A stretch of DNA of 64,000 nt, from the NCBI GenBank assembly GCA_910574865.1, contig CAJTDN010000015.1:1-64000 (forward strand), read 5' to 3'. Both the position numbers and the translations under genes were made by a program. Under the pieces are notes generated by a model. It was given only the letters and a program-made list of their open reading frames with translations, did not search any database and was not told the DNA's origin. This document shows, piece by piece, positions 1 to 64,000 of this stretch (positions are counted from its first letter, which is position 1; every line of letters starts with the position of its first letter). This stretch comes from Lachnospiraceae bacterium (GTDB lineage: Bacteria > Bacillota > Clostridia > Lachnospirales > Lachnospiraceae).

Positions 1-74
1 AAGTGCTATACTAAAGTTGTAACGGGAGTGGCTAATGGGATATAATCAAAAATACAAAGAAAGAGGTACACATT

Positions 75-359
75 ATGTCACAAAACTACACTCCCGAATT
101 TAAGAAGAAGATTGTCCGCCTCCATGAGGAAGAAGGGCGAACCTACAAGAGCATCACCGCCGAGTATGGCGTATCCAAGGCCAGCATCTCCAAGTGGTGC
201 AGCGAATTCAGCAAAGAATGCCAGACAAACCCTCAAGCCAAAGAAGATTATGACTCCATGAAGGAGAATCTCCGGTTAAAACGGGAGAACGAAGAATTGC
301 GAAAGGAGATTGCATTTTTAAAAAAAGCGGCGGCATTCTTTGCGAAGGAAATCGGTTAG
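75..359 (+). CDS. IS3-family transposase OrfA
   Basis: A 94-residue HTH_Tnp_1/IS3 OrfA protein. Residues 1-50 form a helix-turn-helix (SITAEYGVSKASISKW) that binds the IS ends. Residues 60-94 form a leucine-zipper-like coiled coil for multimerisation. A GAAAGAGG ribosome site precedes the ATG. Near the 3' end the run A320-A326 followed by G is a classic IS3 slippery sequence, and the -1 frame is open from there into OrfB. The protein is therefore probably made both alone and as an OrfAB fusion. OrfA alone usually acts as a DNA-binding modulator. Confidence 0.85.
   Translation: MSQNYTPEFKKKIVRLHEEEGRTYKSITAEYGVSKASISKWCSEFSKECQTNPQAKEDYDSMKENLRLKRENEELRKEIAFLKKAAAFFAKEIG
320..327 (+). promoter_or_regulatory. 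programmed -1 frameshift site
   Basis: A-AAA-AAA-G heptamer in the OrfA reading frame. The -1 frame stays open across the OrfA stop (357-359) and runs into the OrfB integrase domain, as in other IS3-family elements where this slip makes the active transposase. Confidence 0.75.
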
Positions 360-1219
360 AGGCTTACCGGTTCATCGATCAACATCAGGAAGAATTCGGC
401 ATCCGCTGGCTGCTGAGGCGGCTGGGGATCTGCCCGAATGCCTACTATAACTATCGGAAACACCGGAAGGCGGATTACTATGCCCAAAAAGCAGCGGCCA
501 AGAAGCAGATTGAAGAAATCTACCACAGCCACAACGGAGTAGACGGATACCGCAGCATGACGGCCTATCTTGAACGCAGGGGGTACAGCTACAGCCGGAC
601 GACAGTCCATAAATATATGAATACGGAACTGGGCCTGCGTTCCATCGTTCGCCCCAAGAAACCGGGGACAAAGCCCGGGAACCCCCATAAAGTGTTCGAG
701 AACAAACTGAAGCAGGACTTCCATGCGGACAAGCCGAACCAGAAATGGTGCACGGACTTCACATACCTGTTCCTGAAGGACGGGGGTGTCCGGTACAACT
801 GCGCCATCATAGACCTCCATGACCGGAGCGTGGTGGCCAGCATAACGGACCGGCACATCACCAGCGACCTGGCCGTGCGCACCTTGCAGAAAGCGTTGGA
901 TTCCCAGCATCCAGCAAAGGGCGGCCTGATTTTGCACAGCGACCAGGGGAGCCAGTATACATCAAGGGCTTTCATAGAGTTCTGCGAATCCGTCCATGTG
1001 ACCCAGAGCATGAGCAAAGCCGGATACCCGTACGACAATGCGCCGATGGAACGGTACTTCAACACTCTGAAGAACGAATGCACCAAGCTCTATGAATTCC
1101 GAACAGATGAGGAACTGTACCAGACCGTGGAGGAATTCGCTTATGTCACGTACAACCATGTACGCCCGCACAGCTATAACGGCTACCGCACGCCATACCA
1201 GGCACGGACGGCAGCATAA
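326..1219 (+). CDS. IS3-family transposase OrfB (rve/DDE integrase), translated by frameshift
   Basis: Catalytic half of the transposase. An HTH_21 region comes first, then a retroviral-type integrase core with the DDE triad: Asp in TDFTYL, Asp in HSDQGSQYTS, and Glu in PMERYFNTLKNE. The typical C-terminal YNHVRPH box follows. The frame has no good start codon near its beginning (an internal ATG lies at 557), which fits production through the -1 frameshift at 320-327. The whole frame is intact, so the element may still be active. Confidence 0.85.
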   Translation, partial: SGGILCEGNRLEAYRFIDQHQEEFGIRWLLRRLGICPNAYYNYRKHRKADYYAQKAAAKKQIEEIYHSHNGVDGYRSMTAYLERRGYSYSRTTVHKYMNTELGLRSIVRPKKPGTKPGNPHKVFENKLKQDFHADKPNQKWCTDFTYLFLKDGGVRYNCAIIDLHDRSVVASITDRHITSDLAVRTLQKALDSQHPAKGGLILHSDQGSQYTSRAFIEFCESVHVTQSMSKAGYPYDNAPMERYFNTLKNECTKLYEFRTDEELYQTVEEFAYVTYNHVRPHSYNGYRTPYQARTAA

Positions 1220-1405
1220 GGAGCGGCGGGAGCATGCCCCATCATTGGATTGCTTGATCACCCAAAATCGGAGATGGCAGGTTTTGTCAATGGCACGGCC
1301 GCGCAGCGGTGCGAAGCACCATTGGTAAAAGCTGACAGCCCCGATGGACTCCAGGCAACAATCCAATAAATTTTTAGCCACAAATGTTACAAAAATGCTT
1401 GACCA

Positions 1406-2589
1406 CTACATGTCTATCTGCTGGATGAAGCAATGCACATGGATAAGATCGGGATGGTTTCAACGAACCTTGCGGAAAAGATAGCCATGACCGTCACGGA
1501 AGCGCCCTACCGGGTGACAGCGGAGACCATAAGCGGCACTTGTGGACAGAGCATCAGCCATGGCGGGGCATGGAATCTGGTGCAGAAACTGGGGGAGCGG
1601 ATCAGCAAAGAAGAGGAGCTTGCCGTAAAGCAGATGAAAGCCGGACAAGCACAAGGAAAGGAAACCCTGCCCGTACTCTTCGAGGAGATGGACGGGGTAT
1701 GGCTGTCCATGCAGGACAAGAAGCATGGGAAGATGAAGAAACAGGAAATGAAGGTATTCACGATGTATGAAGGATGGGAGGCCGGGAGCAAGAGCCGGGG
1801 CAGGCTGGTGAACAAGACGATGCTTGCCGGCATGGAGAAAAGCAGTGAATTCCACGCAAAGAGGGAGGCGGTGATAGAGAAAAAATATGCGGCGGATGAG
1901 ATTGGGCAGAGGATACTGAACGGAGACGGGGGGAGCTGGATTAAAGAACAGTACGACCCGGAAGCCATCTTCCAACTGGACCGTTACCACATTTATCAGG
2001 AAATCCTGCGCAAGATCGGGGACAAGGGGGCGCAGAAGGAAATAAGGGAGCTGTTTGACGCGGAAAAAATAGATGAGATGCTGGACTATATACGGATTTA
2101 TGCGGACAGCGTTGCAAGCGGTGATGAAACGGACAAGCGAAGCAAAAGGGCGCTTGAACTCCACGCCTATCCAAGCAACAACAAGGAGGGGCTGCTCCCC
2201 TATCAAAAGCGAGGAGTAAAGATACCGGAAGCGCCAGAAGGAATCGAATATAAAAACATGGGGGTACAAGAGAACCAGAACTGTACCGTGGTGACACTGC
2301 GGATGAAGCACCGGAGGATGCGCTGGTCGGTGAACGGGGCGAACAACATGGCGAAGGCACTGTACCGAAAGGAAAACCGGGAGCTCATAGATACAATAGA
2401 GAGGTATACAGACGGGCTGATCTTCCCAATGCAGATGGAGGAAATCATCCAGACGTTGAGTGCGGCGAAAGCCCCCAAAAAGATGGGAAGGGAAATCCAT
2501 ATGTGGATAAGATCAGCCGCCACATGCCGCTGCTGGATGCGATGCAGACGGCATCGAGGAAAGCATTCAGAGCCGCCTTTTGCCATTAA
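1406..2589 (+). pseudogene. ISLre2-type transposase (UPF0236), 5'-truncated and frameshifted
   Basis: The frame opens directly at the IS3 right end (LHVYLLDEA...). Roughly the first quarter of a normal UPF0236 transposase is missing, either lost or upstream of the window. The body is recognisable: the LFEEMDGVWLSMQ motif, then FQLDRYHIYQEI. Near the 3' end the original frame stops making sense. The family ending NPYVDKISRHMPLLDAMQ continues in the +1 frame after the G run at 2485-2487 and ends at a TAA at 2587-2589. One missing G would explain this. The first frame alone would run on to 2605. Inactive by sequence. Confidence 0.8.
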
Positions 2590-2700
2590 AAAACAAAACA
2601 GATAAAATGTGAAATAGTAGCCCTTGAATTGTCAGAAAATTAAGGGAATAGTCAAACATCAAAAAGAAAAGAAAAAGTGCCAACGATTACTTGACACAAA

Positions 2701-2898
2701 CGGCAGTTTGTTGTGGAGTTGAAGATTTGGCGGGGAAATGAGTATAATTTACGCGGTGAAGAGCAGTTGTTTGGTTATTTGGACGCTTATAAACAAGAGA
2801 GGGGTTATTTGCTGGGTTTAATTTTTAATAAAAATAAGAAACCGGGGATACAAGAATTGGAATACAAAGGGAAGAGAATTTTGGAAGTGGTGGTTTAG
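2701..2898 (+). pseudogene. C-terminal remnant of an AAA-ATPase/PD-(D/E)XK nuclease-like protein
   Basis: About 65 codons (QFVVELKIWRG ... GKRILEVVV) match the end of the predicted AAA-ATPase/DUF1703 proteins common in Lachnospiraceae. There the VELKIW strand belongs to the PD-(D/E)XK-like nuclease fold. The ATPase part is missing: a stop lies in frame just upstream at 2692, and the ISLre2 remnant sits immediately 5'. I infer that insertion or deletion at the IS removed the rest. A GTG at 2713 could still start a 61-residue peptide, but nothing suggests function. Confidence 0.6.
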
Positions 2899-2899
2899 C

Positions 2900-3553
2900 A
2901 TGGTGATGCAAAGTCAAAATCAGAATGTGAATTACCAGAAGGAACTGGACAAGCTATTGGAGCGTCTACGCGAGGAACAACGCGTGCCGCGCCTTTTGCT
3001 CCACAGTTGCTGCGCACCGTGCAGCAGCTATGTGTTGGAATATTTATCCCAATATTTTGAAATTACGGTTTATTATTATAACCCGAACCTTTATCCGGAC
3101 ACGGAGTTTGCCAAACGTTCCAAGGAGCAGCAAAGGTTGATTGGAGAAATGGAAGTTCGGCATCCGGTTTCTTTCGTGGAGGGGGCGTTTGACAAGGAAC
3201 GCTTTTACCAGGCGGCATCCGGGTTGGAAGAGGTACCAGAGGGTGGTGAGCGGTGTTTTCGTTGTTACGAACTGCGGCTTTCGGAAGCGGCGAAACTGGC
3301 AAGGGAGGGAGGGTTTGATTATTTTACTACCACTTTGAGCATCAGTCCCTTGAAAAATGCCCGAAAATTGAATGAAATCGGGGAGAAGTTGGCGGCGGAA
3401 CATGGGGTGGCCTACCTCGTTTCGGATTTTAAGAAAAGGGACGGATACCGCCGTTCGGTGGAGTTGTCCAAAGAGTACGGACTGTACCGGCAGGATTATT
3501 GCGGGTGTGAATTTTCCTGGCGGGAGAGGGACGGGAGGGCAAAAGAGCGATAG
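2900..3553 (+). CDS. queH: epoxyqueuosine reductase QueH
   Basis: 217-residue protein of the QueH (former DUF208) family. QueH catalyses the last step of queuosine synthesis in tRNA, reducing epoxyqueuosine to queuosine, and replaces the unrelated QueG. Visible hallmarks are HSCCAPCSS near residue 36, a second pair in RCFRCYELRL, the ITTTLSISPLKN-type segment, and a C-terminal DYCGCEFS. The clustered cysteines hold an Fe-S cluster and an extra metal in characterised members. The start is ATG 2900 or 2906; a GGAAGTGGTGG stretch lies just upstream. The gene follows the IS debris and converges on the DUF362 gene. Confidence 0.9.
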   Translation: MVMQSQNQNVNYQKELDKLLERLREEQRVPRLLLHSCCAPCSSYVLEYLSQYFEITVYYYNPNLYPDTEFAKRSKEQQRLIGEMEVRHPVSFVEGAFDKERFYQAASGLEEVPEGGERCFRCYELRLSEAAKLAREGGFDYFTTTLSISPLKNARKLNEIGEKLAAEHGVAYLVSDFKKRDGYRRSVELSKEYGLYRQDYCGCEFSWRERDGRAKER

Positions 3554-3582
3554 GACACCTTCCCGTCATTTTTCCGTCATGG

Positions 3583-4677
3583 TCATTGCCAGTTCTTTTC
3601 TAAAAACTGGATGATGTCCAATGCTTTTGGCGGGCAGCCGGGCAGGTGGCGGGAACAGTTCTTCGTGCAGGAACCGACGCCAATTTGACCGGCAGAATCC
3701 TTCCATCCTTGCCCGATGCAGACTCGCTCTTGTTTTCCATGCGTGTTTCCCCGCTCGTCAAGACGTTCCAGCGCGTAGACGAGGGAGCCGTAGCAGGCAC
3801 TGCAGGCATCGCGGGCATCCGTGTATTTTTCCAATTTACGGACGCGTTCGGTCGCCTTCTTGTTCGTTTGGCCGCCAATCGGCTGGTTCAGCATGACGAT
3901 TCGCGCGTTGGCCGTGTTTGTGTTTCCGATGCCCAGTTGTTCGGCGATACGAATGTAAGGCACGTCATCAACGGCATACCCGATGCTTTCGCACACGTAT
4001 GCGTCGCAAAGAACCGGATCCAGGCAGGCGAAAATCCGATTCATGACGACGGGATTTCCTCCCTCTTCAAAGTTTAAGTCCCCGCAAATGTTGTCAACCA
4101 AGACGAGCCCGTGGGGAATCACGGTATTTAAGTGCGCGATGGGCTTGTGCAGTCCCATCGTATGGAAGCGGCGTTTTTCATTGTTTGGAATCACCCCTTT
4201 GGCATTTTTCAACGCGCAAGTGACGAGTGTTTGGCAGTGTCCTTTTAAAACGGGCATGTTAATGAGAAAATCCGTATTTTTGACTTCGCTGCACAAGTGC
4301 AGGGTCATGCCGGCACCGTCGCATGGATAGGAAGAGTCCTTTTGCAGGTCGTAAAACGGAACCTGGTATTTTCTGCATATGGAAGCAACTCCGGAAGTCT
4401 CGAAGGCACGGGACGTCCTGGCACCGACCCAGGAACCCTCCATGACCTTTACATTTGGAAAGTCGTGGCTTTTCAGGTAAAGCAACACTCCTTCTACCAG
4501 TTCGGGGTGCGTGACCGCCCCGTTCGACGCGTCGTCGTCCAATATCAGGTTGGGTTTTAGCGCGACTCGTTTCTCCTTGTCGCCAATGAGTTCGTCCAGG
4601 TGGATTGCTTCTAAAAGCTTGATGGTCATTTGAACGTAATCCGTTCCATGAATCATTACGATTTCTTCTTTTTTCAT
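3583..4677 (-). CDS. DUF362 domain-containing protein
   Basis: 364 residues from an ATG with a good AAGGAGAAACC ribosome site. The upstream extension to 4731 is not needed. The DUF362 fold is recognisable: KPNLILDDDA near the N-terminus, GSWVGARTSRAFETSG, a GHCQTLVTCALKNAKGVIP stretch, and DNICGDLNFEEGGNP. The C-terminus is cysteine-rich (CSACYGSL, GSCTKNCSRHLPGCPP), suggesting a metal or Fe-S site. Family members often appear beside redox or cofactor genes, but the reaction is unknown. The gene runs towards queH and away from a dead AraC regulator. Confidence 0.8.
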   Translation of the reverse strand: MKKEEIVMIHGTDYVQMTIKLLEAIHLDELIGDKEKRVALKPNLILDDDASNGAVTHPELVEGVLLYLKSHDFPNVKVMEGSWVGARTSRAFETSGVASICRKYQVPFYDLQKDSSYPCDGAGMTLHLCSEVKNTDFLINMPVLKGHCQTLVTCALKNAKGVIPNNEKRRFHTMGLHKPIAHLNTVIPHGLVLVDNICGDLNFEEGGNPVVMNRIFACLDPVLCDAYVCESIGYAVDDVPYIRIAEQLGIGNTNTANARIVMLNQPIGGQTNKKATERVRKLEKYTDARDACSACYGSLVYALERLDERGNTHGKQERVCIGQGWKDSAGQIGVGSCTKNCSRHLPGCPPKALDIIQFLEKNWQ

Positions 4678-4703
4678 GGTGGTTTCTCCTTGTTTTTGGC
4701 GTT

Positions 4704-5147
4704 TCACGGTAAAGAAAGGCTTATTCCACAAACGTGATGGGAATATTTTTTGCTATCGTGCCGTTTCAGTTCATGGATGGTTTCCAGGAAAAACGCTTCC
4801 AGGATATCGGGAAAATTCTGTATGTTGTCTTCCATTGCCAGTCTTTAAAAAAATTCATTCTTTAAATCATGGACCAACGCGCCGGGAAGTCTCATGCCGG
4901 CGGCCAGTTCGACGCAAAGGGAGCATAGGTATACAAGGTTGAACTTGTATATTTCCACGTCCCCGGTCTGGAGATGGGGAAAGGTGGATTGTGAGTGGGA
5001 ATTTAGGAACTTGTCGGTTAGAAACCCAAAATCCCGTTGCAGGATGGCGCCCCCCAGGGTACGCCGAAGTTCGTTGACAAGGGAATGGTAGTCAATCTCG
5101 CGTGTCGTCCGATGTGCCTGGTAGATGAGCTCTTCGCCTTGTCTCAT
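4704..5147 (-). pseudogene. broken AraC-family regulator (HTH domain lost)
   Basis: A 100-codon frame (MRQGEELIYQAHRTTREIDY...) ends at an in-frame TAA after KNEFF. The same frame then continues with plausible protein (RLAMEDNIQNFPDILEAFFLE...KKYSHHV) to a TGA at 4704-4706. The segment VYLCSLCVELAAGMRLPGAL resembles the helical linker domain of Lachnospiraceae AraC regulators (compare residues ~180-290 of the gene at 16063). The DNA-binding HTH that should follow is absent. This looks like a truncated regulator with a stop mutation. Confidence 0.55.
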
Positions 5148-5265
5148 TTATGGAAAATTCCTTTCTCGGTTATTTGCTTTCTATGGTTCCCTTTATTTTA
5201 TAACATAAAACATTTGAAAAAACAACAAATAAACATGTTTGCATGGGTTTTTCTGATAAAATAGG

Positions 5266-5316
5266 ATTAGTGCCAGGTGTACAGAATGCGTGTTGCCCTC
5301 CATATGCTGGCGCTAA
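5266..5316. repeat. miniature palindromic repeat (fused inverted termini)
   Basis: The left half (ATTAGTGCCAGGTGTACAG) and the right half (GTGTTGCCCTCC then CTGGCGCTAA) match the two ends of the 27803-28107 element with the middle deleted. AGTGCCAG pairs with CTGGCGCT (one G-T wobble). The large copy instead has AGCGTCGG with CCGACGCT, so the changes are paired. Confidence 0.6.
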
Positions 5317-5344
5317 ATTCTGGATGTCCGTCCGGCATTCGGAC

Positions 5345-5710
5345 ATGACGAGTCATGAATTGACGCGGCTGCTTGAAGATGACATGCCGGACAAAGCTTA
5401 CGCGGCGATGGGATTTTCCAAGGAAGAACCATATACTTTGGAACAATTGAAAGCGGAGAAAGAGAAGGCGGCCCATTCGGTCCTGGCGGGATTTGAGGAG
5501 TACGCGGTGACGAAGGACGCTTATATAAAGCTCAAAAGTTTGTTCCGGCTGATGCCGAAAGAACAAAGGGAACAAATGGAGGCGGGATTGAAACAGATGT
5601 TGCGAACGACGGGGGCGAAGGAAATTTGCTCGGGGACGGTTCTGGCATTCGTGGAGAACCTGTCAATTGAGGAAGGGCAGAAGAACATGTTGCTTGGCAT
5701 GATAGGGTAA
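5345..5710 (+). CDS. hypothetical protein
   Basis: Not recognised. About 121 residues from ATG 5345; the open frame extends back to 5243 through the palindromic repeat, so that upstream part is probably not protein. The body (residues ~20-121) is charged and helix-rich: EQLKAEKEKAAHSVLAGF, then YIKLKSLFRLMPKEQREQ. No membrane segment or signal peptide is seen. No clear ribosome site precedes the chosen start; ATG 5322 is an alternative. The gene stands alone just before the lacI promoter and could be a fragment of a larger protein. Confidence 0.45.
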   Translation: MTSHELTRLLEDDMPDKAYAAMGFSKEEPYTLEQLKAEKEKAAHSVLAGFEEYAVTKDAYIKLKSLFRLMPKEQREQMEAGLKQMLRTTGAKEICSGTVLAFVENLSIEEGQKNMLLGMIG

Positions 5711-5764
5711 GGAGAGGAAAAACCTTCCGGGAAGGGGGAAGGAGAAATTTGGTGGTGATTCATA

Positions 5765-5793
5765 TTGAGAAATGCCTTCGTCGATGATATAAT
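5765..5793 (+). promoter_or_regulatory. promoter of the LacI-family regulator gene
   Basis: TTGAGA, 17 bases, TATAAT. A dyad TGATAT-N7-ATATCA (5785-5803) overlaps the -10 and start point and could be a regulator site. Confidence 0.65.
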
Positions 5794-5827
5794 TACCATA
5801 TCATGCGAGGAAGAAGGTGGAGCGAAG

Positions 5828-6805
5828 GTGGCGAGTATCAGGGAAGTGGCAAAATTGGCACAGGTGGCTCCAAGCACGGTGTCAAGAGCCTTGAATGGTA
5901 GCGGCTACGTGGCGGAAGAGACGAAGGAAAAGATAAGGGAAGCGGTGGACGAGTTGGACTACGTGCCCAATCAGTGGATTCGTAATCTGTATCAGCAGAA
6001 GACGGGTATCATCGGGGTGATGACTCCGGAAATCATTCACCCGTATTTTTCATCCCTTTGGAGCTTCCTGGAACTTGAACTTCATAAATATGGATATAAC
6101 ATGATGCTCTGCAACACGTCCGGGAAGAAAGAGATAGAAAGAGAATATCTGGATACCTTGGAGAGAAACTTGTTTGACGGAATGATCATCGGCGCGGCAT
6201 TTTTACCGGACAAGTATTATAAAAAGATACAAAAGCCAATCATATCTTTGGACAGAATCATATCGGGGGTACCCCTCGTGACGTCGGATCATGTCCGGGG
6301 AGGGGATATCGCGGCACGGAAATTGTTGGAAAAGGGCTGTAAAAGGCTCTTGAACTTAAGCGATCCAAATGAAAAGATGGTCGCTTCATCCCGCAGTGGG
6401 GAAAGTATCATACGGGTGATGGAAGAGAACGGGGCGGAGGTGGTTACGGAGAGTTTCTTGTGGATTGACGTCATTCATTATTCGAGAAGCATTCGACGGG
6501 CAAGGGAAATTTTAAAGGCGCATCCGAATCTTGACGGAATCGTGGCGAACGATTTATGTGCATCCGCCTTTTTGAAGATTGCCGGAGAGATGGGGATTTC
6601 CGTTCCACGGGATTTAAAAATCATCGCTTATGACGGAACCTATATTACGGACTTTAACTTTAAGACGATTGCGGCGATTCAGCAAGACGTTGCCTTGATT
6701 GCCAAAGAAGCCGTCAGGGTCTTAATCAAACTCATTAACCGGCAGCCATTGGAGAATGACGAGATATATGTGCCGGTACATTACAAGGGTGGTGACACCG
6801 TTTAG
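5828..6805 (+). CDS. LacI/GalR-family transcriptional regulator
   Basis: 325 residues from a GTG start. The promoter at 5765-5793 rules out the longer frame beginning at 5765, and AAGGTGG precedes the GTG. The N-terminus has the LacI headpiece (SIREVAKLAQVAPSTVSRALNG) and a hinge helix (VPNQWIRNL). Residues 60-325 form the sugar-binding periplasmic-type domain (GIIGVMTPEI at the start, GVPLVTSDHVRGG mid-domain, PRDLKIIAYDG near the end). It lies directly upstream of an ABC sugar operon whose leader has three copies of a palindrome, so it very probably controls that operon in response to an alpha-glucoside. Confidence 0.9.
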   Translation: MASIREVAKLAQVAPSTVSRALNGSGYVAEETKEKIREAVDELDYVPNQWIRNLYQQKTGIIGVMTPEIIHPYFSSLWSFLELELHKYGYNMMLCNTSGKKEIEREYLDTLERNLFDGMIIGAAFLPDKYYKKIQKPIISLDRIISGVPLVTSDHVRGGDIAARKLLEKGCKRLLNLSDPNEKMVASSRSGESIIRVMEENGAEVVTESFLWIDVIHYSRSIRRAREILKAHPNLDGIVANDLCASAFLKIAGEMGISVPRDLKIIAYDGTYITDFNFKTIAAIQQDVALIAKEAVRVLIKLINRQPLENDEIYVPVHYKGGDTV

Positions 6806-6823
6806 CAGGAGGAGGGTTGGCAG

Positions 6824-6880
6824 ACGGGTCGTAACCGTGTGAAAGTGGAATTGCTTTCACACGGTTACGACCCGTTTTTG
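6824..6880 (+). terminator. rho-independent terminator after lacI-type gene
   Basis: A perfect 22-bp stem (6824-6845 with 6854-6875) with an 8-base loop, followed by TTTTTG. It separates the regulator gene from the ABC operon. Confidence 0.9.
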
Positions 6881-6971
6881 TCATTGTGCAACAAAATTTT
6901 GCGATTGTGCAACAAAAAGAAAATGGAAATTTGTGAAAAGTGCTGATTATGGTAAAATGTATGAAAAACTA

Positions 6972-7000
6972 TTGAAAAGAAACGGAGTAAGTAGTATATT
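6972..7000 (+). promoter_or_regulatory. promoter of the sugar ABC operon
   Basis: TTGAAA, 17-base spacer, TATATT. Predicted start near 7007, right at the first palindromic operator. Confidence 0.7.
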
Positions 7001-7005
7001 AATCG

Positions 7006-7134
7006 CATGGAACAGTTCCACAAAGAAGGGACAAGAAAAAACAGGCATGGAACAGTTTCATGAAGAGGGATGATGGGCAAGACATCATTTTTTTTACTCA
7101 AGAATGGAACAGTTCCACAAAAAAGGAGGAGAAT
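7006..7134 (+). promoter_or_regulatory. three operator-like repeats in the ABC operon leader
   Basis: The 13-bp palindrome TGGAACAGTTCCA occurs at 7008-7020 and 7105-7117, and once with one change (TTTCA) at 7048-7060. The first overlaps the predicted transcription start, as expected for a LacI-type repressor site. Each copy sits in a longer repeat, an ATG followed by GAACAGTTCCACAAA and a purine-rich GAAGGG/GAGGGA/GGAGG, so each could also open a tiny MEQFH peptide. The third copy supplies the ribosome site of the binding-protein gene. Confidence 0.65.
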
Positions 7135-7135
7135 C

Positions 7136-8455
7136 ATGAAAGCAAAAAAAGTAGTTGCACTTGGGCTCGCCATGATGATGGCGGCAATGACGGTGACGGG
7201 ATGCGGCGGTGGAGGCGACAACGGCCAGAAGCAGACGGAGATTACGATTTATCAGAGCAAGATTGAGGCGAACGAGGGCTATAAGAAGGCGATTGAGGCA
7301 TACGAGGCCACGCACCCGGACGTAAAGATTAATCTGGAGGCGGTGACGGGAAATGATTTTACGGCATCGTTAAAGGCGAAGATGCAGTCCGATCCACCGA
7401 CGATTTTCTCCGTAGGCGGATTTCAGGATTTGAAGGATTATGGTGACATCCTGGAGGACGTTTCTGATTTGGAAGCGCTTGAGCATGCGTTGGACGGGAC
7501 GAAAGACATGTTTACGAAAGACGGAAAGGTGCTGGCGGTTCCGTTGTATATGGAAGGGTATGGATTTGTCGTGAACCGGCAGATGTTCGAGGACGCGGGC
7601 GTGGATTTTGATTCCATGATGACGTTTGACGGGATGAAGGCCGGATTTGACACGTTGCAGAAGAAAATCGAAAGCGGCGAGATGGAAGAGAAATATCCGA
7701 ACCTGGAAGCGGTGATGGAATATCCCACGAAGGAGTTGTGGATTGCGGGCGATCATGACGCGAACGTGGCGTTGGCCCACGACTTTGCAAGTGCGCAAGA
7801 GGCGTATGTTGCAGAAACGCTTCCGGGAAAGGGATTTGAAGACTATAAAACCATGGTGGATTTTCAGGCAAGTTATACGACGAATGCCGACAGTACGGCG
7901 AATCTGAATTCCGTGGATTACACGACTTCGTTGGAAGGCGGACTTGCGATTGAGCGTGTGGCCGCCATTAAACAAGGCAACTGGGTCGCGCCGGCGGTGG
8001 AGACCACGGATCCGGAGGTGCTTAAGAAACTGGACTTGCTGCCGTATTCCGTGCCAGGTTTTTCAGAGGGCAAATATTTCGTAGGCGTTTCCGGGTACTG
8101 GGCGATTAACAGTAAGGCGTCCGAAGAACAGAAAAAGGCGGCAAGAGATTTTATCAATTGGATGTACACGGATCCGGAAGGACAGAAAATTGTCGTGGAA
8201 GATTGCAAGTTCGTTCCGCCATATGATAATTTCGAGGGTCTGGAGGCAAGCGATCCGCTTTCGCAGAGAATCATGACGGCCAATGAGAATGGCAATACGA
8301 TGGATGGTTGGGTATACAGCGGGGCGCCGAATACATGGGGACAGCAGGCGGCAGGCGTCGAGGTTCAAAAATACTTGGCGGGTCAGGCGACCTGGGAGGA
8401 AGTGACGCAGAGTTGTATCGACCAGTGGGAAACGATGAGGAAGGCACAGCAATAG
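7136..8455 (+). CDS. ABC transporter sugar-binding lipoprotein
   Basis: 439 residues. The start is set by AAAAGGAGGAG six bases before ATG 7136. A lipoprotein signal peptide ends in the lipobox TVTGC with Cys23, so the protein is anchored outside the membrane. The rest is a family 1 extracellular solute-binding protein of the CUT1 (MalE-like) class: EITIYQSKIEANEGYKKAI, then YGFVVNRQMFEDAGVD and a C-terminal FINWMYTDPEGQ segment. It should deliver an oligosaccharide to the two permeases encoded next, and the GH13 enzyme at the operon end suggests an alpha-glucoside. Confidence 0.92.
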   Translation: MKAKKVVALGLAMMMAAMTVTGCGGGGDNGQKQTEITIYQSKIEANEGYKKAIEAYEATHPDVKINLEAVTGNDFTASLKAKMQSDPPTIFSVGGFQDLKDYGDILEDVSDLEALEHALDGTKDMFTKDGKVLAVPLYMEGYGFVVNRQMFEDAGVDFDSMMTFDGMKAGFDTLQKKIESGEMEEKYPNLEAVMEYPTKELWIAGDHDANVALAHDFASAQEAYVAETLPGKGFEDYKTMVDFQASYTTNADSTANLNSVDYTTSLEGGLAIERVAAIKQGNWVAPAVETTDPEVLKKLDLLPYSVPGFSEGKYFVGVSGYWAINSKASEEQKKAARDFINWMYTDPEGQKIVVEDCKFVPPYDNFEGLEASDPLSQRIMTANENGNTMDGWVYSGAPNTWGQQAAGVEVQKYLAGQATWEEVTQSCIDQWETMRKAQQ

Positions 8456-8466
8456 TTATGAAAGCG

Positions 8467-8489
8467 GGGGAGGGGACTTTTCCCTCCCC
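8467..8489 (+). other. intercistronic hairpin after the binding-protein gene
   Basis: GGGGAGGG pairs with CCCTCCCC across a 7-base loop, with no T run. Such hairpins often stabilise the upstream message, so the binding protein is made in excess over the permeases. Confidence 0.55.
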
Positions 8490-8513
8490 TATATGAAAAG
8501 AAAGGTGAAAAAG

Positions 8514-9383
8514 ATGAAGAAAAGTAAAGCGCGATTCTGGATATTTTTGACGCCGGCATTGTTTTCCTTCACACTGATCGTTCTGATTCCGATGCTGATT
8601 GGATTCTTTTATGCATTTACGGATTGGAACGGTATCGTGGGAAGCGATATGGAGTTTGTTGGCTTTCAGAACTTTGTCGACATATTTACAAGGGATGACT
8701 CTTTTTTGCATGCGCTTGGATTCACGGCGTTATTCTCCGTATGTGCGGTCGTCCTGGTAAATCTGGTTGGATTTTTCCTGGCAATGCTCGTGACGCAGAA
8801 GTTTCGCGGGGCGACACTTTTAAGGGGCGTTTTCTTCATGCCGAACTTAATCGGGGGACTTTTGCTGGGATTTACGTGGCAGTTCATTTTTGTTTCCATT
8901 TTTGAAGCGGTTTCAAAGGCCACCGGCTTGAAAATCTTTAGCGGATGGCTTGCCGACCCGCAGACGGGTTTTATCGGCCTTTTGATTTTGACGGTGTGGC
9001 AGCTTTCGGGATACATGATGATCGTCTACATCGCCCAGATACAGCAGATTCCGGAGTCCGTCAAGGAGGCGGCGAGCATTGACGGGGCCAGCGGGTGGCA
9101 GATGCTCAAAAGCATTATACTTCCCCTTATGATGCCGGCGTTCACCATTGGCCTATTCTTGTCGATTTCAAACTCTTTTAAGATGTTTGACCAGAATTTG
9201 GCCTTGACGCAGGGAGGACCATATAAGTCGACGGAGATGCTTGCACTTAATATTTATAATTCGGCATTCGGCGCGAATGAATTTGGATTTGCCCAGGCGA
9301 AAGCAATCGTATTCATGATTATCGTGGCGGCAATCGGGGTGACGCAGCTCGTGATTACAAAGCGGAGGGAGGTTGAAATGTAA
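8514..9383 (+). CDS. sugar ABC transporter permease (MalF/UgpA type)
   Basis: 289 residues from ATG 8514, which has AAAGGTG upstream; ATG 8493 is an in-frame alternative lying against the preceding hairpin. Six predicted membrane helices, the first in FWIFLTPALFSFTLIVLI. The EAA loop that docks on the ATPase is clear: VKEAASIDGASGWQMLKSI. It forms the inner-membrane channel together with the next gene product. The stop codon overlaps the next start (TAATGG), implying coupled translation. Confidence 0.92.
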   Translation: MKKSKARFWIFLTPALFSFTLIVLIPMLIGFFYAFTDWNGIVGSDMEFVGFQNFVDIFTRDDSFLHALGFTALFSVCAVVLVNLVGFFLAMLVTQKFRGATLLRGVFFMPNLIGGLLLGFTWQFIFVSIFEAVSKATGLKIFSGWLADPQTGFIGLLILTVWQLSGYMMIVYIAQIQQIPESVKEAASIDGASGWQMLKSIILPLMMPAFTIGLFLSISNSFKMFDQNLALTQGGPYKSTEMLALNIYNSAFGANEFGFAQAKAIVFMIIVAAIGVTQLVITKRREVEM

Positions 9384-10225
9384 TGGAAGAAAAAAAGCAG
9401 CATTCAAAAAGAGGGAGAAAGGTGGCGTACGCGGTCGTCGGAATTGTCCTCGGGTGTATTTTCCTGTTCCCGATTTATATTTTGGTACTGAATTCCTTTA
9501 AAAATACAAAGGGAATCTTTACGGACGTGATTGGATTCCCAAATGCCGCGACCTTTACAACGGAAAATTACCCGAATGCGTTTAAAGCGTTGGAATATGT
9601 CCGGTCTTTTATGAATTCGCTGATTATCACGGTGATTGCCACGGCGTTGATTTTGCTGATTTCAGCGATGGCCGCATGGGTTCTGGTTCGCTATAAAACA
9701 AAGACGAGCAAGGTGATATTCCTCTTGTTTGCGGCATCCATGCTGATTCCGTTTCAGTGCGTGATGCTTCCGCTGGTCGGATTCGCGAGCCGGATTGGGA
9801 TCATGAATCCAACGGGGCTTGTATTTATGTATATGGGATTTGGAACGAGCATGGCGATTGTCATGTTCCATGGCTTCATAAAAAATATTCCGGCGGAGCT
9901 TGAGGAGGCGGCCACGATTGACGGCTGTGGTTCATTCCGATTGTTTTTCCTGATTGTCGTGCCGTTGATGAAGACGATTCTGGTTACCGTTGCGGTGTTG
10001 AACGTGATGTGGATCTGGAACGATTACCTTCTTCCGTCATTGATTATTAACAAGCCGGGGTGGCAGACGCTTCCGCTGAAGACGTACCTTTTCTTCGGTC
10101 AGTTTGCAAAACGGTGGGATTTGGCATCATCGGGATTGATTATGTGTATTATTCCAATCATTATTTTTTATCTGTTCTGTCAGAAATATATCGTAAAGGG
10201 TATTACGGACGGGGCAATTAAGTAA
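9383..10225 (+). CDS. sugar ABC transporter permease (MalG type)
   Basis: 280 residues. The start overlaps the preceding stop. Six predicted membrane helices, with the first at residues 14-34 (VAYAVVGIVLGCIFLFPIYI). The EAA loop reads ELEEAATIDGCGSFRLFFLI, which contacts a MsmX/UgpC-type ATPase. No ATPase gene is present in the operon, so a shared one encoded elsewhere must energise the importer. It partners with the permease at 8514 and the lipoprotein at 7136. Confidence 0.92.
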   Translation: MEEKKQHSKRGRKVAYAVVGIVLGCIFLFPIYILVLNSFKNTKGIFTDVIGFPNAATFTTENYPNAFKALEYVRSFMNSLIITVIATALILLISAMAAWVLVRYKTKTSKVIFLLFAASMLIPFQCVMLPLVGFASRIGIMNPTGLVFMYMGFGTSMAIVMFHGFIKNIPAELEEAATIDGCGSFRLFFLIVVPLMKTILVTVAVLNVMWIWNDYLLPSLIINKPGWQTLPLKTYLFFGQFAKRWDLASSGLIMCIIPIIIFYLFCQKYIVKGITDGAIK

Positions 10226-10252
10226 ACATGACAAGATGGGAGTGGAAGATTT

Positions 10253-11902
10253 ATGTTGGCAAAATGGTGGAAGAGGGTGGTCGTTTATCAAATTTACCCG
10301 AAGAGTTTTTATGACAGTGATGGGGACGGAATCGGGGATTTGAATGGAATAACGGAAAAGCTGGACTATTTAAAGGAACTTGGAGTGGACGTCTTGTGGA
10401 TATGCCCGATATATTGTTCCCCAATGGAGGACAATGGATATGACATTTCGGATTATTATAGGGTGGATCCGATGTTTGGCAGTAACGCGGACATGGACCG
10501 GCTTTTATGCGAGGCGGGGAAAAGGGGCATGAAAATCATCCTTGACCTGGTGGTGAACCATTGTTCCGATGAGCATGCATGGTTTAAGAAGGCCGTGGCG
10601 GATCCCGATTGTGAAGAGGCCGGATACTTCTACTTTAAAAATACGGCGGATGAAGAAGAACCAAATAACTGGTGCTCCAATTTTGGCGGTTCCGTTTGGA
10701 CGCGGCTTGCGGACGGTCGTTGGTATTACCACACGTTTTCGAAAAAGCAACCGGATTTGAACTGGGAAAACCCTAAGCTTAGGGAAAAGGTTTACGAGAT
10801 GATAAACTGGTGGCTTGACAAGGGCGTTGCCGGTTTTCGGGTGGACGCGATTACGTTCATCAAAAAAGACTTGAGTTTCAAATCCAGGGCGACGGAGGAT
10901 GGTTTTCGGTATCCGATTGAAAATTTGACGGATTATCCGGGAATCGGGGGATTCCTCACGGAGATGAAGGAAAAATGTTTTGACAAGCATGATTGCATGA
11001 CGGTTGCGGAAGCCCCGGGCGTGGGAAATGAAACCTTTCGGGAATATGCCGGGGAGGACGGGTATTTTTCCATGATTTTTGATTTCACGTGGGAAAATAT
11101 GGAAAGCGAAGCGGACAAATCTTCCATTGAAGCCGTCGAAAGGCTGAAGAAGAGAATCTTTGACAGCCAGAGGTTTGTAAGCAAGGCGGGATGGAGTGCC
11201 GTTTTTCTTGAGAATCATGACCAGTCCCGGTGCGTGAACAAATATTTGGAAAAAGAAAATATTTGTTTCGAAAGCGCTTCCGCATTGGCGACAATGTATT
11301 TTTTCCTTTACGGAACGCCGTTCATCTATGAAGGGCAGGAAATCGGCATGACGAATGCCGTTTGGAACAGCATTGGGGAGATGGAGGACGTGAGGGCGAA
11401 AGGAAAGTATAAGGAGGCAATCGAGCGACGGCAGGACCCGCAGAAGGTTTTGGAGTATTTCAGCGAACTGGGACGGGATAATTCCAGAACGCCGATGCAG
11501 TGGAACTCTGAGGAAAACGCCGGATTTACGAAAGGACGACCATGGATCAAGGTAAATGAGAATTATAAGGTGATTAACGTGGAAGAGCAAAAAACGCGTT
11601 CAGATTCCTTGCTTTCCTATTACAAAAAACTGACGGCGCTCCATCATGAAGATGTTTACGAGGACGTTTTTGCGGAAGGCTCGGTCAGGCAGATACTTGA
11701 GGATGTTCCGGCCGTTTTTGCGTATGAGAGAGAATGGGACGGCAGAGCCGTCACGGTAGTGGTAAACTTTAAGAAAGGTCCGCAAGAAATCCAAGGGACA
11801 AAGGCGGAGGTCTTGCTGAATAACCATAAGACATTGTGCGCAAAGGACGGCAAATTGCTGCTTGCCCCTTATCAGGCAGTGGTGTTTGATGGAAAAATAT
11901 GA
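10253..11902 (+). CDS. GH13 alpha-glucosidase (oligo-1,6-glucosidase-like)
   Basis: 549 residues, no signal peptide, so cytoplasmic. The GH13 regions are all visible: WWKRVVVYQIYPKSF at the start, DLVVNHCSDEHAWF, GFRVDAITFI with nucleophile Asp198, VAEAPG with acid/base Glu253, and LENHDQSR with the third acid Asp323. The overall plan matches GH13_31 oligo-1,6-glucosidase/trehalulose hydrolase/sucrose isomerase-type enzymes; exact bond preference cannot be read here. It ends the ABC operon and probably cleaves the imported alpha-glucoside into glucose. The gene begins 27 bases after the permease gene, with GGGAG before the ATG. Confidence 0.9.
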   Translation: MLAKWWKRVVVYQIYPKSFYDSDGDGIGDLNGITEKLDYLKELGVDVLWICPIYCSPMEDNGYDISDYYRVDPMFGSNADMDRLLCEAGKRGMKIILDLVVNHCSDEHAWFKKAVADPDCEEAGYFYFKNTADEEEPNNWCSNFGGSVWTRLADGRWYYHTFSKKQPDLNWENPKLREKVYEMINWWLDKGVAGFRVDAITFIKKDLSFKSRATEDGFRYPIENLTDYPGIGGFLTEMKEKCFDKHDCMTVAEAPGVGNETFREYAGEDGYFSMIFDFTWENMESEADKSSIEAVERLKKRIFDSQRFVSKAGWSAVFLENHDQSRCVNKYLEKENICFESASALATMYFFLYGTPFIYEGQEIGMTNAVWNSIGEMEDVRAKGKYKEAIERRQDPQKVLEYFSELGRDNSRTPMQWNSEENAGFTKGRPWIKVNENYKVINVEEQKTRSDSLLSYYKKLTALHHEDVYEDVFAEGSVRQILEDVPAVFAYEREWDGRAVTVVVNFKKGPQEIQGTKAEVLLNNHKTLCAKDGKLLLAPYQAVVFDGKI

Positions 11903-11947
11903 AGTGTCCGTAGTTCGTTTTTAAAAATGTGGTTGGCAAAATAAAGG

Positions 11948-11984
11948 AAGGGCGTATCAGATGTTTTCTGATAGCCCTTTCGGC
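11948..11984. terminator. bidirectional terminator between convergent operons
   Basis: AAGGGC(g)TATCAG pairs with CTGATAGCCCTT across a 7-base loop. It lies between the convergent GH13 and GPH transporter genes and could serve both strands. Confidence 0.7.
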
Positions 11985-12018
11985 ATTTCATGCCCCGTGC
12001 TCGTTATTCCACGAAGCT

Positions 12019-13446
12019 TTATGCGTTCGCCGTATCCCGGCGCTCATCGAGCTCCTTTTGCATGGTGGCGAGCGTCTTCTTGTCCAGATTGTAAATAATG
12101 GCAAGGCCGATAAATTGAAGTACGGCGCTGGTCAGGTAAAGCGCGGCCACGAGATAGCGCATCCTTAAGGCCACCTCGAACGTCTGGTTTCCTTCGTTGG
12201 CTTCCACGTAGCCGAGGAACGACATGATGACGAGCGCGAGGGAAGGCCCGAAGCCTTGCGCCAGCTTACGGAAAAATGAATGTAAGGAGTACACGGTGCC
12301 TTCTTCGCGGGAGTTGTTTTTCCACTCGTTGTAATCAATGGCGTCGCCCATCATGGACCAGGAAACGGTGGAGTAGATGCCCATCCCCAGGCTGTTGATA
12401 AACTGGCAGCCGATGAAGATGGCGATGCCCTTCCCGTCGGGGGTGATTGGCAGGACGAGCATCAGGGTACATGCCGCCACGGAGACGACGGAGCCGACCA
12501 CGGCCAGTTCCTTTTTACCGTACTTTGTCACCATCTTGCGCGCCAGGGGCGTGAAGAGGATGATGGGAATCATTACGAACATGGCCACCAGTCCGGAAAT
12601 CCGCACGTTGTTGAAATAGGACTGGAACATGACGGTGGAAGCCGCGGTGGCTCCCTGCATGCCTAGAAACATTCCCATGGCGGCGAGAGTCGCGCCGACC
12701 GCCGGCCGGTTTTTCATGAAATTCTTCATGGCATGGAGGACGTTGAACTTTTGCCGTTCCTCGCTGCACTTGACATTTTCGTTGACGCGGATGACCGTGT
12801 TGCGAATCATGAACTGGAACGCGAGGAATCCGAAGAATCCCATCACCAGTGCCGTGAAAAATACACGTGTGCCAACGATGTTGTTGTTCTCGTCATAAAT
12901 CAGCATCGGCAGGATGGCCATGGTGGCCATCTGTCCCACGAGGGATCCCACGCTTCTCCACGCGGAGAGGGAGGCGCGGTCGCCCGCGTCCTCGGAAATC
13001 AGGGACAGAAGCGAGCCGTAGGGCACGTTTGCCACGGTGTAGAACGCGTCCCAGAGCACGTAGCCGCACACAAAGATGATGTTCTTTGCCATCGCGGGCG
13101 CGCTCGGCCAGGGAACGAAACACAACGCCCCGGCCACCAGAAGCCCCAAAGACCCGAACCAGATATAGGCGAGGAACTTGTTACGTTTGTACTTGCGCCG
13201 GTCGGCGTCCACGATGGATCCAATCAGCGGGTCATTGATGGCGTCCCATACCTGGCAGATAAGGAACAGGCCGGCGTATACCATGGAGTCCATTTTCATG
13301 AACTGCGTCCAGAAGATGACCATGGTACCTTTCAGGGCAAAGCTCATGTTGCAGCCGAAATCCCCGGCGGCGTAAGCCAGGTTGTCGCGTATGCCGAATT
13401 TGCGAAATCCGTTTGCATCCAAGGCGGCATTTTTTGTTTTACTCAT
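12019..13446 (-). CDS. GPH-family sugar:cation symporter (MFS)
   Basis: 475 residues from ATG 13446 with an AAAGGAGGAT ribosome site; the longer frame to 13473 is unneeded. Twelve membrane segments. It matches the glycoside-pentoside-hexuronide:cation family (MelB/UidB/XynB) with DNLAYAAGDFGCNMSFAL at the N-terminus and VWDAINDPLIGSIVDADR, the diagnostic GPH loop. It lies downstream of the GH2 glycosidase on the same strand and likely imports that enzyme's glycoside, using sodium or protons. Confidence 0.9.
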   Translation of the reverse strand: MSKTKNAALDANGFRKFGIRDNLAYAAGDFGCNMSFALKGTMVIFWTQFMKMDSMVYAGLFLICQVWDAINDPLIGSIVDADRRKYKRNKFLAYIWFGSLGLLVAGALCFVPWPSAPAMAKNIIFVCGYVLWDAFYTVANVPYGSLLSLISEDAGDRASLSAWRSVGSLVGQMATMAILPMLIYDENNNIVGTRVFFTALVMGFFGFLAFQFMIRNTVIRVNENVKCSEERQKFNVLHAMKNFMKNRPAVGATLAAMGMFLGMQGATAASTVMFQSYFNNVRISGLVAMFVMIPIILFTPLARKMVTKYGKKELAVVGSVVSVAACTLMLVLPITPDGKGIAIFIGCQFINSLGMGIYSTVSWSMMGDAIDYNEWKNNSREEGTVYSLHSFFRKLAQGFGPSLALVIMSFLGYVEANEGNQTFEVALRMRYLVAALYLTSAVLQFIGLAIIYNLDKKTLATMQKELDERRDTANA

Positions 13447-13496
13447 GACGAAATCCTCCTTTATAAAGGTCATTCCCCTTTGATAACTGCCTTGCC

Positions 13497-13523
13497 GCGG
13501 CCGCCCTTGGGAAAGGCGGCCGC
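13497..13523. repeat. palindrome sharing an exact 20-mer with 41652-41671
   Basis: GCGGCCGCC, 9-base loop, GGCGGCCGC, between the GH2 and symporter genes. Read on the minus strand, 13523-13504 is GCGGCCGCCTTTCCCAAGGG, identical to 41652-41671 on the plus strand. Confidence 0.6.
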
Positions 13524-13551
13524 TTTGGTGTCAACGCGTGTAGAACGTAGG

Positions 13552-15816
13552 TCACTTTTTCTTGATTTGGTTCAGCTTTTTATTTAATTCAAGGATTTCC
13601 TCCTTGGACATGGCTTCGGCCCCGACCGTCCCCATCATGGAAAGGATCCGTTTCACGCTGAAGCCGCCAAGCATTTTCATCATGTCCGTATTTTTCAAGT
13701 CGAACCCGGCGCCCGCGCCTTTCTTGCCGTTCCCCTTCATTTTCTTCATCATGGAAGCGCCGAACGACATCATGAACATTTTCCCCTGCATGGTGGCAAG
13801 GATGTCGCTGATTTTGTCGTTGATGGAGAAATACCCTTCCGGCATGTCGATTTCAAACCAGTTGATGACGTCGCCCGTCTCCTTCATGCGGTACTCCTCG
13901 TTGAATTTGTCTACCTTGCGGATGTGGCTTTCGTCCGAACACGCGCCCGCCCGGGCCGTGATGGTCGTCTCGCCCGCGTTTGGCACGTCGAAGTAGAAGA
14001 AATGCTCATCCGACGTTTGCCTGCCGAGGCTTTCCCCGTTCACAAGTAGCTCCACCTCCGGCTGGTTGGAATAGACGGTCACTTTTGTCACGTCTTCCAC
14101 GCGGTCAACGTAGCGTTTGCCGCAGACATGCACGAACGGCTCGTCGGACAGCCAAGCCTTGTAGGCGTAGAAGGCGTCCTTCTTGTATTTGCGGTCGAAA
14201 GTCACCAGTCCCTTGTGGTTCATGCCGTCCTCGCCGCCCTCGGCTCTCGCGTCGGCCGCGAAATCGAACATGTTCCAAACGTGGGTCGCCCAGATGAACG
14301 GCCGCGTGAAAAGCTGCTTGATCAGTTCTTCGTGGTAATAGGCCTGGTATTCCTCCGTGTAATCGCCCTGGTCGGGATTGGAGGTGTGCCAGTTTAGCGC
14401 CTCGCAGCCATATTCGCTCATGCCGATGGGGATGTCCGGGTGTTCGGCGTGGAACTTGTCGAAAAACGGGCCGTTCATTGACGTGTCGCCGCCGTACCAT
14501 CCATAATAGTGGTTGTAGGAAACCACGTCCGGAATCTTGATATACTCGGCGTCCGTGTCGCACATGGAGATGGCCGCCAACGTGGTTGGGCGCGTGGAAT
14601 CCATTTCGTGCGCCAGGTCGTTGAGGAGCCGGTGGTTTTCCAACAAGTCCGGGTCGTCGGCCCCGCCCATCGTGATTTCGTTGGAGAGGCCCCAGACCAC
14701 GATACAGGGATGGTTGTAATTTTGCGTGATGAGTTCCTTCATCTGGGAAACGGTGTTTTCACGCCCGCCCGGCATGTGCTGGGAAATATAGGGGATTTCT
14801 GCCCAGATGACGAGTCCCTTTTCGTCGCAAAGGTCGTAAAAATACTGGTCGTGCTGGTAGTGCGCCAGCCGGATGGTGGTCGCGCCCATTTCGAGAATCA
14901 GGTCGACGTCTTCCTCGTGGTGCTCCTTTTTGAGCGCGTTTCCGATATGCGGGCGGTCCTGGTGGCGGGAAACGCCGCGCAATGGGTAGCTTTCCCCGTT
15001 CAGGATGAAGCCCTTCTCCGGGTCGATAGAGAATGTACGGCATCCGAAGCGTACGTCGCGCTCGTCCAATATCGTGCCACCGTCCGACAAAACGGCCTTG
15101 ATCGTATATAAATGCGGGTCTTTGCGCCCGTTCCATAAGCGCGCGTCCTTGATTTCCAAAACGGCTTCAGGATTGTCGGAGGTCGTCGTGGCCTCGCACA
15201 CGGCCTGACCGCCGTCATAGATGGTGAAAGTGAGCTTTTCCGTGCCGTTTGTTCCGCGCAAGTAGGCCTTGGCGGACACTAAGGCGTCCTTGTTTTTGAT
15301 CTCCGGGGTGACGCTCAGGCCCGGCCCCCCGTAATAGTCCAGGTCAAACCTCGCGCTTCCGGCGCGGAGGAGGTTTACGCTTCGATATAGGCCGCCATAG
15401 AACGTAAAGTCGGCCATCTGCGGGTAAACGTGGTCGTTGGGGGCGTTGTCCACCGCCACGACAAGCTCGTTTTCTGCCTGCAGAAGACTGGTGACGTTGA
15501 CCCTCCAGGTGGAGTATCCGCCGTCGTGGTGGCCGGCCGCCTTGCCGTTTACGTATAAGTCCGCCGAAGAGTTGGCCCCTTCAAATTCAACATAGACTTC
15601 GTCCGTGCCGGAGGGCGTCTCGATATCCAAGGTTTTGACATAGAAGCACGTACCGCGGTAATAATCATTTCCTCCGTCCTGGCCGTCGTCGCCGTTCCAT
15701 GTGTGTGGCAAATCGACCTCCGTCCAGTTTGCCTGTGTAAGGACGGAATTTCCTTCGGATACCGTCACCGCGTCCTTTGTAAATTTCCACCCTTGGTTCC
15801 AATTTGTCCTTATCAT
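13552..15816 (-). CDS. glycoside hydrolase family 2 (beta-glucuronidase/beta-galactosidase type)
   Basis: 754 residues from ATG 15816 (GAAAGGAGAC upstream). No signal peptide, so cytoplasmic. GH2 layout: a sugar-binding jelly roll (NWNQGWKF start, DLPHTWN), an Ig-like domain, then the TIM barrel with acid/base Glu380 in WGLSNEI and nucleophile Glu468 in GMSEYGCEA. An NHKGLVTFDRK stretch resembles both the glucuronidase NxK motif and beta-galactosidases, so the substrate is open. The last ~110 residues are unusual: an Ig-like part followed by a Met-, Lys- and Gly-rich region (MFMMSFGASMMKKMKG) and a short helical KEEILELNKKLNQIKKK tail. Confidence 0.88.
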   Translation of the reverse strand: MIRTNWNQGWKFTKDAVTVSEGNSVLTQANWTEVDLPHTWNGDDGQDGGNDYYRGTCFYVKTLDIETPSGTDEVYVEFEGANSSADLYVNGKAAGHHDGGYSTWRVNVTSLLQAENELVVAVDNAPNDHVYPQMADFTFYGGLYRSVNLLRAGSARFDLDYYGGPGLSVTPEIKNKDALVSAKAYLRGTNGTEKLTFTIYDGGQAVCEATTTSDNPEAVLEIKDARLWNGRKDPHLYTIKAVLSDGGTILDERDVRFGCRTFSIDPEKGFILNGESYPLRGVSRHQDRPHIGNALKKEHHEEDVDLILEMGATTIRLAHYQHDQYFYDLCDEKGLVIWAEIPYISQHMPGGRENTVSQMKELITQNYNHPCIVVWGLSNEITMGGADDPDLLENHRLLNDLAHEMDSTRPTTLAAISMCDTDAEYIKIPDVVSYNHYYGWYGGDTSMNGPFFDKFHAEHPDIPIGMSEYGCEALNWHTSNPDQGDYTEEYQAYYHEELIKQLFTRPFIWATHVWNMFDFAADARAEGGEDGMNHKGLVTFDRKYKKDAFYAYKAWLSDEPFVHVCGKRYVDRVEDVTKVTVYSNQPEVELLVNGESLGRQTSDEHFFYFDVPNAGETTITARAGACSDESHIRKVDKFNEEYRMKETGDVINWFEIDMPEGYFSINDKISDILATMQGKMFMMSFGASMMKKMKGNGKKGAGAGFDLKNTDMMKMLGGFSVKRILSMMGTVGAEAMSKEEILELNKKLNQIKKK

Positions 15817-16062
15817 GTTTGTCTTGTCTCCTTTCTGAGTCGCTTTCCGCGGGAACACGTCCTGCCATGTGGCCATCGGCCATGACAATATTGAAATGAA
15901 TGGGCATTCCCGCAATTGCTACTATTTTACATTATACAGTAAGAAAACGGTGCGTACTTGGATGATTTTCATTGAAGTTGTACGATTTTTGTGTTATTTT
16001 AAATATATATAAAATCGGGAATCGTATGATTTGGAAAAAGATTCGAGAGGAAGGAGAGGAAG

Positions 16063-17283
16063 ATGCAGATTGAAATGGGCGTGAAGGAGGCGTTTTCTTT
16101 TATTCGGCAGATGCTGTCCGACGCATATGGGATGGACGCGCATTTTTTTGATTATCCATATGGGGATTTTGACAAAATAGACAGGGGATTCCGAAGGACG
16201 GTCTGGAAGAAGGACAGTAGCCAGTCCGTCCTGCTACAAGGCTTGGAGATGTTGGAAGGGTATCATATGGTCGTGGTGAAAAGTAACTTGGATTTTTATA
16301 ATATCCTGGCTTTTTTGGGCAAGAAAAAACCTTGTGAATTTGTCAGCGTGGGACCGTTTCGTGACAGGCCGGTAACGGGGCAGGATTTAATCCATGTCCT
16401 TTCCATTAACCACATTCCGGCCGGGCACCTGACAGTGATACGCCAGTTTTATGACAGCCTTCCCGTGGCGGACGTCCAGAACGTGGTTACCATGTTAAGG
16501 CATCTTTTGTCAGCCTTCGTGCCGGAATACAAGGACGTGGCGACAGAGTACGTTGATTTTTCGGAGGAGCAGAACGTGTTTCAGCCGGACAGTGAGACGG
16601 TGCGTTCATTTTCCGGTGAAATGGCTGAAAAATATGCTTCCGTCTTAAATGGATTTCTGGATTCGATGCTTGCCGGGGACAACCAGGGGGCGGCAGATAC
16701 TTTAAAGCAGTTGCTCGACTATACCGGGTACGAGGCCAACCCGTCGATGAAACAGATGAAGAAATATTTGAATTTTTTAAATGACAATTGCTGCAGCAGG
16801 ATGTTGATGACGCAGGTTCATGCGAGTTTTATCTTGGAACAACAGTTTCGCTTTGAAACGCAGATTGAAAATGCCGGCCAGTACGAACTGCTTTTGCGGC
16901 TTCCTTATGAAATCGCGCGGAAATATTGTCTTCTTGTCAAGAATTACAGTATGGCGGAATATTCCTACCTGGTGCAAAACGTCATAAACTATGTGACCCT
17001 GCATATTTCGGAGCAATTGACCCTCTCGGTGATTGCCGGCTATTTCCGCAAGAACGCCGCATACCTTTCGGGACGTTTTCACAAGGAGACGGGGGATGGC
17101 CTGGTCGAATACATCCAAAAGGAACGGATGCGGACCGCCGTCCGTTATTTTAACATGACGAACTTGTCCGTCGCGGAGGTGGCGGGAAAAGTGGGCATCC
17201 ATGATTTTGGATATTTTTCCCGTCTGTTCAAAAAGCATGTCGGGTGCACGCCGAGCCAATATAAAAAGATGGTAAACGCATAG
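16063..17283 (+). CDS. AraC-family transcriptional regulator
   Basis: 406 residues from an ATG with AGGAAGGAGAGGAAG upstream. The N-terminal ~300 residues form a sensor region typical of Lachnospiraceae regulators. The C-terminal ~100 residues hold two helix-turn-helices (LTLSVIAGYFRKNAAYLSGRF and LSVAEVAGKVGIHDFGYFSRLF). The gene is divergent from the GH2-GPH pair with about 250 bases between, so it probably activates them in response to their glycoside. The AT-rich spacer (15920-16040) contains TATATAT tracts, but I could not fix a promoter. Confidence 0.88.
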   Translation: MQIEMGVKEAFSFIRQMLSDAYGMDAHFFDYPYGDFDKIDRGFRRTVWKKDSSQSVLLQGLEMLEGYHMVVVKSNLDFYNILAFLGKKKPCEFVSVGPFRDRPVTGQDLIHVLSINHIPAGHLTVIRQFYDSLPVADVQNVVTMLRHLLSAFVPEYKDVATEYVDFSEEQNVFQPDSETVRSFSGEMAEKYASVLNGFLDSMLAGDNQGAADTLKQLLDYTGYEANPSMKQMKKYLNFLNDNCCSRMLMTQVHASFILEQQFRFETQIENAGQYELLLRLPYEIARKYCLLVKNYSMAEYSYLVQNVINYVTLHISEQLTLSVIAGYFRKNAAYLSGRFHKETGDGLVEYIQKERMRTAVRYFNMTNLSVAEVAGKVGIHDFGYFSRLFKKHVGCTPSQYKKMVNA

Positions 17284-17324
17284 GGGATTGCAACCGCACG
17301 GCTAGAAAAATTTTCACTTCCGTA

Positions 17325-17354
17325 TTTACAAGCGGCCACCTGCTGTGGTAAACT
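17325..17354 (+). promoter_or_regulatory. promoter of argH
   Basis: TTTACA, 18 bases, TAAACT. The 128-base leader shows no ARG-box I could identify. Confidence 0.5.
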
Positions 17355-17482
17355 AAAGCGAGTTTGGGGTAAAACAAGGCGACGCCAGGGCGCGCGGTTT
17401 CGTGACCGTGGGGTAATTTTCCCGCAGTGGTAGACGATGACGGTGCCGGCATGGCGGCAAAAACGGAAAGGGTGAATCACAC

Positions 17483-18862
17483 ATGGCACAGCTATGGGGC
17501 GGCCGGTTTACAAAGGAAACCGACCAGCTGGTATACAATTTTAACGCTTCCATCACGTTTGACAAGAGGTTGTACCGGCAAGACATCCGTGGCAGCATCG
17601 CGCACGTGACGATGCTGGCGGCGAGGAAAATCCTGACGGAGGAAGAAAAGGCGCGCATTGTCGAAGGACTGAATGGAATCCTGGACGACGTGGAAGAGGG
17701 GCGGCTGGAAATCACGTCCCAATACGAGGACATCCACAGTTTCGTGGAGGCGGTCCTGACCGAGCGGATTGGCGAGGCGGGGAAAAAGCTCCATACCGGG
17801 CGTAGCCGCAACGACCAGGTGGCGTTGGACATGAAGCTTTACGTCCGGGACGAGGTGACGGAGCTTGACGGGCTTTTAAAGGAATTGCTGGAAGTGCTGC
17901 TTGGACTGATGAAGGAACACGTCGAGACATACATGCCGGGATTCACGCATTTACAGAAAGCACAGCCGATTACTTTGGCGCACCACCTCGGCGCGTATTT
18001 TGAGATGTTCAAGCGTGACCGGGGACGGATGAGGGACATTTACCGCCGAATGAATACGTGTCCTTTGGGGGCGGGAGCATTGGCCGGGACGACGTACCCG
18101 CTCGACCGCGAGCATACGGCGGAGCTCCTTGGATTTGACGGGCCGACGCTCAACAGCATCGACTCGGTGGCGGACCGGGACTACCTGGTTGAGCTGCTCT
18201 CGTCGATGTCCACGGTGATGATGCACTTGAGCCGTTTTTCGGAGGAAGTAATCATCTGGAATTCCAACGAGTACGGGTTCGTGGAAATCGACGACGCGTA
18301 CAGTACCGGCAGCAGCATCATGCCGCAGAAGAAGAACCCGGACATCGCGGAACTCGTGCGCGGCAAAACGGGGCGGGTGTACGGGGCGCTGATGTCGCTC
18401 CTCACGACGATGAAGGGCATCCCCCTGGCGTACAACAAGGACATGCAGGAGGACAAGGAGGTCGTCTTTGACGCGATTGACAACACGAAGGGCTGCATCG
18501 CGTTGTTTACCGGCATGCTGGGTACGATGAAGTTCCAAAAAGGACAGATGGAGGCCAGTGCCAAAAACGGCTTTACGAACGCGACGGACGCGGCGGACTA
18601 TTTGGTGAACCATGGCGTGCCGTTCCGGGACGCGCATGGAATCGTCGGACAATTGGTGTTATATTGTATTGAAAAAAACATTGCCTTAGACGACATGGGC
18701 CTGGAAGAATTCAAGGCGATTTCCCCGGTGTTCGAGGAGGACATTTACGAGGCCATCAGCATGAAGACTTGCGTGGAGGCGCGAAACACCATTGGCGCGC
18801 CGGGACGTGCGGCGATGGAGAATGTGATCGCGTTGGAAGAGGCATATTTGTCAGGTGGATGA
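17483..18862 (+). CDS. argH: argininosuccinate lyase
   Basis: 459 residues, the usual length. It splits argininosuccinate into arginine and fumarate in the cytoplasm, the last step of arginine synthesis. Signatures: [11 protein letters not shown] at the N-terminus, [13 protein letters not shown], and the fumarase/aspartase family loop [11 protein letters not shown] around residues 276-286 that carries the catalytic serine. The start is ATG 17483 after a weak GAAAGGGTG. argG is not adjacent. The next gene (asd) follows after about 95 bases and may be co-transcribed. Confidence 0.95.
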
Positions 18863-18956
18863 AAAATAAAAAAGACAGAAAAATAGAAGGATGGAACGGC
18901 ATTTCCAGATGGAAAATGTCCATGGGGAAGTGCATGCAAGGAAGGAGAAGAGGAAA

Positions 18957-20051
18957 ATGGATAAGAAATTAAAGGTCGGTATTTTGGGGGCGACGGGAAT
19001 GGTCGGGCAACGGTTTATCGCCCTTTTGGAAAACCACCCTTGGTTCGAGGTCGTGACCGTGGCGGCCAGCCCGCGTTCGGCGGGCAGGACCTATGCCGAG
19101 GCCGTTTCGGGGCGATGGAAGATGGACACCCCGATGCCGGAAGCGGTGAAGGACCTGGTGGTGATGAACGTCAACGAGGTGGAGCGGGTGGCTTCCACCG
19201 TGGACTTCGTGTTCAGCGCCGTGGACATGTCGAAGGAGGAAATCAAGGCCATCGAGGAGAGCTATGCGAAGACCGAGACCCCGGTGGTGTCGAACAACAG
19301 TGCGCACCGCTGGACCCCGGACGTGCCGATGGTGGTGCCGGAGATTAACGCGGGGCATTTCGAAGTGATTGCGGATCAGAAAAAACGCCTGGGAACGACC
19401 CGCGGATTTATTGCCGTGAAGCCGAACTGCTCGATTCAAAGCTACGCGCCGTGCCTGGCGGCATGGAGGGAGTTTGGCCCGAAGGAGGTCGTGGCGACGA
19501 CCTACCAGGCGATTTCCGGGGCGGGAAAGACGTTCGCGGACTGGCCGGAAATGGCGGGTAACGTCATTCCTTATATTGGCGGCGAGGAGGAAAAGAGCGA
19601 GCAGGAGCCGCTTCGTGTGCTTGGCAAGGTGGAAAACGGGCAGATCGTCAAGGCCGCGCTGCCAAAGATCACTTGCCAGTGCGTGCGCGTGCCGGTATTG
19701 AACGGGCATACGGCCGCCGTGTTCATTAATTTTGAAAAGAAGCCGACCAGGGAAGAGTTGATTGAAAAACTGGTAAGCTTCAAGGGATTTCCACAAGAGG
19801 CGAACCTGCCGAGCGCGCCGAGGCAGTTCATCCAGTATTTGGAGGATGACAACCGTCCGCAGGTGTCCATGGACGTAAATTATGAAAATGGCATGGGCGT
19901 GTCGATTGGACGCCTGCGCGAGGATTCCATGTTTGATTATAAGTTCATCGGCCTGTCGCACAACACGGTGCGCGGGGCTGCCGGCGGCGCCGTACTGTGT
20001 GCGGAGGCGTTGGCGGCGAAGGGATATGTCGTGGCGAAAAGCGCGGTATAG
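18957..20051 (+). CDS. asd: aspartate-semialdehyde dehydrogenase
   Basis: 364 residues. The start ATG 18957 follows GGAGAAGAGG; the frame is open back to 18891 but that part is not conserved-looking. GILGATGMVGQRFI is the NADP-binding loop, and KPNCSIQ holds catalytic Cys158. The sequence is the archaeal/fungal-type subgroup of Asd rather than the E. coli type. It reduces aspartyl phosphate to the semialdehyde that feeds lysine, threonine and methionine. thrC lies three genes downstream and lysA near 59.7 kb, so both branches are represented in the window. Confidence 0.93.
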   Translation: MDKKLKVGILGATGMVGQRFIALLENHPWFEVVTVAASPRSAGRTYAEAVSGRWKMDTPMPEAVKDLVVMNVNEVERVASTVDFVFSAVDMSKEEIKAIEESYAKTETPVVSNNSAHRWTPDVPMVVPEINAGHFEVIADQKKRLGTTRGFIAVKPNCSIQSYAPCLAAWREFGPKEVVATTYQAISGAGKTFADWPEMAGNVIPYIGGEEEKSEQEPLRVLGKVENGQIVKAALPKITCQCVRVPVLNGHTAAVFINFEKKPTREELIEKLVSFKGFPQEANLPSAPRQFIQYLEDDNRPQVSMDVNYENGMGVSIGRLREDSMFDYKFIGLSHNTVRGAAGGAVLCAEALAAKGYVVAKSAV

Positions 20052-20071
20052 CATAATGGAAAAAATAAGGG

Positions 20072-20165
20072 GCTCCGCGTAACCAGGTTCGTAGGAACTT
20101 CGCTGTCCGGAGTACATTTGCACGTAAGCGTCCAAAGAATGGACGAGAAGTGCTCGAAGTAGGAG
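20072..20165 (+). other. nested hairpins in the asd-leuC gap
   Basis: Two two-tier arms. Arm 1: CTCCG (20073-20077) with CGGAG (20108-20112), enclosing AGGTTC-gtag-GAACTT. Arm 2: GCAC (20120-20123) with GTGC (20150-20153), enclosing GTCCA-aagaa-TGGAC. The AGGAGG ribosome site of leuC follows at once. No T-box or leader peptide is evident. Confidence 0.5.
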
Positions 20166-20175
20166 GAATCATGTA

Positions 20176-21450
20176 ATGGGAATGACAATGACGCAGAAAA
20201 TCCTGGCTGCCCACGCGGGGCTTGAGTCCGTGGAAGCCGGGCAGCTCATCATGGCGAAGCTGGACGTGGTGATGGCCAACGACATCACCGGCCCGATGGC
20301 GCTACCAATCATCAAGCAGATGTCTGACAAGGTGTTTGACAAGGACAAGGTGGTGTTCGTGCCGGACCATTTTACGCCGAACAAGGACATCAAGTCCGCG
20401 GAGAACTCCAAGGCCATCCGCGAGTACGCGAAGGAGCAGGGGCTTACGTGGTATTTTGAGCAGGGCAAGTCCGGCGTGGAGCACGCCATCCTGCCGGAGG
20501 CGGGCGTGGTGGCCGCCGGGGAATGTATCATTGGCGCCGACTCGCACACTTGTACATATGGCGCGTTGGGCGCGTTTTCCACCGGCATGGGGACGACCGA
20601 CGTGGCGACCGGCATGGCGACCGGGGAAATCTGGTTCAAGGTGCCCCCGGCCATCAAGTTCGTGCTGACCGGAAAGCCGGGGCCGTACGTCAGCGGCAAG
20701 GACATTATCATCCATATCATAGGAAAAATCGGCGTGGACGGCGCGCTTTACAAGTCCATGGAGTTCGTGGGCGACGGCATTGCCAACTTGTCCATGGACG
20801 ACAGGTTCACGATGGCGAACATGGCCATCGAAGCCGGGGCCAAGAACGGCATTTTCCCGGTGGACGAGAAGGTCGAGGAATATTTGAAGGAGCATACGAA
20901 GAAGCCGTACACGGTTTATACGGCAGACGAGGACGCGCGGTATGACGACGTGGTCGAAATCGATTTGGCGAAGGTGCGCCCGACGGTGGCGTTTCCGCAC
21001 CTTCCGGGCAATGCGAAGACGATTGACGAAATTGAGGCGATGGAGCCGATTCGGATTGACCAGGTCGTGATTGGCTCTTGTACGAACGGACGCATGGAAG
21101 ACTTGCGCAAGGCGGCCGCGATTTTAAAGGGGCATACCGTTCATCCGGACGTGCGCGTGATGGTCGTGCCGGCGACACAGAAGATTTACAAGCAGTGTAT
21201 CGCGGAAGGCTTTCTGGACATTTTCGTGGACGCGGGTTGCGCGGTCAACACGCCGAGCTGCGGGCCATGCATGGGCGGCCACATGGGCGTGATGGCGGCC
21301 GGGGAAAAATGCGTGTCCACCACGAACCGCAATTTCGTGGGCCGCATGGGACACGTGGATTCCCTGATTTACCTGGCCTCCCCGGAAGTGGCAGCGGCGA
21401 GCGCGATTGCGGGCCGCATCGCGAATCCTGAGAAAGTAGGTGGAATGTAA
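20176..21450 (+). CDS. leuC: 3-isopropylmalate dehydratase large subunit
   Basis: 424 residues, the length of the shorter LeuC/HacA class. It carries the [4Fe-4S] cluster on Cys302 (GSCTNGR), Cys362 and Cys365 (CGPCMGGH), and isomerises 2- to 3-isopropylmalate with LeuD. The start is ATG 20176 after AGGAGGAATC. The leuD start abuts its stop. Homologous enzymes act on citramalate or homoaconitate, and neither leuA nor leuB is here. Leucine (or citramalate-route isoleucine) synthesis is the best guess. Confidence 0.9.
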
Positions 21451-21942
21451 ATGAAGGCATTGGGACATGTATTTAAATACGGGGACAACGTGGACACGGA
21501 CGTGATCATTCCGGCAAGATATTTGAATTCCTTTGACGCGAAAGAGCTGGCGAGCCATGCCATGGTGGACATCGACCCGGAGTTCGCGGGCAAGGTGCAG
21601 CCGGGCGACTTAATCGTGGCGAACAAGAATTTCGGCTGCGGGTCGTCGCGGGAGCACGCGCCGTTGTGTTTGAAGGCGGCCGGGGTGAGCTGCGTGATCG
21701 CGGAGACGTTTGCCAGGATTTTTTACCGCAACGCCATCAATATCGGCCTGCCCATCATCGAGTGCGTGGAGGCCGCGCGGGGCATCGAGGCGGGCGACGA
21801 GGTGGAAGTCGACTTTGACAGTGGCATGATTTATAACCGCACGAAGGGAACCAAGTTCAAGGGACAGCCGTTCCCGGAATTCATGCAGGAATTGATCGGC
21901 GCGGGCGGTTTGGTGAATTATACGAACAATAAGAAGAAATAA
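21451..21942 (+). CDS. leuD: 3-isopropylmalate dehydratase small subunit
   Basis: 163 residues. It starts directly after the leuC stop with GTAGGTGG in the leuC end as ribosome site, so the two subunits are translationally coupled. Signatures: [18 protein letters not shown] and [12 protein letters not shown], the swivel domain that completes the active site. It forms a heterodimer with LeuC. The short type fits the LeuC/HacA class above. Confidence 0.92.
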
Positions 21943-22017
21943 AATATCCCGTGCGCGGGGCGGCGGCCCGGATTGTGGCCGCCAGGCTTTCGACGCGGGA
22001 ATGGAGAGGTTGGAAAA

Positions 22018-23583
22018 ATGAACTTGTTATATAAGAGCACTAGAAACGCGGAGCGTACCGTGACCGCCTCCGAGGCGGTCTTAAAAGGCCTGGCGGAGGA
22101 CGGCGGGTTGTTTGTGCCGGTGGAAATTCCCAAGCTTGACGTGAGTCTTGACGAGTTGAAGGAGATGTCCTACCAGGAGACGGCTTACGCCGTCATGAAG
22201 CGGTTTTTGACAGATTATACCGAGGAGGAATTGAAGTCTTGTATCAGCCGTGCCTATGATGATAAATTTGATACAGAGGTAATCGCGCCGCTCGTGAAGG
22301 TTGCCGACACGTTTCATTTGGAATTGTTTCATGGCCAGACAATCGCGTTCAAGGACATGGCGCTTTCCATCCTGCCGCACCTTTTGACGACGGCGGCGAA
22401 GAAAAACCACGTGGAAAAGGAAATCGTGATTTTGACGGCGACTTCCGGCGACACGGGAAAGGCGGCGTTGGCGGGATTTGCGGACGTGCCGGGGACGCGC
22501 ATTATCGTGTTTTATCCGAAGGGAGGCGTAAGCCGCGTGCAAGAACTGCAGATGGTGACGCAAAAAGGGGATAACACGGCGGTCGTGGCCATCCATGGCA
22601 ATTTTGACAACGCGCAGAGCGGCGTCAAAGCGATGTTCGAGGACAAGGAACTGGAAAGGGAACTGTCCGGGGCGGGATTTCAATTTTCCTCTGCAAACTC
22701 CATCAATATCGGACGTTTGGTTCCGCAAATCGTATATTATGTATATGCTTATGCCAAACTATTGAAGTATGGGGAAATCGAGCAGGGCGAAGAAATCAAC
22801 GTGACGGTGCCGACCGGCAACTTCGGAAACATTTTGGCGGGATATTATGCGAAGCAGATGGGAGTCCCGATTGCCAGGCTGGTCTGTGCCTCCAACGAGA
22901 ACAAGGTGTTGTTCGACTTCTTCCAGACGGGAACGTATGATAAAAACAGGGAGTTCGTGCTGACCTCCTCACCGTCGATGGATATTTTGATTTCCAGCAA
23001 TTTGGAGCGGTTGATTTACGCGATTGCCGGAGGGGACGCGAAGAAGAACCGTGAGTTGATGGAGAACCTGAAAAAAAACGGCGTTTATGAAATCAGCCTG
23101 GAAATGAAGGAAAAGCTTTCGGATTTTTATGGCGGTTACGCGACGGAAGAGGAAACCGCGCGAATGATTGGCGAGACTTACAAGTCCACGGGCTACGTCA
23201 TGGATCCGCACACGGCGGTGGCGGCCTGGGTCAGCCGTGCCTATCGTGAAAAAAACGGGGACGACAAGAAGATGCTGGTAGTTTCCACCGCCAGCCCATA
23301 CAAGTTTTCCCGTAGCGTGATGACGGCTCTCGACGCGTTTGGCGGCAAGGCTTCGGGAACGGATGGCGGGACGGCTTTAGCGTCATCGGCAGGCAAGGCC
23401 GGTGAAGCCGTGGCCGATGGAGGTGTGGATGAGTTTTCCTTGGTTGATGCGCTGGAAAAGGCTTCCGGGGTGGAAGTGCCAAACGCGGTCAAGGAAATCC
23501 GCGGCGCGAAAATCCTGCACGCGCGGGAGTGCGACGCGGGCCGGATGGAGGAGACGGTGAAGGAGATTTTAGGCATGAAATGA
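22018..23583 (+). CDS. thrC: threonine synthase
   Basis: 521 residues from ATG 22018 (GGAGAGG upstream). It converts O-phosphohomoserine to threonine with PLP bound to Lys112 in TIAFKDMALS; the phosphate loop GDTGKAALAG and the PTGNFGN glycine loop are present. Near residues 440-475 there is a Gly/Ala/Ser-rich insert (GGKASGTDGGTALASSAGKA) that conserved ThrC sequences lack; it lies just before the C-terminal helices. The cluster asd-leuCD-thrC joins aspartate-family and branched-chain synthesis. Confidence 0.93.
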   Translation: MNLLYKSTRNAERTVTASEAVLKGLAEDGGLFVPVEIPKLDVSLDELKEMSYQETAYAVMKRFLTDYTEEELKSCISRAYDDKFDTEVIAPLVKVADTFHLELFHGQTIAFKDMALSILPHLLTTAAKKNHVEKEIVILTATSGDTGKAALAGFADVPGTRIIVFYPKGGVSRVQELQMVTQKGDNTAVVAIHGNFDNAQSGVKAMFEDKELERELSGAGFQFSSANSINIGRLVPQIVYYVYAYAKLLKYGEIEQGEEINVTVPTGNFGNILAGYYAKQMGVPIARLVCASNENKVLFDFFQTGTYDKNREFVLTSSPSMDILISSNLERLIYAIAGGDAKKNRELMENLKKNGVYEISLEMKEKLSDFYGGYATEEETARMIGETYKSTGYVMDPHTAVAAWVSRAYREKNGDDKKMLVVSTASPYKFSRSVMTALDAFGGKASGTDGGTALASSAGKAGEAVADGGVDEFSLVDALEKASGVEVPNAVKEIRGAKILHARECDAGRMEETVKEILGMK

Positions 23584-23604
23584 CAATTTGTCAAAAAATT
23601 GTCA
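23581..23604. promoter_or_regulatory. dyad at the thrC stop
   Basis: TGACAATTT, six bases, AAATTGTCA, starting on the stop codon TGA. There is no T run, so it could be an operator for the pckA promoter 30 bases downstream or a weak terminator. Confidence 0.45.
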
Positions 23605-23632
23605 GGAATGGCAAAGTGTTCCGGCAAAACTG

Positions 23633-23661
23633 TTGACTTTTCAAATTAAACATGAGATAAT
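23633..23661 (+). promoter_or_regulatory. promoter of pckA
   Basis: TTGACT, 17 bases, GATAAT, close to consensus. AAAGGAGGAA follows as a strong ribosome site. Confidence 0.75.
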
Positions 23662-23699
23662 AGAACAAATTTTGATTTTAAAGGAGGAATTACCATACT

Positions 23700-25397
23700 A
23701 TGTCAACAAAAGCATATTACCCAATTAGTGAAATTGGAAAGGGAAAACCTGGATTCTCCAAGACGAGGTCCATTATCGAGGCGGCATTTTACGGGAACAA
23801 CGTTGTTCCGGTCAACACGCTGAAAGAGGCGTATAACTTGGCGGCGGGGTCACCGGGAACCGTCGTGACCGACATGCCGGTATATAGGGGCGACGAGTTC
23901 GGACTGGACGCGGACGCGAAGGTGTTGTTGTTCAACGACGGAGCCATCACGGGCCGTTATGCCACCGCGCGCCGCATCGCGGGCGAGCCGGGAGTGGATT
24001 GCGAGGCACTTGACAAGGTGGCCATGGACGCGATTTATTCCTCTCGTTTCAAGACGATGTACCATGCGACCGTATATGCGGGACTGGATCCGGAGTTCAT
24101 GGTGAAGTGCCATCTATTGATTCCGGAGGGCGAGGAGAACATCATGTACAACTGGATGTTGAACTTCCAGTACATGTCTGACGAGTACGTGAAGATGTAC
24201 AAGGCTTCCCAGCCGATTGGCGACGGGAAGGAGCCGGACATATATATTTTCTCCGACCCGCAGTGGGTGCCGGTGGAGGCTCCGGGAGTCAGCTTTGACT
24301 GCTTAAGCGATCCGGCCAAGAAGACGTTGTGCTATTTCAACACCGAGACGAACTGCGCCTGCATCCTCGGCATGAGGTATTTTGGCGAGCACAAGAAAGG
24401 CACGCTTACGATGGTATGGGCGATTGCGAACCGTAATGGTTACGCTTCCTGCCACGGCGGACAAAAGGAGTACCTCCTTCCGGACGGCAGCAAGTATGTC
24501 GCTTCCGTATACGGCTTGTCAGGATCCGGCAAGTCCACGCTGACGCACGCGAAGCATGGTGGAAAGTATGAGATTAAGGTTCTTCATGATGACGCGTTTA
24601 TCATCAACACCGATACCTGCGCGTCCATCGCCATCGAGCCGACGTATTTTGACAAGACGGCGGATTATCCGACCGGATGCGAGGATAACAAGTACCTTTT
24701 GACCGCGCAGAACTGCTCCGCGACGCTTGACGACGAGGGCAAGATTCAGCTTGTGACGGAAGACATCCGTAACGGAAACGGCCGTGCCATCAAGTCCAAA
24801 TTGTGGTCCCCGAACCGCGTGGACAAGATTGACGCGCCGGTTAACGCCATCTTCTGGATTATGAAAGACCCGACGATTCCGCCGGTAGTGAAGCTTAAAG
24901 GCGCGTCCCTGGCCTCAGTCATGGGAGCGACCCTGGCCACGAAGAGGTCTTCCGCGGAGCGCCTGGCTCCCGGCGTTGACCCGAACAAGCTGGTCGTCGT
25001 ACCGTACGCGAATCCGTTCAGGACCTATCCGCTGGCGAACGACTACGAGAAGTTCAAAAAGCTGGTGGAAGAGAAGAACGTGGATTGCTATATCGTGAAC
25101 ACGGGCGACTTCATGGGCAAGAAAGTACAACCGAAGGACACGCTTGGCATCTTGGAAGCCATCGTGGAGAAGAAGGCCGACTTCCATAAGTGGGGACCGT
25201 TCTCCGACATCGAGATACTCGATTGGGAGGGCTTCATCCCGAACATGGACGACCCGGAGTACGTCGCGCAGCTGAAGGCCCGCATGAACGACCGTGTCAA
25301 CGAAATCGAGGCGTTTGGCGTGAACAAGGAAGGCTACGACAAGTTGCCGGATGACGCGCTCGCGGCAATCAAGAAAGTGGTAGAGGAGTTGAACTAA
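23700..25397 (+). CDS. pckA: phosphoenolpyruvate carboxykinase (ATP)
   Basis: 565 residues, slightly longer than most ATP-type enzymes. The kinase P-loop GLSGSGKST with Lys278 and the metal-binding HDDAFIIN segment are clear, and the ATP-type signature region around ETNCACILGMRYFGEHKKG is present. The enzyme interconverts oxaloacetate and PEP; in fermentative Clostridia it can run toward oxaloacetate or in gluconeogenesis. It has its own strong promoter and is followed by hairpin-rich sequence, so it is a single-gene unit. Confidence 0.93.
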   Translation: MSTKAYYPISEIGKGKPGFSKTRSIIEAAFYGNNVVPVNTLKEAYNLAAGSPGTVVTDMPVYRGDEFGLDADAKVLLFNDGAITGRYATARRIAGEPGVDCEALDKVAMDAIYSSRFKTMYHATVYAGLDPEFMVKCHLLIPEGEENIMYNWMLNFQYMSDEYVKMYKASQPIGDGKEPDIYIFSDPQWVPVEAPGVSFDCLSDPAKKTLCYFNTETNCACILGMRYFGEHKKGTLTMVWAIANRNGYASCHGGQKEYLLPDGSKYVASVYGLSGSGKSTLTHAKHGGKYEIKVLHDDAFIINTDTCASIAIEPTYFDKTADYPTGCEDNKYLLTAQNCSATLDDEGKIQLVTEDIRNGNGRAIKSKLWSPNRVDKIDAPVNAIFWIMKDPTIPPVVKLKGASLASVMGATLATKRSSAERLAPGVDPNKLVVVPYANPFRTYPLANDYEKFKKLVEEKNVDCYIVNTGDFMGKKVQPKDTLGILEAIVEKKADFHKWGPFSDIEILDWEGFIPNMDDPEYVAQLKARMNDRVNEIEAFGVNKEGYDKLPDDALAAIKKVVEELN

Positions 25398-25564
25398 CCA
25401 GCATTTTGTTACAATTCACGGCCTAACCGGCCGTGGATTGTAACGGCGTCCAGCCATTTAAAATTGCCTCTGGCAATGGGCTGGATGCCTACTGGCACCA
25501 TCACTTTATCGGACGGTGGCCGTGCGGCAGGGCGCACGGCCCCGTGAACAGTAACCAGCATTTT
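25395..25564 (+). repeat. hairpin-rich segment between direct repeats
   Basis: TAACCAGCATTTT occurs at 25395-25407 (overlapping the pckA stop) and 25552-25564; both copies continue into TTACAA with a one-base offset. Between them are: TTACAATTCACGGCC pairing with GGCCGTGGATTGTAA (about 25409-25443, the probable pckA terminator), a two-tier arm CCAGCCATT/TTGCC-tct-GGCAA/AATGGGCTGG, and GGCCGTGC-ggcagg-GCACGGCC. No coding frame is evident. Confidence 0.55.
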
Positions 25565-25595
25565 TTACAAAATTCGATTTTCTAGTTCATTCCAG

Positions 25596-25624
25596 TTGTA
25601 AAATGGAATGGGATGCGGTATAAT
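25596..25624 (+). promoter_or_regulatory. promoter upstream of the 6S RNA
   Basis: TTGTAA, 17 bases, TATAAT. Predicted start near 25631, about 50 bases before the 6S-like core. Confidence 0.65.
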
Positions 25625-25680
25625 AATATCCGTGAAAGGCAGAAACAAGTGACGGGGAAGACAATTGGTTTTCGATGTCC

Positions 25681-25880
25681 TTCTGCCCATGAAAATGGTA
25701 TTGTCCTGGAATGTTCGACAACCTTGTAATTTTGAACCTACAAAACTTTAAACGGGATTCCTACATTTCTGTAATATGTCAGGCCTCCGAGATACGCAGT
25801 GGAAGACAGAAAAGCAGATGCGGTTGCCCACCTAGCTTCAGGCTAGGAGTCAAAATACAGGGAACGGCATTTTGGGCTTT
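25681..25880 (+). ncRNA. ssrS: probable 6S RNA
   Basis: The closing stem pairs GCCC..AAAATG (25686-25696) with CATTTT..GGGC (25868-25877), about 195 bases apart, the usual 6S size. Inside are stretches I recognise from clostridial 6S RNAs: TTTGAACCTACA, TTTAAACGGGATTCCTACAT, GTCAGGCCTCCG, CAGTGGAAGACA, and GCGGTTGCCCACCTAGC with its small CCTAGC-ttca-GGCTAGG hairpin. 6S RNA mimics an open promoter and holds sigma-A RNA polymerase in stationary phase. A leader from 25631 contains GGCAGAA, which can pair with TTCTGCC at the 6S 5' end, so the core may be processed from a longer transcript. Confidence 0.7.
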
Positions 25881-25893
25881 ACAAAAGATGAGT

Positions 25894-25930
25894 AGCAGCT
25901 ACATGAGAATGTAGCTGCTTTGTTGCTTTT
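25894..25930 (+). terminator. terminator of the 6S transcript
   Basis: AGCAGCTACAT-gaga-ATGTAGCTGCT, then TTGTTGCTTTT. Confidence 0.8.
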
Positions 25931-26029
25931 CACGGGGCCGCGCGTGTTCCACCAAGCGGTTTTGTCTGGCCGACAAAGTGGTGGTCCCGGCAGGCGGGCA
26001 GTTTCAAATGGCCGGAAGAAAAAAGGATG

Positions 26030-26059
26030 TTGACAGTTCTTGGTGTTTTGCGGTATGAT
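26030..26059 (+). promoter_or_regulatory. promoter of the YihY gene
   Basis: TTGACA, 18 bases, TATGAT. It lies 100 bases past the 6S terminator, so the gene is transcribed separately. Confidence 0.65.
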
Positions 26060-26122
26060 AAATTGCATTTATGGAAATTGCCAAGGCACACAGGTGGCCG
26101 TGGCAAAGGGCGAGGAAGGTTT

Positions 26123-26959
26123 ATGAAGAAATTTGGACATATGAAAAACAAGGTTCTCAAGGTGCTTGCAATCATCAGTTCCCACCATACCGGTGCGTAC
26201 GCGGCGCAGGCGGCATATTTTTTTATGTTGTCTTTGATTCCCATCATCATCCTTTTGATTACGATGGTGCAGTTTACCACCGTTTCACAGGAAGAGGTGC
26301 TTGAGACGGTCATGCAGATATTTCCGACCAGCGTGGAGGGGATGGTGCGGTCCATCGTGATGGAGGTCTACCGGCAATCGGGCGCGACCATTTCGTTAAG
26401 CGTCATCATGGTCGTCTGGTCGGCGGGAAAAGGCGTGCTGTCCATCACCTCGGGATTAAATTGCATCTATGACAATACGGAGACAAGGAATTACGTGTTC
26501 CTGCGTTTGCGGGCATCCTTGTATACGGTGTTGTTCATCGTGGCCATCGTGTTGTCCCTGGTGCTTTCAGGTTTTGGAAATTCCATTGCCCTGCTCGTGC
26601 AAAAGCATGTTCCGGTCGTGGCACCGTTTATCGACTTCATCATCCAGATCCGGACGCATTTGAACCTGGTCGTGTTAATATTGTTTGGCGCGATGGTTTA
26701 TAAATATTTGCCAAACCGCAAGGACGACGCGAAGACGACGATGCGGCAGCAACTGCCGGGGGCGCTGTTTAGCGCTTGTGGGTGGCTCTTGTTATCCATG
26801 GTGTTTTCCATTTACCTGGATATTTTCAAGGGATTTAGCAGCATGTACGGCAGCATGACGACCATTATCTTAATTATGATCTGGTTGTACATGTGCATGT
26901 ACGTGATTCTGCTGGGCGGGGAAATGAACGCGATATTGGAAAAGTATGCGGACTACTAA
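26123..26959 (+). CDS. YihY/BrkB-family inner membrane protein
   Basis: 278 residues from ATG 26123 with GAGGAAGG ahead; the upstream frame contains the promoter. Six membrane segments of the YihY/virulence factor BrkB (UPF0761) family: AAQAAYFFMLSLIPIIILLI early, WSAGKGVLSITSGLNCIYD mid-protein, and the late YGSMTTIILIMIWLYMCMY helix with LGGEMNAILE after it. The function is unsettled; the family was once misnamed RNase BN. Single-gene unit. Confidence 0.88.
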   Translation: MKKFGHMKNKVLKVLAIISSHHTGAYAAQAAYFFMLSLIPIIILLITMVQFTTVSQEEVLETVMQIFPTSVEGMVRSIVMEVYRQSGATISLSVIMVVWSAGKGVLSITSGLNCIYDNTETRNYVFLRLRASLYTVLFIVAIVLSLVLSGFGNSIALLVQKHVPVVAPFIDFIIQIRTHLNLVVLILFGAMVYKYLPNRKDDAKTTMRQQLPGALFSACGWLLLSMVFSIYLDIFKGFSSMYGSMTTIILIMIWLYMCMYVILLGGEMNAILEKYADY

Positions 26960-27074
26960 GGAACGGCCAAGATAAAATTGGCGAGGTTATTATATTGACA
27001 CGATGGTTTTTGATAAAGCCGCATCCATGCCAATTAACCATGTGAGCCGTGGAGAAAGGAAGGGGAAGGGACGA

Positions 27075-27722
27075 ATGAGGTTATATTTTGTAAGGCACGG
27101 GGAAACGGACTGGAACAAGGCGAGGCGGGTGCAGGGGCATTCGGACATCCCGCTAAACGAGTATGGGAAATATTTGGCGCGGGAGACGGGCAAGGGGCTT
27201 GCAAACGTACATTTCGACCTGGCTTATACGAGTCCGCTTGTACGTGCGCGGGAGACGGCCGAGCTGATTTTGGAGGGAAGACGTGTTCCCGTTATCGTGC
27301 ATGAGAAAATCAAGGAACTGGGATTTGGCGAATATGAGGGAATTTGTATCAGCGGGGAGCACAAGGCGCCGGAAACGGAGGAATTTAACAAGTTCTTTAC
27401 CGATACCGCACATTATGTCCCGGCAAAAGGTGCGGAGTCGATAGAGGGGCTTTTGGGGCGCACGCGGGAATTCTTGGAAGAACTGTACCAGAACCAGGAT
27501 CTTGGAGACAAGACGATTCTGCTTTCATCGCACGGGGCGGCGATGACGGGGCTTCTAAACAATATCAAGGGCAAGACGGAGGCGGCGGATTTCTGGAAGC
27601 AGGGAGTGCCGCCCAATTGTGCCGTGACGATTGTGGAGGTGGAAGATAAAAAGCCGACGATTGTCGCCGAAAACGTGGTGTATTACAAGGAACCGGTGCG
27701 GACGTGGAACGTGGGAGAGTGA
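27075..27722 (+). CDS. histidine phosphatase family protein
   Basis: 215 residues from ATG 27075 (GGGGAAGGGACG upstream). The RHGETDWN motif supplies phospho-accepting His8; LGFGEYEG and LSSHGAAMTGLL provide the remaining catalytic pocket. Members include phosphoglycerate mutase-like and alpha-ribazole phosphatases (CobC); substrate cannot be assigned from the sequence. It ends just before a large palindromic element. Confidence 0.85.
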   Translation: MRLYFVRHGETDWNKARRVQGHSDIPLNEYGKYLARETGKGLANVHFDLAYTSPLVRARETAELILEGRRVPVIVHEKIKELGFGEYEGICISGEHKAPETEEFNKFFTDTAHYVPAKGAESIEGLLGRTREFLEELYQNQDLGDKTILLSSHGAAMTGLLNNIKGKTEAADFWKQGVPPNCAVTIVEVEDKKPTIVAENVVYYKEPVRTWNVGE

Positions 27723-27802
27723 GCATGACCGTATCGTTGAGATTGGCCTGGCAAGTTATTTGGCGGACATGCTTTTTAACGTCGCGGAGGCGACTGGAAA
27801 GA

Positions 27803-28107
27803 AATTCATCATGATTAGCGTCGGTGTACAGAAGGCAACACGGTCGATGAAGGGCATATTTCCCCTCTTTCGTCGTTACTTTCACTCCGCGTACGTCCTT
27901 GTACGCGTCGCTCAAGTGCCTTGAAAGGGGGGAAATATGCCTCTTCACGACTCTGCGACCTCACCCATAGGGAGTTCAAGGGTTTTCACGGAAGATGAAT
28001 GAGGCGTACAAGGACGTACGCCGATTGAAGATAACGCTGAAAACCCTTGAAATCACATGTGCTGAGGCGTGTTGCCCTCCGTACACCGACGCTATTGATG
28101 AATGGGA
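27803..28107. repeat. large palindromic element with inverted termini and two nested arms
   Basis: The left terminus 27814-27843 and the right terminus 28067-28096 are inverted copies (26 of 30 bases match); ATTCATC lies outside both. Arm A: a 19-bp stem 27853-27871/27923-27941 enclosing GCGTAC-gtcctt-GTACGC (27889-27906). Arm B: a 14-bp perfect stem 27975-27988/28038-28051 enclosing GGCGTAC-aaggac-GTACGCC (28003-28022). The caps are the same sequence in inverse orientation. The outer stems share nothing yet both pair. Open frames inside look incidental. Confidence 0.7.
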
Positions 28108-28164
28108 CGCTTTGTTTCGGGAAGCAAAGGAGAATGCCAAGGTTCAACAGGAATATCATGTACA

Positions 28165-28210
28165 AAAATCAAAAGCCGCATTCTCCGCTGGAAATAAGGA
28201 GAATGCGGCC
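28165..28210 (-). terminator. terminator of the ABC-F gene
   Basis: On the minus strand GCCGCATTCTCC and its complement (28175-28186/28198-28209) are followed by TTTTGATTTTT. Confidence 0.85.
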
Positions 28211-28232
28211 ACGTTTCTCTTCGACTCAAAAA

Positions 28233-29867
28233 TCAATCGTCTTCTTCACGTTGTACCGTGTACGTCTGGCGTTTCCTTGCCATCTCGTCGCTTTCCAGGT
28301 ACTCGTCGTAGGTCGTAATCTTGTCAATCAGCTTGCCGCCCTGTACGATTTCCATGATGCGGTTGGCCGTGGTCTGGACAATCTGGTGGTCGCGGGAGGT
28401 GAACAGTATCACGCCCGGAAACTTTATCATGCCGTTGTTGAGCGCGGTGATGGATTCCATGTCCAAATGGTTGGTCGGCTCGTCAAAAACCAGGACGTTC
28501 GCCCCGGAAATCATCATCTTGGATAGTAAGCAGCGCACTTTCTCGCCTCCGGACAATACCTTCAGGCGTTTGACCCCGTCCTCGCCGCCAAACAACATCC
28601 GTCCCAGGAAACCGCGGACGTATGTCGCGTCCTTGATTTCGGAATATTGCGTCAGCCATTCGGTGATGGTATAGTCGCTGTCGAATTCTTCGCCGAAATC
28701 CTTCGGGAAATAAGCCTGCGAGGTCGTGATGCCCCATTTGTAAGTTCCACTGTCTGGTTCCATTTCTCCGGTCAGGATTTGGAAGAGCACGGTCTTGGCC
28801 AGCTCGTTGCTGCCGACGAAGGCCACCTTGTCATCGTGACCTAATGTAAACGTGACGTCGTCCAGCACCTTCACCCCGTCAATCGTCTTGGAAAGTCCTT
28901 CCACGGCGAGCACCTCGTTTCCAATCTCGCGGTTGGGACGGAAGTCGATATAAGGGTATTTGCGGCTGGACGGCTTAATCTCATCCAGTTGAATTTTTTC
29001 AAGGGCACGTTTCCTGGAGGTCGCCTGCTTCGACTTGGAGGCGTTGGCGCTAAAGCGGGAAATGAATTCCTGCAGTTCCTTGATTTTTTCCTCCTTTTTC
29101 TTGTTCGCCTCTTTCATCTGGCGAATCAAAAGCTGGCTGGATTCATACCAGAAATCGTAGTTCCCGGCGTAAAGCTGGATCTTGCCATAATCGATGTCCG
29201 CAATCTGGGTACAGACCTTGTTCAGGAAATAACGGTCATGGGACACCACGATGACCGTGTTTTCAAAATTAATCAAGAATTCTTCCAGCCAGGCGATGGC
29301 GTCCAAATCCAGGTGGTTGGTCGGCTCGTCAAGCAAGAGGATGTCCGGGTTGCCGAACAAGGCCTGCGCGAGCAATACCTTGACTTTTTCAGGTCCCGTC
29401 AGGTCCTTCAAGTTTTTGTAATGCAGTTCCGCCTCGATGCCGAGGCCGTTCAAGAGGCTGGCCGCGTCAGACTCCGCCTCCCAGCCGTTCATGGTGGCGA
29501 ATTCGGCTTCCAGTTCGCTGGCGCGTATCCCGTCCTCGTCCGTGAAATCTTCCTTGGCGTAGATGACCTCCTTTTCCTTCATGATTTCATAAAGGCGGGC
29601 GTTTCCCATGATGACCGCGTCAAGCACCGGGTATTCGTCATACTTGGACTGGTCCTGCTGCAAAAAGGAGAGCCGCTCGCCCGGGGTGATGACGATTTCC
29701 CCGCCCGTCGGCTCGAGCTGTCCGGACAAGATACGCAAAAACGTCGATTTTCCCGCACCGTTGGCACCGATGATGCCGTAACAGTTACCACCGATAAATT
29801 TGATGTTTACGTCTTCAAATAACGCCTTCTTGCCGAGGCGCAACGTAATGTTGTTTGCACTGATCAT
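28233..29867 (-). CDS. ABC-F family ATPase (YkpA/YbiT type)
   Basis: 544 residues from ATG 29867. Two ABC domains joined by a helical linker and with no membrane part, so it acts on the ribosome. First Walker A GANGAGKST; Walker B LLLDEPTNHLD in both halves; the first signature is degenerate (LTGPEK), the second is LSGGEK. The second Walker A is altered (GSNELAKTVLF). Both oddities match my memory of B. subtilis YkpA, so they are family traits. It belongs to the ABC-F translation-factor or ribosome-protection class. Its leader has a strong nested hairpin and its own promoter. Confidence 0.92.
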   Translation of the reverse strand: MISANNITLRLGKKALFEDVNIKFIGGNCYGIIGANGAGKSTFLRILSGQLEPTGGEIVITPGERLSFLQQDQSKYDEYPVLDAVIMGNARLYEIMKEKEVIYAKEDFTDEDGIRASELEAEFATMNGWEAESDAASLLNGLGIEAELHYKNLKDLTGPEKVKVLLAQALFGNPDILLLDEPTNHLDLDAIAWLEEFLINFENTVIVVSHDRYFLNKVCTQIADIDYGKIQLYAGNYDFWYESSQLLIRQMKEANKKKEEKIKELQEFISRFSANASKSKQATSRKRALEKIQLDEIKPSSRKYPYIDFRPNREIGNEVLAVEGLSKTIDGVKVLDDVTFTLGHDDKVAFVGSNELAKTVLFQILTGEMEPDSGTYKWGITTSQAYFPKDFGEEFDSDYTITEWLTQYSEIKDATYVRGFLGRMLFGGEDGVKRLKVLSGGEKVRCLLSKMMISGANVLVFDEPTNHLDMESITALNNGMIKFPGVILFTSRDHQIVQTTANRIMEIVQGGKLIDKITTYDEYLESDEMARKRQTYTVQREEDD

Positions 29868-29918
29868 GTTAAAATCCTCTGTTTCTGAAATAATGTTTGC
29901 GGTTACATGCGTTTCGCA

Positions 29919-29970
29919 GGCCGAATGCCATGCGGCAAAAAACCATGGTTTCGTAAATGGCATTTTGGCC
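29919..29970 (-). promoter_or_regulatory. three-tier hairpin in the ABC-F leader
   Basis: Minus strand: GGCC, then AATGCCAT pairing with ATGGCATT, enclosing palindromic AAACCATGGTTT, closed by GGCC. It sits between the promoter and the start codon, a place where ABC-F genes often carry attenuators. Confidence 0.55.
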
Positions 29971-29979
29971 GCTTACTCT

Positions 29980-30007
29980 ATTATACATAAAACGATTGAA
30001 TTTTCAA
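29980..30007 (-). promoter_or_regulatory. promoter of the ABC-F gene
   Basis: Minus strand TTGAAA (30007-30002), 16 bases, TATAAT (29985-29980). Confidence 0.65.
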
Positions 30008-30137
30008 GGGAAATATTGGTTTGTGGATGCGTATGGGAAAAGAAAGTATAGAAATTTCCGGATGAGGAATGACTCCCGCCGCTACCAGGGGCAAAAGGTC
30101 ATGTATGACATGCTTGCAGGAGGCAAAGGGTTCCGGT

Positions 30138-30443
30138 TATGTGCCGCTTAAGTTTTTGAAGGATTTCTATATTGAAGCATATAAACGTCTGCGGGCGATT
30201 TTGAAGGAAGAAACAGTGATTATGTTCCATGACGGGTTTCGGCTTTCGGCATGGAAAGATTTCTTTGTCAGGAATCATATGAAGAATGTGGTACTTGATC
30301 ATGGCCGTATTGGTTGGACAGACTTTGAAGGGACTTTGATTGTGTTATTACGGTTCTTGACTGTGGAGAAAAACATTAAGGAAGAGCAGGAGCTGATTGC
30401 AAGGCGGAAAGCGGAAAGACAAGGGAATGGAAAGGATGGCTGA
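30138..30443 (+). pseudogene. fragment of a GH5-like glycoside hydrolase
   Basis: The reading frame VPLKFLKDFYIEAYKRLRAI, then VIMFHDGFRLSAWKDFF and NVVLDHGRIG, resembles part of a family 5 exo-glucanase/cellulase barrel around the HDGFR strand. The regions before and after are missing: the N-terminal catalytic part is absent and the C-terminus (KNIKEEQELIARRKAERQ) drifts to a short charged end at 30443. No ribosome site or promoter found. I read it as gene debris. Confidence 0.5.
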
Positions 30444-30586
30444 AAGAATATTCCATACCGTACCGATGAAGGAGGGCACGGGTTTTTGAAATAACAATGA
30501 ATGGCCATGAAATGCGAGGAAAGCGTCTGCCGTGCTGGCGAGTACTTTCCTCGCATGAGTTTGGAGATTTTCACCTATGTTTTCCG

Positions 30587-31144
30587 TTAATCTAAAAATT
30601 CCACTTCGCCGCTCTCAATATGGTAGATGGCTCCGCACACTACCGTGCCTTCCTCGATGTCGAGGCTTTCCTTTATGACGGAGACGCTTCTTTTCACGTT
30701 CAGGCAGGAGGCTTTCAGTTCGTCCTTCTCGTCGCCGATGGCCTTGCGGATTTCGTCGGTCAAGTACTTGATGTGTCCGCCCGGCTCGTCGTGCAGGGCC
30801 GCGCCCACCGCGCCGCAGTGGTCGTGTCCGAGGACGACAACCAACGGGCTTCCCAAATGTTCGGTTGCGTATTCCACGCTGCCAAGCTGGTGGCGGTCCA
30901 TGACGTTTCCGGCCACGCGGATCGTGAAGAGTTCGCCGATTCCGGCGGTGAAGATGGCCTCGGGGATGACTCTTGAATCAGAACAAGTTATGACGACCGC
31001 GTACGGGAACTGCCCTTCGTCGCAGGTCTGTTTCCTTACGGCAGGGGAAACGTCTCCCGGGTTCGCCGCCGCCGTCAGGTAACGCTTGTTGCCCTCTTTC
31101 AATTTTTCTAGTGCCTGTGCGGCGGTTATTGTTTGTTTTGCCAT
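30587..31144 (-). CDS. beta-class carbonic anhydrase
   Basis: 185 residues. Zinc ligands are visible as Cys in CSDSRVIPE and as His and Cys in LGHDHCGAV; CSDSR also supplies the Asp-Arg dyad. It interconverts CO2 and bicarbonate in the cytoplasm, useful here for carboxylating enzymes such as pckA running toward oxaloacetate. The start is preceded by GGAGGAAAAAAC. It stands alone between gene debris and a structured intergenic element. Confidence 0.93.
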   Translation of the reverse strand: MAKQTITAAQALEKLKEGNKRYLTAAANPGDVSPAVRKQTCDEGQFPYAVVITCSDSRVIPEAIFTAGIGELFTIRVAGNVMDRHQLGSVEYATEHLGSPLVVVLGHDHCGAVGAALHDEPGGHIKYLTDEIRKAIGDEKDELKASCLNVKRSVSVIKESLDIEEGTVVCGAIYHIESGEVEFLD

Positions 31145-31223
31145 TGTTTTTTCCTCCGTTTCTGCTAGATGATTTTGGAAACCGACGTGACGCTTGATGC
31201 CGCGTTAGGTTTCGTTTAGAAAT

Positions 31224-31470
31224 GATGTTGGGGTCAAAACAAGTTCTGCCCCCATGATACCCACGGATTACTCCGCACTACGTGCTCTCGTTGTCTCCGT
31301 TCCGCTACGGTCGGCACTAAACGAACGTCCACTGGACGTTCAGTGCCCTAAAACACCTCAAATCCGCTCATTTTCCTACGGAAAATGGCTACTTTTCGGT
31401 GTTTTGCGTACTTCCAAAGTCATGCTTTTCCATGCAGGCATGGAACACATGACCTTTTGACCCTGGTATC
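31224..31470 (+). ncRNA. candidate structured RNA or palindromic element
   Basis: The ends 31224-31239 and 31455-31470 pair over 16 positions on the plus strand, four of them G-U. Inside are at least three two-tier arms: GGCACT/AGTGCC around GAACGTCCA/TGGACGTTC (31313-31347); AAAACACC/GGTGTTTT around ATTTTCC-tac-GGAAAAT (31350-31405); GTCATG/CATGAC around CCATG-cagg-CATGG (31419-31453). GCAC-tac-GTGC and CCGT-tccgct-ACGG lie in 31261-31311. No gene is evident. Confidence 0.5.
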
Positions 31471-31656
31471 TTAGAAATTAGTATATCATAGAATTCTTCC
31501 GTGTTCAATTAGAAAAAAGGTTGTATTTGGGTAAAAAAATCAATCTTGGGGTTTTCGAAACGGGAAAAACAGTTTATAATGTATCAATAGGAGTGGGCAA
31601 AAACGATGCCCCACTCTTGTTGAAACGGATTTTAGACGGAAAGGACAGTGAGACAA

Positions 31657-32514
31657 ATGCACAAGGCAACGATGGTACTGGAGGGCGGGGCCACCCGGGG
31701 CGTGTTCACGGCAGGTGCATTAGATTATCTGATGGAGCAAGACACGTACGTCTCCCATGTGATTGGCGTTTCCATGGGTTCGTGCAACGCCGCGGACTAT
31801 GTGTCGAGGCAGCCGGGGCGGACGAGGGACTGCTGCATACCGGAGAACCGGGCCTCAGGTTATATTTATGGGCCACGTGAGCTGATGAAGGAACGAAGCC
31901 TGATGAACATGGACATGATTTTTGACAAGTACCCGAACGAATTGCACCCGTTTGATTATGAGACGTATTTCAATTCGGGGATGAAGTGCGACATCGTGGT
32001 GACGAACTGCCTGACGGGAAAGGCGGAGTTTCTGGATGAGCGTGCCGATCGGGCGCGGCTGATGAAAATCTGCCGTGCTTCCTGCAGCATGCCGCTTTTG
32101 ACTCCGATTGTCAACGTGGACGGCGTGCCGTACCTGGACGGGGGAATCGCCGATTCCGTGCCGATAAGGAGGGCGGAGGAAATTGGAAATGAAAAGATCG
32201 TGGTCATCCTCACCCGCAACAAGGGGTATCGCAAGAAGCCATTGTCGCGCGGCATGGAACGGCTGTACCGTCACCAGTACAAGTCATATCCCAACTTCAT
32301 CCGCACGGCGGTGACGAGGAGCCTCTATTATAATAGGACAATGAACCACATCGACAGGTTGGAGCAGGAAGGGCGGATTTTTGTGCTTCGCCCGCTCGTG
32401 AAACCGGTTTCCCGGATAGAGCAAAATAAAGACACGTTGTTGGCGTTTTATGACCATGGATACCACCTGATGGAACGGGAGTACGGGCGGTTGATGGAAT
32501 ATTTGGAAGAATAG
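31657..32514 (+). CDS. patatin-like phospholipase family protein
   Basis: 285 residues from ATG 31657 with AAAGGAC ahead (GTG 31648 is possible). The oxyanion loop EGGATRGVFTAG, the nucleophile elbow GVSMGS and a DGG motif (PYLDGGIADS) give the Ser-Asp dyad of bacterial patatins (YjjU group). Likely a cytoplasmic lipid acyl hydrolase; substrate unknown. ppk1 follows 27 bases later, so they may be co-transcribed. A TATAAT near 31578 may be its -10. Confidence 0.9.
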   Translation: MHKATMVLEGGATRGVFTAGALDYLMEQDTYVSHVIGVSMGSCNAADYVSRQPGRTRDCCIPENRASGYIYGPRELMKERSLMNMDMIFDKYPNELHPFDYETYFNSGMKCDIVVTNCLTGKAEFLDERADRARLMKICRASCSMPLLTPIVNVDGVPYLDGGIADSVPIRRAEEIGNEKIVVILTRNKGYRKKPLSRGMERLYRHQYKSYPNFIRTAVTRSLYYNRTMNHIDRLEQEGRIFVLRPLVKPVSRIEQNKDTLLAFYDHGYHLMEREYGRLMEYLEE

Positions 32515-32541
32515 TTAGGAAAGAAAAGGAACGTGAAAGAA

Positions 32542-34701
32542 ATGGGAGCAAACAAGGAAAATGATTTGAATACGCGGCATGTCACTTACACGCAGAACCG
32601 GGAGCTGTCGTGGCTTCGGTTTGACCAGCGCGTCCTGGAGGAGGCGCAGGACGAGAACGTGCCATTGCTGGAGCGGCTCAAGTTCGTGTCAATTTTTACC
32701 AGCAACCTGGATGAATTTTTCATGATTCGCGTGGGGAGCCTCGTTGACTTGGCGGCCGTGGACGACAAGAAGGTGGACAGCAAGTCCGGGATGACCCCGA
32801 GCGGGCAGTTAGACGCCATCTACGAGGCGGTCGCGCCGCTTTACAAGGCTTGCGACAAGGTGTATACGGACATTAAAAAGCAGCTGGTGCCGTATGGAAT
32901 CAGCAGCCTTGGCATGAAAGACTTGGAACAGCAGGAGAAAAAGTATGTCAAAAAATATTTCAAGGAGCAGGTGCTGCCGGTATTGTCCCCGCAGATCGTG
33001 GATGCCAACCATCCTTTTCCACATTTGCTGAACAAGGAGATTTATGCGGTGGCATGCCTGAAATACGAGAACCGTTCGATGTGGGGCATCGTCCCGGTGC
33101 CGACGTTTTTGCCGGAGGTGTTGTACTTGCCGGGGAATGACATCCGCTATATCCGCATGGAAAAGATTATCGTGGAATATTTGGAGCTGATTTTCGAGCA
33201 GTACCAGGTATCGGACAAGAATTACATCTGCGTGACGCGTAATGCAGACATTTCCCCGGACGACGAAGCGCACGCGGACAATGCGGACTTTCGTTATGTC
33301 ATGAAGAAGGCCTTGCACAAGAGGCGGAAGATGGCGGTGGTGCGCCTGGAGGTGGCAAGCCCGTTAAGCAAGGAAATGGAGAAGTATTTCTGTGAAAAGT
33401 TCAAAATCGAGCAGAAATGCATTTTCCGCACGAAAATGCCGATGAAGCTGGGATACATTTTCCAGGTGATTGACAAGGCGCCGGCCTCGATGAAGCGCAG
33501 CCTTGTTGACAAGCCGTTCACCCCGCAGCCGTCGCCCATGGTGGCGGAGGGCGGCGTGATGGCCCAGGTCAAGCGGCGTGACGTGCTGCTTTCTTATCCA
33601 TATGAGAGCATGGAACCGTTCCTGCAACTAATTAAGGAGGCCGCCTACGATCCGAACGTCATGACAATCAAGATTACCATTTACCGGATGGCGAAGAAGA
33701 CGAGGCTCGTGGAGTATTTGTGCGCCGCGGCCGAAAACGGGAAGGAAGTGACGGCGCTGATTGAATTGCGCGCGCGCTTTGACGAGCAGAATAACATCGA
33801 GTGGTCGGAGCGCATGGAGGAGGCCGGATGCCGGGTGATTTACGGGTTCGAGGATTACAAGGTGCACTCCAAGGTCTGCCTGGTCACGTATCGCAATCGT
33901 GGGGAAATCAAGTATATTACGCAGGTGGGCACGGGAAATTATAACGAGAAGACGGCGAAAATGTACACCGATTATTGCCTGGTTACGGCGAACCAGGCGA
34001 TTGGCGAGGACGCGGCCGTGTTTTTCAAGAATTTGTCCATCGGGAACCTGGACGGGGTGTACCACCATTTGATTGTTTCGCCGACCAGCCTGAAGCAGAA
34101 GGTGCTGTCGTTGATGGACGATGAGATTCGCAAGGGCGCGGACGGGCGGATTTTGATGAAAATGAATTCCGTGACGGACATCGACTTCATCCACAAGGTG
34201 GCCGAGGCCTCCAGGGCGGGCGTGAAGGTGAACCTGATCGTGCGGGGAATCTGCTGCATCCTGCCAGGCGTGCCGGGCGAGACGGAAAACCTCAAGGTGC
34301 GCAGCATCGTGGGCAGGTACCTGGAGCACCCGCGCGTGTTCGTGTTCGGCGAGGGAAGCGGCGCGAAGGTATACATCGGTTCAGCCGACATGATGACGCG
34401 TAACACCGAGAAGCGGGTGGAGGTCGCCTGCCCGATTTATGACGCGTCCATTCGGGCACGGCTGGTTCGCGACTTGCAAATCATGCTGGCGGACAATGTG
34501 AAGGCCAGGCAGATGCAAAGTGACGGTACGTACTGCAAGATAGCGGTGGAGGGAAAGGCGGTTTGCGCGCAGGAAGAGTTCATGAAGCGTGCCCTGCGGG
34601 CGGAAAGGCCGAAGGCAGGGCCGGAAAAGAGGAAGCTGTTTGGCTCGATTCGCAAGTGGGTACGCCGGAGGGGAGAAGGGGGTCGCCCACGGAAACGGTA
34701 G
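32542..34701 (+). CDS. ppk: polyphosphate kinase 1
   Basis: 719 residues, the usual PPK1 length. The start is ATG 32542 with AAAAGGAAC ahead; GTG 32533 is an in-frame alternative. Domains: N-terminal helical (NRELSWLRFDQRVLEEA), head domain, and two PLD-like C-terminal domains. The autophosphorylated His442 lies in DYKVHSKVCL. GSADMMTRNTEKRVE marks the C2 domain. It makes inorganic polyphosphate from ATP. The C-terminus is rich in Lys/Arg and extends into the galM ribosome site region. Confidence 0.95.
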   Translation: MGANKENDLNTRHVTYTQNRELSWLRFDQRVLEEAQDENVPLLERLKFVSIFTSNLDEFFMIRVGSLVDLAAVDDKKVDSKSGMTPSGQLDAIYEAVAPLYKACDKVYTDIKKQLVPYGISSLGMKDLEQQEKKYVKKYFKEQVLPVLSPQIVDANHPFPHLLNKEIYAVACLKYENRSMWGIVPVPTFLPEVLYLPGNDIRYIRMEKIIVEYLELIFEQYQVSDKNYICVTRNADISPDDEAHADNADFRYVMKKALHKRRKMAVVRLEVASPLSKEMEKYFCEKFKIEQKCIFRTKMPMKLGYIFQVIDKAPASMKRSLVDKPFTPQPSPMVAEGGVMAQVKRRDVLLSYPYESMEPFLQLIKEAAYDPNVMTIKITIYRMAKKTRLVEYLCAAAENGKEVTALIELRARFDEQNNIEWSERMEEAGCRVIYGFEDYKVHSKVCLVTYRNRGEIKYITQVGTGNYNEKTAKMYTDYCLVTANQAIGEDAAVFFKNLSIGNLDGVYHHLIVSPTSLKQKVLSLMDDEIRKGADGRILMKMNSVTDIDFIHKVAEASRAGVKVNLIVRGICCILPGVPGETENLKVRSIVGRYLEHPRVFVFGEGSGAKVYIGSADMMTRNTEKRVEVACPIYDASIRARLVRDLQIMLADNVKARQMQSDGTYCKIAVEGKAVCAQEEFMKRALRAERPKAGPEKRKLFGSIRKWVRRRGEGGRPRKR

Positions 34702-34729
34702 TGGAGAAAAGAGAACGGAGATTGGGAAA

Positions 34730-35809
34730 ATGAAAAAATTACGAGTAAGGGAATTTGGCGGCACTTCGAAACATGAAAGCACGAAGCTTTACACGCTGAC
34801 CTGCGAGGACGGCGCGTCCATCTCGGTCACGGATTTCGGGGCCACGCTGGTAAGCGTCCTGGTGCCGGACGAAGACGGAAACATGCGTGACGTCGTGCTT
34901 GGTTATGACGACGCGGCGGGCTATGAGAAGGGCGGCGTTTTTTTCGGCGCGGTCGTGGGCAGGAACGCGAATCGGATTGGCGGGGCTACGTTCGATTTAA
35001 ACAACGTGACATACACGCTGGAAAAAAATGACAACGGCAATAATTTACATAGCGGGCCTGATTTTACGAATTTACGCCTATGGGACGTGAAGGAACAGGC
35101 CGACGACCACGTCACGTTTTCGCTGTTCAGTGCCGACGGCGACCAGGGGTATCCAGGAAACGTGGAACTTGTGGTGACATATGAATTGACGGAAGACCAC
35201 GAGGTGCGTTGCACTTATGACGCGGTACCGGACGAGGACACGATCCTCAATTTGACGAACCACAGCTATTTCAACCTGGAAGGGCACGACAGTGGCGACA
35301 TTCTCACCCACACGGCGTGGATTGGCGCGGACTATTATACGAAGGCGGACGCGGAGTCGATTCCGACGGGGGAACTGGGGGACGTCTTTGGCACGCCGAT
35401 GGATTTCCGTGACGGCCGGGTGATTGGCGCGCAGATTGACGCGGATTTCGAGGCGGTCAGGCTGGGTCAGGGATACGACCACAACTGGGTGCTTAGGAAC
35501 GCGGGCAAATATGAGAAGGTGGCGGAACTTCGCGCGCCGGTAAGCGGCATCCTAATGGAGGTTTACACGGATATGCCGGGCATGCAGCTTTATAGCGGCA
35601 ACTTTATCGTGCGCGAGGAGGGAAAGGCCGGGGCGGTGTATGCCCGCAGGCAGGGCATTTGCTTCGAGACGCAGTATTTTCCGGATGCAATACACCACGG
35701 GCAGTTCCTAAGCCCCGTTTGTAAGGCGGGGGAGAAGTACCATACGGAAACGGCGTATAAGTTCATGAGGCGGTCACAGATAAACGAGAACGATAACGGC
35801 TGGCATTGA
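34730..35809 (+). CDS. galM: aldose 1-epimerase (mutarotase)
   Basis: 359 residues from ATG 34730; AACGGAG precedes it. The long frame opening at 34589 overlaps ppk and is not used. GalM marks are the NRIGGATFDLN loop, NNLHSGP with the catalytic His, NLTNHSYFNLEG with the second His, and TDMPGMQLYSGNF. A catalytic Glu is expected near FETQYFPDAIHH. It interconverts alpha and beta sugar anomers. It may read through from ppk (28-base gap). Confidence 0.92.
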   Translation: MKKLRVREFGGTSKHESTKLYTLTCEDGASISVTDFGATLVSVLVPDEDGNMRDVVLGYDDAAGYEKGGVFFGAVVGRNANRIGGATFDLNNVTYTLEKNDNGNNLHSGPDFTNLRLWDVKEQADDHVTFSLFSADGDQGYPGNVELVVTYELTEDHEVRCTYDAVPDEDTILNLTNHSYFNLEGHDSGDILTHTAWIGADYYTKADAESIPTGELGDVFGTPMDFRDGRVIGAQIDADFEAVRLGQGYDHNWVLRNAGKYEKVAELRAPVSGILMEVYTDMPGMQLYSGNFIVREEGKAGAVYARRQGICFETQYFPDAIHHGQFLSPVCKAGEKYHTETAYKFMRRSQINENDNGWH

Positions 35810-35844
35810 ACGTTTCATAAGACTAGATGGAGAAATAAGGTTAT

Positions 35845-38145
35845 ATGGGGAAATTTGTGTACATAGCGGAGAAGCCTAGCGTGGCGCAGGAGTTTGCCAA
35901 GGCTTTGAAGTTGAGAACAAGGCGCGGGGACGGCTTTCTTGAGTCGGAGGAGGCCATCGTCACTTGGTGCGTGGGGCACCTGGTGACGATGAGCTACCCG
36001 GAGGAATACGATCCGGCGCTGAAGAGGTGGAGCCTTGCGACTCTGCCTTTTATACCGGAGGAATTTAAGTACGAGGTGATTCCGGCGGTAGAGAAACAAT
36101 TTCGTGTCGTGAGCAATATACTAAACCGTGAGGACGTGGAGCGTATTTACGTCTGCACCGACTCGGGGCGCGAGGGGGAGTACATCTACCGGCTGGTCGA
36201 GCAGCAGGCGGACGTCCGGGGCAAGGAACGCCGCCGCGTGTGGATTGACTCACAGACCGAGGAGGAAATCCTGCGGGGGATTCGCGAGGCGAAGGACTTG
36301 TCCGAGTATGACAACCTGGGCGCGTCGGCGTATTTGCGGGCGAAGGAAGATTATTTGATGGGAATCAATTTTTCCCGTCTGTTGACATTGAAATATGGAG
36401 ACAGCATTTCCAACTATTTGCGCACGAAGTACGCGGTCATTTCCGTGGGAAGGGTGATGACCTGCGTGCTTGGCATGGTGGTGCGCCGCGAGCGGGAAAT
36501 CCGCGAGTTCGTGAAGACCCCATTCTACCGCGTGGTTGCCACGATGGAGGCGGGAGGCGGCGCGGGCGGAAACGGCCGTGCCGGGGCAAATCAGGCGGCG
36601 GGGCAGGGGACATTGGATTGGGGGGGCACGCAGGAGGACGCTTTGGCGGACGCGAATGGGACGTTTGGCGGGTACACGTTCGAGGGCGAGTGGCGCGCGG
36701 CCCCGGGATCACGTTACCTGGATTCGCCGAAGCTTTACAAGGAAAACGGTTTTAAGAAAAAAGAGACGGCGCAAGAATTAATCGGGCAGTTGTCGGATCC
36801 ACGGCCGGTGCAGGCGCAGATTGCCGTGATGGAAAAGAAGAAGGAGAAGAAGAACCCGCCGCTTTTGTACAATTTGGCGGAACTGCAGAATGACTGTTCC
36901 AAACGGTTCAAAATCAGTCCGGACGAGACGCTTCGCATCGTGCAGGAGCTGTACGAGAAAAAGTTGGTGACGTACCCACGTACGGATGCCCGCGTGTTGT
37001 CCACGGCCGTGGCGAAGGAAATCAGCCGGAATTTGAACGGACTGTCCAAATACCCGATGGCCGCGCCGTACTTGCAGGACATCTTGCGGTTTGGGTCGCA
37101 CAAGAGCCTTCTTAAGACGCGGTACGTCAATGACAAGCAGATTACCGACCATTACGCGATCATTCCGACGGGGCAGGGATTGTCGGCTTTAAATTCCGTC
37201 CCCGTGACGGCGAAGAAGGTGTATGATTGCATCGTGAGGCGTTTTTTGAGCATTTTTTATCCCCCGGCGGTGTACCAGAAGGTGTCGCTCACTTTGAAAA
37301 TCAAGGAGGAAAGTTTTTTCTCGAATTTCAAGGTGCTGGCCGAGGAAGGATATTTGAAAGTGGTGGGCGTGCCGCAGAAGAAGGCGGGCGAAGCCGCGGA
37401 CGGGGGAAGGGCGCAAGCGGACGGTGCGATGCGGACGGATGACGCGATACGGGTGGACGGTAGTGGCGCGGCGCGGCCGGGTGGCGGAGCGGAAGCGCTC
37501 GTGGAAGGCGACGCGGATGGGACGCAGAGCACGGACGCGCGGTTTTTCATGGCAATCCAGAAGCTGAAAAAGGGGATGGCGCTTCCGGTGCGTTCCTTGG
37601 AAATCAAGGAGGGCGAGACATCGCCGCCGAAGCGGTACAATTCAGGTTCGATAATCTTGGCGATGGAAAATGCCGGGCAGTTGATTGAGGACGAGGAGCT
37701 GCGCGCACAAATCAAGGGCAGCGGTATCGGCACGAGCGCGACCCGGGCGGAGATTTTGAAAAAGCTGTGCAATATCAAATATTTGGCGCTGAACAAAAAA
37801 ACGCAGGCCATTACCCCGACGTTGCAGGGCGAGATGGTGTTTGACGTGGTCAACGGTTCGATCCGTTCACTTTTAAATCCCGAGCTCACCGCGAGTTGGG
37901 AGAAGGGGTTGACCTATGTGGCGGAGGGTGACATCACGCCGGACGAATACATGCAGAAATTGAGCCATTTTATAAAAAGCAGGACAGAAGGGGTGCGGGG
38001 GCTGAATAATCAGTACCAGTTGCGCGCCTGCTATGACAAGGCGGCGCAGTATTATAAAAATGAGAAAAGTAAAAATGACAAAGGTAGCAAGCCCGACCAG
38101 GACACGGGAAGAGGCAAAAAAAGAAGAGAGGGCAAAAAGGCGTGA
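35845..38145 (+). CDS. topB: DNA topoisomerase III
   Basis: 766 residues. Type IA layout: the Toprim domain with AEKPSVAQEFAKAL and DSGREGEYIY, then the catalytic tyrosine Tyr377 in VTYPRTDARVLS and the GIGTSATRAEILKKL helix. It decatenates and relaxes DNA as a monomer. Two low-complexity inserts are not typical: a Gly/Ala-rich one around residues 233-275 (GGGAGGNGRAGANQAAG) and another around 515-565 (Ala/Asp/Gly-rich). The C-terminus is Lys-rich. An ATG with AATAAGG ahead sets the start. Confidence 0.92.
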   Translation: MGKFVYIAEKPSVAQEFAKALKLRTRRGDGFLESEEAIVTWCVGHLVTMSYPEEYDPALKRWSLATLPFIPEEFKYEVIPAVEKQFRVVSNILNREDVERIYVCTDSGREGEYIYRLVEQQADVRGKERRRVWIDSQTEEEILRGIREAKDLSEYDNLGASAYLRAKEDYLMGINFSRLLTLKYGDSISNYLRTKYAVISVGRVMTCVLGMVVRREREIREFVKTPFYRVVATMEAGGGAGGNGRAGANQAAGQGTLDWGGTQEDALADANGTFGGYTFEGEWRAAPGSRYLDSPKLYKENGFKKKETAQELIGQLSDPRPVQAQIAVMEKKKEKKNPPLLYNLAELQNDCSKRFKISPDETLRIVQELYEKKLVTYPRTDARVLSTAVAKEISRNLNGLSKYPMAAPYLQDILRFGSHKSLLKTRYVNDKQITDHYAIIPTGQGLSALNSVPVTAKKVYDCIVRRFLSIFYPPAVYQKVSLTLKIKEESFFSNFKVLAEEGYLKVVGVPQKKAGEAADGGRAQADGAMRTDDAIRVDGSGAARPGGGAEALVEGDADGTQSTDARFFMAIQKLKKGMALPVRSLEIKEGETSPPKRYNSGSIILAMENAGQLIEDEELRAQIKGSGIGTSATRAEILKKLCNIKYLALNKKTQAITPTLQGEMVFDVVNGSIRSLLNPELTASWEKGLTYVAEGDITPDEYMQKLSHFIKSRTEGVRGLNNQYQLRACYDKAAQYYKNEKSKNDKGSKPDQDTGRGKKRREGKKA

Positions 38146-38218
38146 ATTTCGTGATGGCGCGCGGAACGTGCCGGAACTTATGGTTTGATATGAGGGTTTG
38201 AACTGAAAAACATGGAAA

Positions 38219-38296
38219 TAGAGAATGGAGAATAAAAAGTAGAGAATAAAAAGTAGAGAATAAAAAATAGAGAATAAAAAGTAGAGAATGGAGGAC
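38219..38296 (+). repeat. 14-bp tandem repeat leading into a ribosome site
   Basis: TAGAGAATAAAAAG repeats at 38240, 38254 and 38268 (38254 ends AA), with a partial longer copy at 38219 and a final copy at 38282 that turns into AATGGAGGAC, the ribosome site of the next gene. The exact 14-base period suggests a slip-prone tract in the 5' leader. Confidence 0.85.
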
Positions 38297-38305
38297 ATGG
38301 GTGTC

Positions 38306-38983
38306 ATGGAAGGTGTTAAAAAGGAATTGACGGTACAGGAATTGTATGATTTGGACGAGACAATTGCGGGAAAGTTGTTTGACGGCGCGATGTATCCATG
38401 GGAGGTACTGGCCAAGATTAGCGACTTCATATTGGAACTAGGCGCGACGTTAAATGAGGAGGAGTATGAGAAGCGCGGCGACAACGTGTGGGTGGCCAAG
38501 TCGGCGAAGGTCGCGCCGACCGCCTATATTAACGGCCCGGCCATCATCGGCAAGGACGCGGAGGTGCGCCATTGCGCCTTCATCCGGGGCAATGCCATCG
38601 TCGGCGAGGGCGCGGTCGTGGGGAATTCCACGGAATTGAAAAACGTGGTGCTGTTTAACAAGGTACAGGTGCCGCATTATAATTACGTGGGAGACTCCAT
38701 CCTGGGCTACAAGGCGCACATGGGGGCCGGTTCGATTACGTCCAACGTGAAGTCGGATAAGAAGCTGGTGCTGGTAAAGACCCCGGACGGCAATATCGAG
38801 ACGGGACGCAAGAAATTCGGGGCGATGATTGGTGACAACGTGGAAATCGGTTGCGGGAGCGTTTTAAATCCCGGTTCCGTGATTGGGCGGGAGACGAATA
38901 TTTATCCGTTGTCCTCCGTGCGCGGGTACGTTCCGGCGGGCAGCATTTATAAGAAGCAGGGCGAAGTGGTGGAGAAAGCATAA
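38306..38983 (+). CDS. left-handed beta-helix acyl/nucleotidyltransferase-like protein
   Basis: 225 residues from ATG 38306 with GGAGG about 11 bases ahead (ATGs at 38288 and 38297 are alternatives). After a helical N-terminus (TVQELYDLDETIAGKLFDG), residues ~65-225 are hexapeptide repeats (AKVAPTAYINGPAIIGKDAEV, VVGNSTELKNVVLF, GAMIGDNVEIGCGSVLNPGS), a left-handed parallel beta-helix. This resembles the acyltransferase half of GlmU/UDP-GlcNAc pyrophosphorylase-related proteins. The donor and acceptor are unknown; the nucleotidyl domain is missing. Confidence 0.8.
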   Translation: MEGVKKELTVQELYDLDETIAGKLFDGAMYPWEVLAKISDFILELGATLNEEEYEKRGDNVWVAKSAKVAPTAYINGPAIIGKDAEVRHCAFIRGNAIVGEGAVVGNSTELKNVVLFNKVQVPHYNYVGDSILGYKAHMGAGSITSNVKSDKKLVLVKTPDGNIETGRKKFGAMIGDNVEIGCGSVLNPGSVIGRETNIYPLSSVRGYVPAGSIYKKQGEVVEKA

Positions 38984-39108
38984 GTTATTGGCGGGTGGTG
39001 CATCGACCAAATTTACGTGCATCCTCCGAGCCGGTCGGCGTGGTGGCCGGCCCGGGGCTAAACAGTAACGGAATGTGCGTCATTCAATCCTGGGATGGAA
39101 AAAATATG

Positions 39109-39137
39109 TTGACATGGGCAGACGTCCATGTTAATAT
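39109..39137 (+). promoter_or_regulatory. promoter of the SSS symporter gene
   Basis: TTGACA, 17 bases, TAATAT. Confidence 0.75.
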
Positions 39138-39155
39138 ATTTCCAGTTCGATTTAT

Positions 39156-39197
39156 CGCTTTAAAGCGTAACGGTTTAAAGCGCAACGCTTTAAAGCG
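39156..39197 (+). promoter_or_regulatory. three phased 12-bp palindromes in the symporter leader
   Basis: CGCTTTAAAGCG at 39156-39167, CGGTTTAAAGCG at 39171-39182, and CGCTTTAAAGCG at 39186-39197. Centres are exactly 15 bases apart, just downstream of the predicted transcription start. Candidate operator array or a folding leader. Confidence 0.6.
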
Positions 39198-39262
39198 AAA
39201 AGCGCCCTGGCGGGAAACGTCCCGGGGAGATAAAATACATATTTAGAAATGGGGAACGTATC

Positions 39263-40789
39263 ATGGGAATGAAAATTTTGTTACTGATCGTGTTTTTCGC
39301 GGTCATGGTGGGCGTGGGATTTTATTCAAGGAAGCACACGAAGAGCGTGGACGGCTTCGTGTTGGGCGGCAGAAGCGTGGGACCGTGGCTGACGGCGTTT
39401 GCGTATGGAACGTCTTATTTCTCGGCGGTGGTGTTCGTCGGGTACGCGGGGCAGTTTGGCTGGAAGTACGGTCTGGCCTCGACCTGGATTGGACTTGGCA
39501 ACGCGGTGATAGGAAGTCTTTTGGCCTGGGTTGTGCTAGGAAGGCGTACGCGTGTCATGACGCAGCATTTGCAGTCCAAGACGATGCCGGAGTTTTTCGG
39601 CCAGCGTTTTGACAGCGAGGTATTGAAAATCGTAGCTTCCTTGGTCGTGTTCATCTTTTTGATTCCGTACACGGCTTCCGTGTACAATGGTTTGTCGAGG
39701 CTGTTTGGGATGGCGTTTGACATCCCCTATGCGGCATGTGTGGTAGTGATGGCGGTATTTACCGCGATTTACGTCATTCTTGGCGGTTACATGGCGACGG
39801 CGATTAATGACTTCATACAAGGCATCATCATGTTGTTTGGCATCGTGGCGGTGATTGGGGCCGTCTTAAGCGGCCAGGGCGGATTTATCGAGGCGATTCG
39901 CACGATGGCGGAGATTCCGAGCGACGTGGCAGTCACGCAGGGACAGCCGGGGGCGTTTACCTCTTTCTTCGGTCCGGATCCGCTGAACCTGCTTGGCGTC
40001 GTAATCCTGACCTCTCTTGGAACCTGGGGATTGCCGCAGATGGTTGGCAAGTTTTACGCCATCAAGGATGAAAAGTCCATCCAGACCGGAACGATTATTT
40101 CCACGCTGTTCGCGGTCGTGATTTCCGGTGGATGCTATTTCCTTGGAGGATTTGGCAGATTGTTTGACAATCCGGCCATTTACAATAGTGAGACGGGGGC
40201 GGTCATATATGACAGCATCATTCCGTACATGTTGTCCACCTTGCCGGACATCTTGATTGGCATCGTGGTGGTATTGGTGCTTTCGGCATCCATGTCCACG
40301 TTATCGTCGTTGGTTTTAACTTCCAGTTCGACGATGACGCTGGATTTGCTCAAGGGTCGCGTCATCAAGGATTTGAGCGAGAAAAAGCAGGTAGTCGTGA
40401 TGCAGGCGTTAATCGTGTTCTTCATCGTGGTGTCCGTTGTCATCGCGCTGAACCCGCCGACCTTTATCGCGCAGCTGATGGGGATTTCTTGGGGCGCGTT
40501 GGCGGGGGCGTTTTTGGCACCGTTCATGTACGGCTTGTATTGGAAGGGCGTGACCAAGGCCGCCGTGTGGGCGAGCTTTATAACGGGCGTGGGCATTACC
40601 GTGTCCAACATGTTCATCGGTTACATCGCGTCCCCGATTAACGCGGGAGCAATCGCCATGCTGGCGGGACTTGTCGTGGTGCCGGTGGTGAGCCTTCTTA
40701 GCCCGAAGATGGACAAGGGAACCGTGGAGAAGATTTTCGAGTGTTATGATGAAAAAGTGGTGAGGACGAAGAAGCAGTCTTTGGAATAG
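39263..40789 (+). CDS. sodium:solute symporter (SSS family)
   Basis: 508 residues with about thirteen membrane helices. SSS motifs are evident: GVGFYSRKHTKSVDGFVLGGR at the N-terminus, TSYFSAVVFVGYAG, and GLPQMVGKFYAIKDEKSIQ. The overall resemblance is to PutP/PanF-like sodium symporters, but the solute cannot be read. The start follows GGGGAACG. Single-gene unit with its own promoter, an unusual palindrome array in its leader and a terminator. Confidence 0.9.
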   Translation: MGMKILLLIVFFAVMVGVGFYSRKHTKSVDGFVLGGRSVGPWLTAFAYGTSYFSAVVFVGYAGQFGWKYGLASTWIGLGNAVIGSLLAWVVLGRRTRVMTQHLQSKTMPEFFGQRFDSEVLKIVASLVVFIFLIPYTASVYNGLSRLFGMAFDIPYAACVVVMAVFTAIYVILGGYMATAINDFIQGIIMLFGIVAVIGAVLSGQGGFIEAIRTMAEIPSDVAVTQGQPGAFTSFFGPDPLNLLGVVILTSLGTWGLPQMVGKFYAIKDEKSIQTGTIISTLFAVVISGGCYFLGGFGRLFDNPAIYNSETGAVIYDSIIPYMLSTLPDILIGIVVVLVLSASMSTLSSLVLTSSSTMTLDLLKGRVIKDLSEKKQVVVMQALIVFFIVVSVVIALNPPTFIAQLMGISWGALAGAFLAPFMYGLYWKGVTKAAVWASFITGVGITVSNMFIGYIASPINAGAIAMLAGLVVVPVVSLLSPKMDKGTVEKIFECYDEKVVRTKKQSLE

Positions 40790-40823
40790 GTTTTGAAACA
40801 AAGTATGGAGAAAAGAGAATTTG

Positions 40824-40862
40824 GGCACAGTGCGAATGGAGCGTTTGCACCGTGCCTTTTTG
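40824..40862 (+). terminator. terminator of the SSS symporter gene
   Basis: GGCACAGTGC pairs with GCACCGTGCC, then TTTTT. Confidence 0.8.
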
Positions 40863-40995
40863 GACATTTTGCGTCAACCGTTGCCAAGTGACGCCGGGGC
40901 TTGCGGGCGTATGCGGGGATGTTGGCGTGAGAACAAAGAGTTGTGCACCTATCCAAAGGGCCATTGTGTCATAAGAAACTTTGTTTTTCATGACA

Positions 40996-41036
40996 CAAAA
41001 AGCATCGGGCACCGCGAATGCCGCGATACCCGACGC
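40996..41036 (-). terminator. terminator of tRNA-Gly
   Basis: Minus strand: TCGGG-tat-CGCG-loop-CGCG-gtg-CCCGA then TGCTTTTTG. A second hairpin TTGTGTCAT/ATGACACAA lies beyond it at 40964-40999. Confidence 0.7.
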
Positions 41037-41050
41037 GAGGGGGGGATAAC

Positions 41051-41121
41051 AGCAGATGACGGGAATCGAACCCGCCTCCCCAGCTTGGGAAGCTGGTGTT
41101 CTACCAATGAACTACATCTGC
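41051..41121 (-). tRNA. tRNA-Gly (anticodon CCC)
   Basis: A 71-base cloverleaf on the minus strand. The acceptor GCAGATG pairs with CATCTGC; the anticodon arm CCAGC-TTCCCAA-GCTGG reads CCC; the T arm has GGTTCGATTCCCG. CCA is not encoded. Confidence 0.93.
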
Positions 41122-41215
41122 ATGTCGAAACCTATTATAAACAAAACGTACCAAAAATGCAATACCTAAATTGAAAAAAATGAAATTTTTTTCGTGAACC
41201 GTTATTTTTCACGGG

Positions 41216-41264
41216 GGAACAAGAAATAAAGCGTTGCAAGCTTGCTTGCATGACGCCAGGTTCC
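41216..41264. other. three-tier nested inverted repeat
   Basis: GGAAC/GTTCC encloses GCGT/ACGC, which encloses GCAAGC-tt-GCTTGC. It lies between tRNA-Gly and the DnaA-box-like cluster. The rest of 41265-41465 shows no feature I can support. Confidence 0.45.
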
Positions 41265-41467
41265 TTATTTCCAATAACCCGAAAAGGGTGGCCGCCCCCA
41301 CGGCGAGAAACAGAAGCCCTTGAAAAGTGCGACGTCAGCTCTCAAGCGCACGGTTTCGCAGCTGTTTGGGAGTCTCCCGTGAAAAGTACGCGTGAACCAG
41401 GAACGAGGCCCCATGGGAACATGCGTGTATGGGCGTTTCTTCCTCTATTTATGCGGCTTACAAGTGG

Positions 41468-41516
41468 TTATCCACATTTTATCAACAAAAAAATTGAGTT
41501 ATCAACATTATTCACG
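41468..41516 (+). promoter_or_regulatory. cluster of four DnaA-box-like 9-mers
   Basis: TTATCCACA at 41468 (a perfect consensus box), TTATCAACA at 41479 and 41499, and TTATTCACG at 41508, all on one strand. The first three are 11 and 20 bases apart, close to helical phase. The last ends directly against a -35 at 41517. Confidence 0.55.
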
Positions 41517-41545
41517 TTGATTTTTTGTCTGCAAGGTGCTATGGT
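41517..41545 (+). promoter_or_regulatory. promoter next to the DnaA-box-like cluster
   Basis: TTGATT, 17 bases, TATGGT. Confidence 0.45.
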
Positions 41546-41597
41546 ATTTATATTGATACGGACGGGAGCGTGCCGGAACCGTCGTGGAGGGCTGGTG

Positions 41598-41708
41598 ATG
41601 CGCGGTTATTTTCGTATCGGTGATTCCATAGCATTTTTCTGTTGTTTTTTGGCGGCCGCCTTTCCCAAGGGTTCGGGAAACAGAAAATCCATTGAAATGG
41701 GGTTATAA
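41598..41708 (+). CDS. possible small protein upstream of recA
   Basis: A 36-codon frame beginning MRGYFRIGDSIAFFCCFL. GGAGG lies about nine bases before the ATG and a promoter at 41517-41545. The first half is hydrophobic enough for a membrane helix. It overlaps the 20-mer palindrome shared with 13504-13523, so the frame could be accidental. Not recognised. Confidence 0.3.
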   Translation: MRGYFRIGDSIAFFCCFLAAAFPKGSGNRKSIEMGL

Positions 41709-41763
41709 TTTATGTCCGTGAGGGCGAGGAATCGAAATGGAAACAAAATTTTAAAATTTATGG

Positions 41764-41792
41764 TTGACATTTCACGGCAAGTGTATTACTAT
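41764..41792 (+). promoter_or_regulatory. promoter of recA
   Basis: TTGACA, 17 bases, TACTAT. Confidence 0.8.
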
Positions 41793-41805
41793 ATCATTTA
41801 AAAGA

Positions 41806-41819
41806 CGAACAATTGTTCG
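41806..41819. promoter_or_regulatory. LexA (SOS) box of recA
   Basis: CGAACAATTGTTCG, a perfect 14-bp palindrome matching the Gram-positive SOS consensus CGAAC-N4-GTTCG, placed just after the transcription start. Confidence 0.9.
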
Positions 41820-41840
41820 TATCCAGAGGAAGGAAAGATT

Positions 41841-43055
41841 ATGGCAAGTGAAGGAAAGAAGAGCGTGGCAAGCGTGACCGTAGTGAAAAACGCGGAAGAA
41901 AAAAAGAAGGCCCTTGAAGCGGCGATTGCGAAGTTGGAGAAGGATTTTGGCAAGGGGGCGGTGATGAAGCTTGGCGACTCCAGCGCCCACGTGAACGTGG
42001 AAACGGTGCCGACCGGTTGTTTGAGCCTTGACCTGGCCCTGGGGCTTGGCGGCGTGCCGAGAGGACGCGTGGTCGAGATTTATGGCCCGGAGTCGAGTGG
42101 AAAGACGACGGTAGCTTTACATATGATAGCGGAAGCACAGAAGAGAGGCGGCATCGCCGGGTTCGTCGATGCGGAGCACGCGCTGGATCCGGTTTACGCG
42201 AAGCGTATCGGCGTGGACATTGACGAATTGTATATTTCGCAGCCGGACAGCGGGGACCAGGGGTTGGAGATTGCCGAGACGATGGTGCGTTCCGGGGCGG
42301 TTGACATCATCGTCATTGATTCGGTGGCGGCGCTGGTGCCGAAGCAGGAGATTGAGGGCGACATGGGGGACAGCCATGTGGGATTGCAGGCACGTTTGAT
42401 GTCCCAGGCGCTTCGGAAGCTGACTCCGGTCATCAGTAAGTCGAATTGCGTGGTCATCTTCATCAACCAGCTCCGCGAGAAGGTTGGCGTGATGTTTGGC
42501 AATCCGGAGACGACCACGGGTGGCCGTGCGCTGAAGTTTTACGCGTCCGTGCGCTTGGACGTGCGCAAGACCGAGACAATCAAGCAGGGCGGCGAGATGG
42601 TAGGAAACCATGTCCGCGTCAAGGTCGTGAAAAACAAAATCGCGCCCCCGTTTAAGGAGGCGGAGTTTGACATCATGTTTGGCAAGGGAATATCCAGGTC
42701 CGGGGACATTCTCGACTTGGCGACGAATATCGACGTGGTGAAGAAAAGCGGCGCATGGTACGCGTATGAAGGGGAGAAGATAGGCCAGGGCAGGGAGAAT
42801 GCCAAGGCTTATCTGGAGTCGCATCCGGAAGCCATGGAGCAGATTGAGCAAAAGGTTCGGGCGTACTACCATCTGGACGGGACAGGTGAAGAGGAAAAAG
42901 CGGATGACCTGAAACTCCAACCCAAGGCGGCAAAGGAAAAGGCGGATGCCAAGACGAAGGCGACCGGGAAAGCCAAGGCAGACGTGAAGCCGGATTCGAA
43001 GGCAAATGATGAGGCGGACGCGGATACGGACGCGGTACCGGCAGAGGAAGCATGA
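41841..43055 (+). CDS. recA: recombinase RecA
   Basis: 404 residues. Walker [10 protein letters not shown] with Lys88, the [11 protein letters not shown] strand, Walker [13 protein letters not shown], and the L2 loop [17 protein letters not shown] are all intact. It forms ATP filaments on single-stranded DNA for recombination and for LexA cleavage. The C-terminal ~55 residues form a long tail alternating Lys/Ala and Asp/Glu ([20 protein letters not shown]), longer than usual. Controlled by the LexA box in its leader. Its stop overlaps the recX start. Confidence 0.97.
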
Positions 43056-43672
43056 AGATGCGAGTGACGGCGTTGGAGCCTTTCGGGAAGGCCAAGTGTA
43101 AAGTGGAGATGGACGGACAATTTGCATTTGTGTTATATAAGGGGGAATTATCCCGTTTTGGGATTTCGGAGGGGAAGGAACTTTCGGAAGAGGCTTATGC
43201 GCGGATTAAGAAGGACGTCATATTGAAAAGGGCGAAGCTGCGGGCGATGCACTTGCTGACAGCCATGGCCCGTACGGAAAGCGGGCTTCGCGAAAAGCTC
43301 CGGCAGGGAATGTATACGGAGGACGTCGTGGATCAGGCCATCGCCTATGTAAAGTCGTTTGGCTATATAGATGACTATAAATATGCCGAACAGTTTGTCC
43401 AAAGCCGCAAAAGCAGTAAAAGCGGACGGGAAATCAGGATGTTGCTGAGGAGCAAGGGTGTCTCGCAGGAAATGATTGACCGGGTGTTTGCCGACGTGTG
43501 GACGGACGAGGGGGAAGCGGAAGCCATCCGCACACTGATTCGAAAAAGGCATGTCGATCCATGTACGGCCACGGAGCAGGAACTGCGCAAATTGTACGGC
43601 TATTTGGCGCGCAAGGGCTTCCATTATGAAGATATCAGTCATGTAATACAAAATTATGAACAGAATGCTTGA
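43052..43672 (+). CDS. recX: regulatory protein RecX
   Basis: 206 residues. ATG 43052 overlaps the recA stop (ATGA), so translation is coupled; ATG 43058 is possible. RecX three-helix repeats are visible: [19 protein letters not shown], then [20 protein letters not shown]. RecX binds RecA filaments and limits their extension. The neighbourhood recA-recX is the standard Firmicutes pair. Confidence 0.92.
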
Positions 43673-43697
43673 CAGAATTGTGAAAACAGTATAGAAT
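43669..43697 (+). promoter_or_regulatory. promoter of rny
   Basis: TTGACA (overlapping the recX stop), 17 bases, TAGAAT. Confidence 0.7.
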
Positions 43698-43770
43698 TGA
43701 AGTGTTGTATTTATATAATTTTTATATAAGCATGTACAATGAAAACCAAATAAGGAGGTGCTCCTGTGCG

Positions 43771-45315
43771 ATGTGGTATATAATCATTGCCGTGGCCCTC
43801 GCCGTGATAGCAAGCGTGATTACCCATTTTGCCACGGTCGCCAATCTGAAGAAGAACGCGGAATCCAAGATTGGCAGTGCCGAGACGAAAGCCAGGGAAA
43901 TCATTGACGATGCCGTTAAAACCGCGGAAGCGAAGAAAAAGGAAGCTCTCTTGGAAGTGAAGGAAGAGTCGATTAAGACGAAGAACGAGCTTGAGAGAGA
44001 GACCAAGGAACGGAGAACCGAGTTGCAGCGTTATGAGAAACGGGTGCTTTCGAAAGAAGAGTCCGTGGACAAGCGCAGCGAGGCGATTTCACAGCGCGAG
44101 GCAAAGTTTACAGCAAGGGAAGAACAGCTCAAACACAAGGAACAAAAGGCGGAAGAGCTGACTCAAAAAAGAGTACAGGAACTGGAAAGAATCTCAGGAC
44201 TTACCTCCGAACAAGCAAAAGAATATCTGTTGAAAACTGTTGAAGATGATGTGAAGCATGACACGGCCAGGATGATTCGGGATATGGAGATGCATGCGAA
44301 GGAAGACGCGGACAAGAAGGCGAAAGAGTACCTTGTAAGCGCCATCCAGAGGTGTGCCGCCGATCATGTTGCCGAAACTACGATTTCCGTAGTGCAGCTT
44401 CCCAGCGACGAGATGAAAGGAAGGATTATCGGCAGGGAGGGACGTAATATCCGTACCCTTGAGACGCTGACGGGCGTGGAGTTGATTATTGACGATACCC
44501 CGGAGGCGGTCGTTCTGTCCGGCTTTGACCCGATTCGCAGGGAGGTCGCGAGAATTGCCCTTGAGAGGCTGATCGTGGATGGAAGAATCCACCCGGCCAG
44601 AATCGAGGAGATGGTGGAGAAGGCGCAGAAGGAAGTGGACTCCATGATTCGGGAAGAAGGAGAGGCCGCCGCACTTGAAGTGGGAGTGACGGGCATCCAT
44701 CCGGAATTGATTCGTCTGCTCGGACGCATGAAGTTCCGTACGAGTTACGGACAAAACGCGTTGAAGCATTCCATCGAGGTCGCGCAGCTTGCCGGGCTCC
44801 TGGCCGGAGAAATCGGCTTGGACGTCCGTATGGCGAAGCGTGCAGGATTGTTGCATGACATCGGCAAATCCATCGACCATGACGTGGAGGGATCCCACAT
44901 CCAGATTGGCGTGGACCTTTGTAGGAAGTACAAGGAGTCGGCGACCATCATCAACGCGGTGGAAGCCCACCATGGGGACGTGGAAGCCCAGACGTTGGTT
45001 GCATGCGTGGTTCAGGCGGCGGACACGATTTCCGCGGCCAGGCCGGGTGCCAGAAGAGAGACACTTGAAACATACACAAACAGATTAAAACAACTAGAAG
45101 AAATCACCAATCAGTTTAAAGGTGTGGATAAATCTTTTGCTATTCAGGCGGGTAGGGAGATTCGAGTAATGGTAGTTCCAGAGCAAGTATCTGATGATGA
45201 TATGGTACTTATGGCCAGGGATATTGCCAAACGGATTGAGTTTGAACTGGAGTATCCAGGTCAGATTAAGGTAAACGTGATCAGGGAATCCCGGGTTACG
45301 GATTACGCGAAGTAA
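43771..45315 (+). CDS. rny: ribonuclease Y
   Basis: 514 residues from ATG 43771 with AAGGAGGTG ten bases ahead. A single N-terminal membrane helix ([19 protein letters not shown]) anchors it. A long coiled coil follows (residues ~25-175), then a KH domain ([18 protein letters not shown]) and an HD domain ([16 protein letters not shown]) with the metal site. It is the main endonuclease starting mRNA decay in Firmicutes. It has its own promoter downstream of recX and a strong terminator after it. Confidence 0.96.
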
Positions 45316-45374
45316 CATTTTGCAGAGGACATGCCGTCAAGTGGCATGTCACAAGAATGGAACGTGGAAATCCC

Positions 45375-45423
45375 AAGGAAAGTCTTAAAGCGAAAGCGTT
45401 TTTAGGACTTTCCTTATTTTTTT
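45375..45423 (+). terminator. terminator of rny
   Basis: AAGGAAAGTC (45375-45384) pairs with GACTTTCCTT (45406-45415), then ATTTTTTTT. Confidence 0.85.
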
Positions 45424-45486
45424 GCGAAAACTTGTGAGAATTATTTGTTTACCATGTTGGAAGTCGGGATGGGAAGGAGAAACGTG

Positions 45487-46026
45487 ATGAGTGAGAAAAT
45501 CAGGCGGGTTAATCGGGAGTTGAAGTACAAGGGGGTAATCGTCGATTTTTACCAAGACACGATGGAAATCGACGGAAGCCGTACGGCAGTGTGGGACTTT
45601 ATCAGGCACAAGGGTGCGGCGGCCGTGGTTCCGGTCATGGAGGACGGAAGGATTTTGATGGTCAGGCAGTATCGGAACGCGCTTGAGCGCCACACGTTGG
45701 AGATTCCGGCGGGGGCGTTGGATAAGGAGGACGAGCCGGGAATCGTTTGTGCCGGGCGCGAATTGGAAGAAGAAACCGGGTATCGTTGCGGGCAGTTGGA
45801 GTGGTTGGTCACGCTGCGCACGACGGTCGCGTTTTGTAACGAGCGTATTGAAGTGTACTTGGCGAAAAACCTGGTTCCTTCCAAACAGCATTTGGACGAG
45901 GACGAGTTCATTGACCTTCAGCCTTATACGATGGAAGAATTGAAGAAAAAAATATTGACCGGCGAGATTGAAGATGCCAAGACGGTTTCTGCATTGATGG
46001 CTTACGCGGTAAAATATAACGTCTGA
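45487..46026 (+). CDS. NUDIX hydrolase (ADP-ribose pyrophosphatase-like)
   Basis: 179 residues from ATG 45487 (GGGAAGGAGAAACG ahead). The Nudix box runs GALDKEDEPGIVCAGRELEEETGY, split here only for description: the key residues are the Gly at its start and REXXEE near the end. An N-terminal swapped strand (YKGVIVDFYQDTMEIDG) and QYRNALERHTLEIPAG fit the ADP-sugar group (NudF). It cleaves ADP-ribose-type substrates to AMP. spoIIM follows. Confidence 0.88.
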   Translation: MSEKIRRVNRELKYKGVIVDFYQDTMEIDGSRTAVWDFIRHKGAAAVVPVMEDGRILMVRQYRNALERHTLEIPAGALDKEDEPGIVCAGRELEEETGYRCGQLEWLVTLRTTVAFCNERIEVYLAKNLVPSKQHLDEDEFIDLQPYTMEELKKKILTGEIEDAKTVSALMAYAVKYNV

Positions 46027-46078
46027 AAAATTCGTACCCGGCATATAATGAAATACCGAAGTAATGGGGGGAATGTCC

Positions 46079-46618
46079 ATGAAGGTGTTTCAGTCAAGGA
46101 AGCAGATGTTTGCTTTTTTCATGCCGGGGTTTTTGTTTGGGATTCTTTACGTCAACCTGACCGCGCAGAACACGTTTACGAGTCCGGGAATTTTCAGCGA
46201 GTCGTTCCTGCGGCAGTATGAGGCGGCCGAGGTGGCGGCGGGGATATATTTGTTATACTTGATCCGTGTCCGGGTGTTTCCGTTTTTGATGTTGATTGGA
46301 TTGTCGTTCACCCGCGTGAGGAAGTTCTCGGCGGGCGCGTTCCTTGCGTGGACGGGCTTGTCATGCGGAATCATTTTGTCCATGGCGGTGATGGAGATGG
46401 GAATCAAGGGGATTTTCTTTTGCGTCGTCGGGGTGTTGCCGCAGTTTTTGCTTTACATACCTTCTTACGTCGTGGTGCTCTGGTATTGCTGGATTTACCC
46501 ACAGAACAAGTGGAACCGGGAAAAGACGGTGTTCGTGGTGGGCACGATGCTGGGCGGCATCCTCTTGGAAGCTTATGTGAATCCGACGCTGGTTAAGGGA
46601 ATGTTGGGCATGTTTTAG
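46079..46618 (+). CDS. spoIIM: stage II sporulation protein M-like membrane protein
   Basis: 179 residues from ATG 46079, six bases after GGGGGGA (ATGs at 46064 and 46073 are weaker). Five hydrophobic segments, starting with FAFFMPGFLFGILYVNL. The pattern fits SpoIIM, part of the SpoIIDMP machine that remodels peptidoglycan during engulfment. The overall match is by pattern, so some doubt remains. A GTGGCAGGC-gtgt-GCCTGCCAC hairpin follows at 46640-46661. Confidence 0.75.
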   Translation: MKVFQSRKQMFAFFMPGFLFGILYVNLTAQNTFTSPGIFSESFLRQYEAAEVAAGIYLLYLIRVRVFPFLMLIGLSFTRVRKFSAGAFLAWTGLSCGIILSMAVMEMGIKGIFFCVVGVLPQFLLYIPSYVVVLWYCWIYPQNKWNREKTVFVVGTMLGGILLEAYVNPTLVKGMLGMF

Positions 46619-46639
46619 ACTTGCGTCTCGTTACGCGAA

Positions 46640-46661
46640 GTGGCAGGCGTGTGCCTGCCAC
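46640..46661. terminator. hairpin after spoIIM
   Basis: A perfect 9-bp stem GTGGCAGGC/GCCTGCCAC with a 4-base loop and no T run; a weak terminator or processing site between convergent genes. Confidence 0.5.
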
Positions 46662-46745
46662 GACAAGATAAGTGGGACAGGTGGAATGCGCCCGTGCCGA
46701 TTGGTGGGGGAGGATGTATGTGGGACAAGCTTTTGCCGACGAGGC

Positions 46746-46780
46746 AGGATAAGATAGGATAAGACAGGATAAGGCAGGAA
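46746..46780 (+). repeat. 10-bp tandem repeat
   Basis: AGGATAAGAT, AGGATAAGAC, AGGATAAGGC, AGGAA: three full units and a partial in the gap between spoIIM and the flippase gene. The rest of 46662-46852 holds no gene I can support. Confidence 0.75.
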
Positions 46781-46852
46781 TCCATGCGTGTCGGCGGGTG
46801 AAGGGGAAAGTCCGCCCGTGCCAGGGCGGCAGGGGCGGATGATACGACGGGG

Positions 46853-48181
46853 TCAGCGGGACAACGAGCCGGACACGGTGCGCAGGATGGTGGTTCCGGC
46901 CAATAGGCTGATGAAGAGCTGGCTGGCCAGTAAACCCCAGAGGTAACCCTGGATGCCAAACCGGGGGATGGCAAGGAACACTCCGGCGATTCGGATTCCC
47001 AGCCCCAGCGTGTTGATGAGGAACGTCTGCGCGGTTTTTCCAAGCCCGTTGATGATGCTTAAAAAGGCACTGTTCGTATAGAGGAACGGACAAATCCATG
47101 CCAGCGTGACGATGAATTGTCCCGCCATTTTGCTGTCGAACAAGGTGAGTCCGATGAAGGGACCGAGGAGCAAAAAGACAAGGCAGCAAAACAGCCCGAG
47201 GATGAAGCAGGAACCGGCCACTTTTTTTATGATGGAAAGCATTTCCCGCCGGTTGTCGGCTGCTTGTATTTCCGCCACGGTCGGTAGCAGCATGACGGAA
47301 ACGGCGTTGGTGACGGCGGAGGGGAATAGGACGCAGGGTAATGCCATTCCGTTCAACACGCCGTAAACGCGGAGGGCCTCCGGGGGATTGCCATTGAAGC
47401 ATTGGAGCTTGCCGGGGATGGAAACGGCCTCGATACTTTGTAATAAGTTGATTAAGACCCGGTTGGCGGTCAATGGCAGTGAGAGGCGCAGAAGTTCGGC
47501 GGTTCGCGCGGGAAACGCGCGCAGGGCGCGAAATGGCGCGAAGGGCCGTTTTTTTCCGGGCAGGGCCTGGAGGGTGAAAAGGGCAGAGACGAATTCCCCG
47601 GCCACCAATCCGCAAACCGCGATATGTATGGAAACGGCTTCACCATTGCGGGTGATGACGTAATAGAGCAGGGCGACAGAGCAAATGCGGAAGGTTTGTT
47701 CCACGAGTTGCGCCAGGGCCGGGATTTTCGTCTGCTTTAACCCGTAATAGTATCCGCAAATACAGCTGTGGATGGCACAGCAAGGTAACGAGTAGGAGAG
47801 AATGGAAAGCAATGGGGCGCAACGTTCGTCCCCGAGTAGCACGGTTGCGATATAGGCCGTGTTTTTCTGTAGGAAAAGGGCGCACAGGCAGGCCAGCAGG
47901 AAGGAGATGACCAGCCCGCAGGATAAAATTCCCCGCGCCTCTTGTTCTTTCCCCAATGACATTTTGCGGGCCACGGTGCGGGAGATGGCAGTCTCGATAC
48001 CGGCCGTCGTCAATGAATAGCCAAGCGCGTAGACGGGGAAAATTAATTGATAGAGTCCCACCCCTTCCTCCCCGAACACGCGGCTAAGGAAAATGCGGTA
48101 GAAAAATCCCATGAACCGGCTTATGAAGCCGGCCGCGGTCAGCACGAGAGTGCCTATGATGATTGTATTTTTCTTTGACAC
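46853..48181 (-). CDS. SpoVB/polysaccharide-type lipid flippase (MOP superfamily)
   Basis: 442 residues from GTG 48181 with CGAGG nine bases ahead; the longer frame overlaps the iscS promoter on the other strand. About twelve to fourteen membrane helices. The N-terminal TAAGFISRFMGFFYRIFLSRVFGEEGVGLYQLIFPVY pattern (Arg-Phe-Gly-Phe-Tyr-Arg around residues 17-26) is typical of SpoVB/YtgP-like members. Likely flips a lipid-linked envelope precursor during sporulation or wall synthesis. It could equally be a polysaccharide exporter; sporulation use is inferred from homology and from spoIIM nearby. Confidence 0.82.
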   Translation of the reverse strand: MSKKNTIIIGTLVLTAAGFISRFMGFFYRIFLSRVFGEEGVGLYQLIFPVYALGYSLTTAGIETAISRTVARKMSLGKEQEARGILSCGLVISFLLACLCALFLQKNTAYIATVLLGDERCAPLLSILSYSLPCCAIHSCICGYYYGLKQTKIPALAQLVEQTFRICSVALLYYVITRNGEAVSIHIAVCGLVAGEFVSALFTLQALPGKKRPFAPFRALRAFPARTAELLRLSLPLTANRVLINLLQSIEAVSIPGKLQCFNGNPPEALRVYGVLNGMALPCVLFPSAVTNAVSVMLLPTVAEIQAADNRREMLSIIKKVAGSCFILGLFCCLVFLLLGPFIGLTLFDSKMAGQFIVTLAWICPFLYTNSAFLSIINGLGKTAQTFLINTLGLGIRIAGVFLAIPRFGIQGYLWGLLASQLFISLLAGTTILRTVSGSLSR

Positions 48182-48238
48182 GAAAAAAACCTCGACTAAT
48201 GAATGATAACCTTTTTTTATCATATTCATTTTGTGGAC

Positions 48239-48267
48239 TTGACAGAACACAAGAAAGGTAGTATTCT
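48239..48267 (+). promoter_or_regulatory. promoter of the iscS operon
   Basis: TTGACA, 17 bases, TATTCT. An imperfect dyad ATTCTACAGAAT overlaps the -10 and could be an Rrf2-type site. Confidence 0.7.
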
Positions 48268-48313
48268 ACAGAATAGAAAACCTAGTAAAACAATAGGAAA
48301 AGGGGGACATGAG

Positions 48314-49501
48314 ATGGACAGATTGATATATTTGGATAATGCGGCGACCACGAAGACGGCACCGGAGGTCGTGGAGGCGATGCTTCCATTCTTCACGGAA
48401 CGTTTTGGAAACCCGTCTGGCATTTACGGGTTTGGTGCCGCCAACAAGGACGTGATTTCGAGACAAAGGGAAACCATCGCGCGGGCTTTGAATGCCAAGC
48501 CCTTTGAAATATATTTTACGGCGGGAGGGTCGGAGTCGGACAACTGGGCGTTGAAGGCCGCCGCGGAGGCGTATGCCCCGAAGGGGAGGCACGTCATTAC
48601 CAGCAAGATTGAACACCACGCCATCCTGCACACGTGTGAATATTTGGAAAAGCAAGGATTTGAGGTGACTTACCTCGACGTGGATGAAAACGGAATTGTC
48701 CGTTTGGACGAGCTTGAGGCGGCCATCCGTTCGGACACGGTTTTGATTTCCATCATGTACGCCAACAATGAAATCGGGACGATTCAGCCGATTCGGGAAA
48801 TCGGCGAGATTGCGAATGCGCATGGCGTATTGTTCCATACGGATGCGGTGCAGGCGTTCGGGCATCTTCCCATCAACGTGGACGAGTGCCATATCGACAT
48901 GCTTAGCGCCAGCGGGCACAAGCTGAACGGCCCGAAGGGAATCGGGTTCCTTTATATCCGAAAAGGGGTCAAGGTTCGTTCTTTTGTACATGGTGGCGCG
49001 CAGGAGCGAAAACGCCGCGCGGGGACGGAGAACGTGCCGGGCATCGTCGGACTGGGGGCGGCGGTGGAGCGCGCGGTACGCACGATGGGGGAACGCGCCG
49101 CGCGGGAGGAAAAGCTTCGGAACTATTTGATTGGGCGCATCGAGAAAGAAATTCCCTATTGCCGCCTGAATGGAGACCGGGTGAAACGCCTGCCTAACAA
49201 CGTGAACTTCAGCTTTCGCTTCATCGAGGGCGAGTCGCTTTTGATTATGCTGGATGGAAAGGGTATTTGTGCCTCAAGCGGTTCCGCCTGCACTTCGGGG
49301 TCGCTCGACCCGTCGCACGTACTGTTGGCAATCGGATTGCCGCACGAGACTGCCCATGGGTCACTGCGCATGACGTTGAGCGAAGAGGTGACGGAGGAAG
49401 AACTGGATTATGTCGTGGATAACTTGAAAGAAATCGTGGTCCGCCTGCGGCGGATGTCGCCGTTGTATGAGGATTTCGTGAAACGTGGCGGAGTGGAGTG
49501 A
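48314..49501 (+). CDS. iscS: cysteine desulfurase (NifS/IscS type)
   Basis: 395 residues from ATG 48314 (AAGGGGGAC ahead). The PLP lysine is Lys203 in SASGHKLNGPKG and the persulfide cysteine is Cys326 in SSGSACTSGSLDPSH. It strips sulfur from cysteine and passes it to IscU and MnmA, whose genes follow directly. The N-terminal IYLDNAATTKTAPEV is the class V aminotransferase start. Group I desulfurase by its loop. Confidence 0.93.
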   Translation: MDRLIYLDNAATTKTAPEVVEAMLPFFTERFGNPSGIYGFGAANKDVISRQRETIARALNAKPFEIYFTAGGSESDNWALKAAAEAYAPKGRHVITSKIEHHAILHTCEYLEKQGFEVTYLDVDENGIVRLDELEAAIRSDTVLISIMYANNEIGTIQPIREIGEIANAHGVLFHTDAVQAFGHLPINVDECHIDMLSASGHKLNGPKGIGFLYIRKGVKVRSFVHGGAQERKRRAGTENVPGIVGLGAAVERAVRTMGERAAREEKLRNYLIGRIEKEIPYCRLNGDRVKRLPNNVNFSFRFIEGESLLIMLDGKGICASSGSACTSGSLDPSHVLLAIGLPHETAHGSLRMTLSEEVTEEELDYVVDNLKEIVVRLRRMSPLYEDFVKRGGVE

Positions 49502-49569
49502 AACATAGATGCCAGGATGCGTGAAACGTGCGACGTGAAATGAAAATAACTGAAAGAGAGGTACGATAG

Positions 49570-50013
49570 ATGTATTCGGAAAAAGTGATGGATCATTTTC
49601 AGAATCCGAGGAACGTGGGAGAGATTGAGAACGCCAGCGGCACGGGAACCGTCGGCAACGCGAAGTGCGGGGACATCATGCGCATTTACCTGGATATTGA
49701 CGAGAACCAGGTCATCCGCGACGTGAAGTTCAAGACGTTTGGTTGCGGCGCCGCCGTGGCCACGAGCAGCATGGCCACGGAGCTGGTAAAGGGGAAGAGC
49801 GTGCAGGAAGCGATGCAGGTGACGAACAAGGCCGTGATGGAGGCGTTGGACGGTTTGCCGCCGGTGAAAGTGCATTGCTCGTTGCTTGCGGAGGAGGCGA
49901 TACACGCCGCCCTCTGGGATTATGCGGAAAAGAACGGAATTCACATCGAAGGACTTCAGAAGCCGAAGTCGGACATTCATGAAGGCGAGGAAGAGGACGA
50001 GGAGGAGTATTGA
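49570..50013 (+). CDS. iscU: Fe-S cluster assembly scaffold IscU/NifU
   Basis: 147 residues. The three cluster ligands Cys33 (AKCGD), Cys59 (FGCGA) and Cys103 (VHCSLL) and the Asp35 that tunes release are present. It builds [2Fe-2S] clusters with IscS. The C-terminal ~25 residues are an acidic extension (GEEEDEEEY). Its stop overlaps the mnmA start, so both are made together. GAGAGGTACG precedes the ATG. Confidence 0.95.
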   Translation: MYSEKVMDHFQNPRNVGEIENASGTGTVGNAKCGDIMRIYLDIDENQVIRDVKFKTFGCGAAVATSSMATELVKGKSVQEAMQVTNKAVMEALDGLPPVKVHCSLLAEEAIHAALWDYAEKNGIHIEGLQKPKSDIHEGEEEDEEEY

Positions 50014-51083
50014 TGAGCCGGGTGGTGGTGGGAATGTCGGGCGGCGTCGATTCTTCGGTGGCGGCGTACCTATTAAAAGAACAAGGTTATGACGTAATCG
50101 GGGTGACCATGCAGGTTTGGCCGGAAGAGGGGTGCGGGGCGCAATCGGAAGAAGAGGGGTGTTGCGGGCTGGACGCGGTAGAAGATGCCCGCAGGGTGGC
50201 CTCCGAGATTGGCATTCCCCACTACGTGATGAATTTCCGGCGGGAGTTCCAGGAGCATGTCATCAATTATTTTATGGAAGAATATTTACAAGGGCGCACG
50301 CCGAACCCGTGCATTGCCTGCAACCGCCATGTGAAATGGGAGGCGTTGCTTACGCGTGGCCGGGCGATGGGGGCGGACTTTTTGGCGACGGGACATTACG
50401 CGCGGATAGACAGGTTGGAAAATGGACGGTATGCGCTGAAGCGTGCCGCGGTGCGGGGAAAGGACCAGACGTATGCTTTGTATAATCTGACGCAGGATCA
50501 GCTTTCTCACACGATGATGCCGGTCGGGGCGTATTCGAAGGAGGAAATCCGTACGATTGCGGAAAAAATCGGACTGCGGGTGGCGAACAAGCCGGACAGC
50601 CAGGACATCTGTTTCGTGCCGGACGGGGATTACGCGGGATATATCGAGAGAAACGCGGGCAGGGAGATTCCAGAAGGGAATTTCGTGACGGTGGACGGAA
50701 CGGTTCTTGGTCGGCACAAAGGCATCACGCACTACACGGTCGGACAACGAAAAGGCCTGGGACTGGCGTTGGGGCATCCGGTGTTCGTGTTGGAGATTCG
50801 TCCCGGGGCGAACGAGGTGGTTGTCGGGACGCATGAGGAGTTATTGGTCGATACGCTGCGGGCGAATCGGTTGAATTTCATGGCGGTGGAGGACGTCGCG
50901 GGGCCGCTCCGGGTATTTGCCAAGATTCGCTATAACCATAAGGGCGCCTGGTGCACGGTGGAGAGAACCGGGGCGGACGAGGTGTGCTGCACGTTCGACG
51001 AGCCGCAGCGGGCGGTGACGCCGGGGCAGGCGGTCGTGTTTTATGACGGGGATCACGTTGCCGGCGGGGGGACGATTTTGTGA
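50013..51083 (+). CDS. mnmA: tRNA-specific 2-thiouridylase MnmA
   Basis: 356 residues. ATG 50013 overlaps the iscU stop. The PP-loop GMSGGVDSS adenylates U34; NPCIACNRHVKW and SQDICFVPDG carry the two catalytic cysteines. It adds sulfur to the wobble uridine of tRNA-Glu/Gln/Lys, sulfur coming from IscS. Operon position confirms that link. A typical Firmicutes isc-mnmA set. Confidence 0.96.
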   Translation: MSRVVVGMSGGVDSSVAAYLLKEQGYDVIGVTMQVWPEEGCGAQSEEEGCCGLDAVEDARRVASEIGIPHYVMNFRREFQEHVINYFMEEYLQGRTPNPCIACNRHVKWEALLTRGRAMGADFLATGHYARIDRLENGRYALKRAAVRGKDQTYALYNLTQDQLSHTMMPVGAYSKEEIRTIAEKIGLRVANKPDSQDICFVPDGDYAGYIERNAGREIPEGNFVTVDGTVLGRHKGITHYTVGQRKGLGLALGHPVFVLEIRPGANEVVVGTHEELLVDTLRANRLNFMAVEDVAGPLRVFAKIRYNHKGAWCTVERTGADEVCCTFDEPQRAVTPGQAVVFYDGDHVAGGGTIL

Positions 51084-51115
51084 AGAAGGCCGCGTTGCCG
51101 GGGGGGGGATTTGTG

Positions 51116-51976
51116 ATGGAGAAGATGTTTTTTCGGAAAGGGGCCGGGGCGCATGCGGGAATACGCTGTGACGCACACGTGCACACGGCGTTTTCCACGG
51201 ATAGCGACGCTTCGGTAAAGGACATGTTGGAAGCGGCGCTTAAAAAAGGAATGGATGCGGTTTGCATTACCGACCATCTGGATTTGGACTTTCCATATTA
51301 CGAGGATTTGGGGGATGGCGCCTTTACATTCGACGTGGAAGAATACGTTCGGACGTTGGATGGCCTGCGGAAGGAATATGCGGGCAGACTTGCGGTGCGG
51401 ACGGGAATCGAGTTCGGCCTGCAGCCGCATCTTGCGGAAACGTATCGTGGGCTGTTGAAAGAACACCCGTTTGACTTCGTGATTGGATCCGTGCATCTTG
51501 TGAAGGGAAGGGATCCTTATTATCGGGAGGCGTTTGGGAAAACCGGCGACAAGGAATTGTATCGCGCGGCATTTGAGGAGACGCTTGAAAACGTGAAGGC
51601 GACGGACGCGTTTGACGTTCTGGGGCATGTGGATTATGTGGTGCGTTATGGAAAAGGGCAGGCGAGGGAATATTCGTATTTGGAGTATGCGGATATTTTG
51701 GATGAAATCCTGCGGACGGTCGTTGGAAAGGGCAAGGGAATTGAGATAAACACGGCCGGGATTCGGTACGGTTTGCAATTTTTCAACCCCCATCCGGACA
51801 TTTTGCGGCGTTTTCGGGAACTGGGCGGCGAGATTGTCACGGTGGGGTCGGACGCGCATAAGCCGGAGGACGTCGCGGGGGAATTCGGGCGCGCGGCCGG
51901 GGTTTTGTCAGGTTGCGGGTTTCGGTATTATGCGGAATTTGAAGCCGGGAAACCGATTTTTAAAAAGCTTGGATAA
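51116..51976 (+). CDS. PHP-domain histidinol-phosphatase-like protein
   Basis: 286 residues from ATG 51116, seven bases after a GGGGGGA run (GTG 51080 is in frame but overlaps mnmA). PHP metal ligands are seen in CDAHVHTAFSTDSDA, ITDHLDLDF, IGSVHLVKG, LGHVDYVVRYG and VGSDAHKPEDV. It matches the HisK/HisJ histidinol-phosphatase group, the last phosphatase of histidine synthesis, though some members have other substrates. No other his gene is near. Probably co-transcribed with mnmA. Confidence 0.82.
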   Translation: MEKMFFRKGAGAHAGIRCDAHVHTAFSTDSDASVKDMLEAALKKGMDAVCITDHLDLDFPYYEDLGDGAFTFDVEEYVRTLDGLRKEYAGRLAVRTGIEFGLQPHLAETYRGLLKEHPFDFVIGSVHLVKGRDPYYREAFGKTGDKELYRAAFEETLENVKATDAFDVLGHVDYVVRYGKGQAREYSYLEYADILDEILRTVVGKGKGIEINTAGIRYGLQFFNPHPDILRRFRELGGEIVTVGSDAHKPEDVAGEFGRAAGVLSGCGFRYYAEFEAGKPIFKKLG

Positions 51977-51992
51977 AAAATGTATTTAGGGC

Positions 51993-52021
51993 TTGAATTT
52001 TTGTTTTGATTTTAGTACAAT
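51993..52021 (+). promoter_or_regulatory. promoter of gap
   Basis: TTGAAT, 17 bases, TACAAT; about 105 bases before the start, with TTAGGAGGAA as ribosome site. Confidence 0.7.
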
Positions 52022-52126
52022 AGTTCCTAGTTGATGAAAGTTTAACAAGCGAGGACGAGCTTGGGCATTCATCCGACATGGACTGGTTACAGTTCCACGA
52101 AATTAAAACTTTAGGAGGAATTAATC

Positions 52127-53146
52127 ATGGCAGTAAAAGTAGCGATTAATGGATTTGGACGTATTGGACGTCTTGCATTCAGACAGATGTTTGGCGCGGA
52201 AGGGTATGAGATTGTTGCAATCAACGACTTGACGTCCCCGAAGATGCTGGCCCATTTGCTGAAGTATGATTCAACGCAGGGAAGATACGCGCTGGCGGAC
52301 AAGGTAAGTGCGGGCGAGAATTCCATCACCGTTGACGGAAAGGAAATCACCATCTATGCAGAGGCGAAGGCCGAGAACCTTCCGTGGGGAGAACTTGGCG
52401 TGGACGTGGTTTTGGAGTGTACGGGATTCTATACTTCCAAGGCAAAGGCGCAGGCTCATATTGACGCGGGTGCGAAGCACGTCATCATTTCCGCTCCGGC
52501 AGGAAACGATCTTCCGACTATCGTTTACAATGTAAACCACGAGCAGTTGACGAAGGATGACAAGATTATTTCTGCCGCGTCTTGTACGACGAACTGCCTG
52601 GCACCGATGGCGAAAGCGCTCAATGACCTGGCACCGGTTAAATCCGGTATCATGTGCACGATTCACGCTTACACGGGCGACCAGATGACCCTGGACGGAC
52701 CGCAGAGGAAGGGTGATTTGAGAAGGTCCCGCGCGGCGGCGGTGAACATCGTTCCGAACAGCACCGGTGCCGCGAAGGCAATCGGTCTGGTTATCCCGGA
52801 ACTGAACGGCAAATTGATTGGCGCGGCTCAGCGTGTCCCGACCCCGACGGGTTCCACGACGATTTTGACGGCGGTAGTAGAAGGGACGGTTACCGTTGAT
52901 GAGATTAATGCGGCCATGAAGGCGGCATCCAATGAGTCTTTCGGTTACAACGTGGATGAAATCGTCTCCAGCGACATCGTTGGCATGAGATTTGGTTCTC
53001 TGTTTGATTCTACCCAGACGATGGCCATGCCGCTTGACAACGGAACCACGGAGGTTCAGGTCGTTTCCTGGTATGACAATGAGAATTCTTACACGAGCCA
53101 GATGGTAAGGACAATCAAACATTTCGGAACGTTGCTGGGAGCTTAA
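52127..53146 (+). CDS. gap: glyceraldehyde-3-phosphate dehydrogenase
   Basis: 339 residues. NAD-binding [13 protein letters not shown] at the start and active-site Cys153 in [13 protein letters not shown]. It oxidises glyceraldehyde 3-phosphate to 1,3-bisphosphoglycerate. It opens the glycolytic cluster gap-pgk-tpiA-gpmI, with no CggR regulator ahead. The strong promoter and ribosome site fit a highly expressed gene; a terminator separates it from pgk, so gap is likely transcribed in excess. Confidence 0.97.
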
Positions 53147-53225
53147 GTTGCGCAAGGCGTCGCGAGGCGGTTTCGGCCAACTCGTGGCGAAGGCCTTAAG
53201 TTTGTTCAGGAATAGACTCATAAAA

Positions 53226-53258
53226 GGGTCCGGTCTTGATTGGACCGGATTCTTTTTC
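53226..53258 (+). terminator. terminator between gap and pgk
   Basis: TCCGGTC, 7-base loop, GACCGGA, then TTCTTTTTC. A weaker nested dyad (AAGGC..CGAG/CTCG..GCCTT) lies at 53168-53208. Confidence 0.75.
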
Positions 53259-53288
53259 AATTTCGATGAATGATAGGGAGATAAAACG

Positions 53289-54482
53289 ATGCTTAACAAA
53301 AAATCAGTAGACGATATCAACGTAAAGGGACAGAAGGTATTGGTAAGGTGTGATTTCAACGTGCCGTTGATTGATGGCAAGATTACCGATGAGAACCGTC
53401 TGGTGGCCGCCTTGCCGACAATCAAGAAGCTGGTGGCGGACGGGGGAAAAATCATCCTTTGCTCGCACCTTGGCAAACCGAAGGGAGTCGCGAAACCAGA
53501 GTTGTCATTGGCGCCGGTGGCCGCGAGACTGTCGGAACTGCTTGGGCAGGAAGTGAAATTCGCGGCGGATCCGGAAGTGGTCGGCCCGAACGCGAAGGCG
53601 GCCGTGGAAGCCATGAAGGACGGGGAAATCGTGCTTCTTGAGAATACCCGTTATAGGGCGGAAGAAACGAAGAACGGGGAAGCACTTAGCAAGGAACTGG
53701 CTTCTTTGTGCGACGTGTTCGTAAATGACGCGTTCGGTACCGCCCATCGGGCACATTGCTCCAACGTTGGCGTTACACAGTATGTTGACACGGCGGTGGT
53801 AGGCTATTTGATGCAGAAGGAAATTGATTTCCTTGGAAACGCGGTGAACAATCCGGAGCGTCCGTTCGTGGCCATCCTTGGCGGGGCGAAGGTGTCGAGC
53901 AAAATTTCCGTAATCGAGAATCTACTTGAAAAGGTGGATACCCTGATTATTGGCGGCGGCATGGCTTATACGTTTGCCAAGGCCCAGGGCGGTACGGTAG
54001 GCGAGTCCCTTTTGGAAGCGGATTACTGCGAGTATGCGCTGAACATGATTCAGAAGGCGAAGGACAAGGGCGTGAAGTTGCTTCTTCCGGTTGACAATGT
54101 TATCGCGGATGAATTTTCCAATGATGCTAACACAAAGATTGTATCTTGCGGGGAGATTCCGGATGGCTGGCAGGGACTTGACATAGGGCCGGAGACGGCA
54201 AAAATGTACGCGGATGCCGTAAAGGAAGCGAAGACCGTGGTATGGAACGGGCCGATGGGATGTTTCGAGATGCCGAACTTCGCGGCGGGTACGGAAGCGG
54301 TTGCCAAGGCCCTGGCGGACACGGACGCGGTGACCATCATTGGCGGCGGGGATTCCGCGGCGGCCGTCAACCAGCTTGGTTATGGCGACAAGATGACGCA
54401 CATTTCCACGGGCGGCGGCGCGTCCCTAGAATTTTTGGAAGGAAAAGAACTGCCGGGCGTTGCAGCAGCGAATGATAAGTAA
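53289..54482 (+). CDS. pgk: phosphoglycerate kinase
   Basis: 397 residues. [12 protein letters not shown] at the N-terminus, SHLGKPKG, and the C-terminal GGGDSAAAV nucleotide loop. It makes ATP from 1,3-bisphosphoglycerate. ATG 53289 follows ATAGGGAG. Its stop lies inside a perfect 13-bp tandem duplication (54477-54489 and 54490-54502), which repeats the stop codon. Next in the glycolytic cluster. Confidence 0.97.
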
Positions 54483-54610
54483 AAAGCTTAAGTAAAAAGC
54501 TTGGCGAGAGCGGCACTTACGTGCCGCTCGAGCCTAGCGTTTACTTAGTTCGGCGCACTTGACGAGGCCGAGCGGGGCGAAGGGCGAGGCTAGTAAGGCC
54601 GAACACGCTA
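54477..54610 (+). other. structured gap between pgk and tpiA
   Basis: A 13-bp tandem duplication (AAGTAAAAAGCTT twice) covers the pgk stop. Arm 1: TAAGTAAA/TTTACTTA (54489-54547) around GCTTGGC/GCCTAGC and a perfect GAGCGGCAC-ttac-GTGCCGCTC. Arm 2: GTTCGGC/GCCGAAC (54548-54604). TAGCGT (54535-54540) can instead pair with ACGCTA (54605-54610), which excludes part of arm 1. Confidence 0.5.
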
Positions 54611-54645
54611 ACCTTAGGGAAAAATTATAAAAGGAGAAAACAAAC

Positions 54646-55395
54646 ATGGGAAGAAAAAAAATTATTGCGGGCAACTGGAAAATGAACAAGACCCCGAGCG
54701 AGGCGGTCGCGTTGGTGGAAGAGTTGAAGCCGTTGGTGGCAAATGAAGAAGTGGATGTCGTGTTCTGCGTGCCGGCCATCGACATCATTCCGGTCGTGGA
54801 AGCCGTTTGGGGCAGTAATATCAAAGTGGGCGCGGAGAACATGTATTATCAGGAGAGCGGTGCCTATACGGGGGAGATTTCGCCGGACATGCTCGTGGAC
54901 GCGGGAGTAAAATATGTCGTTTTGGGACATTCTGAGAGAAGAGAATATTTTGGCGAGACGAACGAGGACGTGAACAAGAAGGTCTTGAAAGCCATCGAGC
55001 ACGGCATCACGCCAATCATGTGCTGCGGCGAGACGCTTGAGCAGAGGGAGCAGGGCGTGACGATGGACTTCATTCGCCAGCAGGTGAAGGTGGGCTATCA
55101 AAACGTGACGGCGGACCAGGCGAAGAACACGGTAATCGCGTACGAGCCAATCTGGGCGATTGGAACCGGCAAGACCGCCACCACGGCGCAGGCGGAAGAG
55201 GTTTGTGCGGGAATCCGCGCCTGCATCGAGGAGATTTATGATACGGCGACGGCAGAGGCCATCCGCATCCAGTACGGCGGTTCCGTGAACGCGTCGAACG
55301 CGGCGGAGCTGTTCGCACAGCCGGACATCGACGGCGGCCTGGTCGGCGGCGCGTCCTTGAAAGCAGATTTCGGAAAGATTGTCTGCTATAAGTAA
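54646..55395 (+). CDS. tpiA: triosephosphate isomerase
   Basis: 249 residues. GNWKMNKT holds the catalytic Lys, [10 protein letters not shown] the His, and [14 protein letters not shown] the catalytic Glu and the flexible loop. It interconverts DHAP and glyceraldehyde 3-phosphate. AAAAGGAG precedes ATG 54646. gpmI follows after nine bases, so they share a message. Confidence 0.97.
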
Positions 55396-55404
55396 GGAGA
55401 AGTA

Positions 55405-56946
55405 ATGATGAGCAAAAAACCAACCGTATTAATGATTCTGGATGGATATGGCCTGAACGACAAGGCGGAAGGCAACGCGATTGCGCAGGCGGCCACGCCG
55501 GTGATGGACAAATTGATGGCGGAGTGCCCGTTCGTGAAAGGCAACGCGAGCGGAATGGCGGTCGGCCTGCCAGACGGCCAGATGGGCAATTCCGAGGTGG
55601 GACACTTGAACATGGGAGCCGGACGCATCGTCTACCAGGATTTGACCAAAATCACGAAGGCCATCCAGGATGGGGATTTCTTTGAAAACAAGGCGCTTTT
55701 GTCGGCATGTGAAAATGTCAAGGCGAACGGTTCCTCGCTCCACCTGATGGGACTGGTTTCGGATGGCGGCGTGCACAGCCACAACGAGCACATTTATGGC
55801 CTGCTTGAGTTGGCAAAGAGGCAGGGAATCGAAAAGGTATATGTGCATTGTTTCCTGGACGGGCGGGACACCCCGCCGGCATCGGGAAAAGGCTACGTGG
55901 AGGAACTGGAAGCGAAGATGCAGGAGATTGGCGTCGGGGCCGTGGCCAGCGTGATGGGGCGTTATTATGTGATGGACAGGGATAATCGTTGGGACAGAGT
56001 CGAGAAGGCATATATGGCGCTGACGAAGGGAATCGGCGAGACAGCCGCGTCCGGGCCGGAAGGTATTCAGGCATCCTATGACAAGGACGCGACCGACGAG
56101 TTCGTGTTGCCGACCGTCGTGATGAAGGACGGGGTTCCGGTGGCCACGATAAAAGAAAACGATTCTGTCATTTTCTATAATTTTCGTCCGGATCGTGCAA
56201 GGGAGATTACGAGGACGTTCTGCGATGACGAGTTTAGCGGATTTGAGCGTGGCGGGCGGATTAAGACGACGTTCGTATGCTTCACGGAGTACGACGTGAC
56301 GATCGCCAACAAGCAGGTGGCGTTTGTCAAGGAAAAAATCACCAACACGTTTGGTGAGTTCTTGGCGGCAAACGGACTTAGGCAGGCACGTATTGCGGAG
56401 ACGGAGAAGTATGCACATGTCACGTTCTTTTTCAATGGCGGAGTGGAAAAGCCAAACGAGGGCGAAGACCGGATTCTCGTGAATTCACCTAAGGTGGCGA
56501 CTTACGACTTGAAGCCGGAGATGAGCGCCTACGAAGTGTGTGACAAGCTGGTCGAGGCCATCAAATCGGGCGGTTATGACGTGATTATCATCAATTTTGC
56601 CAATCCGGACATGGTGGGGCATACTGGCGTGCAGGCGGCGGCCATCAAGGCCATCGAGGCGGTGGACGAGTGCGTTGGAAAGGCCGTCGCGGCTTTGAAG
56701 GAAGTGGACGGGCAGATGTTCCTCTGCGCCGATCATGGAAACGCGGAGCAGCTGGTTGACGAGGAGACGGGCGCGCCGTTTACCGCACATACCACGAATC
56801 CGGTTCCGTTTATCCTGATTAACGCCGACCCGGCTTACAAGTTGCGCGAGGGCGGTTGTCTGGCCGACATTGCCCCGACATTGATTGAGATGATGGGCAT
56901 GGAACAGCCGGCCGAGATGAGCGGGAAGTCATTGCTGGTACGTTAG
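55405..56946 (+). CDS. gpmI: 2,3-bisphosphoglycerate-independent phosphoglycerate mutase
   Basis: 513 residues, two-domain alkaline-phosphatase fold. MILDGYGLND at the start, GNSEVGHLNMGAG with the catalytic serine in the metal site, and ADHGNAEQL at the C-terminal metal site. It interconverts 3- and 2-phosphoglycerate using manganese. TAAGGAGAAG precedes ATG 55405 (ATG 55408 possible). It ends the glycolytic cluster; enolase is not in the window. Confidence 0.97.
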   Translation: MMSKKPTVLMILDGYGLNDKAEGNAIAQAATPVMDKLMAECPFVKGNASGMAVGLPDGQMGNSEVGHLNMGAGRIVYQDLTKITKAIQDGDFFENKALLSACENVKANGSSLHLMGLVSDGGVHSHNEHIYGLLELAKRQGIEKVYVHCFLDGRDTPPASGKGYVEELEAKMQEIGVGAVASVMGRYYVMDRDNRWDRVEKAYMALTKGIGETAASGPEGIQASYDKDATDEFVLPTVVMKDGVPVATIKENDSVIFYNFRPDRAREITRTFCDDEFSGFERGGRIKTTFVCFTEYDVTIANKQVAFVKEKITNTFGEFLAANGLRQARIAETEKYAHVTFFFNGGVEKPNEGEDRILVNSPKVATYDLKPEMSAYEVCDKLVEAIKSGGYDVIIINFANPDMVGHTGVQAAAIKAIEAVDECVGKAVAALKEVDGQMFLCADHGNAEQLVDEETGAPFTAHTTNPVPFILINADPAYKLREGGCLADIAPTLIEMMGMEQPAEMSGKSLLVR

Positions 56947-57017
56947 TAAGACGAAGCTTTGCCTTTGGCTTAATCGTTGAATGTCAATTATTTGTTGTTG
57001 TACGATAAAGGAAAGAT

Positions 57018-57055
57018 AGGATGTCGCAAGGTCATATATGGGCGGCATCCTTTTT
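57018..57055 (+). terminator. terminator of the glycolytic cluster
   Basis: GGATGTCGC pairs with GCGGCATCC (one T-G), then TTTTTG. Confidence 0.85.
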
Positions 57056-57190
57056 GCGTTATTGATAATTTTGCTTGCAAAGGGGAGGGGAATGTGATAT
57101 CATACTAAACATATAGGAAAATAGTATATATGATGGTATAGTAAAACGTACAGATATGTAGTGTAGTAAATCGTATAGGGGGAGACGGAC

Positions 57191-57664
57191 ATGAAAATCT
57201 CGACAAAGGGGCGTTATGCGCTTCGAATGATGGTAGATTTGGCGGAACATGACGATGGTGAATACATCCGCTTGAAGGATATCGCCATCCGCCAGGAAAT
57301 CACGTTGAAATATCTGGAACAGATTATCCCGCAGTTGACCAGGAGCGGGCTGGTCAGGAGCTGTCGGGGAAACAATGGCGGCTACATGCTGACGCGCGGG
57401 CCGGAGGAATACACGGTGGGGGAGATTATCCGGGCGTTAGAAGGCAGTCTTGCTCCCGTGGCTTGTATCACTGACAATCCGAATCGATGTCCAAGGCAGG
57501 AGGAGTGTGCCACGTTGGAATTTTGGGAAGGATTATGGCGTGTCGTGAATGAGTACATGGATGGCGTGACGCTGGCCGACTTGATGGAAAAACATGTCTG
57601 CCGGACGCGACAAGACGAGGAGGGACGGGATGCAGGATCGGTTCGTGACACGAAGACAATTTGA
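57191..57664 (+). CDS. Rrf2-family transcriptional regulator (IscR/CymR type)
   Basis: 157 residues from ATG 57191 (GGGGGAGACGG ahead). A winged helix (MKISTKGRYALRMMVDLA, then LEQIIPQLTRSGLVRSCRG) is followed by Cys92, Cys100 and Cys106, placed like the IscR Fe-S ligands. The window has iscS-iscU upstream and cysK two genes downstream, so it may sense Fe-S status (IscR) or cysteine supply (CymR); the cysteines favour the first. The leader 57090-57180 has repeated TATAGTA-like dyads that could be its own operator. Confidence 0.88.
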   Translation: MKISTKGRYALRMMVDLAEHDDGEYIRLKDIAIRQEITLKYLEQIIPQLTRSGLVRSCRGNNGGYMLTRGPEEYTVGEIIRALEGSLAPVACITDNPNRCPRQEECATLEFWEGLWRVVNEYMDGVTLADLMEKHVCRTRQDEEGRDAGSVRDTKTI

Positions 57665-58424
57665 GAGAACGGAAATGCTGATTGGCGGGAAGGGAATGGA
57701 GAGGCTTGGAAAGGCCCGGGTGGCCGTGTTCGGAATCGGCGGCGTCGGCGGTTACACGGTGGAGGCGCTTGCGCGCAGCGGCATCGGGAGCCTGGATTTG
57801 ATTGATGACGACAAGGTGGCATGGTCAAACCTGAACCGGCAGATTGTCGCTACCGTAAAGACCGTCGGGCGTTATAAGGTGGACGTGGCAAAGGAGCGGA
57901 TATTGGAAATTAATCCGGAGGCGGAAGTCGTGACGCACAAAGTGTTTTATATGCCGGACACGGCATGCCGGTTTGACTTTTCGCGATATGACTATGTCGT
58001 GGACGCGATTGACACGGTGAGCGGGAAACTGGAATTGGCGGAGCAGGCATATCGGGCGGGAACCAGGATCATCAGTTCCATGGGGGCGGGGAACAAGATG
58101 GATGCCGCAGCGTTCTTGGTCGCGGACATTTATGAAACGTCGGTCTGTCCTTTGGCGCGGGTCATGCGCCGAGAATTGAAAAAACGTGGCATTCCAAGGT
58201 TGAAGGTCGTATATTCCCGGGAGAAACCGCTAAGTCCACCTCAAGCCGAGGCGGACTCCTCGTCCCGGCACATGGGAAAAGAGGACTCGCCGTCCTCTCA
58301 TACGACCGAGGAAATGCCGATGTCGCATCCGAAGAGACAGACACCGGGCAGCAATGCTTTCGTCCCATCCGTCGCGGGATTGATTATCGCTGGCGAGGTG
58401 GTTAGGGATTTGACGGGGGTATGA
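57630..58424 (+). CDS. tcdA: tRNA threonylcarbamoyladenosine dehydratase (TcdA)
   Basis: 264 residues. ATG 57630 has GAGGAGGGAC ahead and overlaps the Rrf2 gene by 35 bases. ThiF/E1-like fold: VFGIGGVGGYTVEALARSG nucleotide loop and the DDDKVAWSNLNRQ segment. It cyclises t6A37 to ct6A in tRNAs. Residues ~205-245 are a Ser/Pro/Glu/His-rich insert (ADSSSRHMGKEDSPSSH) replacing the normally short loop. The overlap implies co-expression with the regulator. Confidence 0.9.
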   Translation: MQDRFVTRRQFERTEMLIGGKGMERLGKARVAVFGIGGVGGYTVEALARSGIGSLDLIDDDKVAWSNLNRQIVATVKTVGRYKVDVAKERILEINPEAEVVTHKVFYMPDTACRFDFSRYDYVVDAIDTVSGKLELAEQAYRAGTRIISSMGAGNKMDAAAFLVADIYETSVCPLARVMRRELKKRGIPRLKVVYSREKPLSPPQAEADSSSRHMGKEDSPSSHTTEEMPMSHPKRQTPGSNAFVPSVAGLIIAGEVVRDLTGV

Positions 58425-58538
58425 GCCTCATAGAATCATATGTATTGAAGAAGAAAGAATATCATGGACATGTGTTTGGTTTGTCGTCATTCGCATGCCG
58501 ACAGTCAAAAATAAAACAAAGAAAGAAGGAAATGGATC

Positions 58539-59474
58539 ATGTCAGGAAGGATTTATAAGGGAGCATTGGAATTGATTGGAAATACGCCGCTCGTGGAGCT
58601 TGGGAACGTGGGGCGGGAACTTGGCTTGAACGCAACGGTGTTGGTGAAGTTGGAATATTTCAATCCGGCGGGCAGCGTGAAAGATCGGATTGCAAAAGCG
58701 ATAATCGAGGACGCGGAGGAGAAAGGCATTTTAAAGGAAGGGGCCGTCATCATTGAGCCGACTTCGGGAAATACGGGGATTGGGCTTGCCTCCATCGCGG
58801 CGGTCAAGGGTTATCGCCTGGTTTTGACGATGCCGGAGACGATGAGCGTGGAGAGAAGAAATATTTTGAAAGCATACGGCGCGGAACTGGTGTTGACAGA
58901 AGGAAGCCAGGGCATGAAGGGCGCAATTGCAAAGGCAGAAGAACTTGCGAAGGAGATTCCGGGAAGTTTTTTGGCGGGACAGTTCATAAATCCGGCGAAT
59001 CCGGCGGCGCATCTTTCGACGACCGGACCGGAAATCTGGAGAGACACGGAAGGAAGCGTGGACGTGTTCGTGGCAGGCGTCGGCACGGGCGGGACGCTCA
59101 CCGGTGTCGGAACTTATTTGAAATCGCAGAATCCAAACGTCAAAGTCGTGGCGGTCGAACCATCAAATTCACCGGTGCTTTCCAAGGGAAAGAGCGGGCC
59201 GCATAAAATTCAGGGGATTGGGGCAGGTTTTGTACCTGAGGTGCTGAATACAAAGATTTATGACGAAATTATGCCAATCGAGGATGATGACGCGTTCGCG
59301 GCGGCCAAATTGCTGGCAAAGAAAGAGGGCGTGCTGGTCGGAATTTCGTCGGGAGCGGCGCTTCACGCGGCGATTACGTTGGCAGGGCGAGAAGAGTATA
59401 AGGGGAAGACGATTGTGGCCTTGTTGCCGGATAGCGGCGACCGTTATTATTCCACGCCGTTGTTTGCGGAATGA
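58539..59474 (+). CDS. cysK: cysteine synthase A
   Basis: 311 residues. PLP Lys48 in NPAGSVKDR, the [10 protein letters not shown] loop and the [11 protein letters not shown] phosphate loop. It makes cysteine from O-acetylserine and sulfide. AAGAAAGAAGGAAA precedes the ATG. The Rrf2 regulator two genes upstream is a likely controller, as CymR controls cysK in other Firmicutes. Confidence 0.96.
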
Positions 59475-59504
59475 ATTGCAGGATGGTCTTGTTGGATTTC
59501 ATGG

Positions 59505-59537
59505 AGGCATGCGCTTTGTCGCATGCCTTTGATTTGA
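59505..59537 (+). terminator. terminator of cysK
   Basis: GGCATGCG-ctttgt-CGCATGCC, then TTTGATTTG. Confidence 0.75.
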
Positions 59538-59596
59538 TGAGGAACGTATACTGTGTGCGAGACTAATAATTATTTTACGAGTTTTGAGATTAATGG

Positions 59597-59625
59597 TTGA
59601 CTTTTACGCGGTAAAGTAGCATAAT
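59597..59625 (+). promoter_or_regulatory. promoter of lysA
   Basis: TTGACT, 17 bases, CATAAT. The leader is too short (about 30 bases) for a lysine riboswitch. Confidence 0.7.
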
Positions 59626-59663
59626 GTCCGTGACGAGACGATGAAGAAAAGGGAGGCTGTACG

Positions 59664-60944
59664 ATGAAGAAAGTACCATTTGTGACAAAGGAACGGTTGG
59701 AAGAGATTACAAAAGTCTATCCGACTCCGTTTCATTTGTACGACGAGAAAGGAATCCGGACGAACGCAAAGGCGCTTAAGGAGGCGTTTTCGTGGAATCC
59801 GGGATATAAGGAATATTTTGCGGTGAAGGCGGCGCCGAACCCGTTCCTGATGGAAATATTGAAGGAAGAAGGCTGTGGCTGCGACTGCTCTTCCTATACG
59901 GAGTTGATGTTGTCGGATGCCGTCGGTGTGGACGGGCACGACATCATGTTTTCGTCCAACGACACGCCCGAGGAGGATTTCAAGCTGGCGGAACGGCTGG
60001 GGGCGATTATCAACCTGGACGATATCACGCACATTGATTTTTTGGAGAAGACGATTGGGTACATTCCAGAGACCATCAGCTGTCGTTATAATCCGGGCGG
60101 GTTGTTTCAAATCAGCAACGGCATCATGGACAACCCGGGCGACGCCAAGTATGGCATGACGACGGGGCAGCTTTCGGATGCATTTCGCATATTGAAAGAA
60201 AAGGGCGCGAAGGAGTTCGGCATCCACGCGTTTTTGGCGAGCAACACGGTGACGAACGAGTATTACCCGGTGCTGGCGAAGATTTTGTTCGAGCAGGCGG
60301 TGAGGCTGAAGGAGGAGACGGGCGTACACATAGGCTTCATCAACTTGTCTGGCGGCATTGGCATTCCGTACAAACCGGAGCAGGAGCAAAACGACATTTT
60401 TGCAATCGGGGAAGGCGTGCGCCGTGTTTATGAGGAAGTATTGGTTCCGGCGGGAATGGGCGACGTGGCGATTTATACCGAGCTTGGCCGCTACATGACG
60501 GGACCGTTCGGATGCCTGGTGACGAAGGCAATCCATGAGAAGCACACGCACAAGGAGTATGTCGGCGTGGACGCGTGCGCGGTCAACCTGATGCGCCCGG
60601 CCATGTACGGGGCGTACCACCACATTACCGTGGCGGGGAAGGAAAACGAGCCGTGCGACCACATGTATGACGTTGCCGGTTCCTTGTGCGAGAATAACGA
60701 CAAGTTTGCCATCGACCGGATGCTGCCGAAGGTGGAGAAAGGCGATTATCTGGTAATCCATGACACGGGGGCGCATGGATTTGCCATGGGTTATAATTAT
60801 AATGGGAAATTGAAGTCGGCGGAGCTGTTGCTTTGCGAGGATGGTGACGTGCAATTGATTCGCCGTGCCGAGACCCCGGCGGATTATTTTGCCACGTTTG
60901 ACTGCTTTGAGGTCGGAAAGAAATTGTTGTCGTCGGAAAAGTAA
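59664..60944 (+). CDS. lysA: diaminopimelate decarboxylase
   Basis: 426 residues. PLP lysine in EYFAVKAAPNP, the NLSGGIGIPY glycine loop, and C-terminal DACAVNLMRPAMYGAYHH with PLP contacts. It converts meso-diaminopimelate to lysine. AAAAGGGAGG precedes the ATG. It belongs to the long LysA subgroup used by Clostridia. A dyad (ATGGCGCGAAAC/GTTTCGCGCCAT at 60957-60998) follows it. Confidence 0.94.
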   Translation: MKKVPFVTKERLEEITKVYPTPFHLYDEKGIRTNAKALKEAFSWNPGYKEYFAVKAAPNPFLMEILKEEGCGCDCSSYTELMLSDAVGVDGHDIMFSSNDTPEEDFKLAERLGAIINLDDITHIDFLEKTIGYIPETISCRYNPGGLFQISNGIMDNPGDAKYGMTTGQLSDAFRILKEKGAKEFGIHAFLASNTVTNEYYPVLAKILFEQAVRLKEETGVHIGFINLSGGIGIPYKPEQEQNDIFAIGEGVRRVYEEVLVPAGMGDVAIYTELGRYMTGPFGCLVTKAIHEKHTHKEYVGVDACAVNLMRPAMYGAYHHITVAGKENEPCDHMYDVAGSLCENNDKFAIDRMLPKVEKGDYLVIHDTGAHGFAMGYNYNGKLKSAELLLCEDGDVQLIRRAETPADYFATFDCFEVGKKLLSSEK

Positions 60945-60956
60945 TGGAATGTGGGG

Positions 60957-60998
60957 ATGGCGCGAAACGCGAATGGGCATGATTTGGTTTCGCGCCAT
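60957..60998. terminator. dyad after lysA
   Basis: A perfect 12-bp stem with an 18-base loop and no T run; likely a 3' end for lysA. Confidence 0.5.
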
Positions 60999-61042
60999 GT
61001 AATATGCATGAAAATAACTTTTCGGTATTCCTGGACATAAAC

Positions 61043-61080
61043 AAAAACACGAGCCTGAACCGATGTGATTCAAACTCGCG
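61043..61080 (-). terminator. terminator of tRNA-Leu
   Basis: Minus strand: CGCGAG..GAA, loop, TTC..CTCGTG, then TTTTTG. Confidence 0.65.
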
Positions 61081-61088
61081 CCATATAG

Positions 61089-61171
61089 TGCGGATGATGG
61101 GACTTGAACCCATACGTAGTCACCTACGCAAGATTTTGAGTCTTGTGCGTCTGCCATTCCGCCACATCCGC
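61089..61171 (-). tRNA. tRNA-Leu (anticodon CAA)
   Basis: An 83-base class II tRNA on the minus strand. Acceptor GCGGATG/CATCCGC, anticodon arm CAAGA-CTCAAAA-TCTTG reading CAA, a variable arm around CGTAGGTGACTACG, and T arm GGGTTCAAGTCCC. CCA is not encoded. Confidence 0.93.
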
Positions 61172-61335
61172 AAGGGTCTTACAAATCAATACATTTCTTA
61201 GACCGTTACTTATCTTACCATAAATATTCCTGTTTTGCAACACTTTTTTTGATATTTTTATTTTTTGTGCAAATTAAACAAAGAATAAAGCGGATTTAAA
61301 ACAAAAAGCATTTATCTGTACTATGGGCGAGAACT

Positions 61336-61461
61336 ATGCTCGGAAGGGGTGAACATGGGGGGCTGGCAAATAAGTATTACGACTTGCCGGTGGCAGGCGG
61401 CTACATGGCGGCGAACCATTATGGGAAGCTTGAAGGGGTCATGAGCAATTGTGACAAATAA
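61336..61461 (+). CDS. possible small ORF or gene remnant
   Basis: A 41-codon frame with protein-like content (LANKYYDLPVAGGYMAANHY, then GKLEGVMSNCDK). No ribosome site is convincing. An overlapping frame just upstream (MGENYARKG) would join it after a one-base shift. Could be the tail of a lost gene; not recognised. Confidence 0.25.
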   Translation: MLGRGEHGGLANKYYDLPVAGGYMAANHYGKLEGVMSNCDK

Positions 61462-61497
61462 AACTGCCAAATCCTTTTTTTTTCGGCAAAAATCTAA

Positions 61498-61525
61498 TTG
61501 TTCTTTACAGAAAAGGTGCTATAAT
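61498..61525 (+). promoter_or_regulatory. promoter of trkA
   Basis: TTGTTC, 16 bases, TATAAT; 110-base leader. Confidence 0.55.
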
Positions 61526-61635
61526 TAGTAGCGGGCAAGAATGTTTATGAAAATGGCATCGAGCCATATTTCTTACGCTTAAGACATGTAAGAAATAAAA
61601 ATACAAGAAAAAACGCTTGGCCCAGGAGGATTATC

Positions 61636-62994
61636 GTGAAAATCATTATAGCGGGCGGAGGCAAGGTGGGCGCGAAGTTGACGCGCATGCTTTCCGCGGA
61701 GGAACATGAGATTGTCTTGATTGATTCCAAAAGCAAAGTCGCGGGAGAGACGGTGAACCAGTTCGACGTGATGACGGTACAAGGGAACTGCGCGTCCGTG
61801 GAAGTGCTTGAACAAGCGAACGTGGAGGAAGCGGAGCTTCTGATTGCCGTGACGGGTACCGATGAGGTGAATCTTCTCTGTTGCCTGACGGCACATTACA
61901 TGAACAAGGAGATTCACACCATCGCGCGTATTCGCAGCCCCGAGTACAGTGGGCAGATTTCCCGCATGCGGGGGGCGTTCGCCCTTTCCATGGTGGTAAA
62001 TCCGGAAATGCAGGCGGCCCGCGAGATTGACCGGCTGCTTCGGTTTCCCGGGTTTTTGAAGCGGGACACGTTTGCCAGGAACCGGGTGGAAATCGTGGAA
62101 CTGAGGGTGAACGAGGACAGCGTTCTAGATGGCCTTTCCCTGAGCAGCCTGGAAAATGTGGCGAAGTGCAAGGTGCTGGTTTGCACGGTTTTGCGTAATG
62201 GCAACGCCGTGGCGCCGGACGGGAGCTTCGTCCTGAAGGAGGGCGACCGTATTTTCGTCACGGCTCCCACGTACAACCTCTCGCTCCTTTTGAAAAACCT
62301 GGGCATTTTGCCGAGAAAGGTCAAGAAGGTGATAATTTGCGGGGGCGGCCGCCTGAGCTATTATCTGGCGATGATGCTGCAGAAGAGCGGCATGGGCGTG
62401 AAGCTCGTGGAAAAGAATTATGAGCGCAGCGTGGAGCTGGCGAAGCTGTTGCCGAAGGCGGACATCGTGTGCGGGGACGCCACGGACTGGTCTTTTTTGG
62501 AGAGCGAGGGCGTTTCCCATTATGACGCGGTCGTCGCCCTGACCGGCATGGACGAGATGAACATGGTGATTTCACTCTATGGGGGGAAAAGCGGCGTGCC
62601 GCAGGTGATTACCAAGCTGGTGCACATGCAGAGCAGCGTGCTGGGTGATTTGCCGCTTGGCAGCATCATCGACCCCAAGGAGTTGTGCAGCAACCTTATC
62701 GTGAAGTACGTGAGGTCTTTGACCAACCAGGACTGTGCGGCCATCACGGTGCACTCGATTGCCGACGGGCAGGCGGAGGCGGAGGAATTTCGCATTGATA
62801 AGGCATCCAGGTATTGCGGTGTTCCCCTGAAGGAACTGAATTTAAAGAAGAACGTGCTGATTGTCTGCATCAATCACGGGGCGGAGTTGGTAATTCCGAG
62901 CGGCGATTCCAGCTATGAGCAGGGGGACACGGTCATCGTGGTGAACAGCCGCCAGGAGGTCATAAGCCAGTTTAATGACATTTTTGAGTATTAG
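61636..62994 (+). CDS. trkA: Trk potassium uptake regulator TrkA
   Basis: 452 residues. Two RCK (TrkA-N plus TrkA-C) modules: the first opens IIAGGGKVGAKLTRML, the second VIICGGGRLSYYLAMML near residue 230. Both bind nucleotides and gate the TrkH channel from the cytoplasm. ATG 61636 has CAGGAGGAT ahead. trkH follows after about 105 bases that contain a nested hairpin (GGCC/GGCTG/AAT). Confidence 0.95.
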   Translation: MKIIIAGGGKVGAKLTRMLSAEEHEIVLIDSKSKVAGETVNQFDVMTVQGNCASVEVLEQANVEEAELLIAVTGTDEVNLLCCLTAHYMNKEIHTIARIRSPEYSGQISRMRGAFALSMVVNPEMQAAREIDRLLRFPGFLKRDTFARNRVEIVELRVNEDSVLDGLSLSSLENVAKCKVLVCTVLRNGNAVAPDGSFVLKEGDRIFVTAPTYNLSLLLKNLGILPRKVKKVIICGGGRLSYYLAMMLQKSGMGVKLVEKNYERSVELAKLLPKADIVCGDATDWSFLESEGVSHYDAVVALTGMDEMNMVISLYGGKSGVPQVITKLVHMQSSVLGDLPLGSIIDPKELCSNLIVKYVRSLTNQDCAAITVHSIADGQAEAEEFRIDKASRYCGVPLKELNLKKNVLIVCINHGAELVIPSGDSSYEQGDTVIVVNSRQEVISQFNDIFEY

Positions 62995-63100
62995 TACAGC
63001 GAATATTAAGTAATTGAGGGTTCGGCCCTGGCTGGAATGTGAAGGGTATTTCAGCCGTGCGGCCGGGAAATCTTTTGACGTTTTCGGGGATTAGGGAAAT

Positions 63101-64000
63101 GAATTATAAAGTAATAGGAAAATACATCGGCCATATTTTGTTAATCGAATCCATCCTGATGGTTCCGCCCTTGGGTATCAGCCTGGCCGAAGGGCATGGG
63201 CGGGCGGTTACGGGCTTTCTTGTGGCGATTTGCGCGTCCTTCGCGGCGGCGATGGTTCTGCATGTTCTCTGCCGGAATACGAAGAAGACGTTTTACGCCA
63301 GGGAGGGAATGGTGTGTGTCGGCTTGTGCTGGATTATGCTGAGTTTTTTTGGGTGCCTGCCATTTTACGTGTCGGGCGAGATTCCGCATTTCGTGGACGC
63401 GCTGTTTGAGACGGTTTCCGGCTTCACAACGACGGGAGCCTCCATTTTGCCGGAGGTGGAACCGTTATCCAACGGGATATTGTTCTGGAGGAGTTTTACC
63501 CACTGGGTGGGCGGCATGGGCGTGCTCGTGTTTTTATTGGCCATGGCTCCGGGAAAGGAGCGGGGGAGCGGTTTCACCATGCACCTTTTGCGGGCGGAAA
63601 GCCCGGGGCCGGATGTCGGGAAGCTGGTGCCGCACATCAAGGAGACGGCAAAGATTCTCTATCTGTTGTATATCGTGCTGACCATTTTGAACGTCATTTT
63701 TCTTTTGATAGGGGGAATGCCGTTGTTTGACGCGTTCTGTACGGCGTTCGGCACGGCGGGAACCGGCGGGTTCGGTGTCAGGAATGACAGCATTGCCGGG
63801 TACAGCCCGTATTTGCAGAACGTCTGCACGGTGTTCATGCTGCTGTTTGGCGTGAACTTCAGTTGTTATTACCTGCTTCTGCTGAAGAACTTCAAAAGCG
63901 TGTTCAAGGACGAGGAACTTCGCTTATATTTTGGCATCGTGGCCGGAAGCGTGCTGCTGGTGGCGTGGAATGTCAGGGGCATGTACGCGACGGTGGAGGA
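63101..64000 (+). CDS. trkH: Trk potassium channel subunit TrkH (3' part beyond window)
   Basis: The first 300 codons from ATG 63101 (TTAGGGAA ahead); the frame is open to the window edge, where roughly a third of the protein is still to come. Channel-forming pore loops of the Trk/Ktr/HKT family are seen: VSGFTTTGASIL and FGTAGTGGFGV. Eight or more membrane helices are expected in total. It imports potassium, gated by TrkA encoded upstream. Confidence 0.93.

Follow-up and report, generated by a model that had tools for sequence, protein, structure and literature searches.

Bacterial MITEs are usually treated as the decayed ends of insertion sequences, without content of their own. Nezha of cyanobacteria is a palindromic MITE, and such MITEs (RUP, Correia, Nezha) have a TA duplication. 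In the IS5 superfamily, the duplication is TA for the IS427 group and TNA for the IS1031 group. REP/REPIN elements, which occur with RAYT, are short palindromes present in high number, and IntI recombines the attC sites of integrons in the form of a folded bottom strand. RUP of pneumococcus and the Correia elements of Neisseria, likewise palindromic bacterial MITEs, are covered in a review (PMC10969869).

The locus compared with these systems lies in a window of 64,000 nucleotides, the whole stretch of DNA analysed, from a Lachnospiraceae genome, and it consists of a palindromic element with two internal arms. Like RUP, Correia, and Nezha, this element is short and gene-less, has inverted ends with TA at them, is present in many copies, and has a sequence whose transcripts would fold. 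Unlike them, it resides in a genome where no IS630-type transposase (DDE_3) was found, and the core in its arms, which is kept as a fold, occurs in elements of two phyla that differ in their ends and in the length of their duplications. Duplications of 2 and 3 bp, with most of 17 triplets being TTA or TAA, are shared with the MITEs of the IS5 superfamily, but no matching autonomous copy was present among 30 PF01609 loci. The resemblance to REP/REPIN lies in short palindromes in high number, but the Y1 transposase is absent in three end-rich genomes and target duplications are present. As for attC sites, it is the shape of a folded single strand and not the sequence of its stem that would matter, but here conservation is seen near the tip rather than at the base, and the elements give rise to target duplications. 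The element itself is a MITE, of a known kind, and the unusual part is a core conserved in its fold and its mismatches across two phyla and between elements whose ends differ. A search by title and abstract, with most subscription papers and all preprints outside its coverage, returned no description of the core or of the elements.

Extent, copies, and target sites of the element

The first-pass annotation described a palindrome at 27803..28107 with long inverted ends and two internal arms, a common GCGTAC/GTACGC cap in opposite orientation, and outer stems unrelated in sequence that nevertheless each pair, and all of these features were recovered. The palindrome is real, but the unit is smaller than described, since the ends common to the full copies in the genome delimit a repeat of 279 bp (27816-28094) and the flanks differ between copies. 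The wider limits were ruled out because the 13 bases on each side belong to the insertion site and are absent from the other full copies; the flank at this site carries ATTCATCA/TGATGAAT, an eight-base inverted repeat of the site and not of the element. The RNA fold of 27803-28107, a check proposed with the annotation, was far more stable than that of shuffled sequences (-158 kcal/mol compared to a shuffled mean of -88; z = -15.6), with none of 100 shuffles as good. The two arms (Table 1) represent one hairpin core, inverted relative to each other, and one half of the element is ~72% similar to the reverse complement of the other.

Table 1. Positions of the two-arm element, its parts, and its miniature relative in the window
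Feature	Position	Strand	Basis
Entire two-arm element, with both terminal TAs	27816..28094	.	Limits common to the full copies of the genome
Left terminal inverted repeat, TAGCGTCGGTGTAC...	27816..27842	+	27 bp
Right terminal inverted repeat	28068..28094	-	27 bp
TA, presumed target duplication, first copy	27816..27817	.	TA at both ends in 35/37 copies; partner at 28093-28094
Arm 1; core in conserved orientation on the minus strand	27843..27951	-	R2 match 27859-27936, minus, E = 6e-15; helix 2 of the ten-sequence two-arm alignment
Arm 1 tip stem-loop (GCGTAC...GTACGC)	27888..27907	.
Arm 2; core in conserved orientation on the plus strand	27959..28067	+	R2 match 27974-28051, plus, E = 1.4e-17; helix 4 of the ten-sequence two-arm alignment
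Arm 2 tip stem-loop	28003..28022	.
Miniature relative, two ends joined, no arms, 48 bp	5268..5315	.

The element is flanked by a gene for a histidine phosphatase (27003-27722, +) and one for an ATPase of ABC-F layout (28233-29963, -), in what had rightly been called a gap without a gene. No open reading frame of 60 aa or more lies wholly within the 279 bp, and those that overlap the element extend past it. Elsewhere in the window, a 6S RNA was placed at 25700-25882 on the plus strand (Rfam RF00013, 55 bits) and a Clostridiales-1 RNA at 31255-31471 on the minus strand (Rfam RF01699).

At least 37 full copies, the window copy included, are present in the 5.3-Mb genome (96.4% complete), a number that is a lower bound because only a limited set of candidates is scored in the DNA searches. 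Identity to the window copy, taken as the reference, is 94.3-98.6% for the other 36, which have unrelated surroundings, different for each. Partial copies are also present, and the arm-core model gave 101 matches at E <= 0.001 in the same genome. Further copies, the search for which had been proposed with the annotation, were thus found in this genome as well as in others, and their placement at unrelated sites bears out the suggestion of a palindromic mobile repeat; the mobility of the element is well supported. The plasmid and phage collections contained no match to the window's element.

TA is present at both ends in 35 of the 37 full copies, and none of the 37 has a direct repeat of 2, 3, 4, 5, 6, 8, or 9 bases beyond it. 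In 66 of 74 flanks, A or T occupies the fourth position out from the TA; this position was picked out post hoc, and a symmetric preference of this kind would be expected from a DDE transposase. One copy (L007, C1:130904-134195) interrupts pglZ of a BREX-like locus in the same genome. The PglZ model PDLC02564 (PADLOC; 855 positions) is matched as far as position 387 by the left flank of this copy and from 389 onward by the right flank, and the frame across the joint runs for 532 codons with one TA, compared to 307 with either none or two. The left part of this pglZ is also fused to the start of pglX, indicating that the locus underwent a second event, and the defence locus looks inactivated. 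A second copy (L028, C4:4630-8912) lies within an ATPase-like gene of the same genome, from which ~55 residues seem to be absent at the insertion, as if a deletion accompanied the element.

The comparisons made for empty sites of two-arm copies yielded none. Orthologous spaces without the element are present in genome G007, too diverged for the joint to be read; the empty-site comparison in S. coelicoflavus was not clean, and loci L376 and L367 showed no difference at the element. The TA duplication of the two-arm element is presumed from its ends and from the frame of one gene, the pglZ whose left part is fused to pglX.

Pairing and spread of the hairpin core

Two-arm elements of 275-281 bp with like ends were identified in G010, which belongs to the same genus, and in G014, G055, G084, G153, G250, and G323. 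Ten sequences were aligned, two from the element's own genome and the others from these seven, and 91.0% of the cells in the alignment pair. Of the 103 pairs in the whole element, 41 are changed on both sides, as compared to 5 to 16 in slid versions of the alignment and with none of 500 shuffles as high. By part, both-side changes account for 9/25 pairs in the end stem, 17/35 in arm 1, 13/28 in arm 2, and one in each tip. The terminal inverted repeats form helix 1, with 25 pairs and 96.8% of cells paired across the 10 sequences. The selected structure claimed in the first-pass annotation is supported by these divergent copies, which keep their pairing, and by the arm core alone; the annotation had staked this claim on there being further copies whose stems covary, and both were observed.

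The core follows the pattern CAAGGC...GANNGA[stem-loop]GANNGA...AACGC, read on the minus strand in arm 1 and on the plus strand in arm 2, and lies at the tip of each arm. Fourteen sequences chosen by the GTAC tip alone were used to build model R1, which was evaluated on 55 matches in 48 loci, in an alignment fitted to the model. In this set, 92.3% of cells pair, 240 cells are changed on both sides compared to 69 in shuffles (0/500), and the covariation score is 0.713 compared to 0.205 in shuffles (0/500). Both-side changes are seen in 16 of the 17 core pairs, a count reached by 58 of the 500 shuffles, while the other four measures were reached by no shuffle. The four mismatch cells beside the tip are A.G in 49/55, G.A in 53/55, A.G in 55/55, and G.A in 53/55, with all four kept in 47 of the 55 matches, and a further tandem in the core is A.G in 41/55 and G.A in 37/55 in the same model-fitted alignment.

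A free alignment of 40 sequences (A2) gave both-side changes in 22 of 23 core pairs, with no shuffle out of 500 reaching that count, in a set where pairing is favoured by leaving out L205 and L210 because both have an insertion in the outer stem. A2 was made from 45 rows by removing two false matches (L189, L285) and four irregular rows (L109:761-837, L128, L205, L210) and adding the window's arm 2. Its G.A pairs (40/40) are no evidence, since the selection pattern itself required GANNGA on either side. What is kept in the core is a fold, through sequence at the mismatched places and pairing elsewhere, and Lachnospiraceae and Streptomyces records show almost the same core pattern.

With stricter filters that lose weak matches, R1 matched in 42 of 299 genomes of the family (E <= 1e-4) and R2 in 22 of 398 genomes of the phylum, the element's own genome being counted in both. 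The R2 matches in the phylum span 13 families, and 11 families have a match at E <= 1e-6. Among the best 80 of 120 stretches with the exact core pattern, 27 have Streptomyces in their titles, the others Lachnospiraceae, Blautia, Roseburia, Clostridia, or similar names. R1 also matches two Streptomyces plasmids (E = 9e-12), and no viral contig was found with the exact pattern.

At most of the core loci read, the element is a one-arm palindrome, roughly 140-200 bp long, whose ends differ from those of the two-arm element. In the one-arm family with ends GGAACTGTG, identical triplets are found on both sides of 17 of 20 copies (TTA, TAA, TAT, and CAG, mostly TTA or TAA), while triplets further out are identical in none of the 20, a 3-bp duplication. 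A core-bearing element on a Streptomyces atratus plasmid is absent from another strain, the difference of 161 bp representing a polymorphic insertion between flanks of 99.5% identity (372 bases) and 100% identity (472 bases), with a duplication of TTA if the ends are symmetric and TTAG at most. Given TA in the two-arm element and 3 bp in one-arm elements, the core is carried by elements of two or more duplication lengths. Other arrangements were also seen: one locus (L109, G322) has two inverted cores ~60 bases apart, without clear terminal repeats and unlike the two-arm element, and in two Streptomyces species (L246, L257) one-arm elements occupy the same position next to a shared gene, through either an old insertion or repeated targeting.

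Miniatures and the mobilising enzyme

The stretch 5266-5316, taken in the first-pass annotation for a further copy, is related to the element by its ends but is an armless miniature and not a full copy (Table 1). Comparable forms recur in other genomes. In G014, six of the nine miniatures read are armless, 52 bp long, and share the same internal joint, which is also shared by a seventh of 50 bp, and in G323, three of the seven read have a common 69-70-bp form. The simplest reading of these common joints is that miniatures may spread as such, with the ends sufficing for movement, the alternative being repeated identical deletions. Since armless miniatures appear to spread too, the core seems to serve something beyond transposition. 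In the element's own genome, five loci (L041, L045, L052, L062, L068) are single-ended, with the first ~45-50 bases of the left end followed by unrelated sequence, so that they end near the base of arm 1, and three others (L050, L056, L061) contain part of the right end only. The single-ended copies count against the transposon explanation, which leaves them unaccounted for.

DDE_3 (PF13358), the domain by which an IS630/Tc1-type MITE would be assigned, had no match in the element's own genome, which is 96.4% complete; an IS630-type mobiliser may once have been present and since lost. Thirty of 45 matches to PF01609 (DDE_Tnp_1) from eight genomes were examined with four end patterns, and none had the ends as terminal repeats, although some of these loci hold an element or a miniature elsewhere. 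Y1_Tnp was absent from G010, G002, and G250, despite 116, 29, and 56 end matches, respectively, and mobilisation by RAYT/Y1 was rejected on this absence from three end-rich genomes together with the target duplications.

Around unpaired end matches in G673, G529, and G667, considered as possible autonomous elements, no transposase was recognised by eye among the four longest open reading frames at each of 11 loci, nor was one seen by eye among the listed clusters of open reading frames common to loci. The features listed for Streptomyces plasmid records with ends of two families, covering 60 of 97 and 9/9 records, likewise included no transposase. At locus L162 (G323), an open reading frame at 2774-3958 resembles an IS110 transposase by eye and lies ~410 bp from a miniature, making it a possible candidate mobiliser. 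The mobilising transposase is probably of the DDE type, and the duplications of 2 and 3 bp lead us to suspect the IS5 superfamily as its source, judging by the target rules of the IS427 and IS1031 groups.

The folding strand and what the core may do

Isolated mismatches in the stems were counted on the strand with the conserved pattern. G.T exceeds A.C by 82 to 31 in 71 distinct elements, with 43 elements leaning one way and 12 the other, counts that are inflated by shared descent as related elements are not independent. These 71 are the elements with an alignment score >=22 out of 100 distinct, 12 of the 100 being from two-arm elements. The corresponding counts are 70 and 25 in the 40-sequence alignment and 41 and 7 in the model-fitted alignment. 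Two-arm elements lack the excess, with G.T and A.C at 6 and 8 in arm 2 and 6 and 9 in arm 1, most elements being counted from both sides. The G.T excess points to one strand folding alone, as either RNA or single-stranded DNA.

The orientation of one-arm elements relative to their neighbours was determined for 96 of 187 distinct elements, after removal of 45 two-arm elements, 20 at contig edges, 18 within open reading frames, and 8 far from genes. With neighbouring open reading frames picked by length and without annotation, the left neighbour is on the same strand in 45/96 and the right neighbour in 45/96, a random orientation that speaks against a cis-acting leader or tail RNA. No match to the element at gathering score was obtained with Rfam 15 over the whole window, and relaxed scans of four elements gave scores far below gathering, nearly all to microRNA models. 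The structured RNA offered in the first-pass annotation gained nothing from either the Rfam searches or the orientation counts.

We consider it likely that the element is a non-autonomous DNA transposon of the MITE type, moved in trans and inserting at TA, with arms that carry the fold-kept core. A transposase supplied in trans would recognise the inverted ends, and the element would insert at TA and duplicate it, movement as such seeming to need only the ends. The core would act in folded single-stranded form, most probably as a DNA hairpin that becomes exposed during replication or transposition, and a protein reading this folded core would raise the success of the element, with RNA as an alternative. 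Our best guess for the function of the core is thus protein recognition of a folded single strand, with DNA preferred over RNA. More tentatively, the core may be an undescribed conserved structured nucleic-acid domain, with tandem G.A pairs in a hairpin that varies elsewhere, recognised in its folded single-stranded form by a widely conserved protein.

That the core is instead a structured RNA, transcribed from outside or inside an element that is its carrier, is possible but somewhat doubtful. It could serve in protein binding, as an RNase III site, or as a trans-acting small RNA, and covariation around kept G.A mismatches would fit such an RNA, as would the preference for G.T over A.C on one strand, seen in the 71 elements; with two oppositely oriented arms, one properly oriented core would result whichever strand was transcribed. 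The random orientation of the 96 one-arm elements does not favour it, nor does the lack of an Rfam family at gathering score in the window or the relaxed scans of four elements, whose hits were not credible. A slightly less probable explanation is that the mobilising transposase itself binds the core, an internal enhancer common to a whole transposase family, as would be consistent with its conservation across element families and with the placing of one inverted core toward each end of the two-arm elements. This is difficult to reconcile with armless miniatures that have common joints in G014 (6/9 read) and G323 (3/7 read), and with the occurrence of the core beside two duplication lengths, TA and 3 bp.

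Palindromes like REP/RAYT, moved in single-stranded form by a Y1 (HUH) transposase, share with these elements the large number of short palindromic miniatures and a preference for folding on one strand, but we regard this explanation as very improbable given that Y1_Tnp was not found in G010, G002, and G250, that target duplications are present, and that no fixed tetranucleotide is found beside the element. Equally improbable is an inert palindrome spread by transposition, with arms that pair only through descent from one inverted duplication. The likeness of the two halves of the element as reverse complements (~72%) is in keeping with such a descent, but changes on both sides with pairing kept, compared to shuffles and slid controls, argue against it, as does a core pattern nearly the same in Lachnospiraceae and Streptomyces.

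Returning to a folded single strand read by a protein, the presence of one core in elements with different ends and duplications, in two phyla, suggests a common reader. The core is suited to direct use in assays of binding, processing, and transposition, and any genome can be searched for it with the covariance model. If the core is such a protein-read domain, it would be a transposon-borne signal that helps spread or persistence and is not needed for transposition itself, and several transposon lineages of Bacillota and Streptomyces would carry it for that reason.
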